From: Sulfuricurvum kujiense DSM 16994
GTDB lineage: Bacteria > Campylobacterota > Campylobacteria > Campylobacterales > Sulfurimonadaceae
Assembly (NCBI RefSeq): GCF_000183725.1
Contig: NC_014762.1
Span: 1,550,001 to 1,614,000 of the forward strand
DNA length: 64,000 nt
Direction of reading: 5' to 3'
Both the position numbers and the translations under genes were made by a program. Numbering within the stretch: the stretch's first letter is position 1; the number at the start of each line of letters is the position of its first letter. The notes below the pieces were generated by a model. It saw nothing but the letters and a program-made list of their open reading frames with translations. It was not told the origin of the DNA and did not search any database. Positions 1-64,000 of the stretch are shown piece after piece.

Positions 1-327
1 GATAAGAAGCGAGCCTCGAACCGAAGCTTTGAAGGTTTTCATTTTTTCTTTCGTGATAATCGCCATAGCTCTTTCACGCTCTTTTTTGATCTGTCCGAAT
101 AGCAGTGTGGAAGGTGTATTTCGCCCCTCACGTATCAGGTCATGGATAGATTCGTCAAACATCGCGCTCTCATACGGAGGAAGCGCATCGTACAATGCCA
201 TAAACAATGCACGCTGCTCATCATCCATCTTGCACGAGTCGTCCGTAATTTTTAGGGCAACCGTTACCGCACAATCACAGCCGAACTGATCGAGATCTGC
301 GGCAACTTTTGCAAACGGATCCATCAT
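1..327 (-). CDS. Unknown nif-region protein, C-terminus outside the window
   Basis: Reading the minus strand from the ATG at 327 gives an open frame of 109 codons with no stop before the window edge, so the 3' end is missing. The start overlaps the stop of the upstream ferredoxin gene (TGATG), which implies translational coupling and membership in the same nif-type operon. The visible part is soluble, helical and acidic, has two Cys (CDC, about residues 18-20), and ends in a Lys/Arg-rich helix. I do not recognise the family. Its position next to ferredoxin and NifX genes suggests a nitrogenase accessory role, by context only. Confidence 0.6.
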   Translation of the reverse strand, partial: MMDPFAKVAADLDQFGCDCAVTVALKITDDSCKMDDEQRALFMALYDALPPYESAMFDESIHDLIREGRNTPSTLLFGQIKKERERAMAIITKEKMKTFKASVRGSLLI

Positions 328-725
328 CAACCCACTTCTTCCAATTCTTCAGGCTCTTCCTGGACAAGTTTGCCGATACCGCGTTCAGAGACCGAAATAT
401 CTTTGCGATATGATTTTTCTTTATAAAGAGGAGATTTAAGCGTCCCATCTTTGCTTACGCCAAGTTTGTACATCTCTTCGTTTCGGAAATGTTCGTCAAA
501 CTCTGCGGTAAACGGCATATCCCATGTGATACATCCGATGCTCGGGCAGATCGCCGCACATTGAGGATCGTCGTATATTCCGACACACTCGACGCACTTA
601 TCGGGCTGAACGTAATATTGTTTTTTACCTGTCGGATTGGAGGAATCGTCCACAATCGCATTAACGGGACATTGTTGTAAACACGCATCACACGTGATGC
701 AGGTATCGTTGATAATGACAGACAT
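327..725 (-). CDS. nif-type 2[4Fe-4S] ferredoxin (FdxN-like)
   Basis: A 132-residue soluble electron carrier. The first cluster motif is C9-x2-C12-x2-C15-x3-C19-P. The second is C44-x2-C47-x8-C56-x3-C60-P, the insertion-bearing second motif typical of the ferredoxins encoded in nif clusters. The C-terminal 70 residues are acidic and carry no further cysteines. The start has a good ribosome site (AGGAG, 5-base spacing). It lies in a minus-strand operon below NifX and a second similar ferredoxin. In the family these proteins supply low-potential electrons to nitrogenase or to NifB-type cofactor assembly; which of the two applies cannot be told from sequence. Confidence 0.88.
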   Translation of the reverse strand: MSVIINDTCITCDACLQQCPVNAIVDDSSNPTGKKQYYVQPDKCVECVGIYDDPQCAAICPSIGCITWDMPFTAEFDEHFRNEEMYKLGVSKDGTLKSPLYKEKSYRKDISVSERGIGKLVQEEPEELEEVG

Positions 726-740
726 TTTATCTCCTAAAAA

Positions 741-838
741 TCTGCCCTAAGAGGGCAATCGTTTCAAAGAGAGATCGCTACGCGAACGGTCCCCTTGTTT
801 TGTGCCTTAGCGGCAAGCACAGCTATCTGAATTCAGAT
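741..838 (-). repeat. Dispersed hairpin repeat, copy A
   Basis: On the minus strand this copy begins with the perfect palindrome ATCTGAATTCAGAT (825-838). It continues with the core TGTGCTTGCCGCTAAGGCAC (within 801-821), and ends with the hairpin TGCCCT-CTT-AGGGCA (743-757). The same three blocks occur in the same order at 12461-12544. It starts at the stop codon of the nifX gene and fills the gap to the ferredoxin gene. Confidence 0.6.
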
Positions 839-1213
839 GGCGTTCTCTTTTGACGTGTGGACGATTCTGAGTAACCACGGCGGCGGATTGCCCAGCAACA
901 GCTCTTGAAGCTTTGTAATCGTCTCATCGATACGATCGTTTTCACCGGATCGAACCGGATAGATTTTCGAAGCCAATACCATTTTAGAAGCGGTCGGCCC
1001 TATCGCAGAGCAATAGAGGATATCCGCCTCTTTAATCGAGCTTATTTTGTAGGCCAGTTTTTCATGCTCATCGGCTATTTCATCTTCCGAACTGTCCAGT
1101 GTTTTTACATATTCGGCACTCTCGGCACTCACTCGATAGAGTTCGAAACTCTTCGACCAGCCGAAATGCTGATTAACCGTTACACCGTCGGTGGAAGCGA
1201 ACGCGATTAGCAT
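833..1213 (-). CDS. nifX: NifX-like FeMo-cofactor carrier protein
   Basis: A 126-residue protein of the dinitrogenase iron-molybdenum cofactor family. The N-terminus has the family pattern of a beta strand, then a DGxxVNQHFGWS segment (about residues 9-20) and a later ILYCSAIGPTAS segment. Length matches NifX. Known members bind NifB-co or the VK-cluster during FeMo-co assembly in the cytoplasm. The start at 1213 has AAAAGG seven bases upstream. It sits between two nif-type ferredoxins in one minus-strand operon. The last codons run into the dispersed repeat, so the extreme C-terminus (ENAI) may be set by the repeat. Confidence 0.85.
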   Translation of the reverse strand: MLIAFASTDGVTVNQHFGWSKSFELYRVSAESAEYVKTLDSSEDEIADEHEKLAYKISSIKEADILYCSAIGPTASKMVLASKIYPVRSGENDRIDETITKLQELLLGNPPPWLLRIVHTSKENAI

Positions 1214-1224
1214 AGGATGACCTT

Positions 1225-1599
1225 TTAAACCGCTACCGCTTCGTGCGCTTCACGAGCTGCGATTGAAATATCTTCTTTGTAAGTTTGAGGAGATACTTCC
1301 GGTGTCAATACACCGCGTTTTTTCGATTCGCCGATAACATAGTCTGAGCTGTTGACATAATAATCGTTATACTCAGCAGTGTATGGCATATCCCAAACGA
1401 TACATCCTTCCGTAGGACACTCAGCCGCACACGCAGGAACTTCCGCATGACCGACACATTCGATACATTTTTCAGGTTTTACGTAGGTATATTCCCAGTC
1501 ATCACGCGGTGAATCGCCTTCACTTACAATCGCGCTTACCGGACATACCTCGATACAGGCGTCACAGTTAATACATAAATCGGTAATCATTACAGCCAT
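1225..1599 (-). CDS. nif-type 2[4Fe-4S] ferredoxin, second copy
   Basis: A 124-residue paralogue of the ferredoxin at 327-725. Cluster motifs are Cx2Cx2Cx3CP near residues 9-20 and Cx2Cx8Cx3CP in the middle, followed by the same WDMP(Y/F)TAEY segment and an acidic tail. An upstream TTG-initiated extension to 1632 is open, but the ATG at 1599 has AAGGAGC in the right place and puts the first Cys at residue 9 exactly as in the paralogue, so that start was chosen. First gene of the operon ferredoxin-nifX-ferredoxin-unknown. No sigma-54 promoter is visible before it. Confidence 0.87.
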   Translation of the reverse strand: MAVMITDLCINCDACIEVCPVSAIVSEGDSPRDDWEYTYVKPEKCIECVGHAEVPACAAECPTEGCIVWDMPYTAEYNDYYVNSSDYVIGESKKRGVLTPEVSPQTYKEDISIAAREAHEAVAV

Positions 1600-1719
1600 A
1601 ATTAGCTCCTTAGTTATTTTAATATAAACCATCTATGCATTTTTTGTACGAGCATATTTATGACAATAACGTTCGAAGCAACTCATAAGGTGTTATTTTT
1701 AATTAAAAAAAACTATTTT

Positions 1720-1736
1720 TGGAATATTTTTTGCTT
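1720..1736 (+). promoter_or_regulatory. Probable sigma-54 promoter of the 1767 gene
   Basis: TGGAAT-ATTTT-TTGCT has GG at 1721-1722 and GC at 1733-1734 with exactly 10 bases between, the invariant sigma-54 -24/-12 geometry. It would start transcription near 1745, about 20 bases before the start codon. The -24 half is a weaker match than the -12 half. In Campylobacterota RpoN drives middle and late flagellar genes, which fits the downstream product. Confidence 0.6.
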
Positions 1737-1766
1737 GTTTTTACAAATACAATTTAGGAACGGGCA

Positions 1767-2861
1767 ATGTCTGTCAACAGTGTCGCATCACAGTCGATTT
1801 TTCAAAATACTGCTGCCTCCGTTATCAAACGAACGGATACGGCTTCCGATACCGCCGTAACATCGACAGATGCGATTATTGTATCTGCCGCGAATAACAC
1901 AAATGCAACCGTTTCTACCAAGTGGGGGTTCAAAGTCGATGAGAACGGTTTCTTCGGAAGCGATTTCAACAAAGCGGCGGGGATTCCCGTAAATGTCAAA
2001 ATCCACCAAATCACGATGCAACAAGCCGAAGCATTCGAACAAGCCAGTGGAACCGGAGCAGACCCATTAACGATTGTTTCCAAAGTGTGGAGTTTATATA
2101 AAACCGTTACAGGTAGTACCCTAGATCCCGATGGGACAGGCTATATGAGTCCTAAACAAGTAGATGCTATGCCTCAATCTTACACATCGAAAGGAAATGT
2201 GCTTGAGGGTATCGTTGCAGTTCAATATACCGTTGCTGAATCTGTAAAAGCATCACCCCATGCCGAATCAATGAGTAATCCAGGGTTCAGAAGCATGGCT
2301 CAGTACGGCACAGGTACCGATGAAGAGATTGTTAAACGCGGTCGTGATTTATACAATTCCTATACAGGCAATAAAAACGATAATTCATTACCTAAAGACA
2401 AATTGTCCATCGGTGAATTATTCGGAAATTTCTTTAGCAATTCTGTGGGGAATGAAACACAACAATATTTAGACCCGAATCACGAGTATGCTGCACCGGT
2501 CAAAGATACGCAAATCTATTGGCAGACATTGAAAAACGGTCAGGGATATGCTCAATATATTATAAATGCATTTGGACAAAATACACTCGATGAAATAATA
2601 AACTACATGGGAATCGACCATGGTGCTCCGCTCGCTGAGAGAAAATTTTCTCAAGAATTAGCGGATAAGTTTATAACAGAGATGAATAAAGAGATGAAAT
2701 CCCAATATGCCCTGTATCAGGCAAACAAATATTCGTCACTAGACACATCAATATCGAAATCGAACGATATTGATATGTCCAGTCCACTCTCTCAAGGCTA
2801 TCAAATCGCTAAAAATATCAAATTACCTACAGCAGGTACTTTAATAAATATCGGAGCCTAA
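1767..2861 (+). CDS. Probable flagellar-dependent secreted protein (Cj0814-like)
   Basis: 364 residues with no classical signal peptide. The N-terminus is rich in Ser, Thr, Ala and Asn, typical of substrates exported through the flagellar type III apparatus. About residues 53-80 read GFKVDENGFFGSDFNKAAG followed by a PxxxKIH segment. I associate this signature with the Cj0814-type flagellar-secreted family of Campylobacterota, from memory. The ATG has AGGA at a good distance and a sigma-54-type promoter 30-45 bases upstream. It stands alone, divergent from the nif ferredoxin operon, so it is probably a flagellar-regulon gene sitting by chance inside the nif region. Confidence 0.6.
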   Translation: MSVNSVASQSIFQNTAASVIKRTDTASDTAVTSTDAIIVSAANNTNATVSTKWGFKVDENGFFGSDFNKAAGIPVNVKIHQITMQQAEAFEQASGTGADPLTIVSKVWSLYKTVTGSTLDPDGTGYMSPKQVDAMPQSYTSKGNVLEGIVAVQYTVAESVKASPHAESMSNPGFRSMAQYGTGTDEEIVKRGRDLYNSYTGNKNDNSLPKDKLSIGELFGNFFSNSVGNETQQYLDPNHEYAAPVKDTQIYWQTLKNGQGYAQYIINAFGQNTLDEIINYMGIDHGAPLAERKFSQELADKFITEMNKEMKSQYALYQANKYSSLDTSISKSNDIDMSSPLSQGYQIAKNIKLPTAGTLINIGA

Positions 2862-2874
2862 ATAATACTATCCT

Positions 2875-3318
2875 TTACGAATGTGTCAGCTTTGCTGCAC
2901 ATTGTTCATACGAGGCCGGATCCAAAAGCGGAGTAAGCTTGATATCGACCGCTTTGAGCAGCAGCGTTACATTGCACCCCTCGCAAAGTTCCATCCTCTC
3001 AAACGCATCGGTCGTAATCAGCGAATTGAGTTTCCCGCAGGGGGTATCGACACTCACTTCGCTAAGAACTGTCCCCTTACGAAAATGTTGCAGTTCGCCT
3101 TTTAGGTGGTTTTCGATCGAGACACTCTCGTCTTTGTCCCCTTTGTAAAGGGCGATCGCCGCTTCCTGAACCTGACACTCCACCTCATCACCTACACGAA
3201 GCCATTTAGGTAATTGTGTTTTCAGCAATTTCAAATCTGTCCCGTTGACACGAACCGTGATGCAGCTAAAAAACTCATCAGTTTTGATATCTTCTACTTT
3301 TGCTTTTATCGTGTTCAT
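2875..3318 (-). CDS. TOBE-domain (Mop-like) molybdate-binding protein
   Basis: 147 residues, apparently two TOBE/Mop-type beta-barrel halves. The first covers about residues 1-65 and the second about 68-140; the second ends in the family pattern LLLKAVDIKL. Such proteins bind oxyanions, chiefly molybdate or tungstate, for storage or for control of ModE/ModC-type systems. It lies 10 bases downstream of the HicB-Sel1-NifU fusion gene on the same strand, so the two are probably co-transcribed. In a nif region the natural substrate is molybdate for FeMo-co synthesis, which is an inference. Confidence 0.7.
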   Translation of the reverse strand: MNTIKAKVEDIKTDEFFSCITVRVNGTDLKLLKTQLPKWLRVGDEVECQVQEAAIALYKGDKDESVSIENHLKGELQHFRKGTVLSEVSVDTPCGKLNSLITTDAFERMELCEGCNVTLLLKAVDIKLTPLLDPASYEQCAAKLTHS

Positions 3319-3328
3319 GACGATCCTC

Positions 3329-4219
3329 CTACCAGAGATAAATCACAATCTTTTTATCGATAATGTTTTCAAACTGCTCCAAAATCATCCCCGCCGTCGA
3401 CGTAGGCCCCAAATGGCATCCCGAACAGGCGCCCAGATAGCGCAGCCAGATTTCCGGAGTGTCCCCACCGACATAGTTGACGAGTTCCACCCCTCCACCG
3501 TCACTGGCGAGAATCGGCGCGAGATTTTCCGTGATAACCGATTCGATCTTAGCACGCTGTGAGCTCTCATCCATCATACGAAATGTGACATTTATGTCGG
3601 AGGCATCGTTTTGATTGCTGACATACGTGAGAAGCGAGTGTGCCTGCGATTCACCCGCATGGGCCGCACGGATCATCCATTTCATCGAGTTAAGGACGTC
3701 ATCATTGCGAAGTAAAATCCCGAGTTTCAGCTGGGCTGTCGGCATATTGGCTTCTGCAGCTACCGTATAATAGCGGATCGATTGTTCTTTATCCGCTTCC
3801 GTACCGATTCCGTTTTCATACATACCGCCCAGATAAAATGACGCTACTTCATGATTTTTCTCTGCCGCACGTTCAAACAGAGAAAATGCTTTGTGTATAT
3901 CTTTGGCGACACCGTATCCTTTGACGTACATTGTCCCCAGATTTACCATTGCATCCGTATTGGACTCGCCCAATGACTCCCAAATCGCTTTTGCCTTCGT
4001 ATAATCTTTTGCGTCATACGCCGTAATGGCCGTTTCCATTAATGATTGGGCTTCCATACTCTTCTCCTCATACCGTTTGATATTTCTTCGCAGATCATCC
4101 ATAGCTTCATCGTACGTTTCACCGAACCCTTTTACGTCGGGAAGATCACAGCTGTAAATCTCATAGCCGTCTCCCTCTTCGTTGCTGAAATAGTGATAAT
4201 GGGTACGAAGCTCATCCAT
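3329..4219 (-). CDS. HicB-like / Sel1-repeat / NifU C-terminal fusion protein
   Basis: 296 residues with three recognisable parts. Residues 1-50 resemble the HicB/UPF0150 partial RNase H fold (GYEIYSCDLPDVKGFGETYDEAMDDL). Residues about 55-205 contain several Sel1-like TPR repeats (AMVNLGTMYVKGYGV, ASFYLGGMYENGIG, AQLKLGILL). Residues about 220-296 are a NifU C-terminal Fe-S scaffold domain with the CSGC ligand motif and a DGGGVELV segment. The last domain can hold a [4Fe-4S] cluster for transfer to apo-proteins such as nitrogenase Fe protein. Adjacent genes encode a TOBE protein and a NifX-like protein. The order is not a standard NifU layout. The ribosome site is weak. Confidence 0.8.
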   Translation of the reverse strand: MDELRTHYHYFSNEEGDGYEIYSCDLPDVKGFGETYDEAMDDLRRNIKRYEEKSMEAQSLMETAITAYDAKDYTKAKAIWESLGESNTDAMVNLGTMYVKGYGVAKDIHKAFSLFERAAEKNHEVASFYLGGMYENGIGTEADKEQSIRYYTVAAEANMPTAQLKLGILLRNDDVLNSMKWMIRAAHAGESQAHSLLTYVSNQNDASDINVTFRMMDESSQRAKIESVITENLAPILASDGGGVELVNYVGGDTPEIWLRYLGACSGCHLGPTSTAGMILEQFENIIDKKIVIYLW

Positions 4220-4241
4220 CGGAATCTCTTTTTAACTGATT

Positions 4242-4257
4242 TGGCAAAGATACTGCA
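4242..4257 (+). promoter_or_regulatory. sigma-54 promoter of the nifX-like operon
   Basis: TGGCAA-AGATA-CTGCA matches the -24/-12 consensus well, with GG at 4243-4244 and GC at 4255-4256 separated by exactly 10 bases. The predicted start near 4268 gives a 55-base leader before the ATG at 4323. This is the expected promoter type for NifA-controlled genes. I found no TGT-N10-ACA NifA site nearby. Confidence 0.75.
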
Positions 4258-4322
4258 ATTGCCGTTCTAACACGAAGAATAATAAATGCATAACACTCCG
4301 TATCTGACACAAAGGAGCATCT

Positions 4323-4718
4323 ATGATAGCCATCCCTGTCGAATCCGATAGCCGTGACGTTATGAGCACGAAGCTTTTCGGTAACGCACCGTTTTTTGCA
4401 TTGGTCAATCCATCGGACAAGTCCTATACCCTCGTTCCTAATGAGGGATGCGGCAACGGTATTATGACCGCCAATTATCTGTTGGAAAAAGGGGCTACTT
4501 CCGCCGTATACGGATTTTTGGGTGACGGACCGTTTCATGTCATGGTTCGCGGAGGCATGAACGTTTATTGGTTGGGAAAAGAGGCGATGCCTCTCACCCA
4601 AGCAATCGATATCGCCTTATCCGACACACTGACGCATGTCACGCTCGACAATGCCAAGCAATATCTTGATCCGGGTACCGCGGCGGGTGCGTGCGAATGC
4701 GGGTGTTCCCATGACTGA
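4323..4718 (+). CDS. NifX/NifB-C family cofactor-binding protein, Cys-rich tail
   Basis: 131 residues of the dinitrogenase iron-molybdenum cofactor domain family. It begins MIAIPVESD and has KLFGNAPFF near residues 17-25, then VYGFLGDGPFHVM and a GG segment. The C-terminus is CECGCSHD, a cysteine cluster absent from the other NifX-like protein at 833-1213, suggesting its own metal site. AAGGAG lies close upstream. It is the first gene of a sigma-54 operon in which each following gene overlaps its predecessor by a few bases. Expected role: carrying an Fe-S cofactor precursor in the cytoplasm. Confidence 0.8.
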   Translation: MIAIPVESDSRDVMSTKLFGNAPFFALVNPSDKSYTLVPNEGCGNGIMTANYLLEKGATSAVYGFLGDGPFHVMVRGGMNVYWLGKEAMPLTQAIDIALSDTLTHVTLDNAKQYLDPGTAAGACECGCSHD

Positions 4719-4938
4719 GATCATTACATCTGAAATGGGCGAAATCCGCCGTCTAATCGTCGAAACGGTCGCCAAACGCAATACCCTGAAAATTGAAATG
4801 GAAAAATGGTACGAGTCCAATACCGGGCGTTTCAGCCGAACCAATGAATTGATTACCGTCGATTCGACCCTTAGTGAACTCGACAGTCACTACAAACGTC
4901 TATGGGACTATCATAACGGATCAACAAGAGCTTCATGA
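4711..4938 (+). CDS. Small unknown nif-operon protein
   Basis: 75 residues, mostly helical with a likely coiled-coil stretch (EIRRLIVETVAKRNTLKIEME) and no cysteines. The ATG at 4711 overlaps the stop of the NifX-like gene by eight bases and its own TGA overlaps the next ATG (ATGA), so it is translationally coupled on both sides. An alternative upstream ATG at 4636 would place 25 extra residues inside the preceding gene and is unlikely. Family not recognised. Confidence 0.7.
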   Translation: MTEIITSEMGEIRRLIVETVAKRNTLKIEMEKWYESNTGRFSRTNELITVDSTLSELDSHYKRLWDYHNGSTRAS

Positions 4939-5534
4939 GCAGTTTTTCCTCTTCGGCGCGTCTGGTAACCGATATCAGCGAGATCGACCAATACCGTCGG
5001 ATATTCGATAAAGACCAGGTTAAAAGCGGAGAACCCCACTGGGCGAGTATGGGGAAAAATACGATCACCCTTTTTCAGGTATTGATCGATCAGGATCTGA
5101 CCCATCTGGTGATGGTACTCGAACATTATCCGAAATACATCGAAGCCGTTTGTGAGCATTTCCGCTATGCCTACAGTTACAGCGAAAACGAAGCGAATAT
5201 CGATGCGACATCGACGCTGCTAAAGATGGGGGAACCCTATTTTACGAAACAGTTTGTCCGAAACGTCATCCGAAAACTGCCTCGGATCGATACGATAGAG
5301 CGCGATGAACTGCAAGAATTCATCGAACGCCTAAGCGCTCATCAGGAGATATGGCATCCTATCATCGTCATGCATTATCGTAATGCGGTTTCGCAACACA
5401 TTAATGCTACACTGTTGCATCCGCTGCAACGGATCGTATTGCAAAAAAAGCTCTCCGCTATCCAAGAGGTGACTACGTACGATTACGAAGCATCCGATCG
5501 GGATTCCCATCTCGATATACCGTACATGACCTAA
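4935..5534 (+). CDS. Unknown helical nif-operon protein, paralogue A
   Basis: 199 residues, predicted all-helical and soluble. Residues about 45-180 align with the C-terminal part of the protein at 11764-12570. Shared points are LFxxLxDxDxxxLxxVLxxxP, a conserved Cys shortly after, VIRxLxxxxxxxxDE, and near the C-terminus LHPLQxIVLxK. Both copies lie in operons near a MoxR-VWA pair. The family is not known to me. The co-occurrence suggests a partner or substrate adaptor of that ATPase system, which is an inference. Confidence 0.7.
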   Translation: MSSFSSSARLVTDISEIDQYRRIFDKDQVKSGEPHWASMGKNTITLFQVLIDQDLTHLVMVLEHYPKYIEAVCEHFRYAYSYSENEANIDATSTLLKMGEPYFTKQFVRNVIRKLPRIDTIERDELQEFIERLSAHQEIWHPIIVMHYRNAVSQHINATLLHPLQRIVLQKKLSAIQEVTTYDYEASDRDSHLDIPYMT

Positions 5535-5567
5535 ACGGTTCAAATTTAACAATGGAGATATAAAACG

Positions 5568-6047
5568 ATGAATGAAAATCTGCGAAGCGAAATATTAAAA
5601 CATGCCCGAAATGCGTTTGAGAGAGCATGTACTTTACGCGAAAACGAACGTATCGAAGTGTATCTCTTTGATGGTACCGTCAAAACAAGCGATGTTCTGG
5701 GCGAAGAAGAAAAAATCGTCTACAGCCCCAACCGTATTTTGTGCTACCAAGTGTGGGGGCACGATTATCTCGAAGAGGAGATCCGCGCATGGATCGATCA
5801 GGCACGTCTTGAAATCAATCCGAAACCTCTCGAAGAGAGTATTCTCGAGACATTGGATAAAGTGGCGAAATCAAAAGGGATCACTACTGAAGAGGTCAGT
5901 TCCTACGAAGTATTCGCCAATCTAAGAATGGATCAGCTTGAGCAGATCGAACATGCCATCATCGAATACTGGTGGGATAACAAAGAGGTAGAAAACGCCA
6001 AATCATTGGCTCTGGATCAGATCAACGAAGCACTCAAAGGGCTCTAA
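5568..6047 (+). CDS. Unknown acidic nif-operon protein
   Basis: 159 residues. The N-terminal half looks mixed alpha/beta (RIEVYLFDGTVKTSDVLGEEE), with a Trp-containing VWGHDYLEEEIRAWIDQAR segment. The C-terminal half is strongly helical and acidic (LRMDQLEQIEHAIIEYWWDN). GGAGAT precedes the ATG. It follows paralogue A by 33 bases and is last in the sigma-54 operon before a hairpin at 6054. No family recognised. Confidence 0.7.
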   Translation: MNENLRSEILKHARNAFERACTLRENERIEVYLFDGTVKTSDVLGEEEKIVYSPNRILCYQVWGHDYLEEEIRAWIDQARLEINPKPLEESILETLDKVAKSKGITTEEVSSYEVFANLRMDQLEQIEHAIIEYWWDNKEVENAKSLALDQINEALKGL

Positions 6048-6053
6048 AAGAAA

Positions 6054-6069
6054 TCTCCCTCTCGGGAGA
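6054..6069. terminator. Hairpin between convergent operons
   Basis: TCTCCC-TCTC-GGGAGA forms a 6-bp stem with a 4-base loop directly after the stop of the 5568 gene and just beyond the stop of the convergent gene at 6077. There is no T tract on the plus strand, so it may be a weak or Rho-assisted terminator. Confidence 0.45.
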
Positions 6070-6076
6070 ATACCGG

Positions 6077-6388
6077 TTATACAAAAAGCCAAATCAGCAA
6101 AGCCGCACCGAGTCCGAGGTTGAACCAGCTTCCCCCCTCTTCAAAGAGCATAACCAGAAGATCAAAATAATACTTATCGATGAGAGAAGTCGCATGAAGC
6201 AACCCCTCTTTGGCATAGGCGGTGATTTCAACCCCCCAGATAAATGCAATGATCTCGGGAAGTATAATAAAAACGACGATTCCCAAAAAGCCCCATACTG
6301 ATTTATCCGGCTTCATGGAAACAACGGCTTTTTGAGTTACGGGGCTTTGAGCGATTTGACGAGCTCTAATATGTAAATTGTTTCTCAT
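6077..6388 (-). CDS. Small two-helix membrane protein
   Basis: About 103 residues from the ATG at 6388. A basic N-terminal stretch is followed by a hydrophobic helix (WGFLGIVVFIILPEIIAFIWG) and a second at the very C-terminus (FNLGLGAALLIWLFV), so it is probably an inner-membrane protein with both ends on the same side. It lies just below the MoxR-VWA pair. A longer frame to 6472 overlaps the VWA gene and lacks a ribosome site. A TATAAT lies six bases before the ATG at 6388, which would give a leaderless mRNA. Function unknown; it could anchor the MoxR-VWA complex to the membrane. Confidence 0.55.
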   Translation of the reverse strand: MRNNLHIRARQIAQSPVTQKAVVSMKPDKSVWGFLGIVVFIILPEIIAFIWGVEITAYAKEGLLHATSLIDKYYFDLLVMLFEEGGSWFNLGLGAALLIWLFV

Positions 6389-6408
6389 ACTGAAATTATA
6401 CAATCTCT

Positions 6409-7560
6409 TTACAAATGAAAAATCACCAAAGCTCTTCCGAACGGCACTTTCGCTTTTCGCGACAACGCCCATAACACTTCATAATTAGGGGGAATGCGGG
6501 GGAATGAGCCTTCTCCGTCGGTAAAATAGAGCAGCATCGTCGTCATCGGAAGAGCAGCTTCGACGTAATCAAACGTCGGACGATAATCGGTCCCCCCTCC
6601 CCCTTTGAGAGGAAAATCCATCGGATCTCCGCTGATAAACGTATGATGGGCATGGACTTTTGCATCGGCGATGATGAGTTCGATTTTTACCGAAGGGAAG
6701 TTTTGCATGATCGTTTTAAATTCCTCCATAAACGCCCCCAACAGCTGATCGTCGATCGAGCCGCTGGTATCGATAGCGACACAAAGGCTCAGGGTATCGC
6801 TGGTGAGCGAAGGGAGTGCGATACCGCGATGGATATGCTTTTTATTCGGCGGCATAAAAGCGTAATTATTGCGCATATGGCGGTTGATCGCATTGTAAAG
6901 CTCAAAGCGCCAATCCACATCGGCGGGCTTCACTTTTTTCCCCAGCCTCTCCAGCCCCAGCGGCATCGCCCCCTTGCGCTGCGCTACCTCCTGTGCAATC
7001 GAAGCGGCGTATTGCCATTGCACTTCATCGGCAGTATCAAGCTCATCCGCGATTCCTTCAATATTGCCGAAACTCTCCTGATCGCTGATCTCTTGATCTC
7101 CCGCAACGGCATTAGGAATACTATCGCCGCGCTCATCGAACGCATCCCCTTCGCCCAGATTCATTTCGCTTTTGAGCGCTTCATAAATCTCTTCGGCGTA
7201 CATTCCCTCATACTCTTTGTTGTAGTTCGCGCCTACGGGGATATGCAGTCCGCTTTTGCTTAGGAGATTGTTGATGGCGTAATCGGTTGAGAGCTGCCAC
7301 AGTTTTCCCCGACGGTTCAACCGCCGTTGCTGATGGGAAAGGACGTGATGCATTACACAATTGGTGAGGATAAACATCACCTCTTCGACGCTTCTGCGCT
7401 CCAAAAAATCGTTATTGTAAAGAAACCGTACTCCGTTACTCGCATATGAGTTCAAAGCATCACTCGGTTCATGTTTGAGCCGTGAAGCGAGCATCCCGAA
7501 ATAGGGGTATTTAACCGTCAAAAGACTTTTGGCTCTGAGGAGAAGTTGTTCGGACGACAT
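6409..7560 (-). CDS. VWA protein with DUF2201-type N-terminal domain, module 1
   Basis: 383 residues. The N-terminal part resembles the DUF2201 putative metallopeptidase-like domain, with a histidine cluster MHHVLSH at about 70-76 where the catalytic Glu of HExxH is replaced by Val. The middle is an acidic linker. The C-terminal VWA domain carries a MIDAS motif DTSGS near residue 264, and GGGGTDYRP plus a later TDGEG segment supply further metal ligands. The start at 7560 overlaps the stop of the MoxR gene (TAATG), preferred over an upstream TTG. MoxR-VWA pairs act as ATP-driven chelatases or protein remodellers. Here the client is probably a nitrogenase-related metalloprotein, by context only. 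Confidence 0.82.
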   Translation of the reverse strand: MSSEQLLLRAKSLLTVKYPYFGMLASRLKHEPSDALNSYASNGVRFLYNNDFLERRSVEEVMFILTNCVMHHVLSHQQRRLNRRGKLWQLSTDYAINNLLSKSGLHIPVGANYNKEYEGMYAEEIYEALKSEMNLGEGDAFDERGDSIPNAVAGDQEISDQESFGNIEGIADELDTADEVQWQYAASIAQEVAQRKGAMPLGLERLGKKVKPADVDWRFELYNAINRHMRNNYAFMPPNKKHIHRGIALPSLTSDTLSLCVAIDTSGSIDDQLLGAFMEEFKTIMQNFPSVKIELIIADAKVHAHHTFISGDPMDFPLKGGGGTDYRPTFDYVEAALPMTTMLLYFTDGEGSFPRIPPNYEVLWALSRKAKVPFGRALVIFHL

Positions 7561-8555
7561 TATCGTAACAATGTGTTGAACTGACGCATCCATAAAGGCC
7601 AACTCTCGAGATGATCGAGTTCGATTTTGCGGGTGCGGAGATCCTGAACGATCATTACGGCAAATTCTCCCGGGAGTTTAAGCGAATAGGTGATCAGATT
7701 GCCCAGTTTTTTGCTCCCCGTATAATCGTTGACACGCATCGTCAGTGCCGTGCAGAGAATATGCAAAGCGGAAGGGTCACTCGGAACATCCGTACAGGTT
7801 CCCTCCATGATCGCATCCAAATCGGGCAGCTGCGACGCTACCAGACGAAATCCGAGATACGATGCGGCAAGCTCTTCACCGATCGCCCCGCTTACCATCG
7901 CCATAATGAGATCGTCTTCCGGATTGGAAGCAATGATGTCATGAACGTATTGCCAGGTTCGCGGCGTCGCAAACGATCTGCTCTCAGCATTAAAGACGAA
8001 CAGTGCATCGGGACGGTGGGAGATATAGGCGATGATCGAGGGCTCTATCCCCGAGCCTATCGCCCAGTTACGCCAATCGTCGACATTCGCTTCCATCTCC
8101 AGATGGACAAACCGGTTTGCCAGAGGTGCCGCCATCCGAAACACGACTCCGCGGTCGCTCTCGCGGTTCCCTGCCGCCACGATCGCCCATCCATCAGGGA
8201 GACGGTATTCGCCGATTTTACGGTCTAAGATTAACTGATAGGCAGAGGCCTGTACCATCGGTGCGGCGGTATTAAGCTCATCGAGAAACAGAATCCCCCG
8301 CTCTTGCGAGCCATCGGGCAAAAATGCCGGAGGCGCCCAGATCGCGCTGTCGTTTTTGGAATCAAAAAACGGAATACCGCGCAAGTCGGTCGGATCAAGA
8401 AGCGAAAGACGCAGATCGATAAACCCAATGCCGGCTTCCTTGGCGATCTGTGCCACTATCGAAGATTTCCCGATCCCCGGAGGCCCCCATAAGAATACGG
8501 GGACTTTACGCTCACACAAATGGGCGAGCGAGCGTTTGGCACTTTGAGGGTTCAT
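7560..8555 (-). CDS. MoxR-family AAA+ ATPase, module 1
   Basis: 331 residues. Walker A is G24-PPGIGK-S31 and Walker B is ILFLDEL at 88-94. A sensor-1 region AAGNRESDRGVVFR follows. The C-terminal lid domain is present. The ATG at 8555 has AAGGA eight bases upstream and is preferred over the longer frame to 8579. It is translationally coupled to the VWA gene. The family forms hexamers that, with a VWA partner, remodel or metallate client enzymes (as in NorQ/NorD, CbbQ/CbbO and RavA/ViaA). It is about as long as, and clearly paralogous to, the ATPase at 17799-18812. Confidence 0.9.
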   Translation of the reverse strand: MNPQSAKRSLAHLCERKVPVFLWGPPGIGKSSIVAQIAKEAGIGFIDLRLSLLDPTDLRGIPFFDSKNDSAIWAPPAFLPDGSQERGILFLDELNTAAPMVQASAYQLILDRKIGEYRLPDGWAIVAAGNRESDRGVVFRMAAPLANRFVHLEMEANVDDWRNWAIGSGIEPSIIAYISHRPDALFVFNAESRSFATPRTWQYVHDIIASNPEDDLIMAMVSGAIGEELAASYLGFRLVASQLPDLDAIMEGTCTDVPSDPSALHILCTALTMRVNDYTGSKKLGNLITYSLKLPGEFAVMIVQDLRTRKIELDHLESWPLWMRQFNTLLR

Positions 8556-8667
8556 AATGAGTATCCTTGAAAATAACAATGTTTAAAATACTTATGCATT
8601 TATTGTGCGAAAAAGGTAGAACAGGAATTGTATTGAGAGAGTTAACCAATATTTGAAGGAACACACT

Positions 8668-9225
8668 ATGTCTATCCAAAGCTACATCGCTGACAACAAA
8701 CTCGAATGGATGATCGTTTACAACGCACCGACCGACGCATACAAATACGCATACCGCGGATGTCTCGTAGTCACTGAAGGTAAAGTAATCACTCCGGATA
8801 AAAGTCTCCCTCCAAAAGAGATCGTTAAACAAGTTATCCTTGCGACAAACTCGGACAAAATCGATTTCTTGGCATGTGAGCTCACATCTTTGGATGTTTT
8901 TGAAGGTTTCGTAGCGAAATATAAAGAGTTCTTGACTCCTGAGGGAAAATATCTCCTTTTCGTCTCTGATATCATCGGAAAAGGGACATTTGTTTATGAA
9001 GGGATTACGTTCAATACATTTGCATTGGATGAGAGTTCTGTCTGGAACGACTTGCTCGATCTTGCCGATCTTTCAAAAGGGGATTTGAAAAAGATGTCTG
9101 ATAAAGAGAAAATCGATACGGTATGTAAAGATATTCTTCGCAGCAACCTCCGCCTTAGCGAAAAAACGTATGAAGAGATCAAAGCGTTGCAACGCGGCGG
9201 AAAACTCTCTTTCGGAGCAGTATAA
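8668..9225 (+). CDS. Unknown 185-residue soluble protein
   Basis: Begins MSIQSYIADNKLEWMIVYN; the ATG at 8668 has GAAGGA seven bases upstream, preferred over an in-frame codon at 8653. The N-terminal 110 residues look alpha/beta, with hydrophobic strands (KIDFLACELTSLDVFEGFVAKY, YLLFVSDIIGKGTFVYEGI). The C-terminal 70 are helical and charged. One or two cysteines, no membrane segment. It is divergent from the MoxR-1 gene across 112 bases and followed by a hairpin. Family not recognised; a nif-region accessory role is only a guess from location. Confidence 0.6.
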   Translation: MSIQSYIADNKLEWMIVYNAPTDAYKYAYRGCLVVTEGKVITPDKSLPPKEIVKQVILATNSDKIDFLACELTSLDVFEGFVAKYKEFLTPEGKYLLFVSDIIGKGTFVYEGITFNTFALDESSVWNDLLDLADLSKGDLKKMSDKEKIDTVCKDILRSNLRLSEKTYEEIKALQRGGKLSFGAV

Positions 9226-9239
9226 CTCTCTCTCATCGC

Positions 9240-9258
9240 CTCTGTTCTTCGGACAGAG
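9240..9258. terminator. Hairpin between convergent genes
   Basis: CTCTGT-TCTTCGG-ACAGAG, a 6-bp stem immediately between the stop of the 8668 gene and the stop of the convergent GGDEF gene at 9264. No strong T tract. Confidence 0.4.
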
Positions 9259-9263
9259 ACCGA

Positions 9264-11012
9264 TCATTCTTGCATATTTAAATTATTCCGCCCGTTGTTT
9301 TTAGCTTTATACAGTGCCGTATCCACCCGTTTTACAATCTCAGCAAAACTCTCATCATCTCTGTACGTTACCAATCCGAGGCTGATGGTGATTTTTCCTA
9401 TGCCGTCAAAAGTATGCATTTCGATAGTTGTGCGTATTCTTTCACCTACTTCCTTGGCCATTTCGAGTGTCGTTCTCGGCAATATGATCATAAACTCTTC
9501 ACCGCCGACCCGTGCAAATATGTCACTCTCTCTTAAACACGATTTGACTCTTTCGGCAATCATCCGCAATACGATATCGCCGACATTATGACCGTATGTG
9601 TCATTGACTACCTTAAAGTGATCGATATCAAACATCAAAAGTGAAAAGCGTTCATACCGTTTGGCTCTTGATATCTCATTTTGGAGTGCACTGTTGAAGT
9701 AGTACCGATTATAGATCTCGGTCAGAGTATCGGTCAGGGCAATTTTTTCCATCTTCTCATACGCTTCGTTTAATTCGGCTGTCCGTTCTTTGACGATATT
9801 CTCAAGTCCATAGTTTAATGCCGTCAATTCTTTGTTTTTTGTTTCAATCATTCTCGAATAGTTCAGAAATCGTCTGCGAATACTGTTCGATATGCTGTAC
9901 GAGCCGATAAGTGATACGAAAAGAATAATACCGGACAGTAGAAGGATATTTTTCAACTGTTTTTGATTGATTCGTGTCAGCTCCATTTTTTTATCCGCTA
10001 TCTTTCGATTAACCTCTTCCGAGTAAAATCCGCTTCCGATAATCCAGTTACTGTTCGGTACCCGTTTGGCATAGGTATGTTTTTGTTCAATCCTGCCGTT
10101 TTCAGGATTTTTCCATTTGTATGAGACCCAAGCGGCATCTTTTAAACCAGAGCTCTTAATAATCTCTTTTATTAAATATTTGCCGTCACTGTCTCTCAAC
10201 TGCAAAACATTTTTACCGATCAAATCGCGATTTTTACCGGCCAATACGAAGTTGCCTTCATGATCAATGACGAAAAAATATTCACTTGTCCCGACGGTAC
10301 TGTTATTAATAATATCCAGAGTATTTTTTTCAATCTCTTTGATGGATGTATCAAGATACTCCGCAGAGCCGATATACCAATTGTACATACCTAATTTTTT
10401 AACGTATACCAATTGTTTAAACTGAAGTTTCGGATCGTAATTCGGCCGGGTAAACGTATCCCATAAATACCCGCCGCCCGATTTTTTAACCAGCGCTATC
10501 TCCTCACGTATGACATTTCGCTTCGTAGAATCTTTAAAATTGATGATGCTGTGCCCTTCCAAATGTCGTAAATACTTCGGTGCCAAATGAAAAACACCGT
10601 CATAATCCAGAATAAATATAAAACTCTCACCGCCGTTCCAGACAAGAGGTCTCAATGAATCGGTTATCATTTTTTGGATGCTTTGCGGAGTGTGCGTATC
10701 TTTATTTTGAACATAAATATTTTTAGCAACCGAGTAGGCCGTATCAACGCGGGATTTAACCTTTTCTTTCAACATTCGCTCTGTCATTGAGCGTTGATAT
10801 CCTATCAATTTTATAGAGCTGTCGATTTTGGAAATAATAATATTTTTTTGCGTCTCGATATAGGTACGTTCAATCTCTTGAATCGAATGTATATAACGCT
10901 GCTGATTTTGATAGATAACGACGGAGGAGATGAGGATAACAACAAACGGTATAAAGACCAGAGGACCGTACGCGATAACTCTAATAAGATTCTTTTCGAC
11001 CAAGAACTTCAC
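9264..11012 (-). CDS. Membrane diguanylate cyclase (dCache-GGDEF)
   Basis: 582 residues. An N-terminal membrane helix (about 12-32) is followed by a periplasmic double-cache sensor with repeated features (GGGYLWDTFTRP, the YVKKLGMYNWYIGSAEY type segment, and a second cache half ending NWIIGSGFYSEEV). A second membrane helix near 355-375 and a short coiled coil lead to the GGDEF domain, with signature GGEEF at 503-507 and an I-site RESD nine residues before it. It should make c-di-GMP in response to a small extracellular ligand, probably with product inhibition. It is one of three c-di-GMP genes in the window and unrelated to its nif neighbours. Confidence 0.9.
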   Translation of the reverse strand: MKFLVEKNLIRVIAYGPLVFIPFVVILISSVVIYQNQQRYIHSIQEIERTYIETQKNIIISKIDSSIKLIGYQRSMTERMLKEKVKSRVDTAYSVAKNIYVQNKDTHTPQSIQKMITDSLRPLVWNGGESFIFILDYDGVFHLAPKYLRHLEGHSIINFKDSTKRNVIREEIALVKKSGGGYLWDTFTRPNYDPKLQFKQLVYVKKLGMYNWYIGSAEYLDTSIKEIEKNTLDIINNSTVGTSEYFFVIDHEGNFVLAGKNRDLIGKNVLQLRDSDGKYLIKEIIKSSGLKDAAWVSYKWKNPENGRIEQKHTYAKRVPNSNWIIGSGFYSEEVNRKIADKKMELTRINQKQLKNILLLSGIILFVSLIGSYSISNSIRRRFLNYSRMIETKNKELTALNYGLENIVKERTAELNEAYEKMEKIALTDTLTEIYNRYYFNSALQNEISRAKRYERFSLLMFDIDHFKVVNDTYGHNVGDIVLRMIAERVKSCLRESDIFARVGGEEFMIILPRTTLEMAKEVGERIRTTIEMHTFDGIGKITISLGLVTYRDDESFAEIVKRVDTALYKAKNNGRNNLNMQE

Positions 11013-11112
11013 AATAGGCCTTTATCACACAAATATTTGATTATTAAATATATCCTTCCTTTCAAACTATTATAATACATTATATTCTAACTATTGCGTT
11101 CACTCTTAATAT

Positions 11113-11529
11113 TTATTCCGACCTCTTTTCCAAACACCCTTTTTCCATGCAATTAATCTTCGGCATCGGTTCGACATAGCGTTCCAATACTTCCGATACT
11201 TTATCCGCATCAAACCCGCACAGTTTTTCGCTTCCGATCACCATTAACGGACGGCGAATGAGGATCGGATTGGACATCAACAGCTCCATCGCCGCTTCTT
11301 CATTGAGGGTATCGGGAGAAATTTCTCCGTTCTTGATGGCGGGGGCTGCCGGATTAAACCAATCCGTAACTTTTTTTTCTCCCATGAACGTTCGAAGCGT
11401 CTCTTTATCCAGATCGTGTTCGAGAAGATTGCGTTCGATGATCGTACATCCGCTCGCTCTTAGAATCTGTTTTTGCTTGGCATTGGCGGCACAAAAAGGT
11501 TTTTCATAAAATACGACCAGTTTAATCAC
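11113..11529 (-). CDS. Nitrogenase-associated ArsC-fold protein (NifO-like)
   Basis: 138 residues with an arsenate-reductase/Spx-like thioredoxin fold. The N-terminal FYEKPFCAANAKQKQIL places a Cys at about residue 13 but lacks CxxC. Residues about 79-105 have the family feature PILIRRPLMVIG. The C-terminus has two more Cys (NCMEKGCLEK). Proteins of this type are encoded in nif clusters as nitrogenase-associated (NifO-like) proteins and have been linked to molybdenum supply. Its stop is followed by a spacer, and the start overlaps the stop of the 80-residue gene upstream by one base. It is last gene of the broken nifQ-MoxR-VWA operon. Confidence 0.8.
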   Translation of the reverse strand: MIKLVVFYEKPFCAANAKQKQILRASGCTIIERNLLEHDLDKETLRTFMGEKKVTDWFNPAAPAIKNGEISPDTLNEEAAMELLMSNPILIRRPLMVIGSEKLCGFDADKVSEVLERYVEPMPKINCMEKGCLEKRSE

Positions 11530-11771
11530 TATTCCACTCCGATGAGCATACGCCCTTTTTTATTGAGATAAAAGGTGTCATACCCGTCATCTCCCACCGT
11601 CATACACTCCCCCAGATATCCCTCATCATACAGTTCCCGAATACTTTCTTCTACCACACTTTCATCCATACGGGCATATTCAGCGATATCGATGGCCTCG
11701 TAGATATTGTAATCGATCTCATCACTCAGGGCGTAAATCGCTTTCATGACATTTAGTTTGTTTTCAGACAT
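11529..11771 (-). CDS. Small unknown protein, possible winged helix
   Basis: 80 residues, acidic. The pattern of an N-terminal helix (NVMKAIYALSDEIDY), a helix-turn-helix-like middle (YARMDESVVEESIRELYDEGYLGE) and a beta hairpin (YDTFYLNKKGRMLI) resembles a minimal winged-helix domain. It overlaps paralogue B upstream by eight bases and the NifO-like gene downstream by one, so it belongs to that operon. No family name can be given. Confidence 0.6.
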   Translation of the reverse strand: MSENKLNVMKAIYALSDEIDYNIYEAIDIAEYARMDESVVEESIRELYDEGYLGECMTVGDDGYDTFYLNKKGRMLIGVE

Positions 11772-12570
11772 GGGAATCCTTCAATAGAGCGATTTGCTTC
11801 GTTAGGACGATCATCTGCAACGGATGAAGTTTCTCTCTCTTCATCCATGTGTCAAACTCTTCGACATAGTGCTCTTTGATCTTCGGATGCAACTTTCGTG
11901 CTTGATCGCACAACTCTACCAAAAGCGCTTTGGCTTCATCGAACGTTTGATGCTTCAACGGACGCAAACGGCGGATTACTCCCTCGACCAATCTGTCGTT
12001 GCATAATGCGCCTGAGAGTTCCAGAAACTGTGATCCCCTCAGCGCCGTCGCATAATGTTCGTTCCAAATACGGCCGTTGATCATCTGATCACAGGCCTGA
12101 TCGACAAAAACGGGAAAGAGGCTCAATACTTCCAGCAATTCGGAAAAATCGTTATCGACGAGAGCGCGAAAGAGCATTCGACTGCGGTTGCGGATATGAC
12201 GGCGCAAATCGGGGTTTTCAATCACCGCGGGATTCAGACGAATAAAGCGCTCCAACGCCCCCAGACGGGAGTGGTTAAACGCCATAATCGCCACATCCGT
12301 ATTTCTATCCCCTACCTGAGTGGGATGAGAACCGCTGGGACGGTGAAATGCCCATAACAGCCTTGCTTCATCATCCGGATGATCTAGATAAATCGCATCC
12401 CCCTGCTCTTCGAAGTCCAAATCGTCTTTCAATAATTCGATGTGATCTCGATAGCTTAATTCTGCCCCATCTGGGGCAAGCTTCAGTGCCATAGCGGCAA
12501 GCGCAGATTCGGGGGCTTTGCCCTCGGATCGTTCTGAATCAGATAAGATCAAAGTAGACGACGTCTCCAT
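11764..12570 (-). CDS. Unknown helical protein, paralogue B, with repeat-derived N-terminal insert
   Basis: 268 residues from the ATG at 12570 (AAAAGG ten bases upstream). Residues about 10-37 are encoded by the dispersed hairpin repeat (LSDSERSEGKAPESAL and following) read in frame. After it comes an acidic region, then a helical C-terminal domain (about 95-265) paralogous to the 4935-5534 protein: LFRALVDNDFSELLEVL, a conserved Cys, VIRRL and LHPLQMIVL. It overlaps the VWA-2 gene upstream by 32 bases and the 80-residue gene downstream. Function unknown; linked to the MoxR-VWA modules by repeated association. Confidence 0.7.
   Translation of the reverse strand: METSSTLILSDSERSEGKAPESALAAMALKLAPDGAELSYRDHIELLKDDLDFEEQGDAIYLDHPDDEARLLWAFHRPSGSHPTQVGDRNTDVAIMAFNHSRLGALERFIRLNPAVIENPDLRRHIRNRSRMLFRALVDNDFSELLEVLSLFPVFVDQACDQMINGRIWNEHYATALRGSQFLELSGALCNDRLVEGVIRRLRPLKHQTFDEAKALLVELCDQARKLHPKIKEHYVEEFDTWMKREKLHPLQMIVLTKQIALLKDSHV
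12461..12544 (-). repeat. Dispersed hairpin repeat, copy B, inside a coding frame
   Basis: On the minus strand: TCTGATTCAGA (12533-12543), an inner GGGC-AAA-GCCC hairpin, the core TGCGCTTGCCGCTATGGCAC (12486-12505), then the hairpin TGCCCC-AGAT-GGGGCA ending GAATT. It matches the block order of copy A. It supplies the stop codon of the VWA-2 gene and about 28 codons of paralogue B. Confidence 0.6.
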
Positions 12571-13702
12571 AACGTTCAAACCTTTTCAAATTTTGTTTTT
12601 CACTCAGTAAAAACAGTGTCTGCATAGCAGGAGCTTTCTCAACCGTAAAATAGCCGTCACTCAAAATTACCGCCAAATTTTTCTCCCCGGCATGGGTGTT
12701 TAGATACTCCAATACGGGGGTGAACTGTGTCCCGCCGTTTCCTTTGGCAAACTCTATCTGCGGCAGTATCCCTTGGGCATCGTAGCTTTTTTTCTCCTCG
12801 ACGTAGACCCGCTCATCAAACGGTATGACACTCACCTCGAAATCATGGCTCATGCGTACTATTGAGTCAATTATCCCTAAAAATCGGGAAAAAACGTCAC
12901 CTGTAATACTCATAGAACGATCCAAAAAGATAAAAAAACTGAGTCGGCTGCGGTCATAGCGGTATCCGGGGAGATAAAGCCCCTGATGGATAAATCGGCG
13001 ATTCGGACGGGAGAAATCGGACTCTTTGTCGAAAAAGCTCTCCGACATATAAGCGTGCAGCAGCGTATGAAGGTCAATGGAAGGCTTGGTGATCTCATCG
13101 AACATCTCCAAAAGCGATGCGGGGATATTCCCCTGCTTCCGCGCCGCCCCCATCGCTTGTATAATTAACGCATCGAGTTCTTCCTCGGCGACCTGGGTAT
13201 CCCCCTCGTGTTCGATAATATCCATCTTTTGCTGTGTCGGGTTATCTTCAGATTGTTGCCCCTCCCCCTCATCGCTTTCACGGTAAAGGGCATGGTAGAC
13301 TTCCTCGACACTTTTGTCGCGAAACGACTCGATTACCATCGCCTCTTCATCCGCCTGTCCCACACGTTGAAAATCACTCAGCAATAGTCCAATAACGATG
13401 TCGCATGAGCGGTTCCATGTCGGCTTATCACGCCCCTTTAGGCGAAACGGATGTTTGAGGAGGATATGGAGCAGTACATGGGCATAGAGATATTTAAGCC
13501 GCGCGTCATCGTATCCCGATGCTTTGCTTTCATCGACACGGATACTGACACCGTCGGTCTCGAAGAGCATATGGGGGTTACTCTGGTATTTATGGGGAAT
13601 TGAGAGGGCTAGGACGCTGAGAAACGGATGGTCAAAGAGAAACTGAACCCGTATTTTTTCCAGACGATTTTTGATGGGGGTATCCTTTGGATATTTATCC
13701 AA
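12539..13702 (-). CDS. VWA protein with DUF2201-type N-terminal domain, module 2
   Basis: 387 residues if started at the TTG at 13702; an in-frame stop lies seven codons upstream of it. Domain order matches VWA-1: an N-terminal domain with HVLLHILLKH at about 75-84 (again no Glu in the HxxxH pattern), an acidic linker, and a C-terminal VWA with MIDAS DRSMS at about 261-265 and GNGGTQFTP later. The expected operon-style ribosome site AAAGGATAC is present at about 13683-13690, but the codon at the usual spacing (13673-13675) reads ATC, not ATG, so the normal start may be lost. Its MoxR partner lies 4.1 kb away beyond an insertion. Confidence 0.75.
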   Translation of the reverse strand: MDKYPKDTPIKNRLEKIRVQFLFDHPFLSVLALSIPHKYQSNPHMLFETDGVSIRVDESKASGYDDARLKYLYAHVLLHILLKHPFRLKGRDKPTWNRSCDIVIGLLLSDFQRVGQADEEAMVIESFRDKSVEEVYHALYRESDEGEGQQSEDNPTQQKMDIIEHEGDTQVAEEELDALIIQAMGAARKQGNIPASLLEMFDEITKPSIDLHTLLHAYMSESFFDKESDFSRPNRRFIHQGLYLPGYRYDRSRLSFFIFLDRSMSITGDVFSRFLGIIDSIVRMSHDFEVSVIPFDERVYVEEKKSYDAQGILPQIEFAKGNGGTQFTPVLEYLNTHAGEKNLAVILSDGYFTVEKAPAMQTLFLLSEKQNLKRFERYGDVVYFDLI

Positions 13703-13878
13703 AAAAATGCAATTTTTATACTATGTTCTCTATCAAAATCAACACGGCAAGTTCACAGAAACTATTTTAAGAAAAACAACATATAATAGGATATTTCAAA
13801 TCTCCATTGTGTAGTGAATTGCTGGAAAAATAGTATATTTTGGTATAAAAAAAAAGAGTTATAGCATAAAGGAATTTT
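13703..13878. other. AT-rich left boundary of the inserted cassette
   Basis: A 176-base region between divergent genes. Base composition drops sharply compared with the VWA-2 gene. AAAGGAATTTT precedes the ATG at 13879, and TATAAT-like words occur (for example in ACATATAATAGG near 13782), so the cassette promoter probably lies here. I found no clear terminal inverted repeat or target duplication matching the right side near 17060. Confidence 0.45.
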
Positions 13879-14448
13879 ATGACAAATAGTGAGTTAGATA
13901 ATTTTTTAAAATTATTTTATAAACTCAAAGAAGATTCCATAAATGCTAGATATGGATTTGATGATGAGTGGGACATATTTATAAAAAAAATTTTGCCATT
14001 ATCTCCAAAATCATATGGAACAAAAATTCAAAATAGAATTATGGAAAAGAATAATTTGTTATCGGTAAAAGCAAATGAGAATTTAGGTGATTTTAAAAAA
14101 GACAATAAATACTTTGAAATAAAAACCTCGCTACTAACCATTACAAATAAAATTGCAAATATTGCAGGCATTAGGTCTAAGCAAAACGTAGATGGCTATT
14201 ATGTATTCATTATTGATGCAATAAAATATGAAAGTATTACTACTTATTCTTTTAAACTTTCAAAAGACAATATGGAAAAAGAATTAAAAATATTAAAAGC
14301 CATACCTTTAAATGGTACAAAAGAAGCCAACATAGAAAACAATAACTCTGCTCTTAGGTTTGGACTACCGCTAGAGAGTGAACATTTCAACAGATGGGTA
14401 GAATATTATATGTTCACAACAGAAGATGATATTGTTAAAACTCTATAA
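13879..14448 (+). CDS. PD-(D/E)XK-like nuclease of an AT-rich cassette
   Basis: 189 residues, Lys/Asn/Ile-rich. Residues about 66-85 read NLGDFKKDNKYFEIKTSLL: a GDF aspartate followed by a strand ending E-I-K, the arrangement of the PD-(D/E)XK nuclease core. The following IRSKQNVDGYYVFIIDA fits the next helix and strand seen in type II restriction enzymes. No methyltransferase is nearby. Ribosome site AAGGA with 5-base spacing. Base composition is far more AT-rich than the nif genes around it, indicating transfer. The assignment rests on a motif only. Confidence 0.6.
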   Translation: MTNSELDNFLKLFYKLKEDSINARYGFDDEWDIFIKKILPLSPKSYGTKIQNRIMEKNNLLSVKANENLGDFKKDNKYFEIKTSLLTITNKIANIAGIRSKQNVDGYYVFIIDAIKYESITTYSFKLSKDNMEKELKILKAIPLNGTKEANIENNNSALRFGLPLESEHFNRWVEYYMFTTEDDIVKTL

Positions 14449-14507
14449 TAAAGTATTATATTTATCAACTCAAACGTTGCATCTAGTTGTCATGGATAGG
14501 AGAATTT

Positions 14508-15929
14508 TTGAAAAAAAACAATATGACAAGTGATTTAAAAAGTCATAAATATAATAAAGGCTTGATTCAGCCTCCTATGAATACCCTTGAAAATATGCAA
14601 CCAATTTCATGGACAAATGATAGATTGCCTGAATACCTTTGGCTTGGTTTAATACTTATGAACTTTGATCGTACGGAAGGGATTGAGCAAGCTGGAAAAA
14701 TTTTACAAGAAATTGCTCATATTAACAAAACGATCATAAAACCTAAATTATCTATTGTTTTATCTTTACCTGAAATAGAACAAGAAGACATTTACAAAAT
14801 TATTTGTAATAACGTAAATCCAAAATACTTAGCACCGTTAACAGCTATCTACAGAAATTTTGAGTATCCAGTTTTTAACAAATATTTTAATTTTCCAGAT
14901 ATATTGATAAGTGAAAGAATTAAATCTATTGCTAGTGCTGTAAAAATATATTATGGTCATCAGTCATATGAAGCTACTGATTTGAGATTTGTTGTATTGT
15001 CAATGATGGTTTTTCAAGACAAACTTCGTGTTCATAGAGGAAGTGAATTGCCAGAAATTTTTGCGAACTATCCATATACTGATCATAATGATGAAAAAAT
15101 GAGAATGTATCGCCCAATGCTTAGAGCAACAGAAATGGATATTGGAAATCAACAAAACCAAAGTTTTATTAATAATTTTTGGAAAGAAATAGGGTTGAAA
15201 ACAGAATGTCAGCCATTAATAATCAGTTTCAATAAGGAAGAGGACTTGGATTACAAAAAGTATATTTTAGAACTTCAAGACAAAATGAATCATTTGTTAT
15301 CTGTAAAGAAAGAGCAGTCATTACATGATGATAAATTCCATGTTATTATGGGTACAGCTATCTATGCATTAAAAATATTTAATGATGTTATTACAAAAGA
15401 ATTAGGTGACTCAATTTTAGGTCGTCATGCATTTAGAACAATTTTAGAAGCATATATAAATATAAAATATTTACTGAAGATAGAACCAGAAAATTCAAAT
15501 GTATGGATGGAATATAAACTTTATGGAGTTGGAAAATATAAGTTCCCATTACTAAAAGAAAGAGAGAATAGTAACAAAGAAGAGCATATCCATTTTGTAG
15601 AGCCAATAATAGACACAATCATAAATGAAATTTTATGGGAAGAATATGTAGATATAGATCTACGATATTTCGACAATAAAAAAGTCAAGGAAAAATTTGA
15701 TATGGTGGACGAAAAGTATTTATATGAAGTTCTTTATGAATACGACAATAACTTTATACATGCTTTTTGGGGAGCTGTAAGAGAAAGTTCAATGCTTCAT
15801 TGTGAGAATGCTACACATAAATATCACTTTTTGCCTGATATCAATTTTGAGCAAAAAATGCCTTCCGTTAATCATGATATTTATAAAATCATGATGAAAA
15901 TCCAAAAATTAATTGATGAAACAATTTAG
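14508..15929 (+). CDS. DUF5677-like protein of the AT-rich cassette
   Basis: 473 residues from the TTG at 14508, which has AGGAG five bases upstream; an earlier in-frame TTG at 14487 and a later ATG at 14523 are less well placed. The protein is helical. A segment near residue 310, GRHAFRTILEAYINIKYLL, followed by a long helical region resembles the DUF5677 signature, in which a conserved R/E-L-A helix opens the domain. Its role is unknown. It lies 59 bases after the nuclease gene and overlaps the next gene, so the three form one operon. Confidence 0.6.
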   Translation: MKKNNMTSDLKSHKYNKGLIQPPMNTLENMQPISWTNDRLPEYLWLGLILMNFDRTEGIEQAGKILQEIAHINKTIIKPKLSIVLSLPEIEQEDIYKIICNNVNPKYLAPLTAIYRNFEYPVFNKYFNFPDILISERIKSIASAVKIYYGHQSYEATDLRFVVLSMMVFQDKLRVHRGSELPEIFANYPYTDHNDEKMRMYRPMLRATEMDIGNQQNQSFINNFWKEIGLKTECQPLIISFNKEEDLDYKKYILELQDKMNHLLSVKKEQSLHDDKFHVIMGTAIYALKIFNDVITKELGDSILGRHAFRTILEAYINIKYLLKIEPENSNVWMEYKLYGVGKYKFPLLKERENSNKEEHIHFVEPIIDTIINEILWEEYVDIDLRYFDNKKVKEKFDMVDEKYLYEVLYEYDNNFIHAFWGAVRESSMLHCENATHKYHFLPDINFEQKMPSVNHDIYKIMMKIQKLIDETI

Positions 15930-17061
15930 CATGTCATTTGCCAATATTCAAAAATTTCAAACTCAATATCTTGATTTGATAAATGGTTTTGAAAAGCATA
16001 TTTTTTCAGATGGAGCAGACCAAAAAACAATCTCTATGATACTTGATGAGATTGTATGCTTTTGGCTCGATAGAAAAGAAATCGCATCTTTAGAATTAAA
16101 AAATTTGTCTTCAGAAAAAGAGTGTTTTTTACTGGCAGGTGCAATATATTTAGATATTAAAGATAATGATCATTATATTTACAAAGCATTAGGAAATGAA
16201 CATTTTGTCTCTGACCCATTATTAAGATTAGAGCATTTCTTTAGAATTCCTGCAAAATTATTTGATACTAAATCTATTGAACTATTTAGGAGAGCCTATA
16301 GTGATTTGAAAGAAATATTATCAACCTATCAAACCTATTTTTATATTTTACCTATCCATATAATTGCTATAACTAATGCAGAAGAACATTTTGAGCTATT
16401 GCATAAATTCTACTTAAGATTTGTCAATTCTGTTTTAGATGAAGAGTTTGAAAATTTTGATGATTTTTTTGAAAAATATACAACCTACGATGAAATTGAA
16501 CAAAACATAGTTCCATTTTTCAAAAATAATTTAATACTTGAAAAACATTGCAATGAAGTATCAAATTTAAAAGAAGCAATTGAGGCATATATAAACTCAT
16601 TTGATTTGATGGTATCAGTCACAAAAAACTATTCAGAAGCTGAAAAATTCATCGTTGCACTTCAAAATTACGTCACACAGATAATGGAAATTCTATTAAT
16701 TGCATCTATTACAAATACAATTCCTTTTATTCGATTTAAACCTACTTTTCATTATTTAACACTCGTAATGTATACATTTATTGAAGATGAGTTTTTTAAA
16801 AATATGATAGAAAAAACAATTGTATTTTATATTTTTTACTACACAGTAGAAAAAAAGGAATTAATTAAAATAGATTTCAATGAATTTGCCAAAATCGTTC
16901 AAGAAACGAACTTCTTAAATAATATATTGCAAGAAATGAAAAAAAACAATATTGATATTTTTAAAAAAGGTGTACCAGAAGTTGCTAATATTATCAACGA
17001 ACAGTTCTGTATGAAGATACAACAACACCTAGTACCAAATGCTGAAGCGTCGGCTGATTGA
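15916..17061 (+). CDS. Unknown helical protein of the AT-rich cassette
   Basis: About 381 residues, nearly all helical, Phe/Ile/Asn/Lys-rich, no clear membrane segment apart from a hydrophobic helix near 250-275 (MEILLIASITNTIPFIRF). The start is ATG at 15916 or 15931; both lie at the end of the preceding gene, so translation is coupled. The last few codons (NAEASAD) are suddenly GC-richer than the rest, so the original C-terminus may have been replaced at the insertion boundary. No family recognised. Confidence 0.6.
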   Translation: MKQFSMSFANIQKFQTQYLDLINGFEKHIFSDGADQKTISMILDEIVCFWLDRKEIASLELKNLSSEKECFLLAGAIYLDIKDNDHYIYKALGNEHFVSDPLLRLEHFFRIPAKLFDTKSIELFRRAYSDLKEILSTYQTYFYILPIHIIAITNAEEHFELLHKFYLRFVNSVLDEEFENFDDFFEKYTTYDEIEQNIVPFFKNNLILEKHCNEVSNLKEAIEAYINSFDLMVSVTKNYSEAEKFIVALQNYVTQIMEILLIASITNTIPFIRFKPTFHYLTLVMYTFIEDEFFKNMIEKTIVFYIFYYTVEKKELIKIDFNEFAKIVQETNFLNNILQEMKKNNIDIFKKGVPEVANIINEQFCMKIQQHLVPNAEASAD

Positions 17062-17105
17062 GGCGTCAGACAATCGAGGGCAAGCAGTATTCCTTAAAAT
17101 CCATG

Positions 17106-17495
17106 TTATGCTCTAAAAACTTCTATCTCCAGCTCTTTAACAATTCGGTAATGTTTGTCATTGGCGGTGATGAGTTTCATCCCATACGTCGTAGCCGTCG
17201 AGGCGATGAGGGCATCGGCGAGTTCCATGCTATGGCTCAAAAAATATTCTTCAACGTAAAAAAGCGCTTTCGCCGAAATCTCTTCACTCATGTAGATCGT
17301 TTTGGTATTCCATTGTCGCAGTGTCTGCTGAAAACGTCTCAGTTCCTCTTTGTTGCGCATCCCCTGCACCAATTCGATATGGGTCACCCCTGAGATACAA
17401 AAATCTCCCAGTGAGTGGATTAGCTTTTTGGCATTTTCATTGCCTCGTAGATACCATATCAGAACATCACTGTCCACTAATATTTCAAATGCCAT
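17106..17495 (-). CDS. vapC: PIN-domain toxin (VapC-like)
   Basis: 129 residues. PIN-domain acidic residues are visible: D8 and D10 in ILVDSDVLIWYL, a Glu in THIELVQG at about 40, and ADALIAS near 92-97 with a late D (TANDKHY). The family are Mg-dependent ribonucleases that cleave specific tRNAs or rRNA. The gene lies five bases below its antitoxin. Base composition is like the chromosome, unlike the neighbouring AT-rich cassette. Confidence 0.88.
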   Translation of the reverse strand: MAFEILVDSDVLIWYLRGNENAKKLIHSLGDFCISGVTHIELVQGMRNKEELRRFQQTLRQWNTKTIYMSEEISAKALFYVEEYFLSHSMELADALIASTATTYGMKLITANDKHYRIVKELEIEVFRA

Positions 17496-17500
17496 AAGGG

Positions 17501-17731
17501 TTAAAACGCTCTACGTTTACGCATATTTCGTACCATCGTATCGACATTATCATCCCTATCACTCCACATCCCGAATATTGCATCATCTTTGGGTGATTGA
17601 GTGGAGTCATCATAGGAGATGAGTTTGGCTTTGGCTTTTCCGCGATGGGTGATCGTCACATCCTCACCCTTGCTGAGGACATCAAACAAAAACGAAACGT
17701 TAAAACGTAAATCTTTGGCGGTTACCGTCAT
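17501..17731 (-). CDS. vapB: Antitoxin of the Phd/YefM type (VapB-like)
   Basis: 76 residues. The N-terminus MTVTAKDLRFNVSFLFDVLSKGEDVTITHRGKAKAKLI is the Phd/YefM DNA-binding fold. The C-terminal tail is charged, as expected for the toxin-wrapping part. AAGGA lies six bases before the ATG, and a perfect 19-base palindrome overlaps the promoter region just upstream, suggesting autoregulation with the PIN toxin. Confidence 0.85.
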   Translation of the reverse strand: MTVTAKDLRFNVSFLFDVLSKGEDVTITHRGKAKAKLISYDDSTQSPKDDAIFGMWSDRDDNVDTMVRNMRKRRAF

Positions 17732-17746
17732 TGCAAATCCTTTAAA

Positions 17747-17765
17747 TTTATACTTAAAGTATAAA
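17747..17765. promoter_or_regulatory. Palindromic operator of the toxin-antitoxin pair
   Basis: TTTATACTT-A-AAGTATAAA is a perfect palindrome with one central base, 15 bases before the antitoxin ATG. It contains -10-like TATACT on the reverse strand. Position and symmetry fit a binding site for the antitoxin dimer. Confidence 0.65.
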
Positions 17766-17798
17766 CTATTAATCTTGATTTCACATTAAACGGAAGAT

Positions 17799-18812
17799 TT
17801 AGAGAATATAATCCCCATACTTCTCTATCCACTCATCAAACTCATTACACTCAGCGATCGAAGCATCTTTGACGATCGCATCTTTGATCAGCATCACCCC
17901 AAACTCGGTCGGTAAAACCTGAGCAAAGCCGAACAGATGTTTGGATGCCTCCGCATCGCCTCGGTACAGTTCCACCAGCGCCGAAACAAGCGCATACAGC
18001 AATGCCGGTTCGCTTTTATCGATGCTCGGATATTCCCCACGATAAATTGCCCCGACATCGGGGAGTTTTTCATATACTTTGACGTAGGAGAGAAACTCTA
18101 TCCCCGCACCGTAACCGATCAATCCGTAGATGATCGGAGCGATGCGTGAGGTATCCTCAGAGGTTTTTAGAACATTCGAGAGCATATGGTAACTGCGCGG
18201 CGTTGCAAATGCGGGATTGCTGTCGTCTTCGCTGACAGGTTCGGAGGTGAGCAGATCGGGGCGAAAACCCAAAAATCCGATGACAAACGGGTGAAGTCCC
18301 TCACGGATCGCGAAGAGTTTAAAATCTTCAAACCGCGCTTCGACACTCAGATGAACCATCCGGTTCGCCAGCGGCGTCGGAAGACGAAACACGACGCCCC
18401 GATCGGAGATGCGGTTCCCCGCACAGATAATCCGCCACCCTTTGGGCAGTTCATACTCCCCCATTTTGCGGTTCAGTACCAGCTGATAGATCGCCGCTTG
18501 AACCGAGGGGGGAGCGGAGTTGAGCTCATCGAGAAAAAGGATGCCGTTCGAATCTTTATCCCGAGGGAAAAAAACGGGGCTCATCCATACCGTCTGCTCA
18601 TCTCTTATAGCGGGGACGCCACGCAAATCGACGGGGTCCATCTGAGAAAGACGGACATCCACGAGTTCAAGATTATGTTTTTTCGCCACTTCGGCAACGA
18701 TGTATGATTTTCCGATTCCGGGACTGCCGTGGATAAAGACGGGGAGATCGGCACCGATAAGAGTATCGAGATGGGTGTAGAGTTCCGTGGTCGTGATCGA
18801 TGGGGTCTTCAC
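17799..18812 (-). CDS. MoxR-family AAA+ ATPase, module 2
   Basis: 337 residues, paralogous over its whole length to MoxR-1. Walker A is G29-SPGIGK-S36, Walker B is ILFLDEL near 93-99, and the sensor segment CAGNRISDRGVVFR is conserved. The start overlaps the stop of the nifQ-like gene by four bases (ATGA). In module 1 the VWA gene follows at once; here the partner VWA gene is 4.1 kb downstream beyond the toxin-antitoxin pair and AT-rich cassette. Position directly after NifQ ties this ATPase to molybdenum delivery or nitrogenase maturation. Confidence 0.9.
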   Translation of the reverse strand: MKTPSITTTELYTHLDTLIGADLPVFIHGSPGIGKSYIVAEVAKKHNLELVDVRLSQMDPVDLRGVPAIRDEQTVWMSPVFFPRDKDSNGILFLDELNSAPPSVQAAIYQLVLNRKMGEYELPKGWRIICAGNRISDRGVVFRLPTPLANRMVHLSVEARFEDFKLFAIREGLHPFVIGFLGFRPDLLTSEPVSEDDSNPAFATPRSYHMLSNVLKTSEDTSRIAPIIYGLIGYGAGIEFLSYVKVYEKLPDVGAIYRGEYPSIDKSEPALLYALVSALVELYRGDAEASKHLFGFAQVLPTEFGVMLIKDAIVKDASIAECNEFDEWIEKYGDYIL

Positions 18813-19138
18813 GCACTCGCCTCCGCGATGATACAGGTAAAGCAGTGTTCCTGATCATTGCAGGTCGCGCAGGCGGGAGCCACTTTCCCGATCGCATCGT
18901 AGAGGAATTTTTTCCACAATTTGTCTTTGGGTTTGAGTTCGGCAAGACGAGGGAAGTGCTGTGCCATATATGCACCCATCTGCACACGGCTTTTAAACCC
19001 TAAATCCTGATAAAGATGGTTCATCTCCAGCGATTTTTTGGCGATTAGCGGTGCGATGACATAACGCGCTTCATCATCCGCGGCATATTTTTTCAGATAC
19101 CCTTCGATTTCGCGGGCTAAAATATCCAATTCGCTCAT
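18809..19138 (-). CDS. nifQ: Short NifQ-like molybdenum-donor protein
   Basis: 109 residues. The C-terminal half matches the NifQ pattern: MAQHFPRLAELKPKDKLWKKF, then C90-x2-C93-x5-C99-x2-C102. NifQ normally has Cx4Cx2Cx5C. Here the first cysteine of that motif is missing and an extra one follows the last. The protein is also much shorter than classical NifQ. The family carries an Mo-Fe-S cluster that supplies Mo to NifEN/NifH. AAGGA lies seven bases before the ATG. First gene of the operon nifQ-moxR-(insertion)-VWA-B-80aa-nifO. Confidence 0.75.
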   Translation of the reverse strand: MSELDILAREIEGYLKKYAADDEARYVIAPLIAKKSLEMNHLYQDLGFKSRVQMGAYMAQHFPRLAELKPKDKLWKKFLYDAIGKVAPACATCNDQEHCFTCIIAEASA

Positions 19139-19260
19139 TGCAGTATCCTTGAACGGTTTTATTGTTTAGACAATGCAATTTTCATGCGCGATATTCAGGC
19201 AAATCTTTTTTCACTCCATTGCAACTTTCCATTAGGAAAATCAAGGTAGAATGCGCGGTT

Positions 19261-20115
19261 ATGAAACGAACCAAATCTTTTTCTCTTTACGCATTCATCA
19301 TCGCCCTTTTGGTTCACATCATCATTTTGCTCGTGCTTATTTTGCTCGATCAGTTCAAACCCGCTATTCCGCCGCAGCCGAAACCGGACGAACCTCAGGA
19401 AGAGCGGTTCAAACTCTCGATCAAAGAGCGCCCCACTCCCGCCAAAGAGTCTCTCGTTAAAAACGATATTCCGAAAGTTACGCCGAAACGCTCCATACCG
19501 CGAGGAGAGCAGCTGATCAAAGAGGCTCAGCCTCTGCCGAAACCTCAGCGACAAAAATCGGTGGCATCCGAAGTCAAGCCCGTTGCCCCGGCACCCGAAC
19601 CGCTCCCTGAACCAAAAAAAGCGTTCGAGCGCCATGTCGCCAAAACAGTTGCCGATATAGAGCGCAAACCGATCCCAAAAAAAGAGCAGGGATTGTACGA
19701 TATCCTTTCCAAAGCCGATCCCTCCGCACAAGACCAACCGGTAAAAAGTTCTACGAAGCTGACCGATTCGATCCAGCGTCTTTACGGTGACAAGTTTAAC
19801 CAGCTCTCAGAAGGGGAACAAAAATACATCCTCGACAACCAAGAGGTAATGCGCCGTATTACTCAGAGCGTTCTGGACCGCTACGGACACTCCCGCATCC
19901 CCGACAATATCCGTATCAACGATACCAATATGGTGGAGTTTTATCTCCATCCCGACGGAAGCATCTCCGATATGCGTCTACTGAAAAACAGCCAGCTCTC
20001 GATTTTGGACGATACGACCAGAGAGGTGATCGAACTTGCCTATGCCAAATACCCCAGACCGCAGCAAAAGACGCTGATCCGCTATCGGGTGTGGTATAAC
20101 CTTACCGGGTATTAA
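19261..20115 (+). CDS. TonB-like energy transducer, copy 1
   Basis: 284 residues from the ATG at 19261. A cytoplasmic basic start is followed by one membrane helix (YAFIIALLVHIIILLVLILL) containing the conserved His, then a long Pro/Lys/Glu-rich periplasmic spacer, and a C-terminal TonB domain (about 200-284) with VEFYLHPDGSISDMRLLKNS and AYAKYPRP. The family transmits proton-motive force from ExbBD to outer-membrane receptors. No exbB or exbD is present here. It is divergent from nifQ and is followed by a close homologue, so it may serve metal uptake for nitrogenase. Confidence 0.85.
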   Translation: MKRTKSFSLYAFIIALLVHIIILLVLILLDQFKPAIPPQPKPDEPQEERFKLSIKERPTPAKESLVKNDIPKVTPKRSIPRGEQLIKEAQPLPKPQRQKSVASEVKPVAPAPEPLPEPKKAFERHVAKTVADIERKPIPKKEQGLYDILSKADPSAQDQPVKSSTKLTDSIQRLYGDKFNQLSEGEQKYILDNQEVMRRITQSVLDRYGHSRIPDNIRINDTNMVEFYLHPDGSISDMRLLKNSQLSILDDTTREVIELAYAKYPRPQQKTLIRYRVWYNLTGY

Positions 20116-20135
20116 GCGCTATCTTGTATCAGAAG

Positions 20136-20804
20136 ATGAAACCGAACCGACCACTCTTCGCACTGCTCATCGCCCTCTTGATTCATGCTTTGTTAATAGG
20201 TTTGTTTTTGGGATCGACCGCATTCGATAGACAGGATAGAAAACCGTTTTACAAAGAGAAACGTTTCGGTCTCACACTAAACGAAGAGACCGAAGTGACC
20301 GAAGTGACCGATACTTCCGAAGCGACACCGCCCGTCACGGCACCCATTGAGCGTTTAAAGTTCCAAAAGCCAAAAAATGCCCCGATACCGACTAAAAGCG
20401 TTGAAACCACTTCCCTCGAAAGCGGGCTAAAGCCTTTCAGCGAAGCCGACCGAGACGAACTCCCTTTTTCCGTTCTCCACCACTACGGCGAGGAGTTTTT
20501 CAGCCTCTCGGCAGGTGAGCAGCACTTCATTATCGATAATCTTCAAAAAATCCGAAAGATAAACGAAGTTGTCGGTACCCGATTGCTGCGAGAGAGATCC
20601 GATGTCGATCCGAATGACAATAATGTCGTCGAATTCATCCTCAATCCCGACGGAACCATCAGTGACCTGAGCTTGGAAAAAAACCGGATCGGAACACCGC
20701 TGGATGAGCTGACCTTGCAAACCATCAATCTCGCCTATCCCAAATATCCCAAGCCCGAACAACCGACGCACATACGGATACGAGTTTATATCATCGTCAA
20801 ATAA
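20136..20804 (+). CDS. TonB-like energy transducer, copy 2
   Basis: About 222 residues. The ATG at 20136 is the likeliest start; a TTG at 20124 is also open. One membrane helix (LFALLIALLIHALLIGLFLG) again holds the His. The spacer is shorter and Glu/Thr-rich rather than Pro-rich, and the C-terminal domain has VEFILNPDGTISDLSLEKN and AYPKYPKPEQ. It lies about 20 bases after copy 1 and looks like a tandem duplicate. The different spacer lengths suggest different partners. Confidence 0.82.
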   Translation: MKPNRPLFALLIALLIHALLIGLFLGSTAFDRQDRKPFYKEKRFGLTLNEETEVTEVTDTSEATPPVTAPIERLKFQKPKNAPIPTKSVETTSLESGLKPFSEADRDELPFSVLHHYGEEFFSLSAGEQHFIIDNLQKIRKINEVVGTRLLRERSDVDPNDNNVVEFILNPDGTISDLSLEKNRIGTPLDELTLQTINLAYPKYPKPEQPTHIRIRVYIIVK

Positions 20805-20884
20805 ATATAGATTTTTCTTCAACACAAAAAATAACAATCACACAATATCATAGTATAATATTATCAGCACAATCAGGAAGAATT

Positions 20885-22747
20885 ATGTTCAAAAAAAATT
20901 TTAGATTTATGTTTACCCTTTACTTCGTTATATTCGGCATTGTCATTGCACTCTTCGGCTCAATGATCGGATATAAAATCCAGATGATCAATGTCCAAGA
21001 ACGGATTGATCAAAACGCCGAAGAGGTAGCGTTCAATAAAAAAATAAATACTTTGGAACCCAGCATAGACGGCATGGACAGTATGGTCATAGCACTCGCT
21101 ACCAATAAAACACTCCAAGAATATATTGAAGAGCCAAACTATCAGCATAAAAACGACATGATCAATCTGTTTTATGCGATTGCCATGTCGGACAATCTGA
21201 TCATGCAGGCGCGCTATATCGACGCGGAGGGTAAAGAGAAAATTCGGGTTGATCGCCTTAACGAATCGAGCATACCGTTTGTCGTAGAGGATGCAAAACT
21301 TTAAGACAAAAGTACCCGGGACTATTTTCAACATGTCAGCAAGATGCCTCATGGAAAAATCTGGCACTCCAAACTCGACCTCAATATCGAAAACGGTAAG
21401 ATTGAGGTCCCTTTCAGACCGACCATCCGTATCGCGACACCGATTTACAACAAAGATAAATTTGTCGGTATCGTCATCATCAATATGCTCACCAATAAAC
21501 TTTTAGACAGTTTGCGTACATCACCCGTATTTGAACACTATATTATCGATAAAGAGGGGAATTTCATCCTACATCCCGATGACAAACTCTCATGGTCAAA
21601 ATATGCCAAAACCTCTGCCAAACTTATCAGCGATTTCCCGACCGAAGCATCACAAATTTTGTCCGGCGTCCGCAAAGGGGAGAATTTTTATGCGTATACA
21701 CTGGATGATGTATTGCATAATGACGATGATGCGATCTTAATTTTGAAGCCGAAAGCCGACTATAAACATTCGCTCATTCTCTCCAATATTCAATCGGCCG
21801 TGGTTGTTATCATTTTAAGTATTCTCCTGAGTATCCCGCTTGCGCTTTATGCATCAATAACCCCCTCAAAATTGCAAAAAGCGCTCTGGATATCCAATAA
21901 AGAGCTCAAACGTTTTACTGATATTCTCGACAAATACGTCATCTCCGTTACCACAAAAACAAACTCTATCATCACGACGGTAAGTTCCGCTTTTGAGCGG
22001 GTTTCAGGGTATACAAAAGAGGAACTTTACGGGAAAAAAATAAATATTATCCGACATCCCGACACCCTTAAAGAGACGCATGAAGATCTTTGGAATACGA
22101 TCGAAAACGGCAATGAGTGGCACGGTGAACTCAAAAACAAAGATAAAGAGGGACAAGAGTATTGGCTTGAAGAGTCTATCATTCCGATCAAAGATGAAAA
22201 TGAGTCTATCATCTCCTATATATCGGTCGGAATCGATATAACCGCTAAAAAAGAGTTGGAAAGGATATCTACCATTGACAAACTGACCGGTGTTTTCAAC
22301 CGGCGCCAGCTTGATCAATGCATCCACCATGAAATCGAAAAAGCATCGCGCTATCATCGTCCCCTCTCTTTGCTGATGATCGATATCGACCATTTCAAAA
22401 AAGTAAACGATACTTACGGACATCAAATCGGAGATTATGCTTTGGTAGCCGTATCTAAAATACTTTCCGAGCATATACGTTCAAGCGATGTGCTCGGGAG
22501 ATTCGGAGGGGAAGAGTTTGTAGTCCTCTGTCCGGAATCAGATAAGAACGAAGCCGCCGCATTAGCAGAAAACCTCCGGCATGAGGTGGAATCGTTCTCT
22601 TTTGATGCGATAGGAAGTCTCACGATCAGTATCGGCGTCTCTGAGCTCAAAGCCGAAATGAGCAATGACGAACTTCTTTATAAAGCCGATATTGCCCTTT
22701 ATAAGGCGAAAAACGGGGGAAGGAATCAGGTAGTCGCCGAGGGATAA
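20885..22747 (+). pseudogene. dCache-PAS-GGDEF diguanylate cyclase gene with an in-frame TAA
   Basis: The two halves (20885-21304 and 21305-22747) are in the same reading frame and together make one 621-codon protein: membrane helix near 10-30, double cache sensor split by the stop, second membrane helix near 300-320, PAS domain (about 340-460), and GGDEF domain with RSSD I-site and GGEEF. The TAA at 21302-21304 falls in the cache segment just before DKSTRDYFQ, where a Gln (CAA) would fit. Re-initiation at the ATG at 21344 would lose the first membrane helix. The gene is either newly inactivated, read through, or carries a base-call error. Confidence 0.8.
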
Positions 22748-23679
22748 TTGCAGTGCGCCAGCACCGCCAGCGCCCCCTTGTAAATCGGCTCATCGATAAA
22801 ACCGAAGCGCTCATCCGTAAAGCCGCTGATTCCCCGTGCATACTGTTCTTCGAATAGACGGACTATTTCACGGCACTTCTCGATCTCCGCTTCGCTGTGG
22901 CCAAAAATCTCATGGATCATCTCGACCTGTGCTGGGGCAATACACCCTTTAGAATCAAATCCAATCATCTTCTCTAGCTCCAGCCAGTTTCGCAGACCGT
23001 CACTGTTTTTATAATCCTGATAGACAAACGAGACCGGTTTGACACCGCAGGCACGGCATGTCATCAAAAAATGGGAAAGCATATACTGTACGGCTGGATT
23101 ATCCGGCAGCAAAAGGCTCTGAGAAAGCCCCAAATCGGCGAAAAGGTCTAAAACACCAAGATAAAATGCTTTGATCCGCGGATGAAGCGCTAAGTGCGAA
23201 AGCGCCAGCCATGCCTCTTTCGTCTCGATGGAGAGGTGTATTTCGATCCCCTCATCCACCAATTCAAGCACTCTTTGGACATCCTCCGCACTTCGTATCT
23301 TCGGAACTCTTATCCCATCGGGCATAAAAGGATTGAGAAACGAAATCTCTTCCTCTCCCCCCTCACCGAGCGGATTAACCCGGACAATGAGCTTTTTGTC
23401 GATTTTGGGATTGGAGGCCAATGCTATCGCACATAAGGCAAGAGCATACGGTTTTTGTTCCGTACTGACACCGTCTTCGAGATTAAGCATCAGACACTCG
23501 GCGCTCAAGGAGGGAATTTTAGAGAGGTGTTTGATATTATGGGCTGAGATCATCATAGCGGAGCGAAATGAGATAGAGTTATTAAGGTGCCGTTTTGTAG
23601 GAACGGCAAGCGCTTTAAGGGATATGATATCGCCTGAGGCGATAAGCTCACTGAGTTTTTGCGGGTTGCGAAGCGGCAT
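22726..23679 (-). CDS. CitE-like HpcH/HpaI aldolase-family lyase
   Basis: 317 residues from the ATG at 23679 (AGGAG seven bases upstream). Family features: LMLNLEDGVS at about 66-75, KLIVRVNPLG around 100, and an IETKEAW segment near 160 that carries the metal/substrate Glu. These TIM-barrel enzymes cleave or condense acyl-CoA esters such as citramalyl- or malyl-CoA; the substrate here is not evident. The 3' end overlaps the convergent GGDEF gene by 22 bases and the 5' end overlaps the cytochrome gene. Confidence 0.8.
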   Translation of the reverse strand: MPLRNPQKLSELIASGDIISLKALAVPTKRHLNNSISFRSAMMISAHNIKHLSKIPSLSAECLMLNLEDGVSTEQKPYALALCAIALASNPKIDKKLIVRVNPLGEGGEEEISFLNPFMPDGIRVPKIRSAEDVQRVLELVDEGIEIHLSIETKEAWLALSHLALHPRIKAFYLGVLDLFADLGLSQSLLLPDNPAVQYMLSHFLMTCRACGVKPVSFVYQDYKNSDGLRNWLELEKMIGFDSKGCIAPAQVEMIHEIFGHSEAEIEKCREIVRLFEEQYARGISGFTDERFGFIDEPIYKGALAVLAHCNYPSATT

Positions 23680-24010
23680 GTTTAAACTCCTCTCGATGGA
23701 GATAATAATAAAGTGTTTGAATCTCGGTGTCGGTAAGATAATAGCGCGGCATTCCAAGAATTCGGCTGTTCAACTTCAAATAAAAATCTCGAAACGGAAG
23801 TTTATTGATCGCTTTGCCCGCGAAAATTTTCCCTTCCCCTTTGTCCCGATATCGGGCGATCAATTTTCCTTCACCTGCCTCTCCGTGGCACAAATGACAG
23901 CCAACTCCCCGGGGATTGTGATAGAGCCCGGCGGCATACTCTTCTTTGGTAATAAACGACTCCGCAAATGAGAGTGTAAAGGTCAAAAATAGTAGAAAAA
24001 CCCCGCGCAC
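23648..24010 (-). CDS. Periplasmic monoheme c-type cytochrome
   Basis: 120 residues with GTG start (AAGGG five bases upstream). A signal peptide (MRGVFLLFLTFTLSFA) is followed by one heme-binding motif C38-HLC-H42 and a Met in GMPRYYLT about 50 residues later that could be the distal ligand. Size and layout fit a small class I cytochrome c in the periplasm. It overlaps the CitE-like gene by 32 bases, but no functional link is obvious. Confidence 0.85.
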   Translation of the reverse strand: MRGVFLLFLTFTLSFAESFITKEEYAAGLYHNPRGVGCHLCHGEAGEGKLIARYRDKGEGKIFAGKAINKLPFRDFYLKLNSRILGMPRYYLTDTEIQTLYYYLHREEFKHAASQPAKTQ

Positions 24011-24078
24011 CTGATCCCTTTAACCAAATATTAGTCTTTTAGCGGTATGATACCCAAAAACAATTTGACGGTGGTTAA

Positions 24079-24936
24079 ATGCAGATTCTTGACGGTAAAG
24101 CGCTCGCACAAAAAATAGAAGAAAAGGTCTCCTCCGGAGCCAAAGAATTCAAATCTCTTACCGGGCGGGTTCCCGGTTTGGCGGTAATTTTGGTCGGGCA
24201 TGATCCTGCGAGCCAAGCCTACGTCGGAATGAAAAAGAAAGCATGCGACCGTGCCGGATTTTACTCCGTCACCCATGAAATGCCGGACGATATTTCTCAA
24301 GACGCGATTATCAAAACGATCGAAATGATGAATCAAAATCCCAATATCGACGGTATTTTAATCCAGCTTCCTCTTCCCTCACACATCGATACTACGAAAA
24401 TTCTTGAAGTAGTCGCCCCCACAAAAGACGTTGACGGGTTTCATCCTTACAATGTCGGACGTCTGACGACGGGTCTTGACGGGTTTGTACCGTGTACGCC
24501 GCTGGGTGTTATGGAGCTTCTTGCCGAATACAACATCGATGTGAAAGGGAAAAACTGCTGTGTCGTCGGAGCATCCAACATTGTCGGAAAACCGATGGCA
24601 TCCCTCTTGCTTAATGCCAATGCCACTGTTGAAATCTGCCATATTTTTACCGATGATTTGAAAAAACACACGCTCGCAGCCGACATTATCCTCGTCGGTG
24701 CCGGAGTGATCAATCTGATCAAAGAAGATATGGTTAAAGAAGGTGCCGCCGTTATCGATATCGGAATCAACCGCGCCCCTGACGGCCGCCTGGTCGGAGA
24801 TGTCGATTACGATGCCGTTGCTCCGAAAACTTCCTATATTACCCCTGTTCCGGGCGGAGTCGGGCCGATGACTATCGCCATGCTTCTTTCCAATACCCTC
24901 AAAGCCGCCAAAATACACGCAGAAGAAGAGAAATAA
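24079..24936 (+). CDS. folD: Methylene-THF dehydrogenase / methenyl-THF cyclohydrolase
   Basis: 285 residues, normal FolD length. The signatures are VGHDPASQAYVGMKKKACDRAG (catalytic Lys and Tyr region), ILIQLPLP near 95, KDVDGFHP near 120 and VVGASNIVGKPMASLL for NADP binding, with PVPGGVGPMTIAML near the end. It interconverts methylene- and formyl-tetrahydrofolate in the cytoplasm. lepB starts four bases after the stop. Confidence 0.96.
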   Translation: MQILDGKALAQKIEEKVSSGAKEFKSLTGRVPGLAVILVGHDPASQAYVGMKKKACDRAGFYSVTHEMPDDISQDAIIKTIEMMNQNPNIDGILIQLPLPSHIDTTKILEVVAPTKDVDGFHPYNVGRLTTGLDGFVPCTPLGVMELLAEYNIDVKGKNCCVVGASNIVGKPMASLLLNANATVEICHIFTDDLKKHTLAADIILVGAGVINLIKEDMVKEGAAVIDIGINRAPDGRLVGDVDYDAVAPKTSYITPVPGGVGPMTIAMLLSNTLKAAKIHAEEEK

Positions 24937-24939
24937 CCT

Positions 24940-25757
24940 TTGAAAAAAAAATATTTAGCGCGGCACACAGCGCGTACCGTTTTTCCAATTCATGGACCGG
25001 GACGATCATCATCGTTTTGTTCGTCATTTTTTTCGTTGCCCAAGCATTCCGTATCCCCAGCGGATCTATGAAAGACTCCCTGCTGATCGGAGACCATCTT
25101 TTCGCTAAAAAATTTGCTTACGGTATTTCTACTCCCCATATTCCGTTTCTCGAAATCCCTCTGATTCCGGGAACCGACGGGCACATTATCGACGGTGACG
25201 AACCTAAACGCGGCGATATCGTCATCTTCCGCTATCCGAATAACCAACAGCTCCATTACGTCAAACGATGCGTCGCCCTCCCCGGTGATGAACTGTTTTT
25301 AAAAGACAAAATCCTCTACCTCCACCCGCGGGAGGGGAATGAATATGCTGCAAAAGCATTTCCGGGATATGACCTGGTCGACATCGACGGAAAAATGTGG
25401 GTCAAAGATCCTTATACCAAAGAGCATCCGGGAATCCATCACGATGAGCGTATCATAAATGACGGCATGATGCCGACGGAAATCTTTGATTTCGGCCCGA
25501 TTCAAGTCCCTGAGAAACAATACTTTATGATGGGGGACAACCGCGACCACTCCAACGACAGCCGATTTTGGGGAGCCGTTCCGTACGGATTGATCGAGGG
25601 GACACCGTGGTTTGTCTATTTCAGTCTGGATTCCAATTACGAAGTGCGATGGGATCGAATCGGAAAAACTCCTGCCGATTTAGAGCAGAAAGAGCCGCTA
25701 AGCCGTGCCGTAGCAGAGCGGATCCGCGAAGACGCCAATGACCATGAGCTCTATTGA
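24940..25757 (+). CDS. lepB: Signal peptidase I, 5' end out of frame across an A9 tract
   Basis: From about 24951 the frame encodes a complete LepB: a membrane helix (NSWTGTIIIVLFVIFFVAQAF), catalytic Ser in IPSGSM, catalytic Lys in YVKRCVALPGD, and the GDNRDHSNDSRFWG box. There is no ATG, GTG or TTG before the membrane helix in that frame; the first is a TTG at 25017 inside the helix. A TTG at 24940 followed by A9 (24943-24951) is in the other frame. One extra A would give MKKK-IFSAAHSAY joined to the helix, as expected for the family. Either a homopolymer error or slippage on the A tract is likely. Confidence 0.85.
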
Positions 25758-26421
25758 TCTGCTCGAAATCGCTGCGGCGATAATAGCGCTGCTCATTGCC
25801 ATCATCGGCCATGAAATTATGCACGGATGGGTAGCCTATAAATACGGCGATCATACTGCCAAAAGCCAAGGACGGCTCAGTATCAATCCCCTCATCCATA
25901 TCGATCCGTTCGGTTCGATTCTCGTCCCCCTTATGACCTATTTTATCCCTATGCTCCTCGGCGCTTCCAGCGGATTTTTATTCGGATGGGCGAAACCGGT
26001 TCCCGTCAATATACTCACCGTCCTTCGCAGCGGCGGATACAATGCGGCGATGCAGGTCAGTCTGGCAGGGATCGTATACAACATCTTTTTAGCTACCTTA
26101 TCCTCCGTTGTCCTTCTATCGATGGCACAGCCGAGTGAAGCCGACGGCATTACCTATATTTTCGCCTACCTGCTGATCATAAAGCTGTTATTGATCAACG
26201 TCGTTTTGGCGGTATTCAATCTATTGCCTATTCCCGGATTCGACGGCGCCCATTTTGTCACCTATTTGTCACTGAAATATAAACTGCACGCCGTCGCCGA
26301 ATTTTTCACTAAAGCCGAACCTTATGGAATGATTGTTATCATCATCATATTGGTTACTCCGCTTAAAATACCGCTGGTTATGTGGCCTATTGAAGCCGTT
26401 TTACATTTATTATTGAAGTAA
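25738..26421 (+). CDS. Site-2-protease-family membrane metalloprotease (M50)
   Basis: 227 residues, five or six membrane helices. The zinc motif is HEIMH at about residues 25-29, and the second metal-binding motif NLLPIPGFDGAHF lies near 160-172. The compact form without PDZ domains matches the small FeS-family M50 proteins common in Campylobacterota. It overlaps the lepB stop by 20 bases and is part of the folD-lepB-rpiB run. The substrate is unknown. Confidence 0.88.
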   Translation: MTMSSIDLLEIAAAIIALLIAIIGHEIMHGWVAYKYGDHTAKSQGRLSINPLIHIDPFGSILVPLMTYFIPMLLGASSGFLFGWAKPVPVNILTVLRSGGYNAAMQVSLAGIVYNIFLATLSSVVLLSMAQPSEADGITYIFAYLLIIKLLLINVVLAVFNLLPIPGFDGAHFVTYLSLKYKLHAVAEFFTKAEPYGMIVIIIILVTPLKIPLVMWPIEAVLHLLLK

Positions 26422-26429
26422 GGAGAGTT

Positions 26430-26867
26430 ATGAAGTTTTACATTGCCACCGATCACGCCGGAATCGATCTAAAAAATTTTACCGTTGAGCTTCTCCGCTC
26501 AAAAGGGCATGAAGTCGTTGATCTCGGACCATTCGATAAAGAACGGGTCGATTACCCCGATTATGCGGTCAAAGTATGTGAAAACGTCCTTGCCGACTCT
26601 TCGGCACAGGGGATTTTGATTTGCGGTTCGGGAATCGGCATGTCCATGGCGGCAAACCGTTTTCACGGTATCCGCGCAGCACTGTGCCACGATGCTTATA
26701 CCGCAAGCGTCGCACGCGGACATAACGATGCCAACGTCCTCTGCTTCGGTGAGCGTATCGTCGGTCAAGGGGTTGCCGAATCGATCCTAGATGCCTGGAT
26801 TGCCGGAAAATTCGAAGGGGGACGCCATTGCGGCCGAGTAGATAAAATAGAGGCTATCAAAGGATAA
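26430..26867 (+). CDS. rpiB: Ribose-5-phosphate isomerase B
   Basis: 145 residues, usual length. The family features are IATDHAGIDLK at the N-terminus, DYPDYA near 45, GILICGSGIGMSMAANR near 62-79 (catalytic Cys and anion hole) and GHNDANVLCFG. It interconverts ribose-5-P and ribulose-5-P. GGAG lies seven bases before the start. Confidence 0.95.
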   Translation: MKFYIATDHAGIDLKNFTVELLRSKGHEVVDLGPFDKERVDYPDYAVKVCENVLADSSAQGILICGSGIGMSMAANRFHGIRAALCHDAYTASVARGHNDANVLCFGERIVGQGVAESILDAWIAGKFEGGRHCGRVDKIEAIKG

Positions 26868-26870
26868 GGT

Positions 26871-27203
26871 ATGTTTTTAGAGTGGTCATTGCTCACAATC
26901 GTCACCTTAGGTGCCCTTTTCTTCTTAGTCAAAATGTTCTATTTTAGAAGCATTACCGTAAAAGAACAACGCAGCAGTGAAATGATGAAACTCACCCTGA
27001 AAGAGGCTGAAGTATTGATTCGAAAGTATCAGATACAACTTCAGCGTGCATTGGGAAATGTCGACATTCTCAGCGAAGAGTTGAACAATTTGCGTAACGA
27101 AGTAAAATCACTTAAACAGCGTAACTCTAAGCACCGCTCCGAAACCGACCGCCTACAAAATAAAATCAAAGAGCTTGAAGGGCGTATCGACGCCCTTATT
27201 TAA
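26871..27203 (+). CDS. Membrane-anchored coiled-coil protein
   Basis: 110 residues. One N-terminal membrane helix ([20 protein letters not shown]) is followed by about 80 residues of charged heptad-like sequence with Leu and Ile at regular spacing, indicating a cytoplasmic coiled coil. It starts three bases after the rpiB stop. No enzymatic motif. Probably a conserved Campylobacterota protein of unknown role. Confidence 0.8.
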
Positions 27204-27217
27204 GAAAGGAAACCTTT

Positions 27218-27766
27218 ATGAATCTCAGCGTCAATGACAGAGCAATTTTAATCAACGCTATCCGCGATATCCCCGACTTTCCAAAGCCGGGAATTATTTT
27301 TAAAGACATTACGACTCTCCTTTCGGACAAAGAAGCGTTCGGCGTTTTGATGACGCATCTGCACGATCGTTATGTATCGTATGATCTGACACATGTTGCG
27401 GGTATTGATGCGCGAGGATTTATTTTCGGTTCCGCTTTGGCGCAAATGCTCGGTGTCGGATTCGTCCCTATCCGCAAAAAAGGGAAACTTCCCTACACTA
27501 CGGTATCGGAGAAATACTCTCTCGAATACGGAGTCGATGAAGTGGAAATCCATATTGATGCGTTCAGTGCGGTTGAAAAACCGCGCGTTCTTTTGATCGA
27601 CGATCTCATCGCAACGGGAGGAACCGCTTATGCGGCAGCCAATCTGATCAACAAAGTGGGTGCGGAATGCATCGAAGCCTGTTTTGTCATGGGGCTTGAT
27701 TTTTTAAGCGGTCAATCGAAATTGCGCGATATTGTTGAAGTTTATACCGTGATCGGAGTCGATTGA
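27218..27766 (+). CDS. apt: Adenine phosphoribosyltransferase
   Basis: 182 residues. The type I PRTase PRPP loop is [17 protein letters not shown] near 125-141. [18 protein letters not shown] near the N-terminus and [10 protein letters not shown] near 65 are Apt signatures. It salvages adenine to AMP. AAGGAAA upstream. The stop overlaps the trpB start (TGATG). Confidence 0.95.
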
Positions 27767-28965
27767 TGTACATCCCTAGCCCTTCTAAATTTGATCCGGT
27801 TGACGGACACTTCGGCATCTTCGGAGGACGTTATGTCCCCGAAACATTAATGCCTGCTTTGCTGGAGCTTGAAGAAGCCTACAAAGAGATCCGCTTCGAC
27901 GAAACATTCTGGAGCGAAGTCGACGGCTATCTGCGTGATTATGTCGGTCGTCCGAGTCCTCTGTATTATGCCGCCAATCTCTCCGAAGAGTTGGGAGCCA
28001 AAATCTATCTCAAGCGGGAAGATTTGAACCACACGGGTGCCCATAAAGTCAATAATGTCATTGCGCAGGGATTGATGGCGAAACGTTTGGGCAAGAAAAA
28101 AGTGATCGCCGAAACAGGCGCGGGTCAGCACGGTGTCGCTACCGCAACGATCGCCGCACTTTTGGGATTGGAATGCGAAATCTTCATGGGAGCCAAAGAC
28201 GTTGCACGCCAAGAGCTGAACGTTTTTCGGATGAAACTCCTCGGCGCCAAAGTCCATGCGGTCGAGAGCGGTTCCAAAACCCTCAAAGACGCGATGAACG
28301 ATGCGATCCGCCACTGGGTCACCCATGCACGCGATACCTTCTATATTATCGGAACCGTTGCGGGACCGCACCCTTATCCGATGATGGTACGCGATTTTCA
28401 GGCGATTATCGGATGTGAAGCCCGTGCGCAGATTTTAGAGAAAGAAAAGCGTCTGCCCGATTACGTCATCGCCTGCATCGGCGGGGGTTCAAACGCGATC
28501 GGAACTTTTCAGCACTTTTTGGAAGACAAAGAGGTACGCTGTATCGGGATCGAAGCGGGAGGATTGGGTGTTGAGACAGACAAACACGGATGTTCGCTCC
28601 TCAAAGGGCGACCCGGGGTACTGCACGGGCAAATGAGCTACCTTCTCCAAGACGAAGACGGACAAATCCTCCAAGCCCACTCTATCTCGGCAGGGCTGGA
28701 TTACCCGGGTATCGGTCCGGAACACGCTTTTCACAAAGACAACGACACCGTCAGCTACGACAATATTACTGATGATGAAGCGCTTGATGCTTTCGTATGG
28801 CTCAGCCGCCGTGAGGGGATTATCCCGGCATTTGAAAGTTCTCATGCCGTTGCCTATCTAAAAAAGATGCCCGACATCAAAGGTAAACTCGTCATCGTCA
28901 ATCTCTCCGGCCGAGGAGATAAAGATATGATTCAGGCAAAACAAATTTTAAATTTCGATAACTAA
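27766..28965 (+). CDS. trpB: Tryptophan synthase beta subunit
   Basis: 399 residues. The PLP lysine is in HTGAHKVNN near 90. GAGQHG near 112 and the phosphate loop GGGSNAIG near 233 are typical TrpB1 features, as is [15 protein letters not shown]. It condenses indole with serine. The ATG overlaps the apt stop. trpA is not adjacent, so either it lies elsewhere or this copy is separated from the trp operon. Confidence 0.95.
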
Positions 28966-28973
28966 GGCTGTCC

Positions 28974-29567
28974 GTGGAAGACTTATTAATTGGGTGGCTC
29001 AAAGAATACGGCTACATCGTCCTCTTTTTCTGGAGTATTTTGGAGGGGGAGATGGGGCTGATTATGGCCGGTATCTTTTCCCATATGGGGGATATGTCTC
29101 TACCTATAGCGATTGCCGTCGGCGGGTTCGGAGGATTTATCGGGGATCAGATCTATTTTTACATCGGACGTTTCAATAAACGCTACATCCATAACAAGCT
29201 CCGTTCTCAGCGCCGCAAATTTGCTATCGCCCACCTCCTGCTCAAGCGGTACGGCTGGCCGATCATCTTTATTCAACGCTATATGTACGGTATGCGTACC
29301 GTTATCCCTATGGCGATCGGTTTGACACAGTATTCGAGCCGGCAGTTTGCCATCATCAACTTTATCAGCGCTATTTTTTGGGCCGCCATCACTATTATTC
29401 CCGCCTATTACTACGGTGCTCAAATCCTTGAAATGCTAAAATGGGGCAAAGAACATTGGTACATCGCCATACCGATCATACTGATTATTATCAATCTAAT
29501 CGTGATTAATCTAAACCGCCTCGAAAAAAATCTTTTGGAGAAACGCCGTGAACGTCAAACTGTTTAA
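28974..29567 (+). CDS. DedA/VTT-family membrane protein
   Basis: 197 residues, GTG start with AAGG upstream. Four to five membrane helices with a reentrant loop. The family signs are the FWSILEGEMGLIMAG segment (an acidic residue in the first helix region), GGFGGFIGDQIYFYIGR and the later FIQRYMYGMRTVIPMAIG with its conserved Arg. DedA proteins act in lipid flipping and envelope homeostasis. It overlaps pepA by 20 bases. Confidence 0.88.
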   Translation: MEDLLIGWLKEYGYIVLFFWSILEGEMGLIMAGIFSHMGDMSLPIAIAVGGFGGFIGDQIYFYIGRFNKRYIHNKLRSQRRKFAIAHLLLKRYGWPIIFIQRYMYGMRTVIPMAIGLTQYSSRQFAIINFISAIFWAAITIIPAYYYGAQILEMLKWGKEHWYIAIPIILIIINLIVINLNRLEKNLLEKRRERQTV

Positions 29568-30984
29568 TCAACCCCTTGCAAAAATCGGAGCCGAACTTAC
29601 TGTAGAATTTGTAAGTGCCGCGTCATTTGAAACGCACCCGCATCGTCCCCTTTTAACACAGGCGGGATTTAAAGCCGACCATGAACAAATCTGTGCTCTG
29701 CACGAACACCGTCTTCTCGTATGCGGTATCGATACGGCACAAAGCGACGAGTATTTTCGATCCGCTATGGCAACAGCCATTAGAGCGGCGATGAATTATG
29801 GGTACACATCTCTCAAATGTTCCCAATACTCCCCAGAGCGTTTCCGCGCCTTGATCGAAGGGGTTGTTTTGGGAAGCTATAAATTCGAGAGCTATAAATC
29901 GGATCCCAAACCCTCTGCACTGAGCAAAGTGATCTTTTCAAGCGAAAACAATGACGGATCATCCAATGCGTTCGATACTTTGGAAAGTATCTTAAATCAA
30001 ACCCTTATCATTTCAAAAGCGACCAATTTTGTCCGCAATCTGGTCAACCAGACCCCCGATGATATGACGCCTCAGCAAATGGCGATCACCGCAGATGCTC
30101 TGGCCGAAAGCAATGATCTCGAATGCACCATTCTCGATGTCAACGGCCTCGAAGATGAGAAAATGTTTGCCATGCTCTCCGTCGGACGCGGTTCTGCCCA
30201 CCCTCCCCGCCTGATTCATCTCGCCTACAAACCCGAAAATCCGAAAAAAGTGATCACCTTAGTGGGTAAAGGGCTAACCTACGACAGCGGCGGTCTCAGC
30301 CTCAAAGCGGCAACCTCGATGGTGACTATGAAAATGGACAAAGCGGGCGGATGTGCCGTTATGGGGATCATCAAAGCGATCAGTGAACTGAAACTCGATA
30401 TCGAAGTGCACGCGTTTGTCGGAGCGGTTGAGAACATGATCAGCGGCAATGCCTACAAACCCGATGACGTTCTCCGTGCTAAAAACGGCAAAACGATAGA
30501 AGTGCGCAATACCGATGCGGAAGGTCGCCTCGTCCTCGCTGACGTTCTAGGCTATGCACAGGAGAACGTTAAAGCCGACTACCTCTTCGACTACGCTACC
30601 CTTACGGGTGCTTGTATGGTAGCCCTCGGGCCGTATACGACCGGAGTCATGGGGCATAATGAAGCGCTAAAACAAATGTACGTCGAAGCGGGAGCCGCCG
30701 CAGGTGAATACTGCGGTATGCTGCCGTTCAACCGCCACCTCAAAAAACTGATCAAAAGCGACCTTGCCGATGTGTGCAACGTCTCGTCTAAACCCTACGG
30801 AGGAGCGATCACGGCAGCATTGTTCCTCGATAATTTCATCGATGAGGAGATGAAAGATAAATGGGTACACTTCGATATCGCGGGTTCAGCGTATACCGAA
30901 AGTGCATGGGATGTCCACACATACGGCGGTACGGGTGCAGGTGTCCGTATGACCCTTGAATGGCTTTTGAAACATTGTAAATAA
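29548..30984 (+). CDS. pepA: Leucyl aminopeptidase
   Basis: 478 residues, GTG start at 29548 with GGAG upstream. The M17 dimetal site is visible: KGLTYDSGGLSLKA (Lys and Asp ligands) and NTDAEGRLVLADVL (Asp and Glu ligands plus catalytic Arg), near residues 240-335. It removes N-terminal residues from peptides in the cytoplasm as a hexamer. A hairpin after the stop probably ends the long folD-to-pepA transcription unit. Confidence 0.95.
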   Translation: MNVKLFNQPLAKIGAELTVEFVSAASFETHPHRPLLTQAGFKADHEQICALHEHRLLVCGIDTAQSDEYFRSAMATAIRAAMNYGYTSLKCSQYSPERFRALIEGVVLGSYKFESYKSDPKPSALSKVIFSSENNDGSSNAFDTLESILNQTLIISKATNFVRNLVNQTPDDMTPQQMAITADALAESNDLECTILDVNGLEDEKMFAMLSVGRGSAHPPRLIHLAYKPENPKKVITLVGKGLTYDSGGLSLKAATSMVTMKMDKAGGCAVMGIIKAISELKLDIEVHAFVGAVENMISGNAYKPDDVLRAKNGKTIEVRNTDAEGRLVLADVLGYAQENVKADYLFDYATLTGACMVALGPYTTGVMGHNEALKQMYVEAGAAAGEYCGMLPFNRHLKKLIKSDLADVCNVSSKPYGGAITAALFLDNFIDEEMKDKWVHFDIAGSAYTESAWDVHTYGGTGAGVRMTLEWLLKHCK

Positions 30985-30990
30985 TTCATC

Positions 30991-31016
30991 CTATTCTCGA
31001 GTTCTGTCGAGAATAG
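30991..31016 (+). terminator. Hairpin terminator after pepA
   Basis: CTATTCTCGA-GTTCTG-TCGAGAATAG is a perfect 10-bp stem with a 6-base loop, starting 7 bases after the stop codon. There is no long T tract, so efficiency is uncertain. Confidence 0.6.
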
Positions 31017-31051
31017 CCATCTCCCTCAGTCCCCACTCAACAACTATAGTT

Positions 31052-31057
31052 TATAAT
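31052..31057 (+). promoter_or_regulatory. Likely -10 element for ychF
   Basis: TATAAT 46 bases before the ychF ATG in an AT-rich intergenic stretch. The -35 region is not obvious, as is common for sigma-70 promoters in Campylobacterota. Confidence 0.5.
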
Positions 31058-31102
31058 TACGCCAATACTTTACGCATCGAATCACTATTAAGGAAACATT
31101 CA

Positions 31103-32203
31103 ATGGGCTTATCAATCGGACTCGTAGGACTACCAAACGTCGGAAAATCGACCACTTTTAACGCGCTTACCAAAGCACAAAACGCCGAAGCGGCGAACTA
31201 TCCGTTCTGTACAATCGAGCCGAACAAAGCAACCGTTCCGGTACCTGATATCCGTTTGACTGAGCTTGCAAAAATCGTAAACCCTGAACGTATCCAACAC
31301 TCAACCCTCGATTTCGTCGACATCGCAGGACTTGTCAAAGGAGCCAGCAAAGGTGAAGGTTTGGGGAACAAATTCCTCTCCAACATCCGCGAAACCGAAG
31401 TCATCTTGCAGATCGTCCGCTGTTTCGACGATGAAAACATCGTCCATACCGAAGGACGTATCGATCCTCTTTCAGACGTCGAAATCATAGAAAACGAGCT
31501 GATCTTCGCCGATATCGAAGTGCTTACAAACCGTATCGAGCGTCTCAAAAAACAGGCGAAAAACGAAAAAGACGCGGCAGCGATGATGGCGTTTGCCGAA
31601 GAGTTGGCGGAGTTTTTGGCAGAGGGGAATCTTGCCCGCAACTTCCCGAAAGCCGATTCGGAAATGTATGAAAAACTGATGAGTGAAACTCGACTTTTGA
31701 GTGCTAAAGAGATCATGTACGGTGCCAACGTCGATGAAGACGGCTTGAGCTCTGACAACGAGTATGTTCAGCGTCTCCGCGAACACGCCGCGAAACACGG
31801 GTGCGAAGTGATCAAACTCTGCGCAAAAATCGAAGAAGAACTCGTCGGTATGGAAGACGATGAGCGTGACGAGTTCCTACGCGATATGGGTGTAGAAGAA
31901 TCGGGGTTGGAGCAGATCATCCGAAAAGGGTTCGATAAACTCGGGCTCATGAGCTATTTCACCGCCGGCGTCAAAGAAGTACGTGCATGGACGATCCATA
32001 AAAACACCACCGCACCGAAAGCCGCAGCCGTTATCCACAACGATTTTGAAAAAGGGTTTATCCGCGCCGAAGTGATCGGATATGAAGATTTTATTGCCTG
32101 CGGCGGCGAAGCCAAATCGAAAGAGGCGGGGAAAATGCGTTTGGAAGGTAAAGAGTACATTGTGCAAGACGGTGATATCATGCACTTCAGATTTAATGTA
32201 TAA
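31103..32203 (+). CDS. ychF: Obg-like ATPase YchF
   Basis: 366 residues, usual length. The P-loop GLPNVGKSTTFNALTKA is near residue 8-24. DIAGLVKGAS supplies the G3 motif near 70, and a C-terminal TGS domain ends the protein (TIHKNTTAPKAAAVIH, then DGDIMHFRFNV). The family hydrolyses ATP in preference to GTP and binds ribosomes. AAGGAA upstream. Confidence 0.96.
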   Translation: MGLSIGLVGLPNVGKSTTFNALTKAQNAEAANYPFCTIEPNKATVPVPDIRLTELAKIVNPERIQHSTLDFVDIAGLVKGASKGEGLGNKFLSNIRETEVILQIVRCFDDENIVHTEGRIDPLSDVEIIENELIFADIEVLTNRIERLKKQAKNEKDAAAMMAFAEELAEFLAEGNLARNFPKADSEMYEKLMSETRLLSAKEIMYGANVDEDGLSSDNEYVQRLREHAAKHGCEVIKLCAKIEEELVGMEDDERDEFLRDMGVEESGLEQIIRKGFDKLGLMSYFTAGVKEVRAWTIHKNTTAPKAAAVIHNDFEKGFIRAEVIGYEDFIACGGEAKSKEAGKMRLEGKEYIVQDGDIMHFRFNV

Positions 32204-32233
32204 TTAGTATTTACACCTTTACAGGAGGCGTTA

Positions 32234-32836
32234 ATGTCTTTGAAGTATGCCGGCCCCAAACCTCTTATCTCGGCTCACGGGATATCTTTTGATCTGAATA
32301 AAGAAGATAAATTCGTTTATCTGAGTATCGTTGCAGAACTTATTCAGGCACTAAACCATGAATATGAGGGGGGCAAACGCTATACCTATCTCGCCTCCAA
32401 TAAACCGATGGATACCGACCGTATTATTGATCTTATCCGACAAAACGATCCGCAGCTGGACCAAGAGATCCAGGATAGACAAAAGATCGTTGAAAAGGAA
32501 ATTGAAGAAGAGCTCAAACATGCACATGCGAACAAAGTATTGTGTGAAGAAGAGAAAGAGGTCTTGGTTAAAAATATTGAGCTGATGCGAAATTACCTGA
32601 TCAGCCGTTCTATCAATAAAACCGTTTACTACAGCGGTATCACGTCATTGGCGCATATCATCCAAAAAGGGCATATCGATACGATCTTCGCCCCCATGTT
32701 TCCGAAATTCCAGCATGTATTCCACTCGATACAGGGGGCGTTGTTTAAACTTCATCCCGCAATTGACAGCAATATCGATATTTACGAGGAAGACGGCCAT
32801 CTCAGCATCCGTCTCGATATCCTCTTTAGAACGTAA
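32234..32836 (+). CDS. Conserved protein of unknown function
   Basis: 200 residues, soluble. A mixed N-terminal part (KPLISAHGISFDLNKEDKFVYLSIVAELIQAL) is followed by a strongly charged helical middle (DQEIQDRQKIVEKEIEEEL) and a C-terminal part with KLHPAIDSNIDIYEEDGHLSIRLDI. AGGAG precedes the ATG. It follows ychF and overlaps the end of convergent psd by 11 bases. It resembles conserved hypotheticals of Campylobacterota; no function can be assigned. Confidence 0.75.
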   Translation: MSLKYAGPKPLISAHGISFDLNKEDKFVYLSIVAELIQALNHEYEGGKRYTYLASNKPMDTDRIIDLIRQNDPQLDQEIQDRQKIVEKEIEEELKHAHANKVLCEEEKEVLVKNIELMRNYLISRSINKTVYYSGITSLAHIIQKGHIDTIFAPMFPKFQHVFHSIQGALFKLHPAIDSNIDIYEEDGHLSIRLDILFRT

Positions 32837-33644
32837 GCCGCCCGATCGTCTGGGCAAACTTGACGTTATGCCCGCTTGAAATTCCGAATTCGACCATATC
32901 TTTTTCACACAGCATGACAATGGTCGATCCCATTCTGAAACATCCGAAATCGTCCCCTTTGCTCAGATGCAAATCGCGATAGCTGTATTGGCTCGGAGTC
33001 AGGACTGTATTGGTACGGATGCGCGGCTCAAAGCTCACTTCCATCTCACCGACATTCAAGGCACCCACCAAGATCAGGAAAAACCGTTTCCCCTCCGAGC
33101 TGAGACACTCCAAAACGACCCGTTCGTTTTCGATGAAAAGATTGACCTGTTTTTTCAGGGAGGGGATATTGACCGGATAGAGTTTGCCCGGTATATGGAC
33201 GGCATGAAGAACCTGCATGTCGATCGGCGCATGATAGCGGTGATAATCGCGCGGCGAGAGATAAAAATTGACAAAGGTTCCGTTATGGACGCTTTTTTTC
33301 GAATCGCTGCTGATTCCATCCCCCAAAACACCGTCGATACTGTAGCTCATCCCCTTGATCTGTAGCGCCAGATCTTCTTCGATAGCTCCGCATTCGGTGA
33401 TAAGCGAATCACACGGGCTGATCATATCGCGCGGGTCGGTTGAAAAAGAGCGTTTATGGCGAAATCTTCGGGTAAAAAGGGCATTAAGGCTCGGATAGCT
33501 CTCGGGTGAATCAAAATCGCTCATATCTAGTCCCATCATTCTAACATAGGCATGATTGATAGCGCTCTGGAATCTTTTTCCATGTGTTTTGGACGCAAAA
33601 CGTCCGAATGTTTGCGAAATTGCAGAGGTGAGGTGTTGTTTCAA
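32826..33644 (-). CDS. psd: Phosphatidylserine decarboxylase proenzyme
   Basis: 272 residues. The self-cleavage site is MGST near residue 240 (family LGST); cleavage before Ser yields the pyruvoyl alpha subunit. ISPCDSLITECG near 75, the FVNFYLSPRDYHRYHAP segment near 125-141 and the conserved His residues fit the family. It makes phosphatidylethanolamine at the inner membrane. It begins three bases after truD ends on the same strand. Confidence 0.93.
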   Translation of the reverse strand: MKQHLTSAISQTFGRFASKTHGKRFQSAINHAYVRMMGLDMSDFDSPESYPSLNALFTRRFRHKRSFSTDPRDMISPCDSLITECGAIEEDLALQIKGMSYSIDGVLGDGISSDSKKSVHNGTFVNFYLSPRDYHRYHAPIDMQVLHAVHIPGKLYPVNIPSLKKQVNLFIENERVVLECLSSEGKRFFLILVGALNVGEMEVSFEPRIRTNTVLTPSQYSYRDLHLSKGDDFGCFRMGSTIVMLCEKDMVEFGISSGHNVKFAQTIGRLTF

Positions 33645-33647
33645 TGG

Positions 33648-34739
33648 TTACTCCTGTGTTTCATCGGTTTGAATTGGGCGTTTGGCGATCTCTTCGATCA
33701 GTACGGTGGCGTAGCACCCTTTGGGGAGGGTGAAATGGAGTTCGAACCACGCATCGTTCTCTTTATACTCCCCCTCGATATCTTCGGGGAAAATCCATCC
33801 GTAGCGGCGTGCACCGTCAATCCCGGAGGTGATCGCATCATAGACTTTTTCGACACTCTCAGCCAATCCGACGGCACGTGTCGCACGCTTGCCGCTCAGC
33901 AATCCCGTGACCGAAATATCCCGTTTGAAAAATCGCTCAACTTCCTCTTCGCTCTCATAATGGAAGATTTTTCCGTACGGGTAGTGCATCATCACATCCC
34001 CGTGGATCAGTTTAAAAGGGTGTTTTTGCTTTTTCATCGCTTCGATCTCTTCTTTCGGAAACACCAATACACTGCACAGCTCATCCACACCGAAACTTTC
34101 TACGAGTGTTGAGATCTGAACGCGTCGGCTCAGCCAATCGTTAAAAAGAAAACTCTGATAGGCATTGACGTAAAACTGCGCCAATTTTTTATTTCGCTCT
34201 TTGAGCGTCCCCGCCAAAATCGCTGAGCCTTTTTTATAGTTTTCTCCGTCAAGCCCGAAACGCTGAAATCCGAAATAGTTCGGCATCCCCTGTTTTTTGA
34301 TCAGCTTCAGCGCTTCTTGAATTTTAAATGCGGCGGTCGGGTTGACCTTTTTGAGGCGGATAAAAAACCGGTTCCCTTTGAGATGGCCGACACGGATTTT
34401 ATTGTTATGGTAGGTTTTTTCCAGGATTTTGATCCCTTCGTGCTCAAAGTTCTCCAAAACCCCTTCGTATTTGCGCGGCAGGGAAATGTATTGCTTGGTC
34501 TGGGCATTCTTGTCTTTGAGCCCCGCATACCCGATATCCCGCCCTTTGATCCCCAAATGGTTGCTGAAGATATCGATCATCTGCCAGGTAGAGAGATTTT
34601 TTTTGCGGACGTGAAGTACCAGATGTTCCCCGTCTCCGCTAAAAGGATAGAGGGGAATCTCGTCTACGACGAAATCGCGCGGCGATTGGCGAAAGTGAAA
34701 GTCGATTCCACTGTGAGGGAGATAATATTGACGTTCCAT
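33648..34739 (-). CDS. truD: tRNA pseudouridine synthase D
   Basis: 363 residues. The catalytic Asp is in GYAGLKDKNAQTKQ near 75-88. HLKGNRFFIRLKKV and GMPNYFGFQRFG near 125-165 are TruD signatures. It modifies U13 of tRNA-Glu. The gene lies seven bases after thiL ends and three bases before psd begins, in one minus-strand group. Confidence 0.94.
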   Translation of the reverse strand: MERQYYLPHSGIDFHFRQSPRDFVVDEIPLYPFSGDGEHLVLHVRKKNLSTWQMIDIFSNHLGIKGRDIGYAGLKDKNAQTKQYISLPRKYEGVLENFEHEGIKILEKTYHNNKIRVGHLKGNRFFIRLKKVNPTAAFKIQEALKLIKKQGMPNYFGFQRFGLDGENYKKGSAILAGTLKERNKKLAQFYVNAYQSFLFNDWLSRRVQISTLVESFGVDELCSVLVFPKEEIEAMKKQKHPFKLIHGDVMMHYPYGKIFHYESEEEVERFFKRDISVTGLLSGKRATRAVGLAESVEKVYDAITSGIDGARRYGWIFPEDIEGEYKENDAWFELHFTLPKGCYATVLIEEIAKRPIQTDETQE

Positions 34740-34746
34740 GAAACTC

Positions 34747-35610
34747 CTAAAAATGGTGCGCTTTGCAGCGATTGGTATAGCTTCCGCGCACAGCGCGGGC
34801 GACAGGTGTGATGGTCGTTCGATTTTGCGCCGCGATACGGCGCAGGGTTTGCAGACGACGCGGAGAAAAAGCGATCAGCATCTCATACTCTTCTCCGCTG
34901 CACCCTATCTTTTTGGGAACTTTTTTTGTAAATCGTACCCCCATCCGGTTGGCACGGCACAGTTTTTCGATATCGCTGAACAATCCGTCAGAGATATCCA
35001 TCCCGCAGCGCAGATAAGGACGTGCTTCCGCAATAAACGATTGGCGCAGTTTCGGCGCGACGAAACGGCTTTGCGTATGAACGCTCCCCCCCGACATCAG
35101 ATAGCGGAGCTGTTTTGCCGATTTTCCGATCTCACCGGTATAAGCGATTATATCCCCGCGCTTTAGTCCGCGGCGTAACAGCGGATTCGCTGCATGAGAG
35201 ATAATCGTGACGGAAAGATCGAGCTTGGAATTGCCGATCGTGTCTCCCCCGATGATTTCGATACCGTACTCTGATGCGGCGGTCCGAATTCCCCGTGAGA
35301 GTTCATCCATCTGATGAAGGCTCATCGATTTTGGCATCGCGGCACCGAGCAGTGCATACTTAGGGACGGCATTCATCGCAACGGCATCCGAGATATTGAT
35401 AATCATCGCTTTGTAGCCGATTTGATAAGGGGTAAGCCACTTTCTTTTAAAATGGATATTTTCGAAAAAAAGATCTTTACTGTATATCCACTTGCCGATT
35501 GCCGCTCCGTCGTCACCGATATGTGTTTTGGAAGAGCAAAAAGTGGAAATAAAATAATTTTCTGCGTTCACGCTCTCTACCCATCTTAAAAATATTATCA
35601 TTATAGACAA
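34747..35610 (-). CDS. thiL: Thiamine-monophosphate kinase
   Basis: About 284-287 residues; the start is uncertain among ATGs at 35610 and 35601 and a GTG slightly downstream. The motifs are GDDGAAIG near 32-39, INISDAVAMNAVPKYALLGAAMP near 72-94, GGDTIGNSKLDLSVTIIS near 120, and CGMDISDGLFSDI near 203. It phosphorylates thiamine phosphate to the diphosphate. The N-terminus is shorter than many ThiL proteins before the DD motif. First gene of thiL-truD-psd. Confidence 0.9.
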   Translation of the reverse strand: MSIMIIFLRWVESVNAENYFISTFCSSKTHIGDDGAAIGKWIYSKDLFFENIHFKRKWLTPYQIGYKAMIINISDAVAMNAVPKYALLGAAMPKSMSLHQMDELSRGIRTAASEYGIEIIGGDTIGNSKLDLSVTIISHAANPLLRRGLKRGDIIAYTGEIGKSAKQLRYLMSGGSVHTQSRFVAPKLRQSFIAEARPYLRCGMDISDGLFSDIEKLCRANRMGVRFTKKVPKKIGCSGEEYEMLIAFSPRRLQTLRRIAAQNRTTITPVARAVRGSYTNRCKAHHF

Positions 35611-35825
35611 AATGAGATTATGGTTGCGTTAAAACACCAATCTATCCCGTTTTAAATCCCGATTCATTGTGTAAATTCATTTTCAGAATATCATACACTG
35701 TAACTTTTCCACTCACATACAGCAGCAAAGATATCAATTTTGTTACTATTTCGGACAAGAATAAAGAGTTTCAATCCTAAGCAAACACTATAATCCTTTT
35801 TAATCTTACCCAAGGAGCGGCGCGC

Positions 35826-35831
35826 TATAAT
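35826..35831 (+). promoter_or_regulatory. Likely -10 element for sdhABE
   Basis: TATAAT 32 bases before the sdhA ATG; the 252-base gap between thiL and sdhA holds no gene. AAGGA lies just ahead of the start codon. No operator or riboswitch was recognised in the gap. Confidence 0.5.
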
Positions 35832-35862
35832 CGTCCACAGATTTTATCAACAAGGAAGGCGT

Positions 35863-37575
35863 ATGAGTATTCCCATTTATACTTATGATGCGGTGATTGT
35901 CGGAGCAGGACTAGCCGGATGTGCTGCAGCTCGCGAGTTGCAAAAAGCCGGCAAAAAAGTTGCCGTCGTCACAAAACTACACCCGTTACGGAGCCATTCA
36001 GGCGCAGCTCAGGGGGGAATCAACGCGGCATTCAGCGAAGCCGACAGCGTTGAACTTCATGAGTTCGATACCGTAAAAGGGTCTGACTATCTTGCAGACC
36101 AGGATGTTGTACAGTTTATGTGTGAAAAAGCACCGGAGACAATCCGTTGGGCAGAGCGTATGGGTGCGGCATTCAGCCGTAACGAAGACGGTACGATCGC
36201 ACAGCGTCCGTTCGGAGGCCAATCTTCACCGCGCGCCTGTTTTGCAAAAGACCGTACGGGGTTGACGCTTCTTCAAACCATTTATGAACAAGCGTTCCGC
36301 GAAGGCGTTGAATTCTGGGATGAGTGGTATGTCGCCGACTTGTTGTATAACGAAGGGAAAGTGTACGGTGTCAGTGCCTACAACATCCGCAACTCCGAAA
36401 AAGCGATTTTCAATGCCAAAGCGGTTATGTTCGCAACCGGCGGATACGCTCGTGCATTCAAAATCAATTCAAACGCCCATGCCAATACCGGTGACGGTCT
36501 TTCACTCGTAGCGCGTCACGGTCTTCCGCTTGAAGATATGGAATTCGTACAATTCCATCCGTCAGGTCTTTCAGGAAACGGTGTTTTGATCTCTGAAGCA
36601 GCTCGCGGTGAGGGTGGAAAACTCCTTAACTCACTCGGTGAGCGCTTTATGGAAAAATACGCTCCGAACGCAATGGAGCTCGCATCACGCGACGTTGTTG
36701 CCCGTGCGATCATCCAAGAGATCCGTGAAGGACGCGGTGTAGGCCCTCGTAAAGATGCCGTTTATATCGACCTTGTTCATTTGGGCAAAGAGAAAATCAT
36801 GGAGCGCCTGCCGGAACTTCGCGACCTTGCGATCACGTTCCTCGGCCTTGATATGATTAAAGAGCCGATCTTGATCTCGGCAACGGCTCACTACTCTATG
36901 GGCGGTATCCCGATGGACAAACACGGTCACGTCCGCAAAAACAATACCGAGTTTGTTGAAGGATTCTATGCGGCGGGAGAGTGTTCATGTTCATCCGTCC
37001 ATGGTGCAAACCGTCTCGGAGCCAACTCGGTTCTCGAAGCATTGTTATTCGGACGTTTCGTCGGTAAGACCATGGTTAATGAAGTCGATTCTATCGAATT
37101 GCATCCGGCTAGCGAAGCGGATGCACAGCGTATGATCGATGAGATGCAATGGGTTCTTACCAATAACGGCCAAGAATCAGTCAGCGCCCTTCGCGAAGAA
37201 TTGCAACAATCGATGACTGATAATGCGGGGGTTTTCCGTACCGCTGAAACACTTTCCAAACAAATGGAAATCCTGAAAGATTTGCGTGCACGCTACAAAA
37301 ATATCCGTATTTCTGACAAATCAAAAATTTTCAATACGGAACTTCAAGAAGCAATCGAATTCGGTCACATGCTTGATTACTCCCTCTTTATCGTTGCCAG
37401 CGCATTGGATCGCAAAGAGAGTCGCGGTGCTCACTTCCGTGAAGATTTCCCGACACGTGATGACGAAAATTTCTTGAAACACACCATGGCATACATGGAT
37501 GAAAACGGAAATATCAAACTTGACTACATGGACGTCACACTAGGCCGCCATGAACTCAAAGCACGATCATACTAA
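35863..37575 (+). CDS. sdhA: Succinate dehydrogenase/fumarate reductase flavoprotein (SdhABE type)
   Basis: 570 residues. The FAD site is AVIVGAGLAGCAAAREL near residues 10-26 and the FAD-linking His region is RSHSGAAQGGINAA near 45. Catalytic residues lie in FHPSGLSGNGVLISEAARGEGG, the later AHYSMGGIPMD segment and HGANRLGANSVLEA. There is no Tat signal, unlike the periplasmic methylmenaquinol:fumarate reductase, so it faces the cytoplasm. With SdhB and the CCG-type SdhE it forms the type E complex, used in Campylobacterota as fumarate reductase or succinate:quinone reductase and for the reductive TCA cycle. Confidence 0.93.
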   Translation: MSIPIYTYDAVIVGAGLAGCAAARELQKAGKKVAVVTKLHPLRSHSGAAQGGINAAFSEADSVELHEFDTVKGSDYLADQDVVQFMCEKAPETIRWAERMGAAFSRNEDGTIAQRPFGGQSSPRACFAKDRTGLTLLQTIYEQAFREGVEFWDEWYVADLLYNEGKVYGVSAYNIRNSEKAIFNAKAVMFATGGYARAFKINSNAHANTGDGLSLVARHGLPLEDMEFVQFHPSGLSGNGVLISEAARGEGGKLLNSLGERFMEKYAPNAMELASRDVVARAIIQEIREGRGVGPRKDAVYIDLVHLGKEKIMERLPELRDLAITFLGLDMIKEPILISATAHYSMGGIPMDKHGHVRKNNTEFVEGFYAAGECSCSSVHGANRLGANSVLEALLFGRFVGKTMVNEVDSIELHPASEADAQRMIDEMQWVLTNNGQESVSALREELQQSMTDNAGVFRTAETLSKQMEILKDLRARYKNIRISDKSKIFNTELQEAIEFGHMLDYSLFIVASALDRKESRGAHFREDFPTRDDENFLKHTMAYMDENGNIKLDYMDVTLGRHELKARSY

Positions 37576-37585
37576 GGAAGAGACT

Positions 37586-38563
37586 ATGGATACGATAAAA
37601 TCGCAACAAGTAACGTTTAAAGTTTTCCGTTTCAACGAAGAGACCGATTACCTTCCTTACTATAATACTTATACTCTCGACGTAACGCACGAAGAGGTTG
37701 TCCTGGACATCCTCAACCGCATCAAATGGGATCACGACGGAAGCCTATCATACCGCCGAAGCTGCCGCCACGGTATCTGCGGTGTCTGTTCGATCAAAGT
37801 AAACGGCAAAGGAATCTTGGCCTGTAAATCCCGTCTATTTGACCTTGTCGAAGTATTCGGAAACGAAATCACGATTGAGCCTCTTAGCACAAAACGCGCT
37901 ATCAAAGACTTGATCATCGATAAAAAAGATTTCTGGGACAATCATGCGGCGATCAAACCGTATCTTGTCAGCGAAATCGAAGAGCATCCTGCGCAAGAGC
38001 ACCTGGTCAGCCCTCACGATGCCGAAAAACTTCTTGAAGCCGACTACTGCATCCAATGCGGTGCGTGTCACTACTCTTGCCCGGCATTAGAGGTTAATGA
38101 CAGCTTCTTCGGTCCGGCGGCATTTGCCGCAGCGTACCGTTTCAGTGCCGATGTACGTGACGAGGCTTCAGTTGATCGTCTCCACATCGTCAATGAGGAA
38201 GCCCAAGGGGTTTGGGATTGTGTCAAATGTATGGAGTGTGCGGAGGTTTGTCCGAAAGAGGTTAACCCTATCGAGAAAATCACCAAACTGCACAACATGG
38301 TATTTGAAGCGGGCATTGCGAAAAACAATGTCGCTACACGCCATGCCGTCGGATTCGCCCATTCGATTGAAAAACACGGTCTACTCGATGAGGGTGAACT
38401 GGTACGTTATTCAGAGGGGAATATCGGTGTTCTCAAACACGTCCCTGTCGCTCTTAAAATGTTTGCCAAAGGTAAAATCGTATTGCCATGGAATATGCCA
38501 AAAGCCGATAAATTAGATGAGATCAAAAAACTAATCAAATCTTCATCAACAGTAAAGTTTTAG
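37586..38563 (+). CDS. sdhB: Succinate dehydrogenase/fumarate reductase iron-sulfur subunit
   Basis: 325 residues from the ATG at 37586 (GGAAGAG upstream); a longer frame from 37550 overlaps sdhA. The [2Fe-2S] ligands are in SCRHGICGVCSIKVNG. The [4Fe-4S] and [3Fe-4S] sites are in CIQCGACHYSCP and CVKCMECAEVCPK. It passes electrons between FAD and the SdhE subunit. The tail of about 80 residues after the last cluster is longer than in classical SdhB, consistent with the SdhABE class. Confidence 0.93.
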   Translation: MDTIKSQQVTFKVFRFNEETDYLPYYNTYTLDVTHEEVVLDILNRIKWDHDGSLSYRRSCRHGICGVCSIKVNGKGILACKSRLFDLVEVFGNEITIEPLSTKRAIKDLIIDKKDFWDNHAAIKPYLVSEIEEHPAQEHLVSPHDAEKLLEADYCIQCGACHYSCPALEVNDSFFGPAAFAAAYRFSADVRDEASVDRLHIVNEEAQGVWDCVKCMECAEVCPKEVNPIEKITKLHNMVFEAGIAKNNVATRHAVGFAHSIEKHGLLDEGELVRYSEGNIGVLKHVPVALKMFAKGKIVLPWNMPKADKLDEIKKLIKSSSTVKF

Positions 38564-38573
38564 GGAGTACCCA

Positions 38574-39455
38574 ATGGAAAAATTAAAATATGCACTTTTT
38601 ACCGGCTGTACCGCAAAAGAGAGTACGCCCGAGCAAATGATGTCGACTTTGGCCGTTGCAAATAAATTGGGGATCGAACTTGTAGAACTCACCGAGGCTT
38701 CTTGCTGCGGTGCTTCACACTTACAAGATTATGATGACTTTTTATCTTTGGTTTTAAATGCGCGCAACATCGCGTATGCCGAAAAACACGGTCTTACAAT
38801 GGTTACCATCTGTAATACGTGTCAGCTCAACACGGCAATGACCAAACATCGCCTTGATCATAATGCAGAGCTGAAAGCAAAAGTAAACGCAAAGCTCGCA
38901 GAAGTCGGTTTGGAGTACAAAGGGACGTCTCAAATCACCCATTTCTTATATGCCATTATCGATGATTTCGGTTTGGATAAGATCAAAGAGATGGTGGTTA
39001 AACCTCTTAGCCAATTCAACATTGCACCGTTCTACGGATGTCACAATATCCGTCCTTCAGAACTTCAAAATGAGACGCATAAAAGTCCTGAAAGCGCCTA
39101 TAAACCGACATCGCTCGATGATCTCATCGTTGCGTGCGGCGGGGCAAGCGTGGATTATGTGGAAAAAACCAAATGTTGCGGATTCCATGCAGAGCTGCAA
39201 GCACCTCGTACAGCAGCCTTGCTTACTGGTAATGCCGTAGCCGGTGCGATGGATGCGAATGCGGACTGGATGGTAACTCCGTGTCCTCTTTGTCACCTTA
39301 AACTTGATACGCAAACGCATCATGCCTCTGTTGCTCTTGGACGTGAAGTTTCTCTTCCTGTCCTTCATATGCAGCAAATGGTCGGTTTGGCGCTCGGATG
39401 TACCCCTGCGGAACTCGGACTAAACCACCACGTAACGAAAGTCGATTTCGTTTAA
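38574..39455 (+). CDS. sdhE: SdhE-type CCG-domain subunit of the succinate/fumarate complex
   Basis: 293 residues, no long membrane helices. Two cysteine-rich CCG domains: the first with FTGCTAKE, ASCCGASH and CNTCQ, the second with FYGCHNIRPSE, KTKCCGFHAE and CPLCHLKLD. This is the heterodisulfide-reductase-B-like subunit that replaces the cytochrome b anchor in type E complexes. It binds Fe-S clusters and attaches the complex to the membrane, probably by amphipathic helices. It lies ten bases after sdhB and is followed by a strong terminator. Confidence 0.92.
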   Translation: MEKLKYALFTGCTAKESTPEQMMSTLAVANKLGIELVELTEASCCGASHLQDYDDFLSLVLNARNIAYAEKHGLTMVTICNTCQLNTAMTKHRLDHNAELKAKVNAKLAEVGLEYKGTSQITHFLYAIIDDFGLDKIKEMVVKPLSQFNIAPFYGCHNIRPSELQNETHKSPESAYKPTSLDDLIVACGGASVDYVEKTKCCGFHAELQAPRTAALLTGNAVAGAMDANADWMVTPCPLCHLKLDTQTHHASVALGREVSLPVLHMQQMVGLALGCTPAELGLNHHVTKVDFV

Positions 39456-39462
39456 TCCTCTT

Positions 39463-39490
39463 TATTCCCCACTGCGGGGAATATTTTTTT
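39463..39490 (+). terminator. Rho-independent terminator of sdhABE
   Basis: TATTCCCC-ACTGC-GGGGAATA (8-bp stem) followed by seven T residues at 39484-39490, seven bases after the sdhE stop. Also between convergent genes. Confidence 0.85.
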
Positions 39491-39510
39491 ATAACTCTTT
39501 CACTCAAATT

Positions 39511-40362
39511 TTACAGCGTAATCTGCGTCCCTACCCCGTCCGAAGTAAAGAGTTCGAGCAAAATCGCGTGTTCAATCCGTCCGTCGATGATATGGGCTTT
39601 TTTCACCCCGCCATCCACCGCTTCGAGACACGCATCCACTTTCGGAACCATCCCGCCGTGAATCGTCCCGTTTGCTTTTAAAGATTCGACCTGTGCTTCG
39701 GTAAGCGTCGAAAGCAGCTCTTTTTGATTGTTCAAAACGCCCGGAGTATCGGTCATAAAAATCACTTTGCAGGCGCCGATAGCCGCCGCAACCGCCGATG
39801 CGGCAAGATCGGCATTGATGTTGTATCCCGGATGCCCGAGCGCTTCATCGGCACCGATCGGAGCGATGACGGGAATGAATCCTTCGCGAAGAAGATTATG
39901 GATAACGTCGGATTTGACACTCTCAACACGCCCCGTCAAGCCGAATTTGGCTTCATCTTTGGGTTTTGCCATCAGAAAGTGGGCGTCTTTGCCGCTGATT
40001 CCGATCGCTTTGGCACCGTGCGAATTGAGCAGGGAGGTGATCTCTTTATTGATTTCACCGCTGAGAACCATCTCTACGATCCGCATAACCTCAGGGGTGC
40101 TGACACGCTCCCCGTCGATAAATTCGGTCGGGATTTTCAGATCACCCAAAAGCTGGCTGATACGGCTTCCGCCGCCGTGAACGATGACGACTTTTACCCC
40201 AACGAGGTGAAGCAGTACGATATCCTGAGCAAATTTAGCTTTCAGCTCATCCGAACTTTGAGCCGAACCGCCGTATTTAATAACAACGATCTCATCGCGA
40301 AACTCTTTGATGAACGGCATCGCGTCCATCAAAGTTTTTACGGTATCAATTTTGCGCTGCAT
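39511..40362 (-). CDS. argB: Acetylglutamate kinase
   Basis: 283 residues. The motifs are VVIKYGGSAQ near residue 25, VIVHGGGSRIS near 60 (GGG loop), and NINADLAASAVAAA plus FMTDTPGVL toward the C-terminus. It makes N-acetylglutamyl phosphate for arginine synthesis. Two ATGs lie close together; the second, at 40362, has AAGGA at the better distance. It overlaps the lpxK end by about 17 bases. argD lies elsewhere in the window (60713). Confidence 0.95.
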   Translation of the reverse strand: MQRKIDTVKTLMDAMPFIKEFRDEIVVIKYGGSAQSSDELKAKFAQDIVLLHLVGVKVVIVHGGGSRISQLLGDLKIPTEFIDGERVSTPEVMRIVEMVLSGEINKEITSLLNSHGAKAIGISGKDAHFLMAKPKDEAKFGLTGRVESVKSDVIHNLLREGFIPVIAPIGADEALGHPGYNINADLAASAVAAAIGACKVIFMTDTPGVLNNQKELLSTLTEAQVESLKANGTIHGGMVPKVDACLEAVDGGVKKAHIIDGRIEHAILLELFTSDGVGTQITL

Positions 40363-41263
40363 GTACATATTCCTTAACAGTAGTTATCAATGTCTCGTCC
40401 AAGACTATGGAGAGTTCCAAAACGGAAAAGTTGAATTTTTTATAAGGCGACATTTTAACCAAGTCTTTTGAAGTTACCAATAGACTGGTTGCTCCGGTGC
40501 GCTCTATTATCATCTCAAGTTCACCTTGCGTAAAGAAATGGTGATCTTCGAAATAGATTTTTTCCAACACTTCCGGCAAGAACGGGTCAAGACGTTCCGG
40601 GCGGGCAATCGCCGTTACCAAAACCATTTTCTCGGTCGGATTATTCACGGTCACAAAACGCTGGAAAGCGACTTTTTCCATCAGTATCATAGAATTTTTA
40701 CCGCTCCACAGCCGCTCTCTGTACGGACCGGAAGGGAGACAATACGGATTCGGAGTCGGTACCGCGATAACGAGATCAAGTTTTTCGATCGTATGCTTGC
40801 CGTACCCGTCGTCGAGCAATACCACTTCGCATCCCATGGCTTTAGCCTCAGCGATTGCCCGCTCTCGGATCTCACTGACGATTACTACGGCACTTCCGAG
40901 CAGCTCAGCGTAGAGCATCGCTTCGTCGCCGCTTCGGATGACATCGCACAGTATGGTCGATTTGTCTTTGACGACAACCATCCCTTTGCTTTGCCGTCCG
41001 TATCCGCGCAATACGATGGCGGGCTTTTCAAACAGTTTCGCCATCTCGATGACGACCGGCGTTTTGCCGCTCCCGCCGACGGTTAGATTGCCGATGCTAA
41101 TGACCGGTATTCCGAGTGATTTGGGTTTACTGCGCCGGTAGCGGATATAGGCACCGAAACAGTAAATCCAGCTGAGAGGTAACAGGAGTACGGAGAGAAT
41201 TTTTTGGAATAGCGATGGGTTGTATAGATAACGTTCTCCCCAAAGTATCCAGAACCGTTTCAA
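40346..41263 (-). CDS. lpxK: Tetraacyldisaccharide 4'-kinase
   Basis: 305 residues, TTG start overlapping the stop of the aminotransferase gene upstream. It has an N-terminal hydrophobic segment (FQKILSVLLLPLSWIYCFGAYI), the P-loop-like ISIGNLTVGGSGKTPVVI near 55-72 and VVLLDDGYGKHTIEKLDLVI near 150. It phosphorylates lipid A precursor at the inner membrane. It is in an operon with a sugar-type aminotransferase and nadE. Confidence 0.93.
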   Translation of the reverse strand: MKRFWILWGERYLYNPSLFQKILSVLLLPLSWIYCFGAYIRYRRSKPKSLGIPVISIGNLTVGGSGKTPVVIEMAKLFEKPAIVLRGYGRQSKGMVVVKDKSTILCDVIRSGDEAMLYAELLGSAVVIVSEIRERAIAEAKAMGCEVVLLDDGYGKHTIEKLDLVIAVPTPNPYCLPSGPYRERLWSGKNSMILMEKVAFQRFVTVNNPTEKMVLVTAIARPERLDPFLPEVLEKIYFEDHHFFTQGELEMIIERTGATSLLVTSKDLVKMSPYKKFNFSVLELSIVLDETLITTVKEYVHAAQN

Positions 41264-42378
41264 ACGCGTGTAGAAGCTACATCCAAAATTGCGTCACAAA
41301 TCTCCTCGACTTCATCGTCGCTGAGCGCCGCATAGTTCGGGATAGAGAGTACCTGCTGGTAGTTGCGCAGCGCAATCGGGAAATCGTTAACCCGCAGCGA
41401 ATACTTCGATTTGTAATAACTGAGCAAATGAAGCGGTATATAGTGCAACCCGCACTCGATCCCCCGTGCGGCCAGTTCACGCGCAAACGAGTCACGGTTT
41501 TTATCGACTTTGATAATGTAGAGCGAATAAGGGTGTTCCTCATTGGCAATCGGAAGTCTGATATGTGGAGCATCCGCCAAACGTTCATTATAGATTTCGG
41601 CGATTTGGCGCTGACGCTCTATATTGTCATCCTGCTTTTCAAGCTGAACGAGAATCGTCGCCGCATCCAACGGACTCATCATGTATTGGCTTCCGATATC
41701 GACGACATCGTAAATATATCCCAGCCCTTCATCTTCGATCACCATTGCATGGTTGCGAAGCGATTTTGCCCGTTCCATGATCTCTTCGTCATCACAGACG
41801 AGCATTCCGCCGTTGCAGACGTTGTGCCGCAAATGGGGGCTGAAATCGAAACAGGTGATATCGGCACCCGTCGAGCCGATTTTTTGGCCGTTATAGGTTG
41901 CTCCAAGCGCATCTGAGGCGTCTTCGACGATTTTGACATCATATTGTTTAGCAATTTCATACAATCGGTCCAAATCGACACATTGTCCCGCCACATGCGA
42001 GACGATCACCGCTTTGAGTTTTTTGGATTTGTTTTCGGCCAAATACGCTTCGAGTTTGTCCAAATCGATCGTAAACGTGTCCGGGTTGATATCGATAAAA
42101 ATCGGTTCGGCATCGAAATGGCGTACGACTTCGGGAATCGAGGGATAAGCGTTGATCGAACAAATCACTTTATCGCCCCGCTTGAGATCGATGGCCAGCA
42201 TCGCCAGATGAAGGGCGGCCGTACCGTGCGACGTTGCCAGTGCATACGAAGCACCGACATACGATTCGAATGCCGCTTCCAAGTCTTCAACAATATTCGG
42301 CGCTTCTCCGTCGAATACTTCGTCAATCTTTTCGCGTTCATCTCCGCCGACATCGACACGGTAAAATGGGATACTCAT
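41260..42378 (-). CDS. DegT/DnrJ/EryC1/StrS-family protein lacking the PLP lysine
   Basis: 372 residues with the family layout: ATSHGTAALHLAML near 48-60, VEDASDALGA at 151-160 (Asp that binds the PLP ring N), and GLHYIPLHL near 310. At the position of the Schiff-base Lys the sequence is CFDFSPHLRHNVCNGGM, which places Leu183 (neighbour Arg184) where Lys stands in SFHPVKxxxxxEGG-type members. Ordinary transamination is therefore doubtful; a dehydratase-like, structural or regulatory role is possible. Genes around it suggest surface-sugar or lipid A metabolism. Confidence 0.85.
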   Translation of the reverse strand: MSIPFYRVDVGGDEREKIDEVFDGEAPNIVEDLEAAFESYVGASYALATSHGTAALHLAMLAIDLKRGDKVICSINAYPSIPEVVRHFDAEPIFIDINPDTFTIDLDKLEAYLAENKSKKLKAVIVSHVAGQCVDLDRLYEIAKQYDVKIVEDASDALGATYNGQKIGSTGADITCFDFSPHLRHNVCNGGMLVCDDEEIMERAKSLRNHAMVIEDEGLGYIYDVVDIGSQYMMSPLDAATILVQLEKQDDNIERQRQIAEIYNERLADAPHIRLPIANEEHPYSLYIIKVDKNRDSFARELAARGIECGLHYIPLHLLSYYKSKYSLRVNDFPIALRNYQQVLSIPNYAALSDDEVEEICDAILDVASTRV

Positions 42379-42400
42379 ATTCTCTTCCTTGTTATTCTAT

Positions 42401-42458
42401 TCTGAATACCAAAAGAATAAAATCCTTTTGGCTACGCTAGCCGCTATGGCACTAAAGT
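42401..42458 (+). repeat. Dispersed hairpin repeat, copy C (partial)
   Basis: Contains TCTGAAT, a CCAAAAG/CTTTTGG inverted repeat (42409-42415 and 42426-42432), then CGCTAGCCGCTATGGCACTAAAG, which matches the core of copies A and B (TTGCCGCTATGGCACT-AAG). The final TGCCC hairpin is absent. It lies between the aminotransferase start and the nadE stop, and it overlaps that stop. Confidence 0.5.
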
Positions 42459-43252
42459 GTAATATCTCTAGGATAGTTGAAATCATGGTTAGGCGTTCGT
42501 GAAGTCAACTTGGCGATTAAAGGCATTTTGCGTTTAAACTGATTCTTATAGATTCTTGTCACTATCATATCGACTAATTGAGAGTTTTCACCATCTGAAA
42601 CAATTTCTTCCACTGTATGACGCTCTTCGACGTAACGTTTCAACACACGGTCCAAATCGGCGTAGGGGTATCCGATCTCCGCTTCATCGCTCTGCCCTGC
42701 CCACAAATCGGCTGAGGGGGGTTTGTCGATAATCGAACTCGGTACTCCTAAATAACGGGCCAGCTCAAATACTTCGGTTTTATACAAATCTCCGATGGGA
42801 TTGATCGCGCTGGCCAAATCGCCATGCAGCGTCCCGTATCCGAGCATCAGTTCGCTTTTATTGCTGGTTCCCAGAACCAAAGCCCCTTCGCGTGCCGATA
42901 TATCAAACAATGTTACCATCCGTAACCTTGCCGAGAGATTCCCGATCCGAAGCGGTGACATATCGGAAGATTCATACGCTTTTAACATCGGCTCGATGCT
43001 GTAAGTCTCTGATCTAAGGCCGAAAGTGCCGCATAATTCATCCGCATCGTCCAGTGAACTCATCGATGAATAGTGAGAAGGCATTTTGATACAAAGCAAA
43101 TCATCACCGAACGCACGATGCGCCAATACCGCGACCACAGCCGAATCGATCCCTCCGCTCAGTCCCACAACAACTTTTTGCAGACCTGTTTTACGGACTT
43201 CCTGACCCAGAAATTCGCACAAATATCGGCTTATTAGCTCGTATTTACCCAC
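42452..43252 (-). CDS. nadE: NH3-dependent NAD+ synthetase
   Basis: 266 residues. The PP-loop VVGLSGGIDSAVVAVLA is near 26-42. LGTSNKSELMLGYGTLHGD near 132-150 and DKPPSADLWAGQSDE near 178 are NadE signatures. There is no glutaminase domain, so it uses ammonia. It makes NAD from deamido-NAD. First gene of the nadE-aminotransferase-lpxK-argB group. Confidence 0.95.
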   Translation of the reverse strand: MGKYELISRYLCEFLGQEVRKTGLQKVVVGLSGGIDSAVVAVLAHRAFGDDLLCIKMPSHYSSMSSLDDADELCGTFGLRSETYSIEPMLKAYESSDMSPLRIGNLSARLRMVTLFDISAREGALVLGTSNKSELMLGYGTLHGDLASAINPIGDLYKTEVFELARYLGVPSSIIDKPPSADLWAGQSDEAEIGYPYADLDRVLKRYVEERHTVEEIVSDGENSQLVDMIVTRIYKNQFKRKMPLIAKLTSRTPNHDFNYPRDITL

Positions 43253-43312
43253 CGCTTAACCTTACTTTTGTATTAACAATTTGTATTATAACTAATATTT
43301 TTCTCAAAGAAG

Positions 43313-44125
43313 TCAACACTTCGTAAACGAAATACGGTTCAGCTCATCCTTACCGAATCCCGCCATCTTTCGTGCTGCGCAGTTGATATTGATTTTGCGG
43401 GGAAAACTGTTGGGATAGTGTTTTTCGATGATCTCAAAATAGCTCGACGTCTCTTTTCCCGAGTGAGCACAGGCGTACTCGAACCATCGATCCCCTTTGC
43501 GGACATGATCGATCTCTTCGTCCAAAATAACATAGAGTGCGGCAATGATTTTCGCGATCATCGCCTCATGGCGGTAGGGGTGCAGTTTAGTCAAAATCTG
43601 CGGCGTCGCATCCAGTCCGTTGGCTTCGAGATAGCGCGGCACAACCGCCATCCGCTCCAGCAGATCGAGTGTGCGCATGGAGGCTTCGAACAGCGCGTCA
43701 TGCACCGGATATTCGCCGTAATAGCTCCCGAGCTCTTTGAGCAACCCCTCGATCATCTCGAAATGGCGCACCTCATCCTCCGCCACGACAAGCCAGTCAC
43801 GTTCAAACACTTCACCGCATTCACGGAAACGGTACACAGCGTCTAGCGCCAGATCGATCGCACTGTATTCGATATGGGCGATCGCATGGAGCAGGAGCGT
43901 CTGACCGTGGGAAGTGTTGAGTTTCGTCCGTCTGGGAACCTCTTTGGGATCGATTACGGTGCAAAAATCACGGTAAGACGGGTGCTCAAAGACGACAGGA
44001 GAAGCCGACATGTCCCGTGTGATCTCACCGCGATTGTACGCGGCGTAAAAATCGCCGAAAAGGGCTATCTTCTCTCTGGGATCGGAATTGGTTAAAAGTG
44101 TTTCTAAAGTGCTGTAGAGTTCCAT
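43313..44125 (-). CDS. DUF455 ferritin-like protein
   Basis: About 270 residues from the ATG at 44125 (or 273 from 44134); the frame is open further upstream but without support. The ferritin-like diiron pattern is visible: HAIAHIEYSAIDLALD, AEDEVRHFEMIEGLL and LDEEIDHVRKGDRWF, each supplying E and ExxH ligands. DUF455 proteins are related in fold to MiaE-type hydroxylases; the substrate is unknown. TATAAT in GATATAATGG overlaps the start region, suggesting a very short leader. Confidence 0.85.
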   Translation of the reverse strand: MELYSTLETLLTNSDPREKIALFGDFYAAYNRGEITRDMSASPVVFEHPSYRDFCTVIDPKEVPRRTKLNTSHGQTLLLHAIAHIEYSAIDLALDAVYRFRECGEVFERDWLVVAEDEVRHFEMIEGLLKELGSYYGEYPVHDALFEASMRTLDLLERMAVVPRYLEANGLDATPQILTKLHPYRHEAMIAKIIAALYVILDEEIDHVRKGDRWFEYACAHSGKETSSYFEIIEKHYPNSFPRKININCAARKMAGFGKDELNRISFTKC

Positions 44126-44185
44126 AGGTGCCATTATATCGTGTCGTATTCCACTCATGAAATTTTCTTTGCTATACTCTCTTTT

Positions 44186-44449
44186 ATGAAACCGTCCGAC
44201 AAAGCCTATACCCTCTACATCCTCAAATGCAGCGACGATACCTACTATACGGGGATCGCTCTGGACATCGATAAAAGGGTGCATGAGCACAATACGTCGG
44301 ATAAAGGGGCAAAATACACCCGCTATCGCCGCCCCGTTACCCTGATGTATCAGGAGAGCTGCCATGACAAAAGCACGGCGCTCAAGCGCGAGCGTGCCGT
44401 CAAACGTATGAAACGAAGTGCAAAAGAGGCATTATGGATCTGTGGCTAA
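44186..44449 (+). CDS. GIY-YIG domain protein (YhbQ/UPF0213-like)
   Basis: 87 residues from the ATG at 44186. The GIY-YIG core is YTLYILKCSDDTYYTGIALDIDKRVHEHN (residues 8-36), followed by KGAKYTRYRRPVTLMYQE and a basic C-terminal helix. This is the size of stand-alone UPF0213 nuclease-like proteins. A TATACT element lies 13 bases before the ATG. It overlaps the next gene by 16 bases. Confidence 0.88.
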   Translation: MKPSDKAYTLYILKCSDDTYYTGIALDIDKRVHEHNTSDKGAKYTRYRRPVTLMYQESCHDKSTALKRERAVKRMKRSAKEALWICG

Positions 44450-45198
44450 AAATCGCGATAATCGCTCTTATCGCGTTTACGGTGTACCGCGAAATTCTAA
44501 AATCGGCTAAAATCGCCTCCACACGCTCGGTACAAACCTCAAAAGCCGGGTTTATCACTTTTATCGGCATAGGGAGCGTCGTCGGAATGTTCACCTATGC
44601 GGGGATGTCGATGACATGGGTCGAGACGCGCGACCTGCGAGCCTATCATCCTAAGAACTCTTCACAATTTGTAAGCCTCTATGATCGGGGAGTCATCGAG
44701 CTAAACGGTATGGTGATCAAAACCAATCTGGCACGTGAGGGGGAACTCGCCCCTCTCGCTGAGAGGCTTACACAGGGGTGCAACGGTGACGACGGGTGCG
44801 AAGCCCAAAAACTCTTCGACTACGTCACCGCCATCCCCTACCGCACCGATTATACGAGCCGAAATGCCCTCACCGTCGTCAAAAGCAACTGGGGAGACTG
44901 CGATGATAAATCAAACCTCTTTGCCTCATTGCTGAATGAGCGGGGGATCGATTACCGTTTCATCTATGTCCCCCACCATGTTTTCGTCGCCGTACATCTG
45001 AGCGACACCCGCAATGTGCCGTTTTTAAATGCGAAACTCACGATGGACGGCAAGGATTTCTATTACGCCGAGACGACGGCGAGCGGAGCGAGGATCGGGG
45101 AGTTCAACGGGCAGTTTCCCTACAGTTTCGAGGGGATATACGATATGAACAGAAATCGTCCCGAAGAACTCTCCAACGTCAAGTTTTCAATCGGATAA
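44434..45198 (+). CDS. Membrane-anchored transglutaminase-like cysteine protease
   Basis: 254 residues. There is one or two N-terminal membrane helices (IAIIALIAFTVY; FITFIGIGSVVGMFTYAG), then a transglutaminase-like core with catalytic Cys156 in WGDCDDKS, His near 181 in VPHHVFVAVHL and an acidic residue in FYYAETTAS. In the family such domains cut or cross-link proteins or peptides; the active site should face the periplasm. No linked gene hints at a substrate. Confidence 0.8.
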   Translation: MDLWLKIAIIALIAFTVYREILKSAKIASTRSVQTSKAGFITFIGIGSVVGMFTYAGMSMTWVETRDLRAYHPKNSSQFVSLYDRGVIELNGMVIKTNLAREGELAPLAERLTQGCNGDDGCEAQKLFDYVTAIPYRTDYTSRNALTVVKSNWGDCDDKSNLFASLLNERGIDYRFIYVPHHVFVAVHLSDTRNVPFLNAKLTMDGKDFYYAETTASGARIGEFNGQFPYSFEGIYDMNRNRPEELSNVKFSIG

Positions 45199-45254
45199 GC
45201 TGAACAAATCTGCTTTTTAATTTATGCTACAATCCGACTAAAAAAAGAGCTATT

Positions 45255-45848
45255 ATGGAAATCTTAAAACGCCCGATGGGCGACTATCAAACCAACTGCT
45301 ATATTGTCAGAATCGACGGCAAAGAGATTATCATCGATCCGGGGATGGGGGCGAGTGAATGGGTGATAGCAAACGTCAAAAATCCCGTCGCCATTTTAAA
45401 TACCCACGGCCATTTCGACCATGTCTGGAGCAACAGCGAGTTGCAAGAAAAGTTAAACATTCCCCTCTATACTCCCAAAGGGGACATGATGCTGCTCCAA
45501 AACAGCACCTGGATGCCGGGATTGCCGCCGTCGACTCCCGATGTCGCCGTAGAGGGTGATCAAGCATTTGATATCGGCGGGATCGAAGTGAAATTTCACC
45601 ATTTTCCGGGACACTGCCCTGGGTGTTCCATGATCGAAATCGGCGATGCAATTTTTAGCGGAGATTTTTTGTTTGAAGGTTCTATCGGACGGTGGGATTT
45701 CCCCTATTCCGACGGTGAGGCAATGCGACAAAGCTTGAAACGATTTGCCACATGGACGATCGATAAACCGCTCTACCCGGGTCACGGAAATCCGACCTCC
45801 GTCGCTGCGGAACAGCGCAACGTCGACTATTGGCTTCGCGCTATTTAA
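45255..45848 (+). CDS. Metallo-beta-lactamase-fold hydrolase (glyoxalase II-like)
   Basis: 197 residues. The metal motif is THGHFDHVWS near 53-62, with further ligands in HHFPGHCPGCSM, SGDFLFEGSIGRWD and YPGHGNPTS. The compact form without the C-terminal helical domain of GloB fits the hydroxyacylglutathione hydrolase-like group. A TACAAT -10-like element lies about 27 bases upstream of the ATG. It ends four bases into the convergent thioesterase gene. Confidence 0.9.
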   Translation: MEILKRPMGDYQTNCYIVRIDGKEIIIDPGMGASEWVIANVKNPVAILNTHGHFDHVWSNSELQEKLNIPLYTPKGDMMLLQNSTWMPGLPPSTPDVAVEGDQAFDIGGIEVKFHHFPGHCPGCSMIEIGDAIFSGDFLFEGSIGRWDFPYSDGEAMRQSLKRFATWTIDKPLYPGHGNPTSVAAEQRNVDYWLRAI

Positions 45849-46315
45849 GCATCGATATTTTTCATCAGATCTAAGCGAAGAACGTGACGTTCGGTAACGA
45901 CGGTTTTAAACTCCCCTTCGAACACTTTGATCTCGTGGACGAAGCCGCGAACCGTTACGTTACGCTTTCGCCCCTCTTTTTGGTGTTCAGTCGCTTCAAA
46001 CGTAACCGTATCCCCTACTCTCACCGGCGCCAAAAAGAGGCAGTTGCATGACGCCAACACGACATTAGGTTCATTAACCGCCGCCATTGCGGCAAAATCG
46101 GCTGCACTAAAAATAAATCCGCCGTGAACCAGCCCCAAATCATCGGCACGCATACCTTCTATCGTTTCCAACATCACTTTTGCGTATCCGGCTTCCATCT
46201 TAACGATTTCGCCGCTGTAAACCGTATTGATTCTCTCATGGGTATTTAACGCCGTCTGCGGTGTTATTGCGACTTGAATCAGTTCATCGATATTATCAGA
46301 GTGCTCTTTTGCCAA
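45845..46315 (-). CDS. Hotdog-fold thioesterase
   Basis: 156 residues. The hotdog core shows GLVHGGFIFSAADFAAMAAVN (helix entry with the conserved G and D) and LAPVRVGDTVTFEATEHQKEGRKRNVTV. This pattern fits PaaI/YbgC-type acyl-CoA thioesterases. Two bases separate it from cmoB upstream, so the two are one operon. Substrate unknown. Confidence 0.82.
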   Translation of the reverse strand: MAKEHSDNIDELIQVAITPQTALNTHERINTVYSGEIVKMEAGYAKVMLETIEGMRADDLGLVHGGFIFSAADFAAMAAVNEPNVVLASCNCLFLAPVRVGDTVTFEATEHQKEGRKRNVTVRGFVHEIKVFEGEFKTVVTERHVLRLDLMKNIDA

Positions 46316-46317
46316 AA

Positions 46318-47211
46318 TTATCCCTTTTTAATCCGTACATATCCCCGCTTCGGTGCAGGGTATCCCTCTACTGTTTTGGTACTATCGGCAGGATCGAGAA
46401 AATCTTCAAGGCTTTGCGATTCGATCCAATCGGTTTTGCGCTGTTCGTCCGATGTTGTCACCACGGTTCCCAACACTTCAAACGACGTAAATCCGGCACG
46501 GATGCACCAGTTTTCCAGCGCTTTAAGTGTCGGAACGAAATAAACGTTGGTTATTTTCGAATAGCTTCCGCTCGGGCACAGGGCGACAGGCTCGTCCCCG
46601 TCAATGATAAAGGTATCGAGATAAATCTCGCCCCCCTCGGCTAACCCCTGAGCGAGAGATTTGAGCATCGCGACGGGGTCGCTGCGGTGGTAAAGTACCC
46701 CCAGACAAAAAATAACGTCAAATTTCTCTTCGTAAAACGGCAGGTGTTCCACCCCCAAAAGCTCATAGACAATGTCGCTCTTGACGAAATGGTTGATCAA
46801 ATCGAACTGGCATTTAAAAAGAGCCGATGGGTCAAATCCGACCACTTTTGCCGGAGCGTCTTCGAGAAAACGGAACATATAATAGCCGTTGTTACACCCG
46901 ATATCGGCCACTTTTTTGCCGCTGAGATTGAAATGGGGACGGAGAAAATTGTATTTAAGATCACTACGCCATTCGGTATCGATAAAAAGGCCGAACAGAT
47001 CAAACGGCCCCTTTCGCCACGGCATCATAAGGCGTGCAATACGTTCGAGTTCTGCGCTATCAACCGCTTCTTCGCTTGATACTGCAACGGTATTGCCTAA
47101 CTCAACCTTTGTCTCAACCTGCGGAAGTGTATTCAACGCTTCACGTAACGGAGCGATATTTTTCCATGTCATCCATTTTGAGCGTTCTTGGCGTACCGCA
47201 GTAAGATCCAT
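46318..47211 (-). CDS. cmoB: tRNA U34 carboxymethyltransferase
   Basis: 297 residues. An N-terminal part with [18 protein letters not shown] and [21 protein letters not shown] is followed by a Rossmann methyltransferase domain ([20 protein letters not shown] near 100) and [12 protein letters not shown]. This combination is specific to CmoB, which uses carboxy-SAM to make cmo5U34 in tRNA. cmoA was not seen in the window. Confidence 0.93.
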
Positions 47212-47267
47212 AGTTTTTCCTTCGATTTGGTCGTATAATTTTATCCATAATAGGCTAAAATGGCGCC

Positions 47268-48152
47268 ATGCGTATAGAACAAAAAGCCACCCTCATCTCC
47301 AGTTCCGTTGCCTTCGTATTGGTAGCGTTGAAACTCACGTTCGGAATTATCAGCGGCTCCGTCGCCGTTTTGGCCTCTGCAATCGACTCGCTGCTCGACC
47401 TCGTCGTCTCGGCATTCAACTATTTTGCCCTCCACCACTCCGACAAAGAGCCGGATGAACATTTTAACTACGGACGTCGCAAACTCGAGCCCTTAGCCGC
47501 CGTCATCGAGGGGACGATTATCAGCCTCTCCGCACTCTTTATCCTGTACGAATCGATCTCAAAGATCGTGCAGGGAAGCAGTATCGAGCATTTGGAATCG
47601 TCCATCATCGTTATGATTGCTTCTATCGTCATTACCGCCGCTTTGGTGCTGTTTCTCCGACATGTCGCCAACAAAACCGGAAATATGGTCATCCGTGCCG
47701 ACGCGCTTCATTACCAAACCGATTTGCTCAGCAACGGTGCCGTCTTGGCTGCACTCGGACTGATCGCCCTGACCGATATCCCGCTGATCGATCCGCTTTT
47801 GGGGATCGGGATCAGTGCTTATATGCTCTATTCGGCATTTCCTTTGATCAAAGAGGGGATTTTGATGCTCCTCGATGCGGCGCTCGATGCCGAGAGTGTC
47901 GCTAAAATCAACTCTCTGTTAAACTCCCAAATCGAAATCAGTTCCCATCACGATTTGCGGACACGCCGCTCCGGAAGCGATATCTATCTGAGCGTCCACA
48001 TTGTTTTCAGTATCAGCACATCCCTCTATGATGCCCACATGGTAGGAGACCGGATAGAGTTGGCATTTAAAAATCTTTTTCCCGACGATACCGTCCACTC
48101 TCTCATCCATCTCGATCCGTATGATGATTCTGAAGATAACCAGTTAAATTGA
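47268..48152 (+). CDS. Cation diffusion facilitator (FieF-like)
   Basis: 294 residues, six membrane helices. Metal-site residues lie in [16 protein letters not shown] (helix 2) and [15 protein letters not shown] (helix 5, with H/D ligands), and the loop [23 protein letters not shown] is typical. The C-terminal cytoplasmic domain has [20 protein letters not shown]. It exports Fe(II), Zn or similar ions by proton antiport. Confidence 0.9.
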
Positions 48153-48217
48153 GCGGGTGAAACTCCCTTAACATATATTCGTTAGAATTATCCGATTGAT
48201 TATAAAAAGGATAGTTT

Positions 48218-48769
48218 ATGAAACGTTTTATCGTTATTCCCCTCACCCTCGCATCATCGTTGCTGCTCGCTTCCTCTTCGGCTGACGAGCAGGCCATCGC
48301 AAAAGGAAATCAGGCCTCTGCCCTACTGGTTCAAAAGCTCGGCGGCGAACTAAAAATTCAGATGCAAAGCAACAGTGCACTCGGAGCGCTCAATTTTTGC
48401 TCCCAAAACGCCCTCACCCTGACGGAGCAAGTCGCCAAAGAGACCAAAACATCCATGAAGCGCCTCAGCCTTAAAAACCGCAATCCGCTCAATGCACCGA
48501 CTCCACAAGAAGCCGCCCTTCTCAACCGATGGGAAACATTGGCAAAAAACGGCGAGCCGCTCCCGCCGCATGAACTGGTAAACGTGTCCGACACTGCAGC
48601 GGTCTATTACAAACCGATACTGATCAATAATGAAGCGTGTCTGAAATGTCACGGAAATGTGGAGGGTGAACTCGCCAAAGCGATTCGCGCCGCTTACCCT
48701 GACGATAAAGCAACGGGATATAAAATGGGAGATTTGAGAGGGATGATTGCCGTCGAAATGGCCCGCTAA
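48218..48769 (+). CDS. Periplasmic DUF3365 heme-c protein (Tll0287-like)
   Basis: 183 residues. Signal peptide MKRFIVIPLTLASSLLLASSSA, then a helical domain with KNRNPLNAPTPQEAALL, and a single heme site CLKCHG at about 143-148. DUF3365 proteins are PAS-like heme sensors or carriers. Alone in the genome segment, so its partner is unknown. Ends against convergent rny with a 4-base overlap. Confidence 0.82.
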   Translation: MKRFIVIPLTLASSLLLASSSADEQAIAKGNQASALLVQKLGGELKIQMQSNSALGALNFCSQNALTLTEQVAKETKTSMKRLSLKNRNPLNAPTPQEAALLNRWETLAKNGEPLPPHELVNVSDTAAVYYKPILINNEACLKCHGNVEGELAKAIRAAYPDDKATGYKMGDLRGMIAVEMAR

Positions 48770-50334
48770 CGGGCGTATTCGACGACTCTACTTTCTCGGA
48801 TGACACTCACTTTGATTTCACCCGGAAACTGCACTTTTTGAGAAATCTCATCAGCAATCTCACGGGCGATCAACGCCGTCTCATCATCGTTGACACTTTG
48901 CGCACTGACGATAACGCGCACTTCACGCCCCGCATTAATCGCATACGCCTGCTTGACCCCCGCTTTTTGGGTCGCGATCTCTTCGATCTCGCTGACACGT
49001 CTCAAGAAACTTTCCAGCACTTCTCGGCGTGCCCCCGGGCGGGCGGCAGAGAGGGTATCGGCGGTACATACCGCCGCGCACTCGATACTTTTGATCTCTT
49101 CATACCCGTGATGGGCATAAATAGCGTTGATAACGACAGGGTCTTCATTGTAGCGTCGGCACAATTCAACCCCGATATCGACATGGTTCCCGCCGCTTTC
49201 TTGGGTCAGGGCTTTTCCGATATCGTGCAGTAATCCCGCACGGCGGGCAAGTTTGATATCGCCTCCCATTTCAGCAGCCATAATACCCGCCAAATGGGCA
49301 ACTTCGAGAGTGTGGGCCAGGGCATTTTGACCGTAGCTGGATCGGAATCTGAGCCGTCCGATAAGCTTTGTAAGCTCAGGATGGACCCCTTGAATCCCCA
49401 GTTCGGAGATAATATCTTCCCCTTCGCGCTGCATCGCATCTTCGAATTCATCGCATACTTTTTGGTACACCTCTTCGATGCGCGCGGGCTGGATACGTCC
49501 GTCTTGTATCAGCAATTCAATGGTCTTCACCGCGATTGCCCGCCGATACAGGTTGAATGAACTCACAATAATGGCATTCGGGGTCTCATCGATGATGATG
49601 TCGACTCCGCTGACCATTTCAAGGGTCTTGATATTGCGTCCCTCTTTGCCGATGATTCGCCCTTTTAGCTCGTCATCATCGAGATGGATCACACTGATCA
49701 GCCGTTCAGCCGCATATTCACCCGCAAAGCGGGACGTTGCCTGCGCTAAAATATAATTGGCTTTGCGCTTCAGCTGCTCTTTGGTCTGTTCTTCCAAAAG
49801 ACGTGCTTCGCGTGCTAACTCCAAACGTGCACTTTCACGCACCTGATCTAACAAAATTGTTTTCGCTTCGTTCACCGATAGTCCGGCGCGCTGCTCGACA
49901 ATTCCCCTTAACTGTTCACTTTTTTGGCGGTAGTCTTCTTTTAATTTCTCTAAAGTACGCTCATTACGTTCTAAATTGAGCCGTTTATTTTCAATATGCG
50001 ATCGTTCCTGAGCAATTCTTTCCTCTTCGCTTTGTCGAAGAATCTCAAACTCGCGCTCTGTATGTGCTATTTTATCTTCACGCGAAGAGAGATCTTTTTT
50101 AACTTTTTCATACGTTTCATCGTATTGTTTTTGCGCCTCTTTTTCAATCTCTCGGGAACGCAGTGAAGCACGCTCTAAAATCATCTGTGCTTCATTTTCA
50201 ATTGCTTTGGCTTTGGCTTTCGCCTGTTCCAGATAAAGATCAAATTGTGTTGCGGTAATCTTTTTTGAAATTAAAAATCCGACCAACCCGCTGGTGAGGG
50301 CGACTCCGCCCCCTACGAGTAGTTCGTTTAACAT
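48766..50334 (-). CDS. rny: Ribonuclease Y
   Basis: 522 residues. The N-terminal membrane helix (LLVGGGVALTSGLVGFLIS) is followed by a long coiled coil (about 30-200), a KH domain with GRIIGKEGRNIKTLE near 230-245, and an HD domain with LLHDIGKALTQE near 365-375. It starts mRNA decay at the membrane. GAGG lies seven bases before the ATG. The gene starts inside the end of the cyclo-ligase gene. Confidence 0.95.
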   Translation of the reverse strand: MLNELLVGGGVALTSGLVGFLISKKITATQFDLYLEQAKAKAKAIENEAQMILERASLRSREIEKEAQKQYDETYEKVKKDLSSREDKIAHTEREFEILRQSEEERIAQERSHIENKRLNLERNERTLEKLKEDYRQKSEQLRGIVEQRAGLSVNEAKTILLDQVRESARLELAREARLLEEQTKEQLKRKANYILAQATSRFAGEYAAERLISVIHLDDDELKGRIIGKEGRNIKTLEMVSGVDIIIDETPNAIIVSSFNLYRRAIAVKTIELLIQDGRIQPARIEEVYQKVCDEFEDAMQREGEDIISELGIQGVHPELTKLIGRLRFRSSYGQNALAHTLEVAHLAGIMAAEMGGDIKLARRAGLLHDIGKALTQESGGNHVDIGVELCRRYNEDPVVINAIYAHHGYEEIKSIECAAVCTADTLSAARPGARREVLESFLRRVSEIEEIATQKAGVKQAYAINAGREVRVIVSAQSVNDDETALIAREIADEISQKVQFPGEIKVSVIRESRVVEYAR

Positions 50335-50884
50335 TGGTTTTCCTCATGCTTTGTACCCCATGAGGGGTAATGAGCAGGTCTCCTTGCACATCATAATCAT
50401 CACATACATTTTGCATCGTTCGACACGCGCAAGACTGAATAAATATTGTAAACGGTTTCGTTTTCAGGGTCGGAAAAAATCGATCATACATCCCTTTACC
50501 GAAACCTATTCGGCGCAGTGACCCGTCTACCCCTACTACAGGGACAATTGCTACATCTATTAAATTATATTTTCTATACGAATCCCGAGGCTCATAAATC
50601 CCAAAAGCCTTATGTTCCAACGGGTATCTAAATGGTACCATTTTGAAACTGACGCCATCCATAAACGGCAGATATACATCTTTTTTAGGGCGAAGAGAAT
50701 AAACTGTTTTTCGAAGATCCGCTTCAAATCCCATCGGCCAATAAAACAGGATGCGCTGTATCCGTAGACCGTTAAGGACATCTTCGAGTAACGATCGTAT
50801 TTTAGCGTCACGATATTTTTTAGTATACGGGCTAAGAGCCTTTAACCGCTTAAGGCAGTCATTTCTAAAATCGCTTTTGGACAC
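50240..50884 (-). CDS. 5-formyltetrahydrofolate cyclo-ligase with a C-terminal overrun into rny
   Basis: 214 residues. Family features: an N-terminal basic helix (NDCLKRLKAL), FYWPMGFEADLRK with the conserved Glu/Asp, KDVYLPFM, KMVPFRYPLE, and the ATP loop RRIGFGKGMYDRFFP near 130-145. It converts 5-formyl-THF to methenyl-THF. The usual family C-terminus would be near DLLITPHG; here about 35 basic residues follow, encoded by the rny start region, a 95-base overlap. The extra tail is probably a consequence of a lost stop codon. Confidence 0.88.
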   Translation of the reverse strand: MSKSDFRNDCLKRLKALSPYTKKYRDAKIRSLLEDVLNGLRIQRILFYWPMGFEADLRKTVYSLRPKKDVYLPFMDGVSFKMVPFRYPLEHKAFGIYEPRDSYRKYNLIDVAIVPVVGVDGSLRRIGFGKGMYDRFFPTLKTKPFTIFIQSCACRTMQNVCDDYDVQGDLLITPHGVQSMRKTNVKRTTRRGRSRPHQRVGRIFNFKKDYRNTI

Positions 50885-50902
50885 TTTTTACCTTTGCTTC
50901 GT

Positions 50903-50908
50903 TATAAT
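50903..50908 (+). promoter_or_regulatory. Likely -10 element of the TlpA-like gene
   Basis: TATAAT 31 bases before the ATG at 50940 in the short gap between divergent genes; AAAAAAGG lies upstream of the start. Confidence 0.45.
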
Positions 50909-50939
50909 CTTCATTATTTTACTCTAAAAAAGGTTTTGT

Positions 50940-51494
50940 ATGCGAATATCTCATTTTTTAATCTCGCTGTTTGTTTTAGCTTTGGCGTTTCAAGGATGTA
51001 ATAAAAAAGAATCTGCGGACGAAGCAATGGTCTCAACCGCCCAATTCACCCTGATGGATACCCAAGGAAAAAGCTACAACGTTGAAAAAAGAGGTACCAA
51101 TTTCACGCTTGATGCGGGTGAAGACAAAGTAGTGCTTTTCGATATTTTCGCGACTTGGTGCCCTCCGTGCCAAGCCGAAGTAATGCATTTGGGCAATTTG
51201 CAGAAAAAATACGGTGACGATCTTATCATTATGGGTATCACCATCGAAGAGGACAAAAGCAATGCGGAACTTGAAGCCTTTCGTGAAAAATACAAAGGGG
51301 GACAATACCTGATCAGCAACAAGGCCGACAATCAGAATCTCGCCCGAGCCATCGCATCCACTATCGGCGTAGGACAGCAGTTCCCGATTCCGTTGATGGT
51401 TCTCTATCATAACGGCGAATACGTCACCCATTACGCCGGAGCGACCCAGGAAGAGATTATTGATCACGATATCGCCGCGGCATTAGGGAAATAA
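50940..51494 (+). CDS. TlpA/ResA-like thioredoxin lipoprotein
   Basis: 184 residues. A lipoprotein signal ends at LAFQGC (lipobox Cys near residue 20). The thioredoxin fold carries CPPC in FATWCPPCQAEVMHLG near 76-82 and a cis-Pro in FPIPLMVLYHNG. It should reduce disulfides in the periplasm, for example for cytochrome c maturation. ftsY follows after two bases. Confidence 0.9.
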   Translation: MRISHFLISLFVLALAFQGCNKKESADEAMVSTAQFTLMDTQGKSYNVEKRGTNFTLDAGEDKVVLFDIFATWCPPCQAEVMHLGNLQKKYGDDLIIMGITIEEDKSNAELEAFREKYKGGQYLISNKADNQNLARAIASTIGVGQQFPIPLMVLYHNGEYVTHYAGATQEEIIDHDIAAALGK

Positions 51495-51496
51495 CT

Positions 51497-52384
51497 ATGT
51501 TCAGTTTTATCAAAAAAGGGCTGCAAAAGACGATCGAAGCCATTGCCGCGATCGCACCGGAAAAAAAAGCAAAAATATCTAAAGATGAGCTCGAGAATAT
51601 CCTTCTCGAAGCCGACGTCGAGTACGATCTGGTCGAAATTATTCTTCGAGAGCTCTATCAAAACGATATTACCCGCGATCAACTGCGATCCAAACTCCTC
51701 GCAACGCTAGCCTATGCTCAAAATTCATTGCCGGACAATCCGAACAAACCGACCGTAACCCTCATCATCGGCGTTAACGGTGCGGGAAAAACGACGACTA
51801 TCGCTAAACTGGCGCAACACCATCTGAACAAAGGGGAGCGGGTAATCCTCGGAGCGGGAGATACGTTCCGTGCCGCCGCTATCGAGCAGCTCACCCGCTG
51901 GGCGGACAAACTGGACGTCCCTATCGTATCCTCCCGTCAGGGGCATGATCCGAGCGCCGTTGCGTACGATACGATCGAATCGGCCAAAGCACGGGGATTC
52001 GAGCAGGTCATTATTGACACGGCGGGACGGCTTCATACCCAGACCAATTTGGGAAATGAGCTCAAAAAAATCGTCCGTATCTGTGACAAGGCCCACACGG
52101 GAGCCCCTCACCGAAAAATTCTTATCCTCGACGGTACACAGGGGAGCTCCGCCATCGCTCAGGCCAAAGCGTTCAACGAAATGATCGGGGTGGACGGCAT
52201 CATCATTACCAAACTCGACGGAACCGCCAAAGGGGGATCGGTATTCTCTATTGCCTATGCCCTATCCCTTCCGATCCTCTACATCGGTGTCGGAGAACAG
52301 CCGGAGCATCTGATACCATTTGACAAATACGAATTTGTGGACGGCATTTTGGATGCGATATTCGGGGAAGAAACGGCAAAATAA
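51497..52384 (+). CDS. ftsY: Signal recognition particle receptor FtsY
   Basis: 295 residues. A short helical N domain, then G1 GVNGAGKTTTIAKLA near 90-104, DTFRAAAIEQL, DTAGRLHTQ near 174 and TKLDGTAKGG near 242. The acidic A domain of E. coli FtsY is absent, normal for this phylum. It docks ribosomes with SRP at the membrane. The stop overlaps the radA ATG. Confidence 0.96.
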   Translation: MFSFIKKGLQKTIEAIAAIAPEKKAKISKDELENILLEADVEYDLVEIILRELYQNDITRDQLRSKLLATLAYAQNSLPDNPNKPTVTLIIGVNGAGKTTTIAKLAQHHLNKGERVILGAGDTFRAAAIEQLTRWADKLDVPIVSSRQGHDPSAVAYDTIESAKARGFEQVIIDTAGRLHTQTNLGNELKKIVRICDKAHTGAPHRKILILDGTQGSSAIAQAKAFNEMIGVDGIIITKLDGTAKGGSVFSIAYALSLPILYIGVGEQPEHLIPFDKYEFVDGILDAIFGEETAK

Positions 52385-53736
52385 TGGCAAAGAAAAAAAA
52401 CGTCCTCTTCGAATGCCAGCACTGCGGATTTACCACCCCGAAATGGATGGGGAAATGTACCAACTGCGGCGGATGGGACAGTTTTGTAGAGCTCAGCGAA
52501 GCGCAGCAGGAGGTGATCAAACTCACCTCTACCTCTTCGCCATCGGGGGGAGTAAAAGCCAAAGAGATCACCCAAATCGTCGAAGAGCATACCGAACGCT
52601 TCAGCAGTGACGACGCCGAACTCGACATGGTGCTCGGCGGAGGCGTCGTACCGGGTTCACTCGTCCTCATAGGCGGAAGTCCCGGAGTCGGAAAATCGAC
52701 CCTGCTTCTTAAAATCGGCTCCAACCTCGCGAAACAGCGCCGTAACGTCCTCTACGTCAGCGGCGAAGAGAGCGAAGGACAGATCAAACTGCGGGCAAAC
52801 CGTCTGGGAGCGAATGTCGATAATCTCTACCTCCTCGCCGAGATACGGCTCGAACAGGTACTTGCAGAGCTGCATGAGAGAGCGTATGAGTGTATCATCA
52901 TCGACTCGATCCAAACCCTCTATTCCGAAACCATCGCCTCCGCACCCGGTTCGGTAACGCAGGTGCGCCAGATCACCTTTGATCTGATGCGAATCGCCAA
53001 AGAGCGCCGCATCGCCATCTTCATCATCGGACATATCACCAAAGAAGGCTCCATCGCAGGACCTCGCGTGTTGGAGCACATGGTCGATGTCGTCTTGTAT
53101 TTCGAAGGGGACAGCGGCCATGAACTACGAATCTTGCGCGGATTTAAAAACCGTTTCGGCCCTACCAGCGAAATCGGGGTATTTGAGATGCGTCATGACG
53201 GGCTCGTATCGGCAAAAGACCTCTCATCGCGCTTTTTCAACCGCACCAAATCCCAAAGCGGTTCCGCACTCACCGTTATCATGGAGGGGACCCGCCCGAT
53301 AGTTCTCGAAGTACAGGCTCTGGTGAGCGATACCCATGCTCCCAATCCGAAACGCCAGGCGACCGGGTTTGAGAACAACCGACTAAATATGCTTCTGGCA
53401 TTGCTGGAGCGTAAACTCGAAATACCTCTCAACAGCTACGATGTCTTCATCAATATCACGGGAGGGATCAAAATCACCGAAACTTCCGCCGATTTAGCGA
53501 TCCTCGCCGCCATCATCAGCAGTTTTCGCAACCGCGCCATCTCCAAAGAGACGGTATTCATCGGCGAAGTCTCCCTCGTCGGAGATATCCGTGAGGTGTA
53601 TCAACTCGATCAGCGGCTCAAAGAGGCGGCATCCCAACAGATCACCAAAGCGCTGGTTCCTAAAAAACCGTTGGAAAAAACTGCCGTCAAATGTTACGAA
53701 ATTGACGAAGTAAACAAGTTATTAGAGTGGTTTTAA
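52384..53736 (+). CDS. radA: DNA repair protein RadA
   Basis: 450 residues. It opens with a zinc finger (CQHCG then CTNCGG, residues 9-30). Walker A is GGSPGVGKST near 97-106, the RadA signature is KNRFGPTSE near 255, and the C-terminus is a Lon-like domain with NITGGIKITETSADLA. It processes recombination intermediates as a hexameric helicase. Translation is coupled to ftsY. Confidence 0.96.
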   Translation: MAKKKNVLFECQHCGFTTPKWMGKCTNCGGWDSFVELSEAQQEVIKLTSTSSPSGGVKAKEITQIVEEHTERFSSDDAELDMVLGGGVVPGSLVLIGGSPGVGKSTLLLKIGSNLAKQRRNVLYVSGEESEGQIKLRANRLGANVDNLYLLAEIRLEQVLAELHERAYECIIIDSIQTLYSETIASAPGSVTQVRQITFDLMRIAKERRIAIFIIGHITKEGSIAGPRVLEHMVDVVLYFEGDSGHELRILRGFKNRFGPTSEIGVFEMRHDGLVSAKDLSSRFFNRTKSQSGSALTVIMEGTRPIVLEVQALVSDTHAPNPKRQATGFENNRLNMLLALLERKLEIPLNSYDVFINITGGIKITETSADLAILAAIISSFRNRAISKETVFIGEVSLVGDIREVYQLDQRLKEAASQQITKALVPKKPLEKTAVKCYEIDEVNKLLEWF

Positions 53737-53779
53737 CCTAAATTTCGTATAATAACGAAATCAAAACGAAGGATCTTTT

Positions 53780-54052
53780 ATGCCAGTATGTTCTATTGTT
53801 GCCGATCATAAATCCGAAGAGCGATACACAAAGCTTTCTCTTGCTTACAGCACCGAAGAAGAACATCAGCTCATAGAAAAAGCGATTTCCGAATGTACTC
53901 AGCTGTGTTCATTAAAACCCAATATCTACGGTGGAGCCGTCACCGAAGGTAAACGAATGATTACGATCGAATACCATGACGATTGTGACCGCGAAGGGGG
54001 AAAAGTGTACGATGCCATTATTAAATATTTGGGGATTGAAGAGTGCCGTTAA
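53780..54052 (+). CDS. Small conserved protein of unknown function
   Basis: 90 residues, acidic, with five cysteines spread through the chain (including C4, ECTQLC and DDCDREGG, EECR at the end). AAGGA lies six bases before the ATG. A short palindrome TTTCGT-ATAATA-ACGAAA overlapping a TATAAT lies about 20 bases upstream. It overlaps the carbonic anhydrase gene by ten bases. Family not recognised. Confidence 0.7.
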   Translation: MPVCSIVADHKSEERYTKLSLAYSTEEEHQLIEKAISECTQLCSLKPNIYGGAVTEGKRMITIEYHDDCDREGGKVYDAIIKYLGIEECR

Positions 54053-54723
54053 GCAAAAATGCCGCTGATTTGAGTATTCAGCGTCTCAAAGAGTTTGCGG
54101 ACGGTAACGAAACGTTCCAACAAACCTACTTCAAAAAAAATGAAGCGCAGCTCCTTACTCTGGTTAAAGAGGGCCAAAATCCCCGAGCCCTTTTTATCGG
54201 CTGTTCAGATTCACGCGTTATTCCCGACCTTATCATTCAATCGAACCCGGGTGATCTTTTCGTCGTCCGCAACGTCGGTAACTTTGTCGCCCCGTATAAA
54301 CCGGATGAAGACTTTCACTCCACCGCTGCAGGGATCGAATATGCCGTTTTGGTTTTGGGCGTCTCCGAAATCATTATCTGCGGCCACTCCCACTGCGGTG
54401 CGATCGAATCGCTCTATAAATCATCGTGCAACACCTCTATGATCCATACCGCAAAATGGCTTACATTGGGTGAAAAAGCCAAATCGATGGCGATGCTTGC
54501 ATTGGGTGAAAATGCTACACAAGAGGAGCTCCTGCGTGCCACCGAACGGCTTTCCATCGTGACCCAGATCGAAAATCTTTTGACCTACCCTTATGTCAAA
54601 AAAATGGTACAGGAAGAAAAACTCTTTATCCACGGATGGTACTACGATATCGAGACGGGAGCCATCGACTATTACGATCCCGACAGCTATCAGTTCCGCC
54701 CCCTCAGCGAAGTAGGAGAGTAA
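54043..54723 (+). CDS. Beta-class carbonic anhydrase
   Basis: 226 residues, GTG start inside the end of the previous gene. The zinc site is C-x-D-x-R in FIGCSDSRVIP near 49-54 and H-x2-C in ICGHSHCGAIE near 109-115. NVGNFVAPY supplies the conserved N-V-G. It interconverts CO2 and bicarbonate, which fits an autotroph using the reductive TCA cycle. Confidence 0.94.
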   Translation: MPLSKNAADLSIQRLKEFADGNETFQQTYFKKNEAQLLTLVKEGQNPRALFIGCSDSRVIPDLIIQSNPGDLFVVRNVGNFVAPYKPDEDFHSTAAGIEYAVLVLGVSEIIICGHSHCGAIESLYKSSCNTSMIHTAKWLTLGEKAKSMAMLALGENATQEELLRATERLSIVTQIENLLTYPYVKKMVQEEKLFIHGWYYDIETGAIDYYDPDSYQFRPLSEVGE

Positions 54724-54732
54724 GTCGCTCTC

Positions 54733-55527
54733 CTACCAGTCCAAATACAAAAATAAAGCGGACAAGAAATAATTGGTGACAAAAATCGCTACCGCCGAAT
54801 AGACAACGGCATAGATCGTCGACTGCCCTACCCCCCGTGCTCCGCCGCTTGTATGATAACCGATATAGCTTCCGATTGAACTGACGATGAACCCGAAAAC
54901 TGCCGCTTTTATCACACCCGTCATAATATCTTCAAACTCGCCCAGCCGCATTAATGTGTCTTGATAGGCGACCGGATTGATCCCCAACACCCCGATTGAA
55001 ATAAAATAGGCCGAACCGACAGCAATAAAATCAAACCATATGACCAACAGCGGCAGCGAGATAACCGTTGCGATGATACGGGGAGTGATAAGATATTCTT
55101 TGGAATTGACCCCCAAAATATCGATAGCATCGATCTGTTCTGAAACACGCATGGTCCCAAGCTCCGCCGCCATAGCACTGATGGAGCGGGAAATCAGCAT
55201 CAAAGAAGCGAATACGGGACCGAGTTCTCTGCTGATCGAATAAAAAATCGTATATCCCGTAAAATTTTCGGCACCGAACTGATGAAATCCATTATAGAGC
55301 TGAATCGCTTCTACCATTCCTGTAAAGAGTGCCGTAAGGGTAATAACACCCATACATCCCAATCCTATGACTTCGATTTGAGTCAAAACGATTTTATACC
55401 GTTTAAATGTCAGCGGATAGAGTTTAAAAAGCTGTAATTGAAATAAAATAAACAGGCCAAAACGCTCTATTGCCTCAAAACCTTGGACAAAAGGGCGTCC
55501 GATATAGCCTAAAAGTGTCTCAACCAT
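54733..55527 (-). CDS. MlaE-type ABC transporter permease
   Basis: 264 residues from the ATG at 55527, which has AAGGA seven bases upstream; a frame to 55587 is open but unsupported. Five or six membrane helices. MlaE features are LGPVFASLMLISRSISAMAAELGTMRVSEQIDAIDILGV near 125-160 and AVFGFIVSSIGSYIGYHTSGGARGVG near 210. The family moves phospholipids between membranes with MlaF/MlaD. No partners lie downstream in this orientation. Confidence 0.9.
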   Translation of the reverse strand: MVETLLGYIGRPFVQGFEAIERFGLFILFQLQLFKLYPLTFKRYKIVLTQIEVIGLGCMGVITLTALFTGMVEAIQLYNGFHQFGAENFTGYTIFYSISRELGPVFASLMLISRSISAMAAELGTMRVSEQIDAIDILGVNSKEYLITPRIIATVISLPLLVIWFDFIAVGSAYFISIGVLGINPVAYQDTLMRLGEFEDIMTGVIKAAVFGFIVSSIGSYIGYHTSGGARGVGQSTIYAVVYSAVAIFVTNYFLSALFLYLDW

Positions 55528-55640
55528 CAACATGTCCTTCTTTTCATCTGCTAAGTTTACCAAAATTTCGATTATGAGACGTGGCAAATTTCATAAGTTT
55601 CTCGCTACAATAAAGAATTAACTTTACTTAGGAGCTACGG

Positions 55641-56210
55641 ATGGCGGAAAAAGAGAAAGACGAACACGAAACGGAAGAAGGAAAGAAAAAATCGGGAAAT
55701 ATGCTCCTGATCATTATTATCGGTGTTTTAGCTCTGATTTTAATCATCGGAGGGATTGTCGCCTTTTTAATGATGGGCAACCATGATGCGGAGGCAGAAG
55801 CCGGGCATGCTAAAACAGAGGTTGCCGCCGATTCCCACAGTGCTGAAGCCGAACATTCGGGAGAAGGAAGCGGAGGAACGCCGATGGGCGGCGAAGTGAT
55901 GACCGAAGTGGGATTAATGTTCCCTCTCGACGGGTTTACGGTAAACCTTTTAAGTGAAAGCGGCCGCCGTTATCTCAAATGCGAAATCAACCTTGAAATG
56001 GGTGGAGAAGAACTCTCTCCCGAGCTTGAAGAGAAAAAACCTATTTTCCGTGATATCATTATCAGAATTTTAAGTTCAAAATCTCTCGAAGAGATCTCAA
56101 CCGTCAAGGGTAAAGAGAAACTTAAAGAGCAAATCGTTAACGAATTGAATCTACGTCTAAAAGACGGCAAAGTTAAAAATATTTATTTCACCGACTTTGT
56201 GGTGCAATGA
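55641..56210 (+). CDS. fliL: Flagellar basal-body-associated protein FliL
   Basis: 189 residues. A charged cytoplasmic tail, one membrane helix (MLLIIIIGVLALILIIGGIVAFLMM, about 21-45), a His/Glu/Ala-rich linker, then the FliL periplasmic domain with FPLDGFTVNLL and RYLKCEINLEMG. It supports the stator around the motor. AGGAG lies ahead of the ATG and a TACAAT -10-like element precedes that. acpS overlaps by four bases. Confidence 0.92.
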   Translation: MAEKEKDEHETEEGKKKSGNMLLIIIIGVLALILIIGGIVAFLMMGNHDAEAEAGHAKTEVAADSHSAEAEHSGEGSGGTPMGGEVMTEVGLMFPLDGFTVNLLSESGRRYLKCEINLEMGGEELSPELEEKKPIFRDIIIRILSSKSLEEISTVKGKEKLKEQIVNELNLRLKDGKVKNIYFTDFVVQ

Positions 56211-56569
56211 TCGGCATCGACCTTATCAAAACTGAACGCTTGGAACGTACGATAGAACGTTTCGGCGATCGTGCCATTAACAGAGTCCTCTCTCAGCATG
56301 ATATCCATTTATACAAAAGCAAACGCAACTTCGCCGGTCTTTGGGCAGCCAAAGAAGCATGTGCCAAAGCTTTAGGCTGCGGTATCGGAAGCGAATGCGG
56401 CTTTCACGATATCATTCTCTCTAAAACCCCTAAAGGCGCTCCGCAGCTCTCTTTCTCGACTCGCGTGCGTGAGCATTTTAACATTACAGACACCTCCGTC
56501 TCAATAACCCATGACGGCGATTACACCATTGCTGTCGTGGCATTAGAACAATCAAAAATACAAGAGTAA
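56207..56569 (+). CDS. acpS: Holo-acyl-carrier-protein synthase
   Basis: 120 residues. MIGIDLIKTERLE at the start supplies the metal Asp, and FAGLWAAKEACAKALG near 43-58 the metal Glu and Lys. SISHDG-type ITHDGDYTIAVV closes the domain. It transfers phosphopantetheine to ACP. Coupled to fliL by ATGA overlap. Confidence 0.94.
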   Translation: MIGIDLIKTERLERTIERFGDRAINRVLSQHDIHLYKSKRNFAGLWAAKEACAKALGCGIGSECGFHDIILSKTPKGAPQLSFSTRVREHFNITDTSVSITHDGDYTIAVVALEQSKIQE

Positions 56570-56575
56570 GAAACA

Positions 56576-56872
56576 ATGCAATCCCCTGAACTTATGACGA
56601 TTCAAAAATACGCCGCCAAAAAACGTCTCAGCATCCATACTGTCGTGAAAAAAACGATGAACGGAGAGCTTCCGATCGTTACAAAAGAAGAAAACGGTAA
56701 AGAGGTGACCTATATTGTTATCACACCGCAGGTACAAAACAATCCGGCCGAAGCTTCGAATCAAAATCCGGAAGAGACAATCGAGATAGATTATAAAAAA
56801 GAGTATGATGCACTTCACAAAGAGTATCTTATCTTAAAAACAAAATACGAAAAATTGCTTGAACGGCAATAA
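56576..56872 (+). CDS. Small unknown protein with helix-turn-helix-like start
   Basis: 98 residues. The N-terminus MTIQKYAAKKRLSIHTVVKKTMNGELP looks like an excisionase/MerR-type DNA-binding helix pair, then a short strand region and an acidic coiled-coil tail (EYDALHKEYLILKTKYEKLLE). It follows acpS by six bases. Role unknown. The last codons form the 5' arm of a terminator-like hairpin. Confidence 0.7.
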   Translation: MQSPELMTIQKYAAKKRLSIHTVVKKTMNGELPIVTKEENGKEVTYIVITPQVQNNPAEASNQNPEETIEIDYKKEYDALHKEYLILKTKYEKLLERQ

Positions 56873-56886
56873 TCCTAATGCCGTTC
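56861..56886. terminator. Bidirectional hairpin between convergent genes
   Basis: GAACGGCA-ATAATCCTAA-TGCCGTTC is a perfect 8-bp stem whose left arm includes the last codons of the 56576 gene; it lies directly before the stop of the HD-GYP gene. TTCTTTCT follows on the plus strand. Confidence 0.55.
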
Positions 56887-56893
56887 GTTCTTT

Positions 56894-58804
56894 CTATTCA
56901 TCCTTAAACTTATCGCGGATGATAAGAAATTCCGACATATTGTCCAAAAAGAGTTTGGTTAGCGTCGGATCGAAATGTTTCCCGCTTTCATTACGGAAAT
57001 ATTCTAAAACCTCATCAAGTTCCCAAGCCTCTTTATAAACCCGTTTTGTCCCTAAGGCATCGAATACGTCTGCGATAGCGGTAATACGCCCGAACATATG
57101 GATCTCTTCCTCTTGAAGCCGTCTGGGATACCCGGAACCGTCCCATTTTTCATGATGCTGATAGGAGATAATAGCCGCCGCTTTTAGAATCGGTCTCTCC
57201 GATTTTTTCAATATATTAAACCCGATATCGCAGTGGCTGCGCATCACTTCCCATTCACCCTCATCGAGTTGCCCCGGTTTTGTCAGAATACTATCAGGAA
57301 TGCCGACTTTACCGATATCGTGCATCGGTGATGCCGCATACAACAAATCCGCTTCTTCCTCACTCATTCCAGCTTTGATGGCAAGAAGGCGTGAATACTC
57401 GGCAACCCGTTTGACATGATTGCCCGTCTCTTTACTCCGAGTCTCTCCGATTTCACCCATCTTATAGATCACTTCACGCTGCGTATCAACAATATCCTCT
57501 TGCAGTAAAAGAAGTTCCGTCACATCATACTGGATACCCATGTATTCGCGAATCTCTTCATTTTTATCAAGTATCGGAACAATAATCGTATCGAGAAAAA
57601 TAAACTCTCCGTTTTTGGTGCGGTTTTTAATAATCCCTTTCCATATTTTCTTCTGCTGAATCGTATCCCACAGCTCTTTGTAGGTGGAACTCGGAGTAGC
57701 CGCATCACGCAGCCGTTTATGGGTCGAACCGATAAGCTCTTCTTTTGCATACCCCGTTAGCTGCTCATGCGTATCGTTAAGATAGGTAATCACCCCTTTG
57801 GGATTTGTACGGATATACGACGATGACTGCTCGATCGCCCTTTCGTACTGCGCCAGCAGCGATATCTTCTCATTCAGCGTCTGAGAGCTGTCTTGTAAAT
57901 CTTTTTCCAAAAGCTCTTTAAGCTCTTCAAACTCGGTGATATCGTGGCGGATCGCTATGTATTCGATAATTTCGTTCTTTTCGTTCTTTTGCGGAATAAT
58001 CGTCGCATCGACGATGTAGGCAGAACCGTCTTTTTTCCTGTTTTTTATCTTCCCATGCCAAATATTGCCCTCTTTAATGGTTCTCCACATCTCTTTAAAG
58101 ACCGATGAGGGCATATCCGGATGGCGTACGATATTATGATGTTTCCCCATCAGCTCATTTAGACTGTATCCGCTTAGCGTTATAAAAGCTTCGTTAGCGT
58201 AGGTAATACGCCCTTTGGTATCGGTTTTGGACAACAGTGTGGTTTTATCGACAACTGCTTTATATTGGTCAAGAAGCGCAATGGAGTGGAGGTGTTTACG
58301 ATAGAAAATCCCGATAATATAAAGAGCGACGAGGACGGAGAAGAATTTTAGATACTGCTCGATGTAGATTCTATTGATATCGTTCTCGTGGCGTTTTGAA
58401 ACGACATATCCGGTAAGTCTATTTTGTGAATTTTTGACGGCGGCAAAAACAAGCACTGTGCTCGCCGGTATAGAATCCATGCGATAGAGTACAAACGATT
58501 TTTTTTGGGATACATGCGATTTTATCTCATCTTGAAATGGCGCGAATTTGTCCGCATGAAAATCTTTTACGGCATACCAACTGTACTCTGCATCAAAATT
58601 TTCGTTCATCTTCTGGATGATTTCATCGTTCTCAACCGCCCCGCCGGTCGAAAAACTCTTAACTTTATCGTTATATTGAAGCTGCAAATCGTATATTTTT
58701 TCTTGAAAATAGGTGGATTTTTTGTATTCGAACTCGAGAAATAAAAATCCGATAGAGAAAAGGATAATGAGAAGAGCAATTTTATTAAAGACGATTCTTT
58801 GCAT
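56894..58804 (-). CDS. Membrane PAS-PAS-HD-GYP c-di-GMP phosphodiesterase
   Basis: 636 residues. An N-terminal membrane helix (6-24), a short periplasmic sensor region, a second helix near 150-168, two PAS domains (about 180-300 and 320-440, each ending in an IRHDITE or IQYDVTE segment), then an HD-GYP domain with HDIGK at about 495 and HHEKWDGSGYP near 550. The domain hydrolyses c-di-GMP. It lies about 45 bases downstream of a c-di-GMP-I riboswitch, so expression should respond to the same ligand it destroys. Confidence 0.92.
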   Translation of the reverse strand: MQRIVFNKIALLIILFSIGFLFLEFEYKKSTYFQEKIYDLQLQYNDKVKSFSTGGAVENDEIIQKMNENFDAEYSWYAVKDFHADKFAPFQDEIKSHVSQKKSFVLYRMDSIPASTVLVFAAVKNSQNRLTGYVVSKRHENDINRIYIEQYLKFFSVLVALYIIGIFYRKHLHSIALLDQYKAVVDKTTLLSKTDTKGRITYANEAFITLSGYSLNELMGKHHNIVRHPDMPSSVFKEMWRTIKEGNIWHGKIKNRKKDGSAYIVDATIIPQKNEKNEIIEYIAIRHDITEFEELKELLEKDLQDSSQTLNEKISLLAQYERAIEQSSSYIRTNPKGVITYLNDTHEQLTGYAKEELIGSTHKRLRDAATPSSTYKELWDTIQQKKIWKGIIKNRTKNGEFIFLDTIIVPILDKNEEIREYMGIQYDVTELLLLQEDIVDTQREVIYKMGEIGETRSKETGNHVKRVAEYSRLLAIKAGMSEEEADLLYAASPMHDIGKVGIPDSILTKPGQLDEGEWEVMRSHCDIGFNILKKSERPILKAAAIISYQHHEKWDGSGYPRRLQEEEIHMFGRITAIADVFDALGTKRVYKEAWELDEVLEYFRNESGKHFDPTLTKLFLDNMSEFLIIRDKFKDE

Positions 58805-58844
58805 TGTTTCCCGATTTCATAAACATTAAATAGCAAAGACAATA

Positions 58845-58920
58845 AATGACAACCCGGCTATCTCGCTTTGAGACCCGCGGCTTTCCGTCCCTGCTTCACA
58901 GCAGGTTTGGCTTTGAATTT
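58845..58920 (-). promoter_or_regulatory. Cyclic-di-GMP-I (GEMM) riboswitch upstream of the HD-GYP gene
   Basis: Read on the minus strand, the sequence shows the GEMM blocks in order: GCCAAACC (58911-58904), a P2 stem CCTGCT-GTGA-AGCAGG with a GNRA loop (58905-58890), then GGACGGAAAGCC (58890-58879) and a P3 arm GCGGGTCTC...GAGATAGCCGGGTT ending near 58848. In Vc2 numbering G20 is kept and A47 is kept. The 21-46 pair is C-G instead of G-C, a compensated change. The base at the C92 position appears to be U. Length and linkage to a phosphodiesterase fit the class. Confidence 0.85.
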
Positions 58921-58989
58921 TCATTTTTTTTATTCTACTATTATAATTCTTAATAGTATTGGAACGGTTACAAAAATCGATTATTTACA

Positions 58990-59190
58990 TCATCCCCCGC
59001 CGACAAAATCCAGCAGCTCGATCGTATCACCCTCTTTTAAAACGGCATCGCCCCATCTGTCTTGTTTGACGATCTCCATGTTTAGTGCCGAAGCCATAAC
59101 CCTCTCTTCCAGTCCGAGAGATCGGATAAGATCAAGCATGGTCGATCCGGGGCTCACTTCTCTTAGTTCACCGTTTACTTTGATTTGCAT
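58990..59190 (-). CDS. thiS: ThiS-like sulfur carrier
   Basis: 66 residues with the ubiquitin-like fold: MQIKVNGELREV, LGLEERVMASALNMEIV and KEGDTIELLDFVGGG, ending in the diglycine that is thiocarboxylated. ThiS is the best match; MoaD is longer and differs in the middle. No thiG or thiF is adjacent. It starts eight bases after the ankyrin gene ends. Confidence 0.85.
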   Translation of the reverse strand: MQIKVNGELREVSPGSTMLDLIRSLGLEERVMASALNMEIVKQDRWGDAVLKEGDTIELLDFVGGG

Positions 59191-59198
59191 AGATTCTC

Positions 59199-59711
59199 CT
59201 ACATTGACATTCTGATCAGTTGCGCGATAGCAAAATTCTTTTTGGCAATCGCAAATTCGTACGCTGTTGCACCGTCATTGTTTTTAAGATGGGGATCGGC
59301 ATGCGCTTTGAGTAAAAAATCAGCTACAGGTTCATTGCCGCTGAATGCCGCCTGATGAAGCGGCGTGATCCCGTCATTGTTTGCCAGATTGACATCGGCA
59401 CGGTGTATGATGACAAAGGTGACCAGCTCCAAATCTTTTTTCTTCACCGCCAATATAAGGGGTGTATTACCCTGAAAATCCTGAGCGTTGATATCGGCGC
59501 CGTTATCAAGCAGAAACTGCGATATTTTCAGATCACCCATCTTGATCGCGACATGCAATGCCGTAAGACCCGCCGCATTTTGTTCATCGACATTTTTATT
59601 TTGGCTCAGATAAGTGCGCATTTTCCCGATATCACCCTCGTAGGCGGCGTCATGCAGGACACCGGCAAACGCGACACTCACAGCCAGAGATAAAAACACC
59701 CATAATCGCAT
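59199..59711 (-). CDS. Exported ankyrin-repeat protein
   Basis: 170 residues. Signal peptide MRLWVFLSLAVSVAFA, then four ankyrin repeats marked by GLTALHVAIKMGDL, GNTPLILAVKKKDL, GITPLHQAAFSGN and GATAYEFAIAKKN. It is expected in the periplasm as a protein-binding scaffold; in this phylum similar proteins sit near catalase or peroxidase genes, which are not present here. Four bases after the methyltransferase gene ends. Confidence 0.88.
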   Translation of the reverse strand: MRLWVFLSLAVSVAFAGVLHDAAYEGDIGKMRTYLSQNKNVDEQNAAGLTALHVAIKMGDLKISQFLLDNGADINAQDFQGNTPLILAVKKKDLELVTFVIIHRADVNLANNDGITPLHQAAFSGNEPVADFLLKAHADPHLKNNDGATAYEFAIAKKNFAIAQLIRMSM

Positions 59712-59714
59712 CGT

Positions 59715-60704
59715 CTATTCCTTAACGAATCGAATCATCTTAAACCGTTCTCCCATAAGAGAGGGGGTAATCAAAATCTTCACTTTTTCAAGTTCCTGCG
59801 CATAAATCTCTTCGCCGGCATGCTCTTTGAGAATCGCGAGCAGATCCAGAATCCCCATCTCGACCAATGCGACCAATTGCGTCGCATACTGAGCGCATAC
59901 AATCCCTGCTTCTTCAAACGCCTCTTTGACATGGGTAAAATTAACATCATACGTGATATCGGTTTTTCCGTAAGCTTCGGCACGTTCCAGCGCTTCGTCA
60001 AACAAAGGAAACGTCTGATGTGCCTGATACACGCGTATCGAAAAATCGCTTCGGGCTTCCAATTCGCCGTAATCGAAACTCATAAACTCGAATCTCTTTG
60101 AGCACTTCTGCATAGCCGACGCAAACGATTCGTATCCTACTGCGATCTCACCGCGATCTTGCTTATATTTTTCTGCCAACAAAGATATTTTAGGATCGTC
60201 TATATCGAAATGTATTTGATGATTCTCTACCCGAGCGGTCTTCCCTTTGTAAAAAAGCTCGCAGCCAAAGGCATCAAAAATCTCATTGGCGATAAAGAAT
60301 ACCGACTGTTCGTTCAGCTCTGAGAGATCGCTGTAATGTTCCAAAGAAACCGCATTCCCGAACGATTCATCAAAATACGATTGTTGTGCGGTACGGAGGT
60401 TTTCAAATCGTTCCACAATCCCGAACCTGAGCGTCTGCAGCAGCTGCGGGCGAAGGGTATGGATAAACTCGATTATGTCGGCTAAAAGATAGCCGTGATG
60501 GGCACCGATCTCGCAAATCAGCGAATCGGAGCGCAAAAATCCCTCATCAATGCGAGAAATAATATGTTTTGCGATTGTTCCGCCGAAAAATTTCGACGTA
60601 CTGACCGCCGTATAAAAGTCCCCTTTTTTGCCGATAGGACGATACGACGCGTAATACCCGTCCGCTCCGTAGAGCCAGTCATGCATGTAGTCACTAAAGC
60701 GCAC
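59715..60704 (-). CDS. MidA/NDUFAF7-like SAM-dependent methyltransferase
   Basis: 329 residues, GTG start with AAGG six bases upstream. The N-terminus MRFSDYMHDWLYGADGYYAS and FYTAVSTSKFFGGTIA matches the family entry. ICEIGAHHGYLLADI near 65 is the SAM site and FFIANEIFDAFGCELF near 135 the conserved NE(L/I)xDA motif. Relatives methylate an arginine of complex I subunit NDUFS2. The target here is unknown. Follows argD by eight bases. Confidence 0.88.
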   Translation of the reverse strand: MRFSDYMHDWLYGADGYYASYRPIGKKGDFYTAVSTSKFFGGTIAKHIISRIDEGFLRSDSLICEIGAHHGYLLADIIEFIHTLRPQLLQTLRFGIVERFENLRTAQQSYFDESFGNAVSLEHYSDLSELNEQSVFFIANEIFDAFGCELFYKGKTARVENHQIHFDIDDPKISLLAEKYKQDRGEIAVGYESFASAMQKCSKRFEFMSFDYGELEARSDFSIRVYQAHQTFPLFDEALERAEAYGKTDITYDVNFTHVKEAFEEAGIVCAQYATQLVALVEMGILDLLAILKEHAGEEIYAQELEKVKILITPSLMGERFKMIRFVKE

Positions 60705-60712
60705 GTGTTGCC

Positions 60713-61888
60713 TTACAGAGCTGCCATTGCTTTTTCAAGGCGTGCAAACCCTTCATCAATATCGGATTTGGTAATCGTAAGCGGAGGGAGGAAGCGCAGA
60801 GTATTACGACCCGCTTTAAGGACGATGACCCCCGCTTCACGCGCAGCATTGATAATTTTGCCCAGAGTGTCCCCATCAACCACACGAAGACCGCGCATCA
60901 TCCCAAGACCCACATGCTCTAAGAAAATAGCCGGATGAGCTTTCGCGAACTTGGCCAATGATGTTTCAAAATAGAGGAGATGTTCATCCAGTGCACCGCT
61001 CTCTTTCATCTCTTCGAGAATGTCCAATACTTCATTCGCCGCAGCGGTTGAGAGATAGTTTCCTCCGAACGTTGAGCCGTGATCTCCGGGAGAAAAAATA
61101 TCTTTTTTGCCGGTCATCACCACACCGATCGGAACTCCTCCCCCGAGTCCTTTGGCCAGAGTAATGACATCCGGTTCGATTCCGTAAAGATTAGAGGCTA
61201 AAAATTCGCCCGTTCGGTATATCCCCGTCTGAACTTCATCCACCATCAGCAAAACATCACGCGATTTCAGCATTGCGCTTAGGGCTTGTACTTTAGCCCG
61301 ATCCTGAGGTTGAACTCCACCTTCTCCCTGTACCAATTCGATCATTACCGCTACCGTATGCTCATCAATCAGCGATTCGATTTCATCGATATTTTTAGCA
61401 TAAACGAATCCGTCCGGGAACGGGCCGAAATAGTTGTGCATCGACTCTTGTCCCGTCGCTTTTAGCGCCGTAATCGTACGTCCGTGAAACGAGTGGTCCA
61501 ATGTAATGATTTTATAGCGCTTCGGCTGTCCGTCTACTTCACCGTATTTTCGGGCGATTTTGATCGCCCCCTCATTGGCTTCGGCACCGCTGTTGCCGAA
61601 AAAGCATTTCATATCATACCCGCTCATTTCTACTATGCGGCGTGCACATTCGGCTTGAGGCTCGATGTAATAGAGGTTGGAAACATGGATCACTTTGCTC
61701 ACTTGATCGCAAATCGCTTTGGTCAACCGCTCATTGGCATGTCCGACACTGCACACCGCGATTCCGGCGGCGAAATCGATATACTCTTTCCCCTCGCTGT
61801 CGATCAAAACAGCGTTTTTACCCGCTACGAAATTGATATTTTGACGAGCGTACGTCGGCAATACATAGTTTTCAAAATTTTTAGTCAT
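60713..61888 (-). CDS. argD: Acetylornithine aminotransferase
   Basis: 391 residues. Class III aminotransferase features: FFGNSGAEANEGAIKIARKYG near 95, DHSFHGRT near 130, MVDEVQTGIYRTGEF near 215 and the PLP Lys in TLAKGLGGGVPIGVV near 245. It acts in arginine synthesis with argB at 39511. Its ATG overlaps the stop of the oxidoreductase gene upstream (ATGA), an unusual operon partner. Confidence 0.93.
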   Translation of the reverse strand: MTKNFENYVLPTYARQNINFVAGKNAVLIDSEGKEYIDFAAGIAVCSVGHANERLTKAICDQVSKVIHVSNLYYIEPQAECARRIVEMSGYDMKCFFGNSGAEANEGAIKIARKYGEVDGQPKRYKIITLDHSFHGRTITALKATGQESMHNYFGPFPDGFVYAKNIDEIESLIDEHTVAVMIELVQGEGGVQPQDRAKVQALSAMLKSRDVLLMVDEVQTGIYRTGEFLASNLYGIEPDVITLAKGLGGGVPIGVVMTGKKDIFSPGDHGSTFGGNYLSTAAANEVLDILEEMKESGALDEHLLYFETSLAKFAKAHPAIFLEHVGLGMMRGLRVVDGDTLGKIINAAREAGVIVLKAGRNTLRFLPPLTITKSDIDEGFARLEKAMAAL

Positions 61889-63618
61889 TTTTTTATTACC
61901 TTTATTTTAATTTCTTGATACACCGCACTCTCACCCTCATAGCTAAGGTGCGGCGGCGTTAATACATTCACATCGGGTGTACCCGAATAGATCAGGAGAC
62001 AATCTTTCCTCAACCGATTATCATGCCTTACCCTCATCTCCACAGAGCATGAGTGTGACACAAGCTGGACAACCGCATCCTCATCAAATCCCGCATCGGG
62101 ATGAAAATACACCCCGCCAGCCCTTTTAAACTGTGAATTAAGCCCTTGTCCGTATTTTGAAGTAATGAGATAAAAACCCTCATTATCATCGATGTCCGCA
62201 TCAATGGTGTCCAAAAACTCAAATTCACCGTTTTCAAATCCGTTTTCATAAGGGATTTCAGGGACATTCCGACGATATCCGACGCCGTCGCGAACGTCCA
62301 TTTGCTTTCGGAAAAAATCGAGATAATACGACTCGTCTTCCCATTGTACCCCAAAGGCATTACACAAACGGCTCGTAAGCTCATATTCGCTGATACCGCT
62401 TTCGCTCTGGAATATTTGCGGCATTTCCTGAAGAGTATAATCACCGTATGAACTGCGGAAATCATTTTTTTCCAAAAACGTTTTTGCCGGAATCACCAAA
62501 TCCGCCGAACGGGACGTTTCATTCTCATACAGCCCGAAATAGACCGTAAAGCCTGCCGATGCAAAGGCATGTCTCACTCCGGTAGAGTTGGGCATCTGAG
62601 CCAAAGGATTGGCACCCTGAACGAAAACACAATTATACTTCGAAAAATCGGCAGTCGGCTTACTGATACGACGGGATAGCGATTCAAACGGCAAATCGAT
62701 TCCCGATAAAGAGTTGCCCAGATAACTCACGCCACATCCTCTTTTACCGAAAAGTCCCATAATCGCGCCGAATCCGTCAATAGAGCGAAGCACATCGGCG
62801 CCGTTTCGGTATTTTTGAACACCGACACCGACCAAGATCGCACACTTTTTCCCTTTCATCAACTCCAGTATCGCCCCGATCTGTCCGAGAGAAACATCGA
62901 TAAAATCAAGGGTCGCTTTGATCCTTACACTCTGAGTCAATTCGTAAAAATCGTTGTATTCGCTTGCGTGCTCCTGTAAAAACGCTTCATCGTGAATCCC
63001 CTCTATGATCGCGAAACGGCTTAATAATAACGCTAATTGCAAATCGCAATGAGGTTTGATCTGGATATGCAGATCGGCACTCTGAGCTATCGATGTTTTA
63101 ACGGGATCGATGACGATAACCGTTTTTCCCTCTAAAAACGGCAACAGATGAGAATGGGTCGTATGGGGATTACGTCCCCAGAATATGACAACCTCGCTCT
63201 CATCGATCATCTGCGGCGATAACACCTCATTACTTCCTCTTCCGGCCAAAACACCCGCTTCTCCTGCACCGTCACACAGACTTCCTGACGTTCCGACCGC
63301 TTTGATAGAGGCAAAAAAATGCTCGCAGCTGCGCTGCATCAAAGAGACATTTCCGCTTCCGCGATAATAGAGGATCTGGTCATTTTTTGAGTTTTTCAAT
63401 ACCTCTATCAAGAGTTCGAATGCTCTCTCCATCGAAATTTCATCACCGCGAAACTGCGGGGAAAGCAATCTGTTTTGTTGTGTGAAATGGTTAAGATTCG
63501 GACATAAATAGCCCCGTGTTACCGGATGCGATTTATCTCCTTTTAGCTTTCCGTTCTCATCGACGACAATTCGGCAAGCGTCATAACAATCAAGCGGACA
63601 GGCGGTTGTCTGATTCAT
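61885..63618 (-). CDS. Cytoplasmic molybdopterin oxidoreductase
   Basis: 577 residues, no Tat signal. N-terminal Fe-S ligands are C8-x3-C12-x3-C16 and a later Cys in GYLCPN. Molybdopterin-binding segments include VIFWGRNPHTTHSH, VIDPVKTSIAQSADLHIQIKP and VFVQGANPLAQMPN. The C-terminal domain has the usual GLNSQFKRAG and VRHDNRLRKDCLL. The family covers formate dehydrogenase-like and polysulfide/DMSO-type enzymes; it is short for these and the substrate is unclear. A cysteine in GSLCDGAGEAGV might ligate Mo. Confidence 0.85.
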   Translation of the reverse strand: MNQTTACPLDCYDACRIVVDENGKLKGDKSHPVTRGYLCPNLNHFTQQNRLLSPQFRGDEISMERAFELLIEVLKNSKNDQILYYRGSGNVSLMQRSCEHFFASIKAVGTSGSLCDGAGEAGVLAGRGSNEVLSPQMIDESEVVIFWGRNPHTTHSHLLPFLEGKTVIVIDPVKTSIAQSADLHIQIKPHCDLQLALLLSRFAIIEGIHDEAFLQEHASEYNDFYELTQSVRIKATLDFIDVSLGQIGAILELMKGKKCAILVGVGVQKYRNGADVLRSIDGFGAIMGLFGKRGCGVSYLGNSLSGIDLPFESLSRRISKPTADFSKYNCVFVQGANPLAQMPNSTGVRHAFASAGFTVYFGLYENETSRSADLVIPAKTFLEKNDFRSSYGDYTLQEMPQIFQSESGISEYELTSRLCNAFGVQWEDESYYLDFFRKQMDVRDGVGYRRNVPEIPYENGFENGEFEFLDTIDADIDDNEGFYLITSKYGQGLNSQFKRAGGVYFHPDAGFDEDAVVQLVSHSCSVEMRVRHDNRLRKDCLLIYSGTPDVNVLTPPHLSYEGESAVYQEIKIKVIKK

Positions 63619-63753
63619 TTAACTCAACTTTTCATTCATACACTGAATTTTTAAACATATTAAGCGCATTTTACCCTTGACACCCTTTAGTTTTTAGTAA
63701 AAAAAGCTGACGAATAGGATATCATTAAAGAATATAAATAATTTGAGGTCACT

Positions 63754-64000
63754 ATGTCTCTTTTAGAACACGTCGATGCGGCAACAAACTTAGCGAGAAA
63801 TAACGAAGTACAGCTTTTGGTCTTTAAAATCGATACCGCTGAAGAATCGCCCTATTACGCCATTAATGTCTTTAAAACCCGCGAAGTTGTTGAAGCTAAA
63901 CGCCACCACCTGACACAAATTCCCGGAGCCCATCCGCTTTTGGAGGGGACAATTGTACTGCGTGAGCTGCAAATACCGATTTTGAATCTTCCGCAATGGC
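63754..64000 (+). CDS. cheV: CheV-like chemotaxis adaptor, 5' part only
   Basis: 82 codons to the window end. The sequence MSLLEHVDAATNLARNNEVQLLVFKI and YYAINVFKTREVVEA is the start of a CheW-like domain of the CheV type common in Campylobacterota; the receiver domain would follow outside the window. GAGG lies six bases before the ATG. The upstream gap (63619-63753) has TTGACA near 63676 but no obvious matched -10. Confidence 0.8.
   Translation, partial: MSLLEHVDAATNLARNNEVQLLVFKIDTAEESPYYAINVFKTREVVEAKRHHLTQIPGAHPLLEGTIVLRELQIPILNLPQW

Follow-up and report, generated by a model that had tools for sequence, protein, structure and literature searches.

Class I c-di-GMP riboswitches (GEMM-I, Rfam RF01051) have Vc2 of Vibrio cholerae as their type member, and both ON and OFF switches are known in this aptamer family, as stated in the accessible text of a previous report (PMC9262584). 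Excerpts of further papers record that c-di-GMP enzymes are said to be rare targets of c-di-GMP switches (PMC6366702) and that GEMM RNAs lying before such enzyme genes are already on record (PMC3971182). For the ligand pocket, the available portion of PMC9049102 describes G20 and C92 as less conserved than A47, and gives an affinity for c-di-GMP of 4900 nM, down from 0.011 nM, when G20A and C92U are introduced together. The same double mutant shifts its preference to c-di-AMP (PMC9049102 and PMC7288161, accessible parts). No affinity of an aptamer with C92U alone was found in the accessible text of the literature searched, and no paper on a c-di-GMP switch of Sulfuricurvum or Sulfurimonas was recognised in our literature searches.

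The DNA analysed here is a stretch of 64,000 nucleotides from Sulfuricurvum kujiense DSM 16994, hereafter the window. When this 64-kb window was scanned with cmscan, RF01051 was the sole Rfam match, at 58921-58845 on the minus strand. The match scored 62.3 bits (E 8.7e-10) against a gathering score of 35 bits, and it covered model positions 1-87 at full length without being cut off; a chance origin at this score is very unlikely. An earlier note on this DNA had placed a c-di-GMP-I riboswitch at 58845-58920 and had proposed an Infernal scan with the GEMM-I model as a check, and the scan confirmed both the family and the place. The predicted fold of the aptamer was better than that of most dinucleotide shuffles (z -2.3; 4/200 shuffles equally good), and sequence and fold together define P2 as CCUGCU-GUGA-AGCAGG, with a GNRA-type loop, GUGA, as its cap. 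The switch is present as a single copy in the 2.82-Mb genome. By eye, a likely -10 box, TATAAT, was recognised at 58940-58945 on the minus strand, in a stretch that is identical in the ortholog G406 described below. This box lies 18 nt upstream of the aptamer and implies a transcript start near 58933, about 12 nt before the aptamer. No -35 box was found at the TATAAT, and a consensus promoter scan listed no minus-strand promoter.

The ATG at 58804, which lies 40 nt 3' of the aptamer on the same strand, opens a 636-codon frame (56894-58804, minus strand). The encoded protein of 636 residues contains two PAS domains and an HD_5 domain of the HD-GYP type (1.5e-31, Pfam). Its catalytic domain was aligned with 4mcw, an HD-GYP enzyme of solved structure, over residues 6-201 of the 201 queried (E 3.2e-61), and the HD, HHE and GYP motifs are present; judged from these sequence features, the protein probably degrades c-di-GMP. 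The same-strand HD-GYP gene that had been proposed is therefore the PAS-PAS-HD_5 frame at 58804-56894. The proposal was right to place it close downstream, and the gap, put at about 45 bases, measures 40 nt to the ATG. A weak Shine-Dalgarno-like GGGA was read from the sequence at 58809-58812 (minus strand). A separate 13-codon frame (ATG TTT ATG ... TAA; 58826-58785, minus strand) overlaps the HD-GYP start out of frame; it has the same length in G406 and is without an evident ribosome site.

When the N-terminal 200 residues of the protein were compared with the genomes of named species, one relative was found, in the Sulfuricurvum MAG isolate nzgw179 (G406). The G406 protein is 89% identical and has the same leader upstream. 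Identity between the window and G406 was 19/21 columns in the start region, 69/77 in the aptamer and 35/40 in the linker. The two genes are identical at 108 of 199 fourfold-degenerate sites (54%), compared with 88-90% for aptamer and linker. Since the leader, linker included, is conserved well beyond the fourfold-degenerate sites, it is under selection. Full-length orthologs of the gene were found in 2 of the 41 genomes of the genus, both with the switch; the third switch of the genus, in G397, has C at position 92 and precedes an unrelated lipoprotein-like gene. In the window and in G406, the promoter, the switch and the HD-GYP gene sit between thiS and orf98. In 14 of the 28 other genus loci around the same methyltransferase gene, thiS directly faces orf98 at a distance of 11-31 nt; in the other 14, the stretch read does not show orf98 as the neighbour of thiS, and these loci decide nothing. 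In G440, a genome of another genus in the same family, the gene that starts 63 nt after a switch encodes an HD-GYP protein of 787 aa, which resembles the protein described above at its N-terminus and carries an additional sensor region. The arrangement is shared with a second Sulfuricurvum and with a member of another genus. The switch appears to move together with its gene, both having apparently been gained as a unit. Collectively, the element is a real class I c-di-GMP switch lying before an HD-GYP gene; it is conserved, of a known kind and probably functional.

The distribution of RF01051 was surveyed at three levels, and it was found in 43/397 genomes sampled across the phylum, 73/228 genomes of the family and 3/41 genomes of the genus. 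These scans yielded 203 distinct places, including three below the family cut-off, at which the aptamer and the downstream DNA were read. With home-made profiles, an HD-GYP-type gene was found downstream in at least four of them (the window, G406, G440 and G387), and a GGDEF gene in none, within the downstream DNA read. Since this DNA was limited (median 2422 nt per locus, less than 600 nt in 7 cases, and no frame called in 3/203), the counts of genes after the switch are lower bounds.

Several other features were seen among these places. A20, the mark of cGAMP riboswitches, occurs at L170:2459-2539 (-), L171:2417-2498 (-) and L173:213-295 (+), 359-465 nt before a frame resembling ribosomal protein S2; a cGAMP-type aptamer in Campylobacterota, if real, would be noteworthy. 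A subgroup in genus g2 (e.g. L026, L047, L135 and L142) has GCCAACC in place of GCCAAAC, lacks the G that usually follows P2, with T or C there, and lies upstream of small secreted-looking proteins. Position 16 is C in 30/203 matches. L133 (G457:C1:1936859-1939620) has four aptamers, arranged as two tandem pairs before two related genes, and tandem pairs are also present in L071 and L085.

Under the Vc2 numbering that we take to apply to this RNA, the model alignment places G at position 20 (58911), A at position 47 (58884) and U at position 92 (58849), all on the minus strand. This numbering was cross-checked with the cGAMP aptamer 4YAZ, in which J1/2, A41 and C75 correspond (PMC6274999, accessible part). 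Across the 203 places, position 20 carries G 200 times and A three times; at position 92, C was read in 196 places, U in 6 and A in a single one. Two of the seven cases without C92 are weak matches (L192, 37.0 bits; L196, 29.4 bits). Because G406 reads C, U92 represents a change within this lineage. C92 is usual rather than invariant and is not a criterion for membership of RF01051; U92 lowers the claim about the ligand. With C at position 21 in 199/203 matches, a C-G pair at 21-46 is the norm of the lineage and not peculiar to the window RNA. P1 can be drawn with 4 bp without a closing G-C pair or with 5 bp and a longer joint, the 5' pocket strand being without the usual G that closes P1 at 5 nt from G20. 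That usual register is enriched in the survey (23 loci versus 6.1 in permutations), and the window RNA fits it only without the G-C closing pair. Given the uncommon U92 in the pocket, the ligand affinity or specificity of this aptamer may be altered, and the ortholog pair, with C92 in one and U92 in the other, constitutes a natural experiment on that base in a feedback loop.

Beside its one c-di-GMP-I switch, the 2.82-Mb genome contains 83 GGDEF and 16 HD_5 matches, and the lone switch would thus govern a putative c-di-GMP enzyme in a cyclase-rich genome. Of the 83 GGDEF domains, 82 were read, and 65 of these have the active-type motif. At what we take to be the place of the Hypr Ser within the GGDEF sequence motif, all 65 have Asp (58 by pattern, 7 by eye), and none is therefore of the Hypr type. 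The Hypr signature was taken from the accessible text of PMC6456294. No match to a SMODS synthase was found in the genome. c-di-GMP is presumably made in large amounts in this organism, whereas its genome showed no known producer of cGAMP. The domain counts fit the statement, in the available part of a review, that S. kujiense ranks with the genomes that have the highest density of c-di-GMP turnover proteins (PMC10333796).

No terminator-like site was found on the minus strand between the aptamer and the gene, as the earlier note had also observed, and transcription attenuation was rejected on this ground. Control at translation is likely and may be of either sign. In predicted folds, the linker arm UCUUUGC (58833-58839, minus strand) has two possible partners: the start-codon strand GCAAAGA (58796-58802, minus strand) and, for 5 nt, the pocket strand CAAAG. 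The former pairing (58839-58833 with 58802-58796) forms a hairpin that surrounds the weak ribosome site, and both of its arms are identical in G406. In partial transcripts, before the start codon is made, the linker arm was predicted to pair with the pocket strand at 11-34% for the window and 18-60% for G406. The modelled cost of opening the start site was 7.3 kcal/mol with the aptamer constrained to its fold and 6.1 kcal/mol otherwise in the window, and 7.3 versus 4.6 kcal/mol in G406. The start-codon hairpin alone was matched by 20/200 shuffles, and among shuffled linkers 40% of trials reached the 5-nt pocket pairing and 15% the 7-nt start pairing. No covariation was found for the start-codon hairpin, since the two leaders are nearly identical. 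The folding thus leans weakly towards an OFF switch, near chance by the shuffled controls. The earlier proposal of translational control agrees with the missing terminator and with the start-codon hairpin, although this hairpin is itself near chance. A general Campylobacterota platform, in which the linker pairs with both the pocket strand and the start codon, was considered over 156 distinct loci and rejected, being barely above shuffles.

Given these results, we consider it fairly probable that the switch responds to c-di-GMP by controlling translation of the HD-GYP gene, in one direction or the other. The transcript would start just upstream of the aptamer, and the aptamer would sense c-di-GMP, with U in place of C92 probably lowering its affinity. 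Ligand in the pocket would change the accessibility of the start codon, which lies 40 nt downstream, and the c-di-GMP level of the cell would in this way set the amount of an enzyme that degrades c-di-GMP. We suggest, with little firmness, that a filled pocket keeps its strand from the linker arm UCUUUGC, leaving this arm to close over the start codon. Closure of the start site by the ligand would make this an OFF switch within a positive-feedback loop, a sign to which we give roughly an even chance; that expression does not respond at all seems unlikely.

The sign could also be the opposite, with the ligand opening the start site and negative feedback keeping c-di-GMP in range. For an enzyme that breaks down the very molecule inducing it, an ON switch would be the simplest arrangement, and the unbound fold of G440 allows the pocket strand UUAGC to pair next to the ribosome site, which suggests this sign. 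Both Sulfuricurvum leaders are harder to open at the start site with the aptamer kept folded, however, if by a small margin, and we regard an ON switch as a possible but distinctly less probable outcome. The switch may alternatively be decaying, such that, after a recent change to U92, c-di-GMP is no longer usefully bound and expression of the gene has escaped ligand control. The rarity of U92 (6/203 matches), the C in the ortholog and the loss of c-di-GMP affinity in the G20A/C92U mutant point this way, but the remaining aptamer still scores 62.3 bits and its leader is conserved. Moreover, the double mutant differs from a single one, and a Vc2-like aptamer could lose much of its affinity and still sense cellular c-di-GMP; decay therefore appears rather unlikely.

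Since U92 pairs with adenine while G20 is kept, a pocket that prefers 3',3'-cGAMP, followed by an HD-GYP enzyme that degrades cGAMP, was also weighed. In favour of this, the G20A/C92U mutant shifts to c-di-AMP, and some HD-GYP enzymes are cGAMP-specific (5z7c). The genome, however, has neither a SMODS synthase nor a Hypr-type GGDEF among its 65 active-type domains, the two orthologs themselves differ at position 92, and the catalytic domain is nearer to 4mcw than to 5z7c, so that a changed ligand is very improbable. A transcript supplied solely by read-through from the thiS operon is less likely, because a conserved TATAAT stands 18 nt before the aptamer and the cassette lies behind thiS. A more speculative thought, to which we attach little credence, is that a natural U92 GEMM-I pocket with G20 kept represents either a much weaker c-di-GMP affinity, retuned for a cyclase-rich cell, or a 3',3'-cGAMP preference, in both cases before an enzyme that degrades its own ligand, giving a bistable loop. 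Translational control in answer to c-di-GMP remains the reading that we prefer. The interpretation in the earlier note is thus partly supported: its family, place, same-strand HD-GYP gene and lack of a terminator stand, and translation is the likelier level of control. It had overlooked U92, which makes ligand binding doubtful at one pocket base, and had left the sign of the feedback open, for which the folding gives a weak lean to OFF, near chance.

Compared with described systems, the aptamer resembles Vc2 in its full-length match to the model, in P2 and P3, in the GNRA-type P2 loop GUGA, and in G20 and A47. It differs from Vc2-type switches in having U for C92 and a C-G pair at 21-46, the latter usual for its lineage. 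The C-G pair is shared with the 3',3'-cGAMP riboswitch of Geobacter (GEMM-Ib, 4YAZ), where it corresponds to C15-G40 (PMC6274999, accessible part); unlike that RNA, the window has G rather than A at position 20 (58911) and U at the equivalent of C75. The catalytic domain of the encoded protein aligns with the HD-GYP phosphodiesterase 4mcw; unlike 4mcw, the window protein also has a sensor region and two PAS domains. In contrast to the usual c-di-GMP-I switches, the gene downstream here encodes an HD-GYP enzyme.
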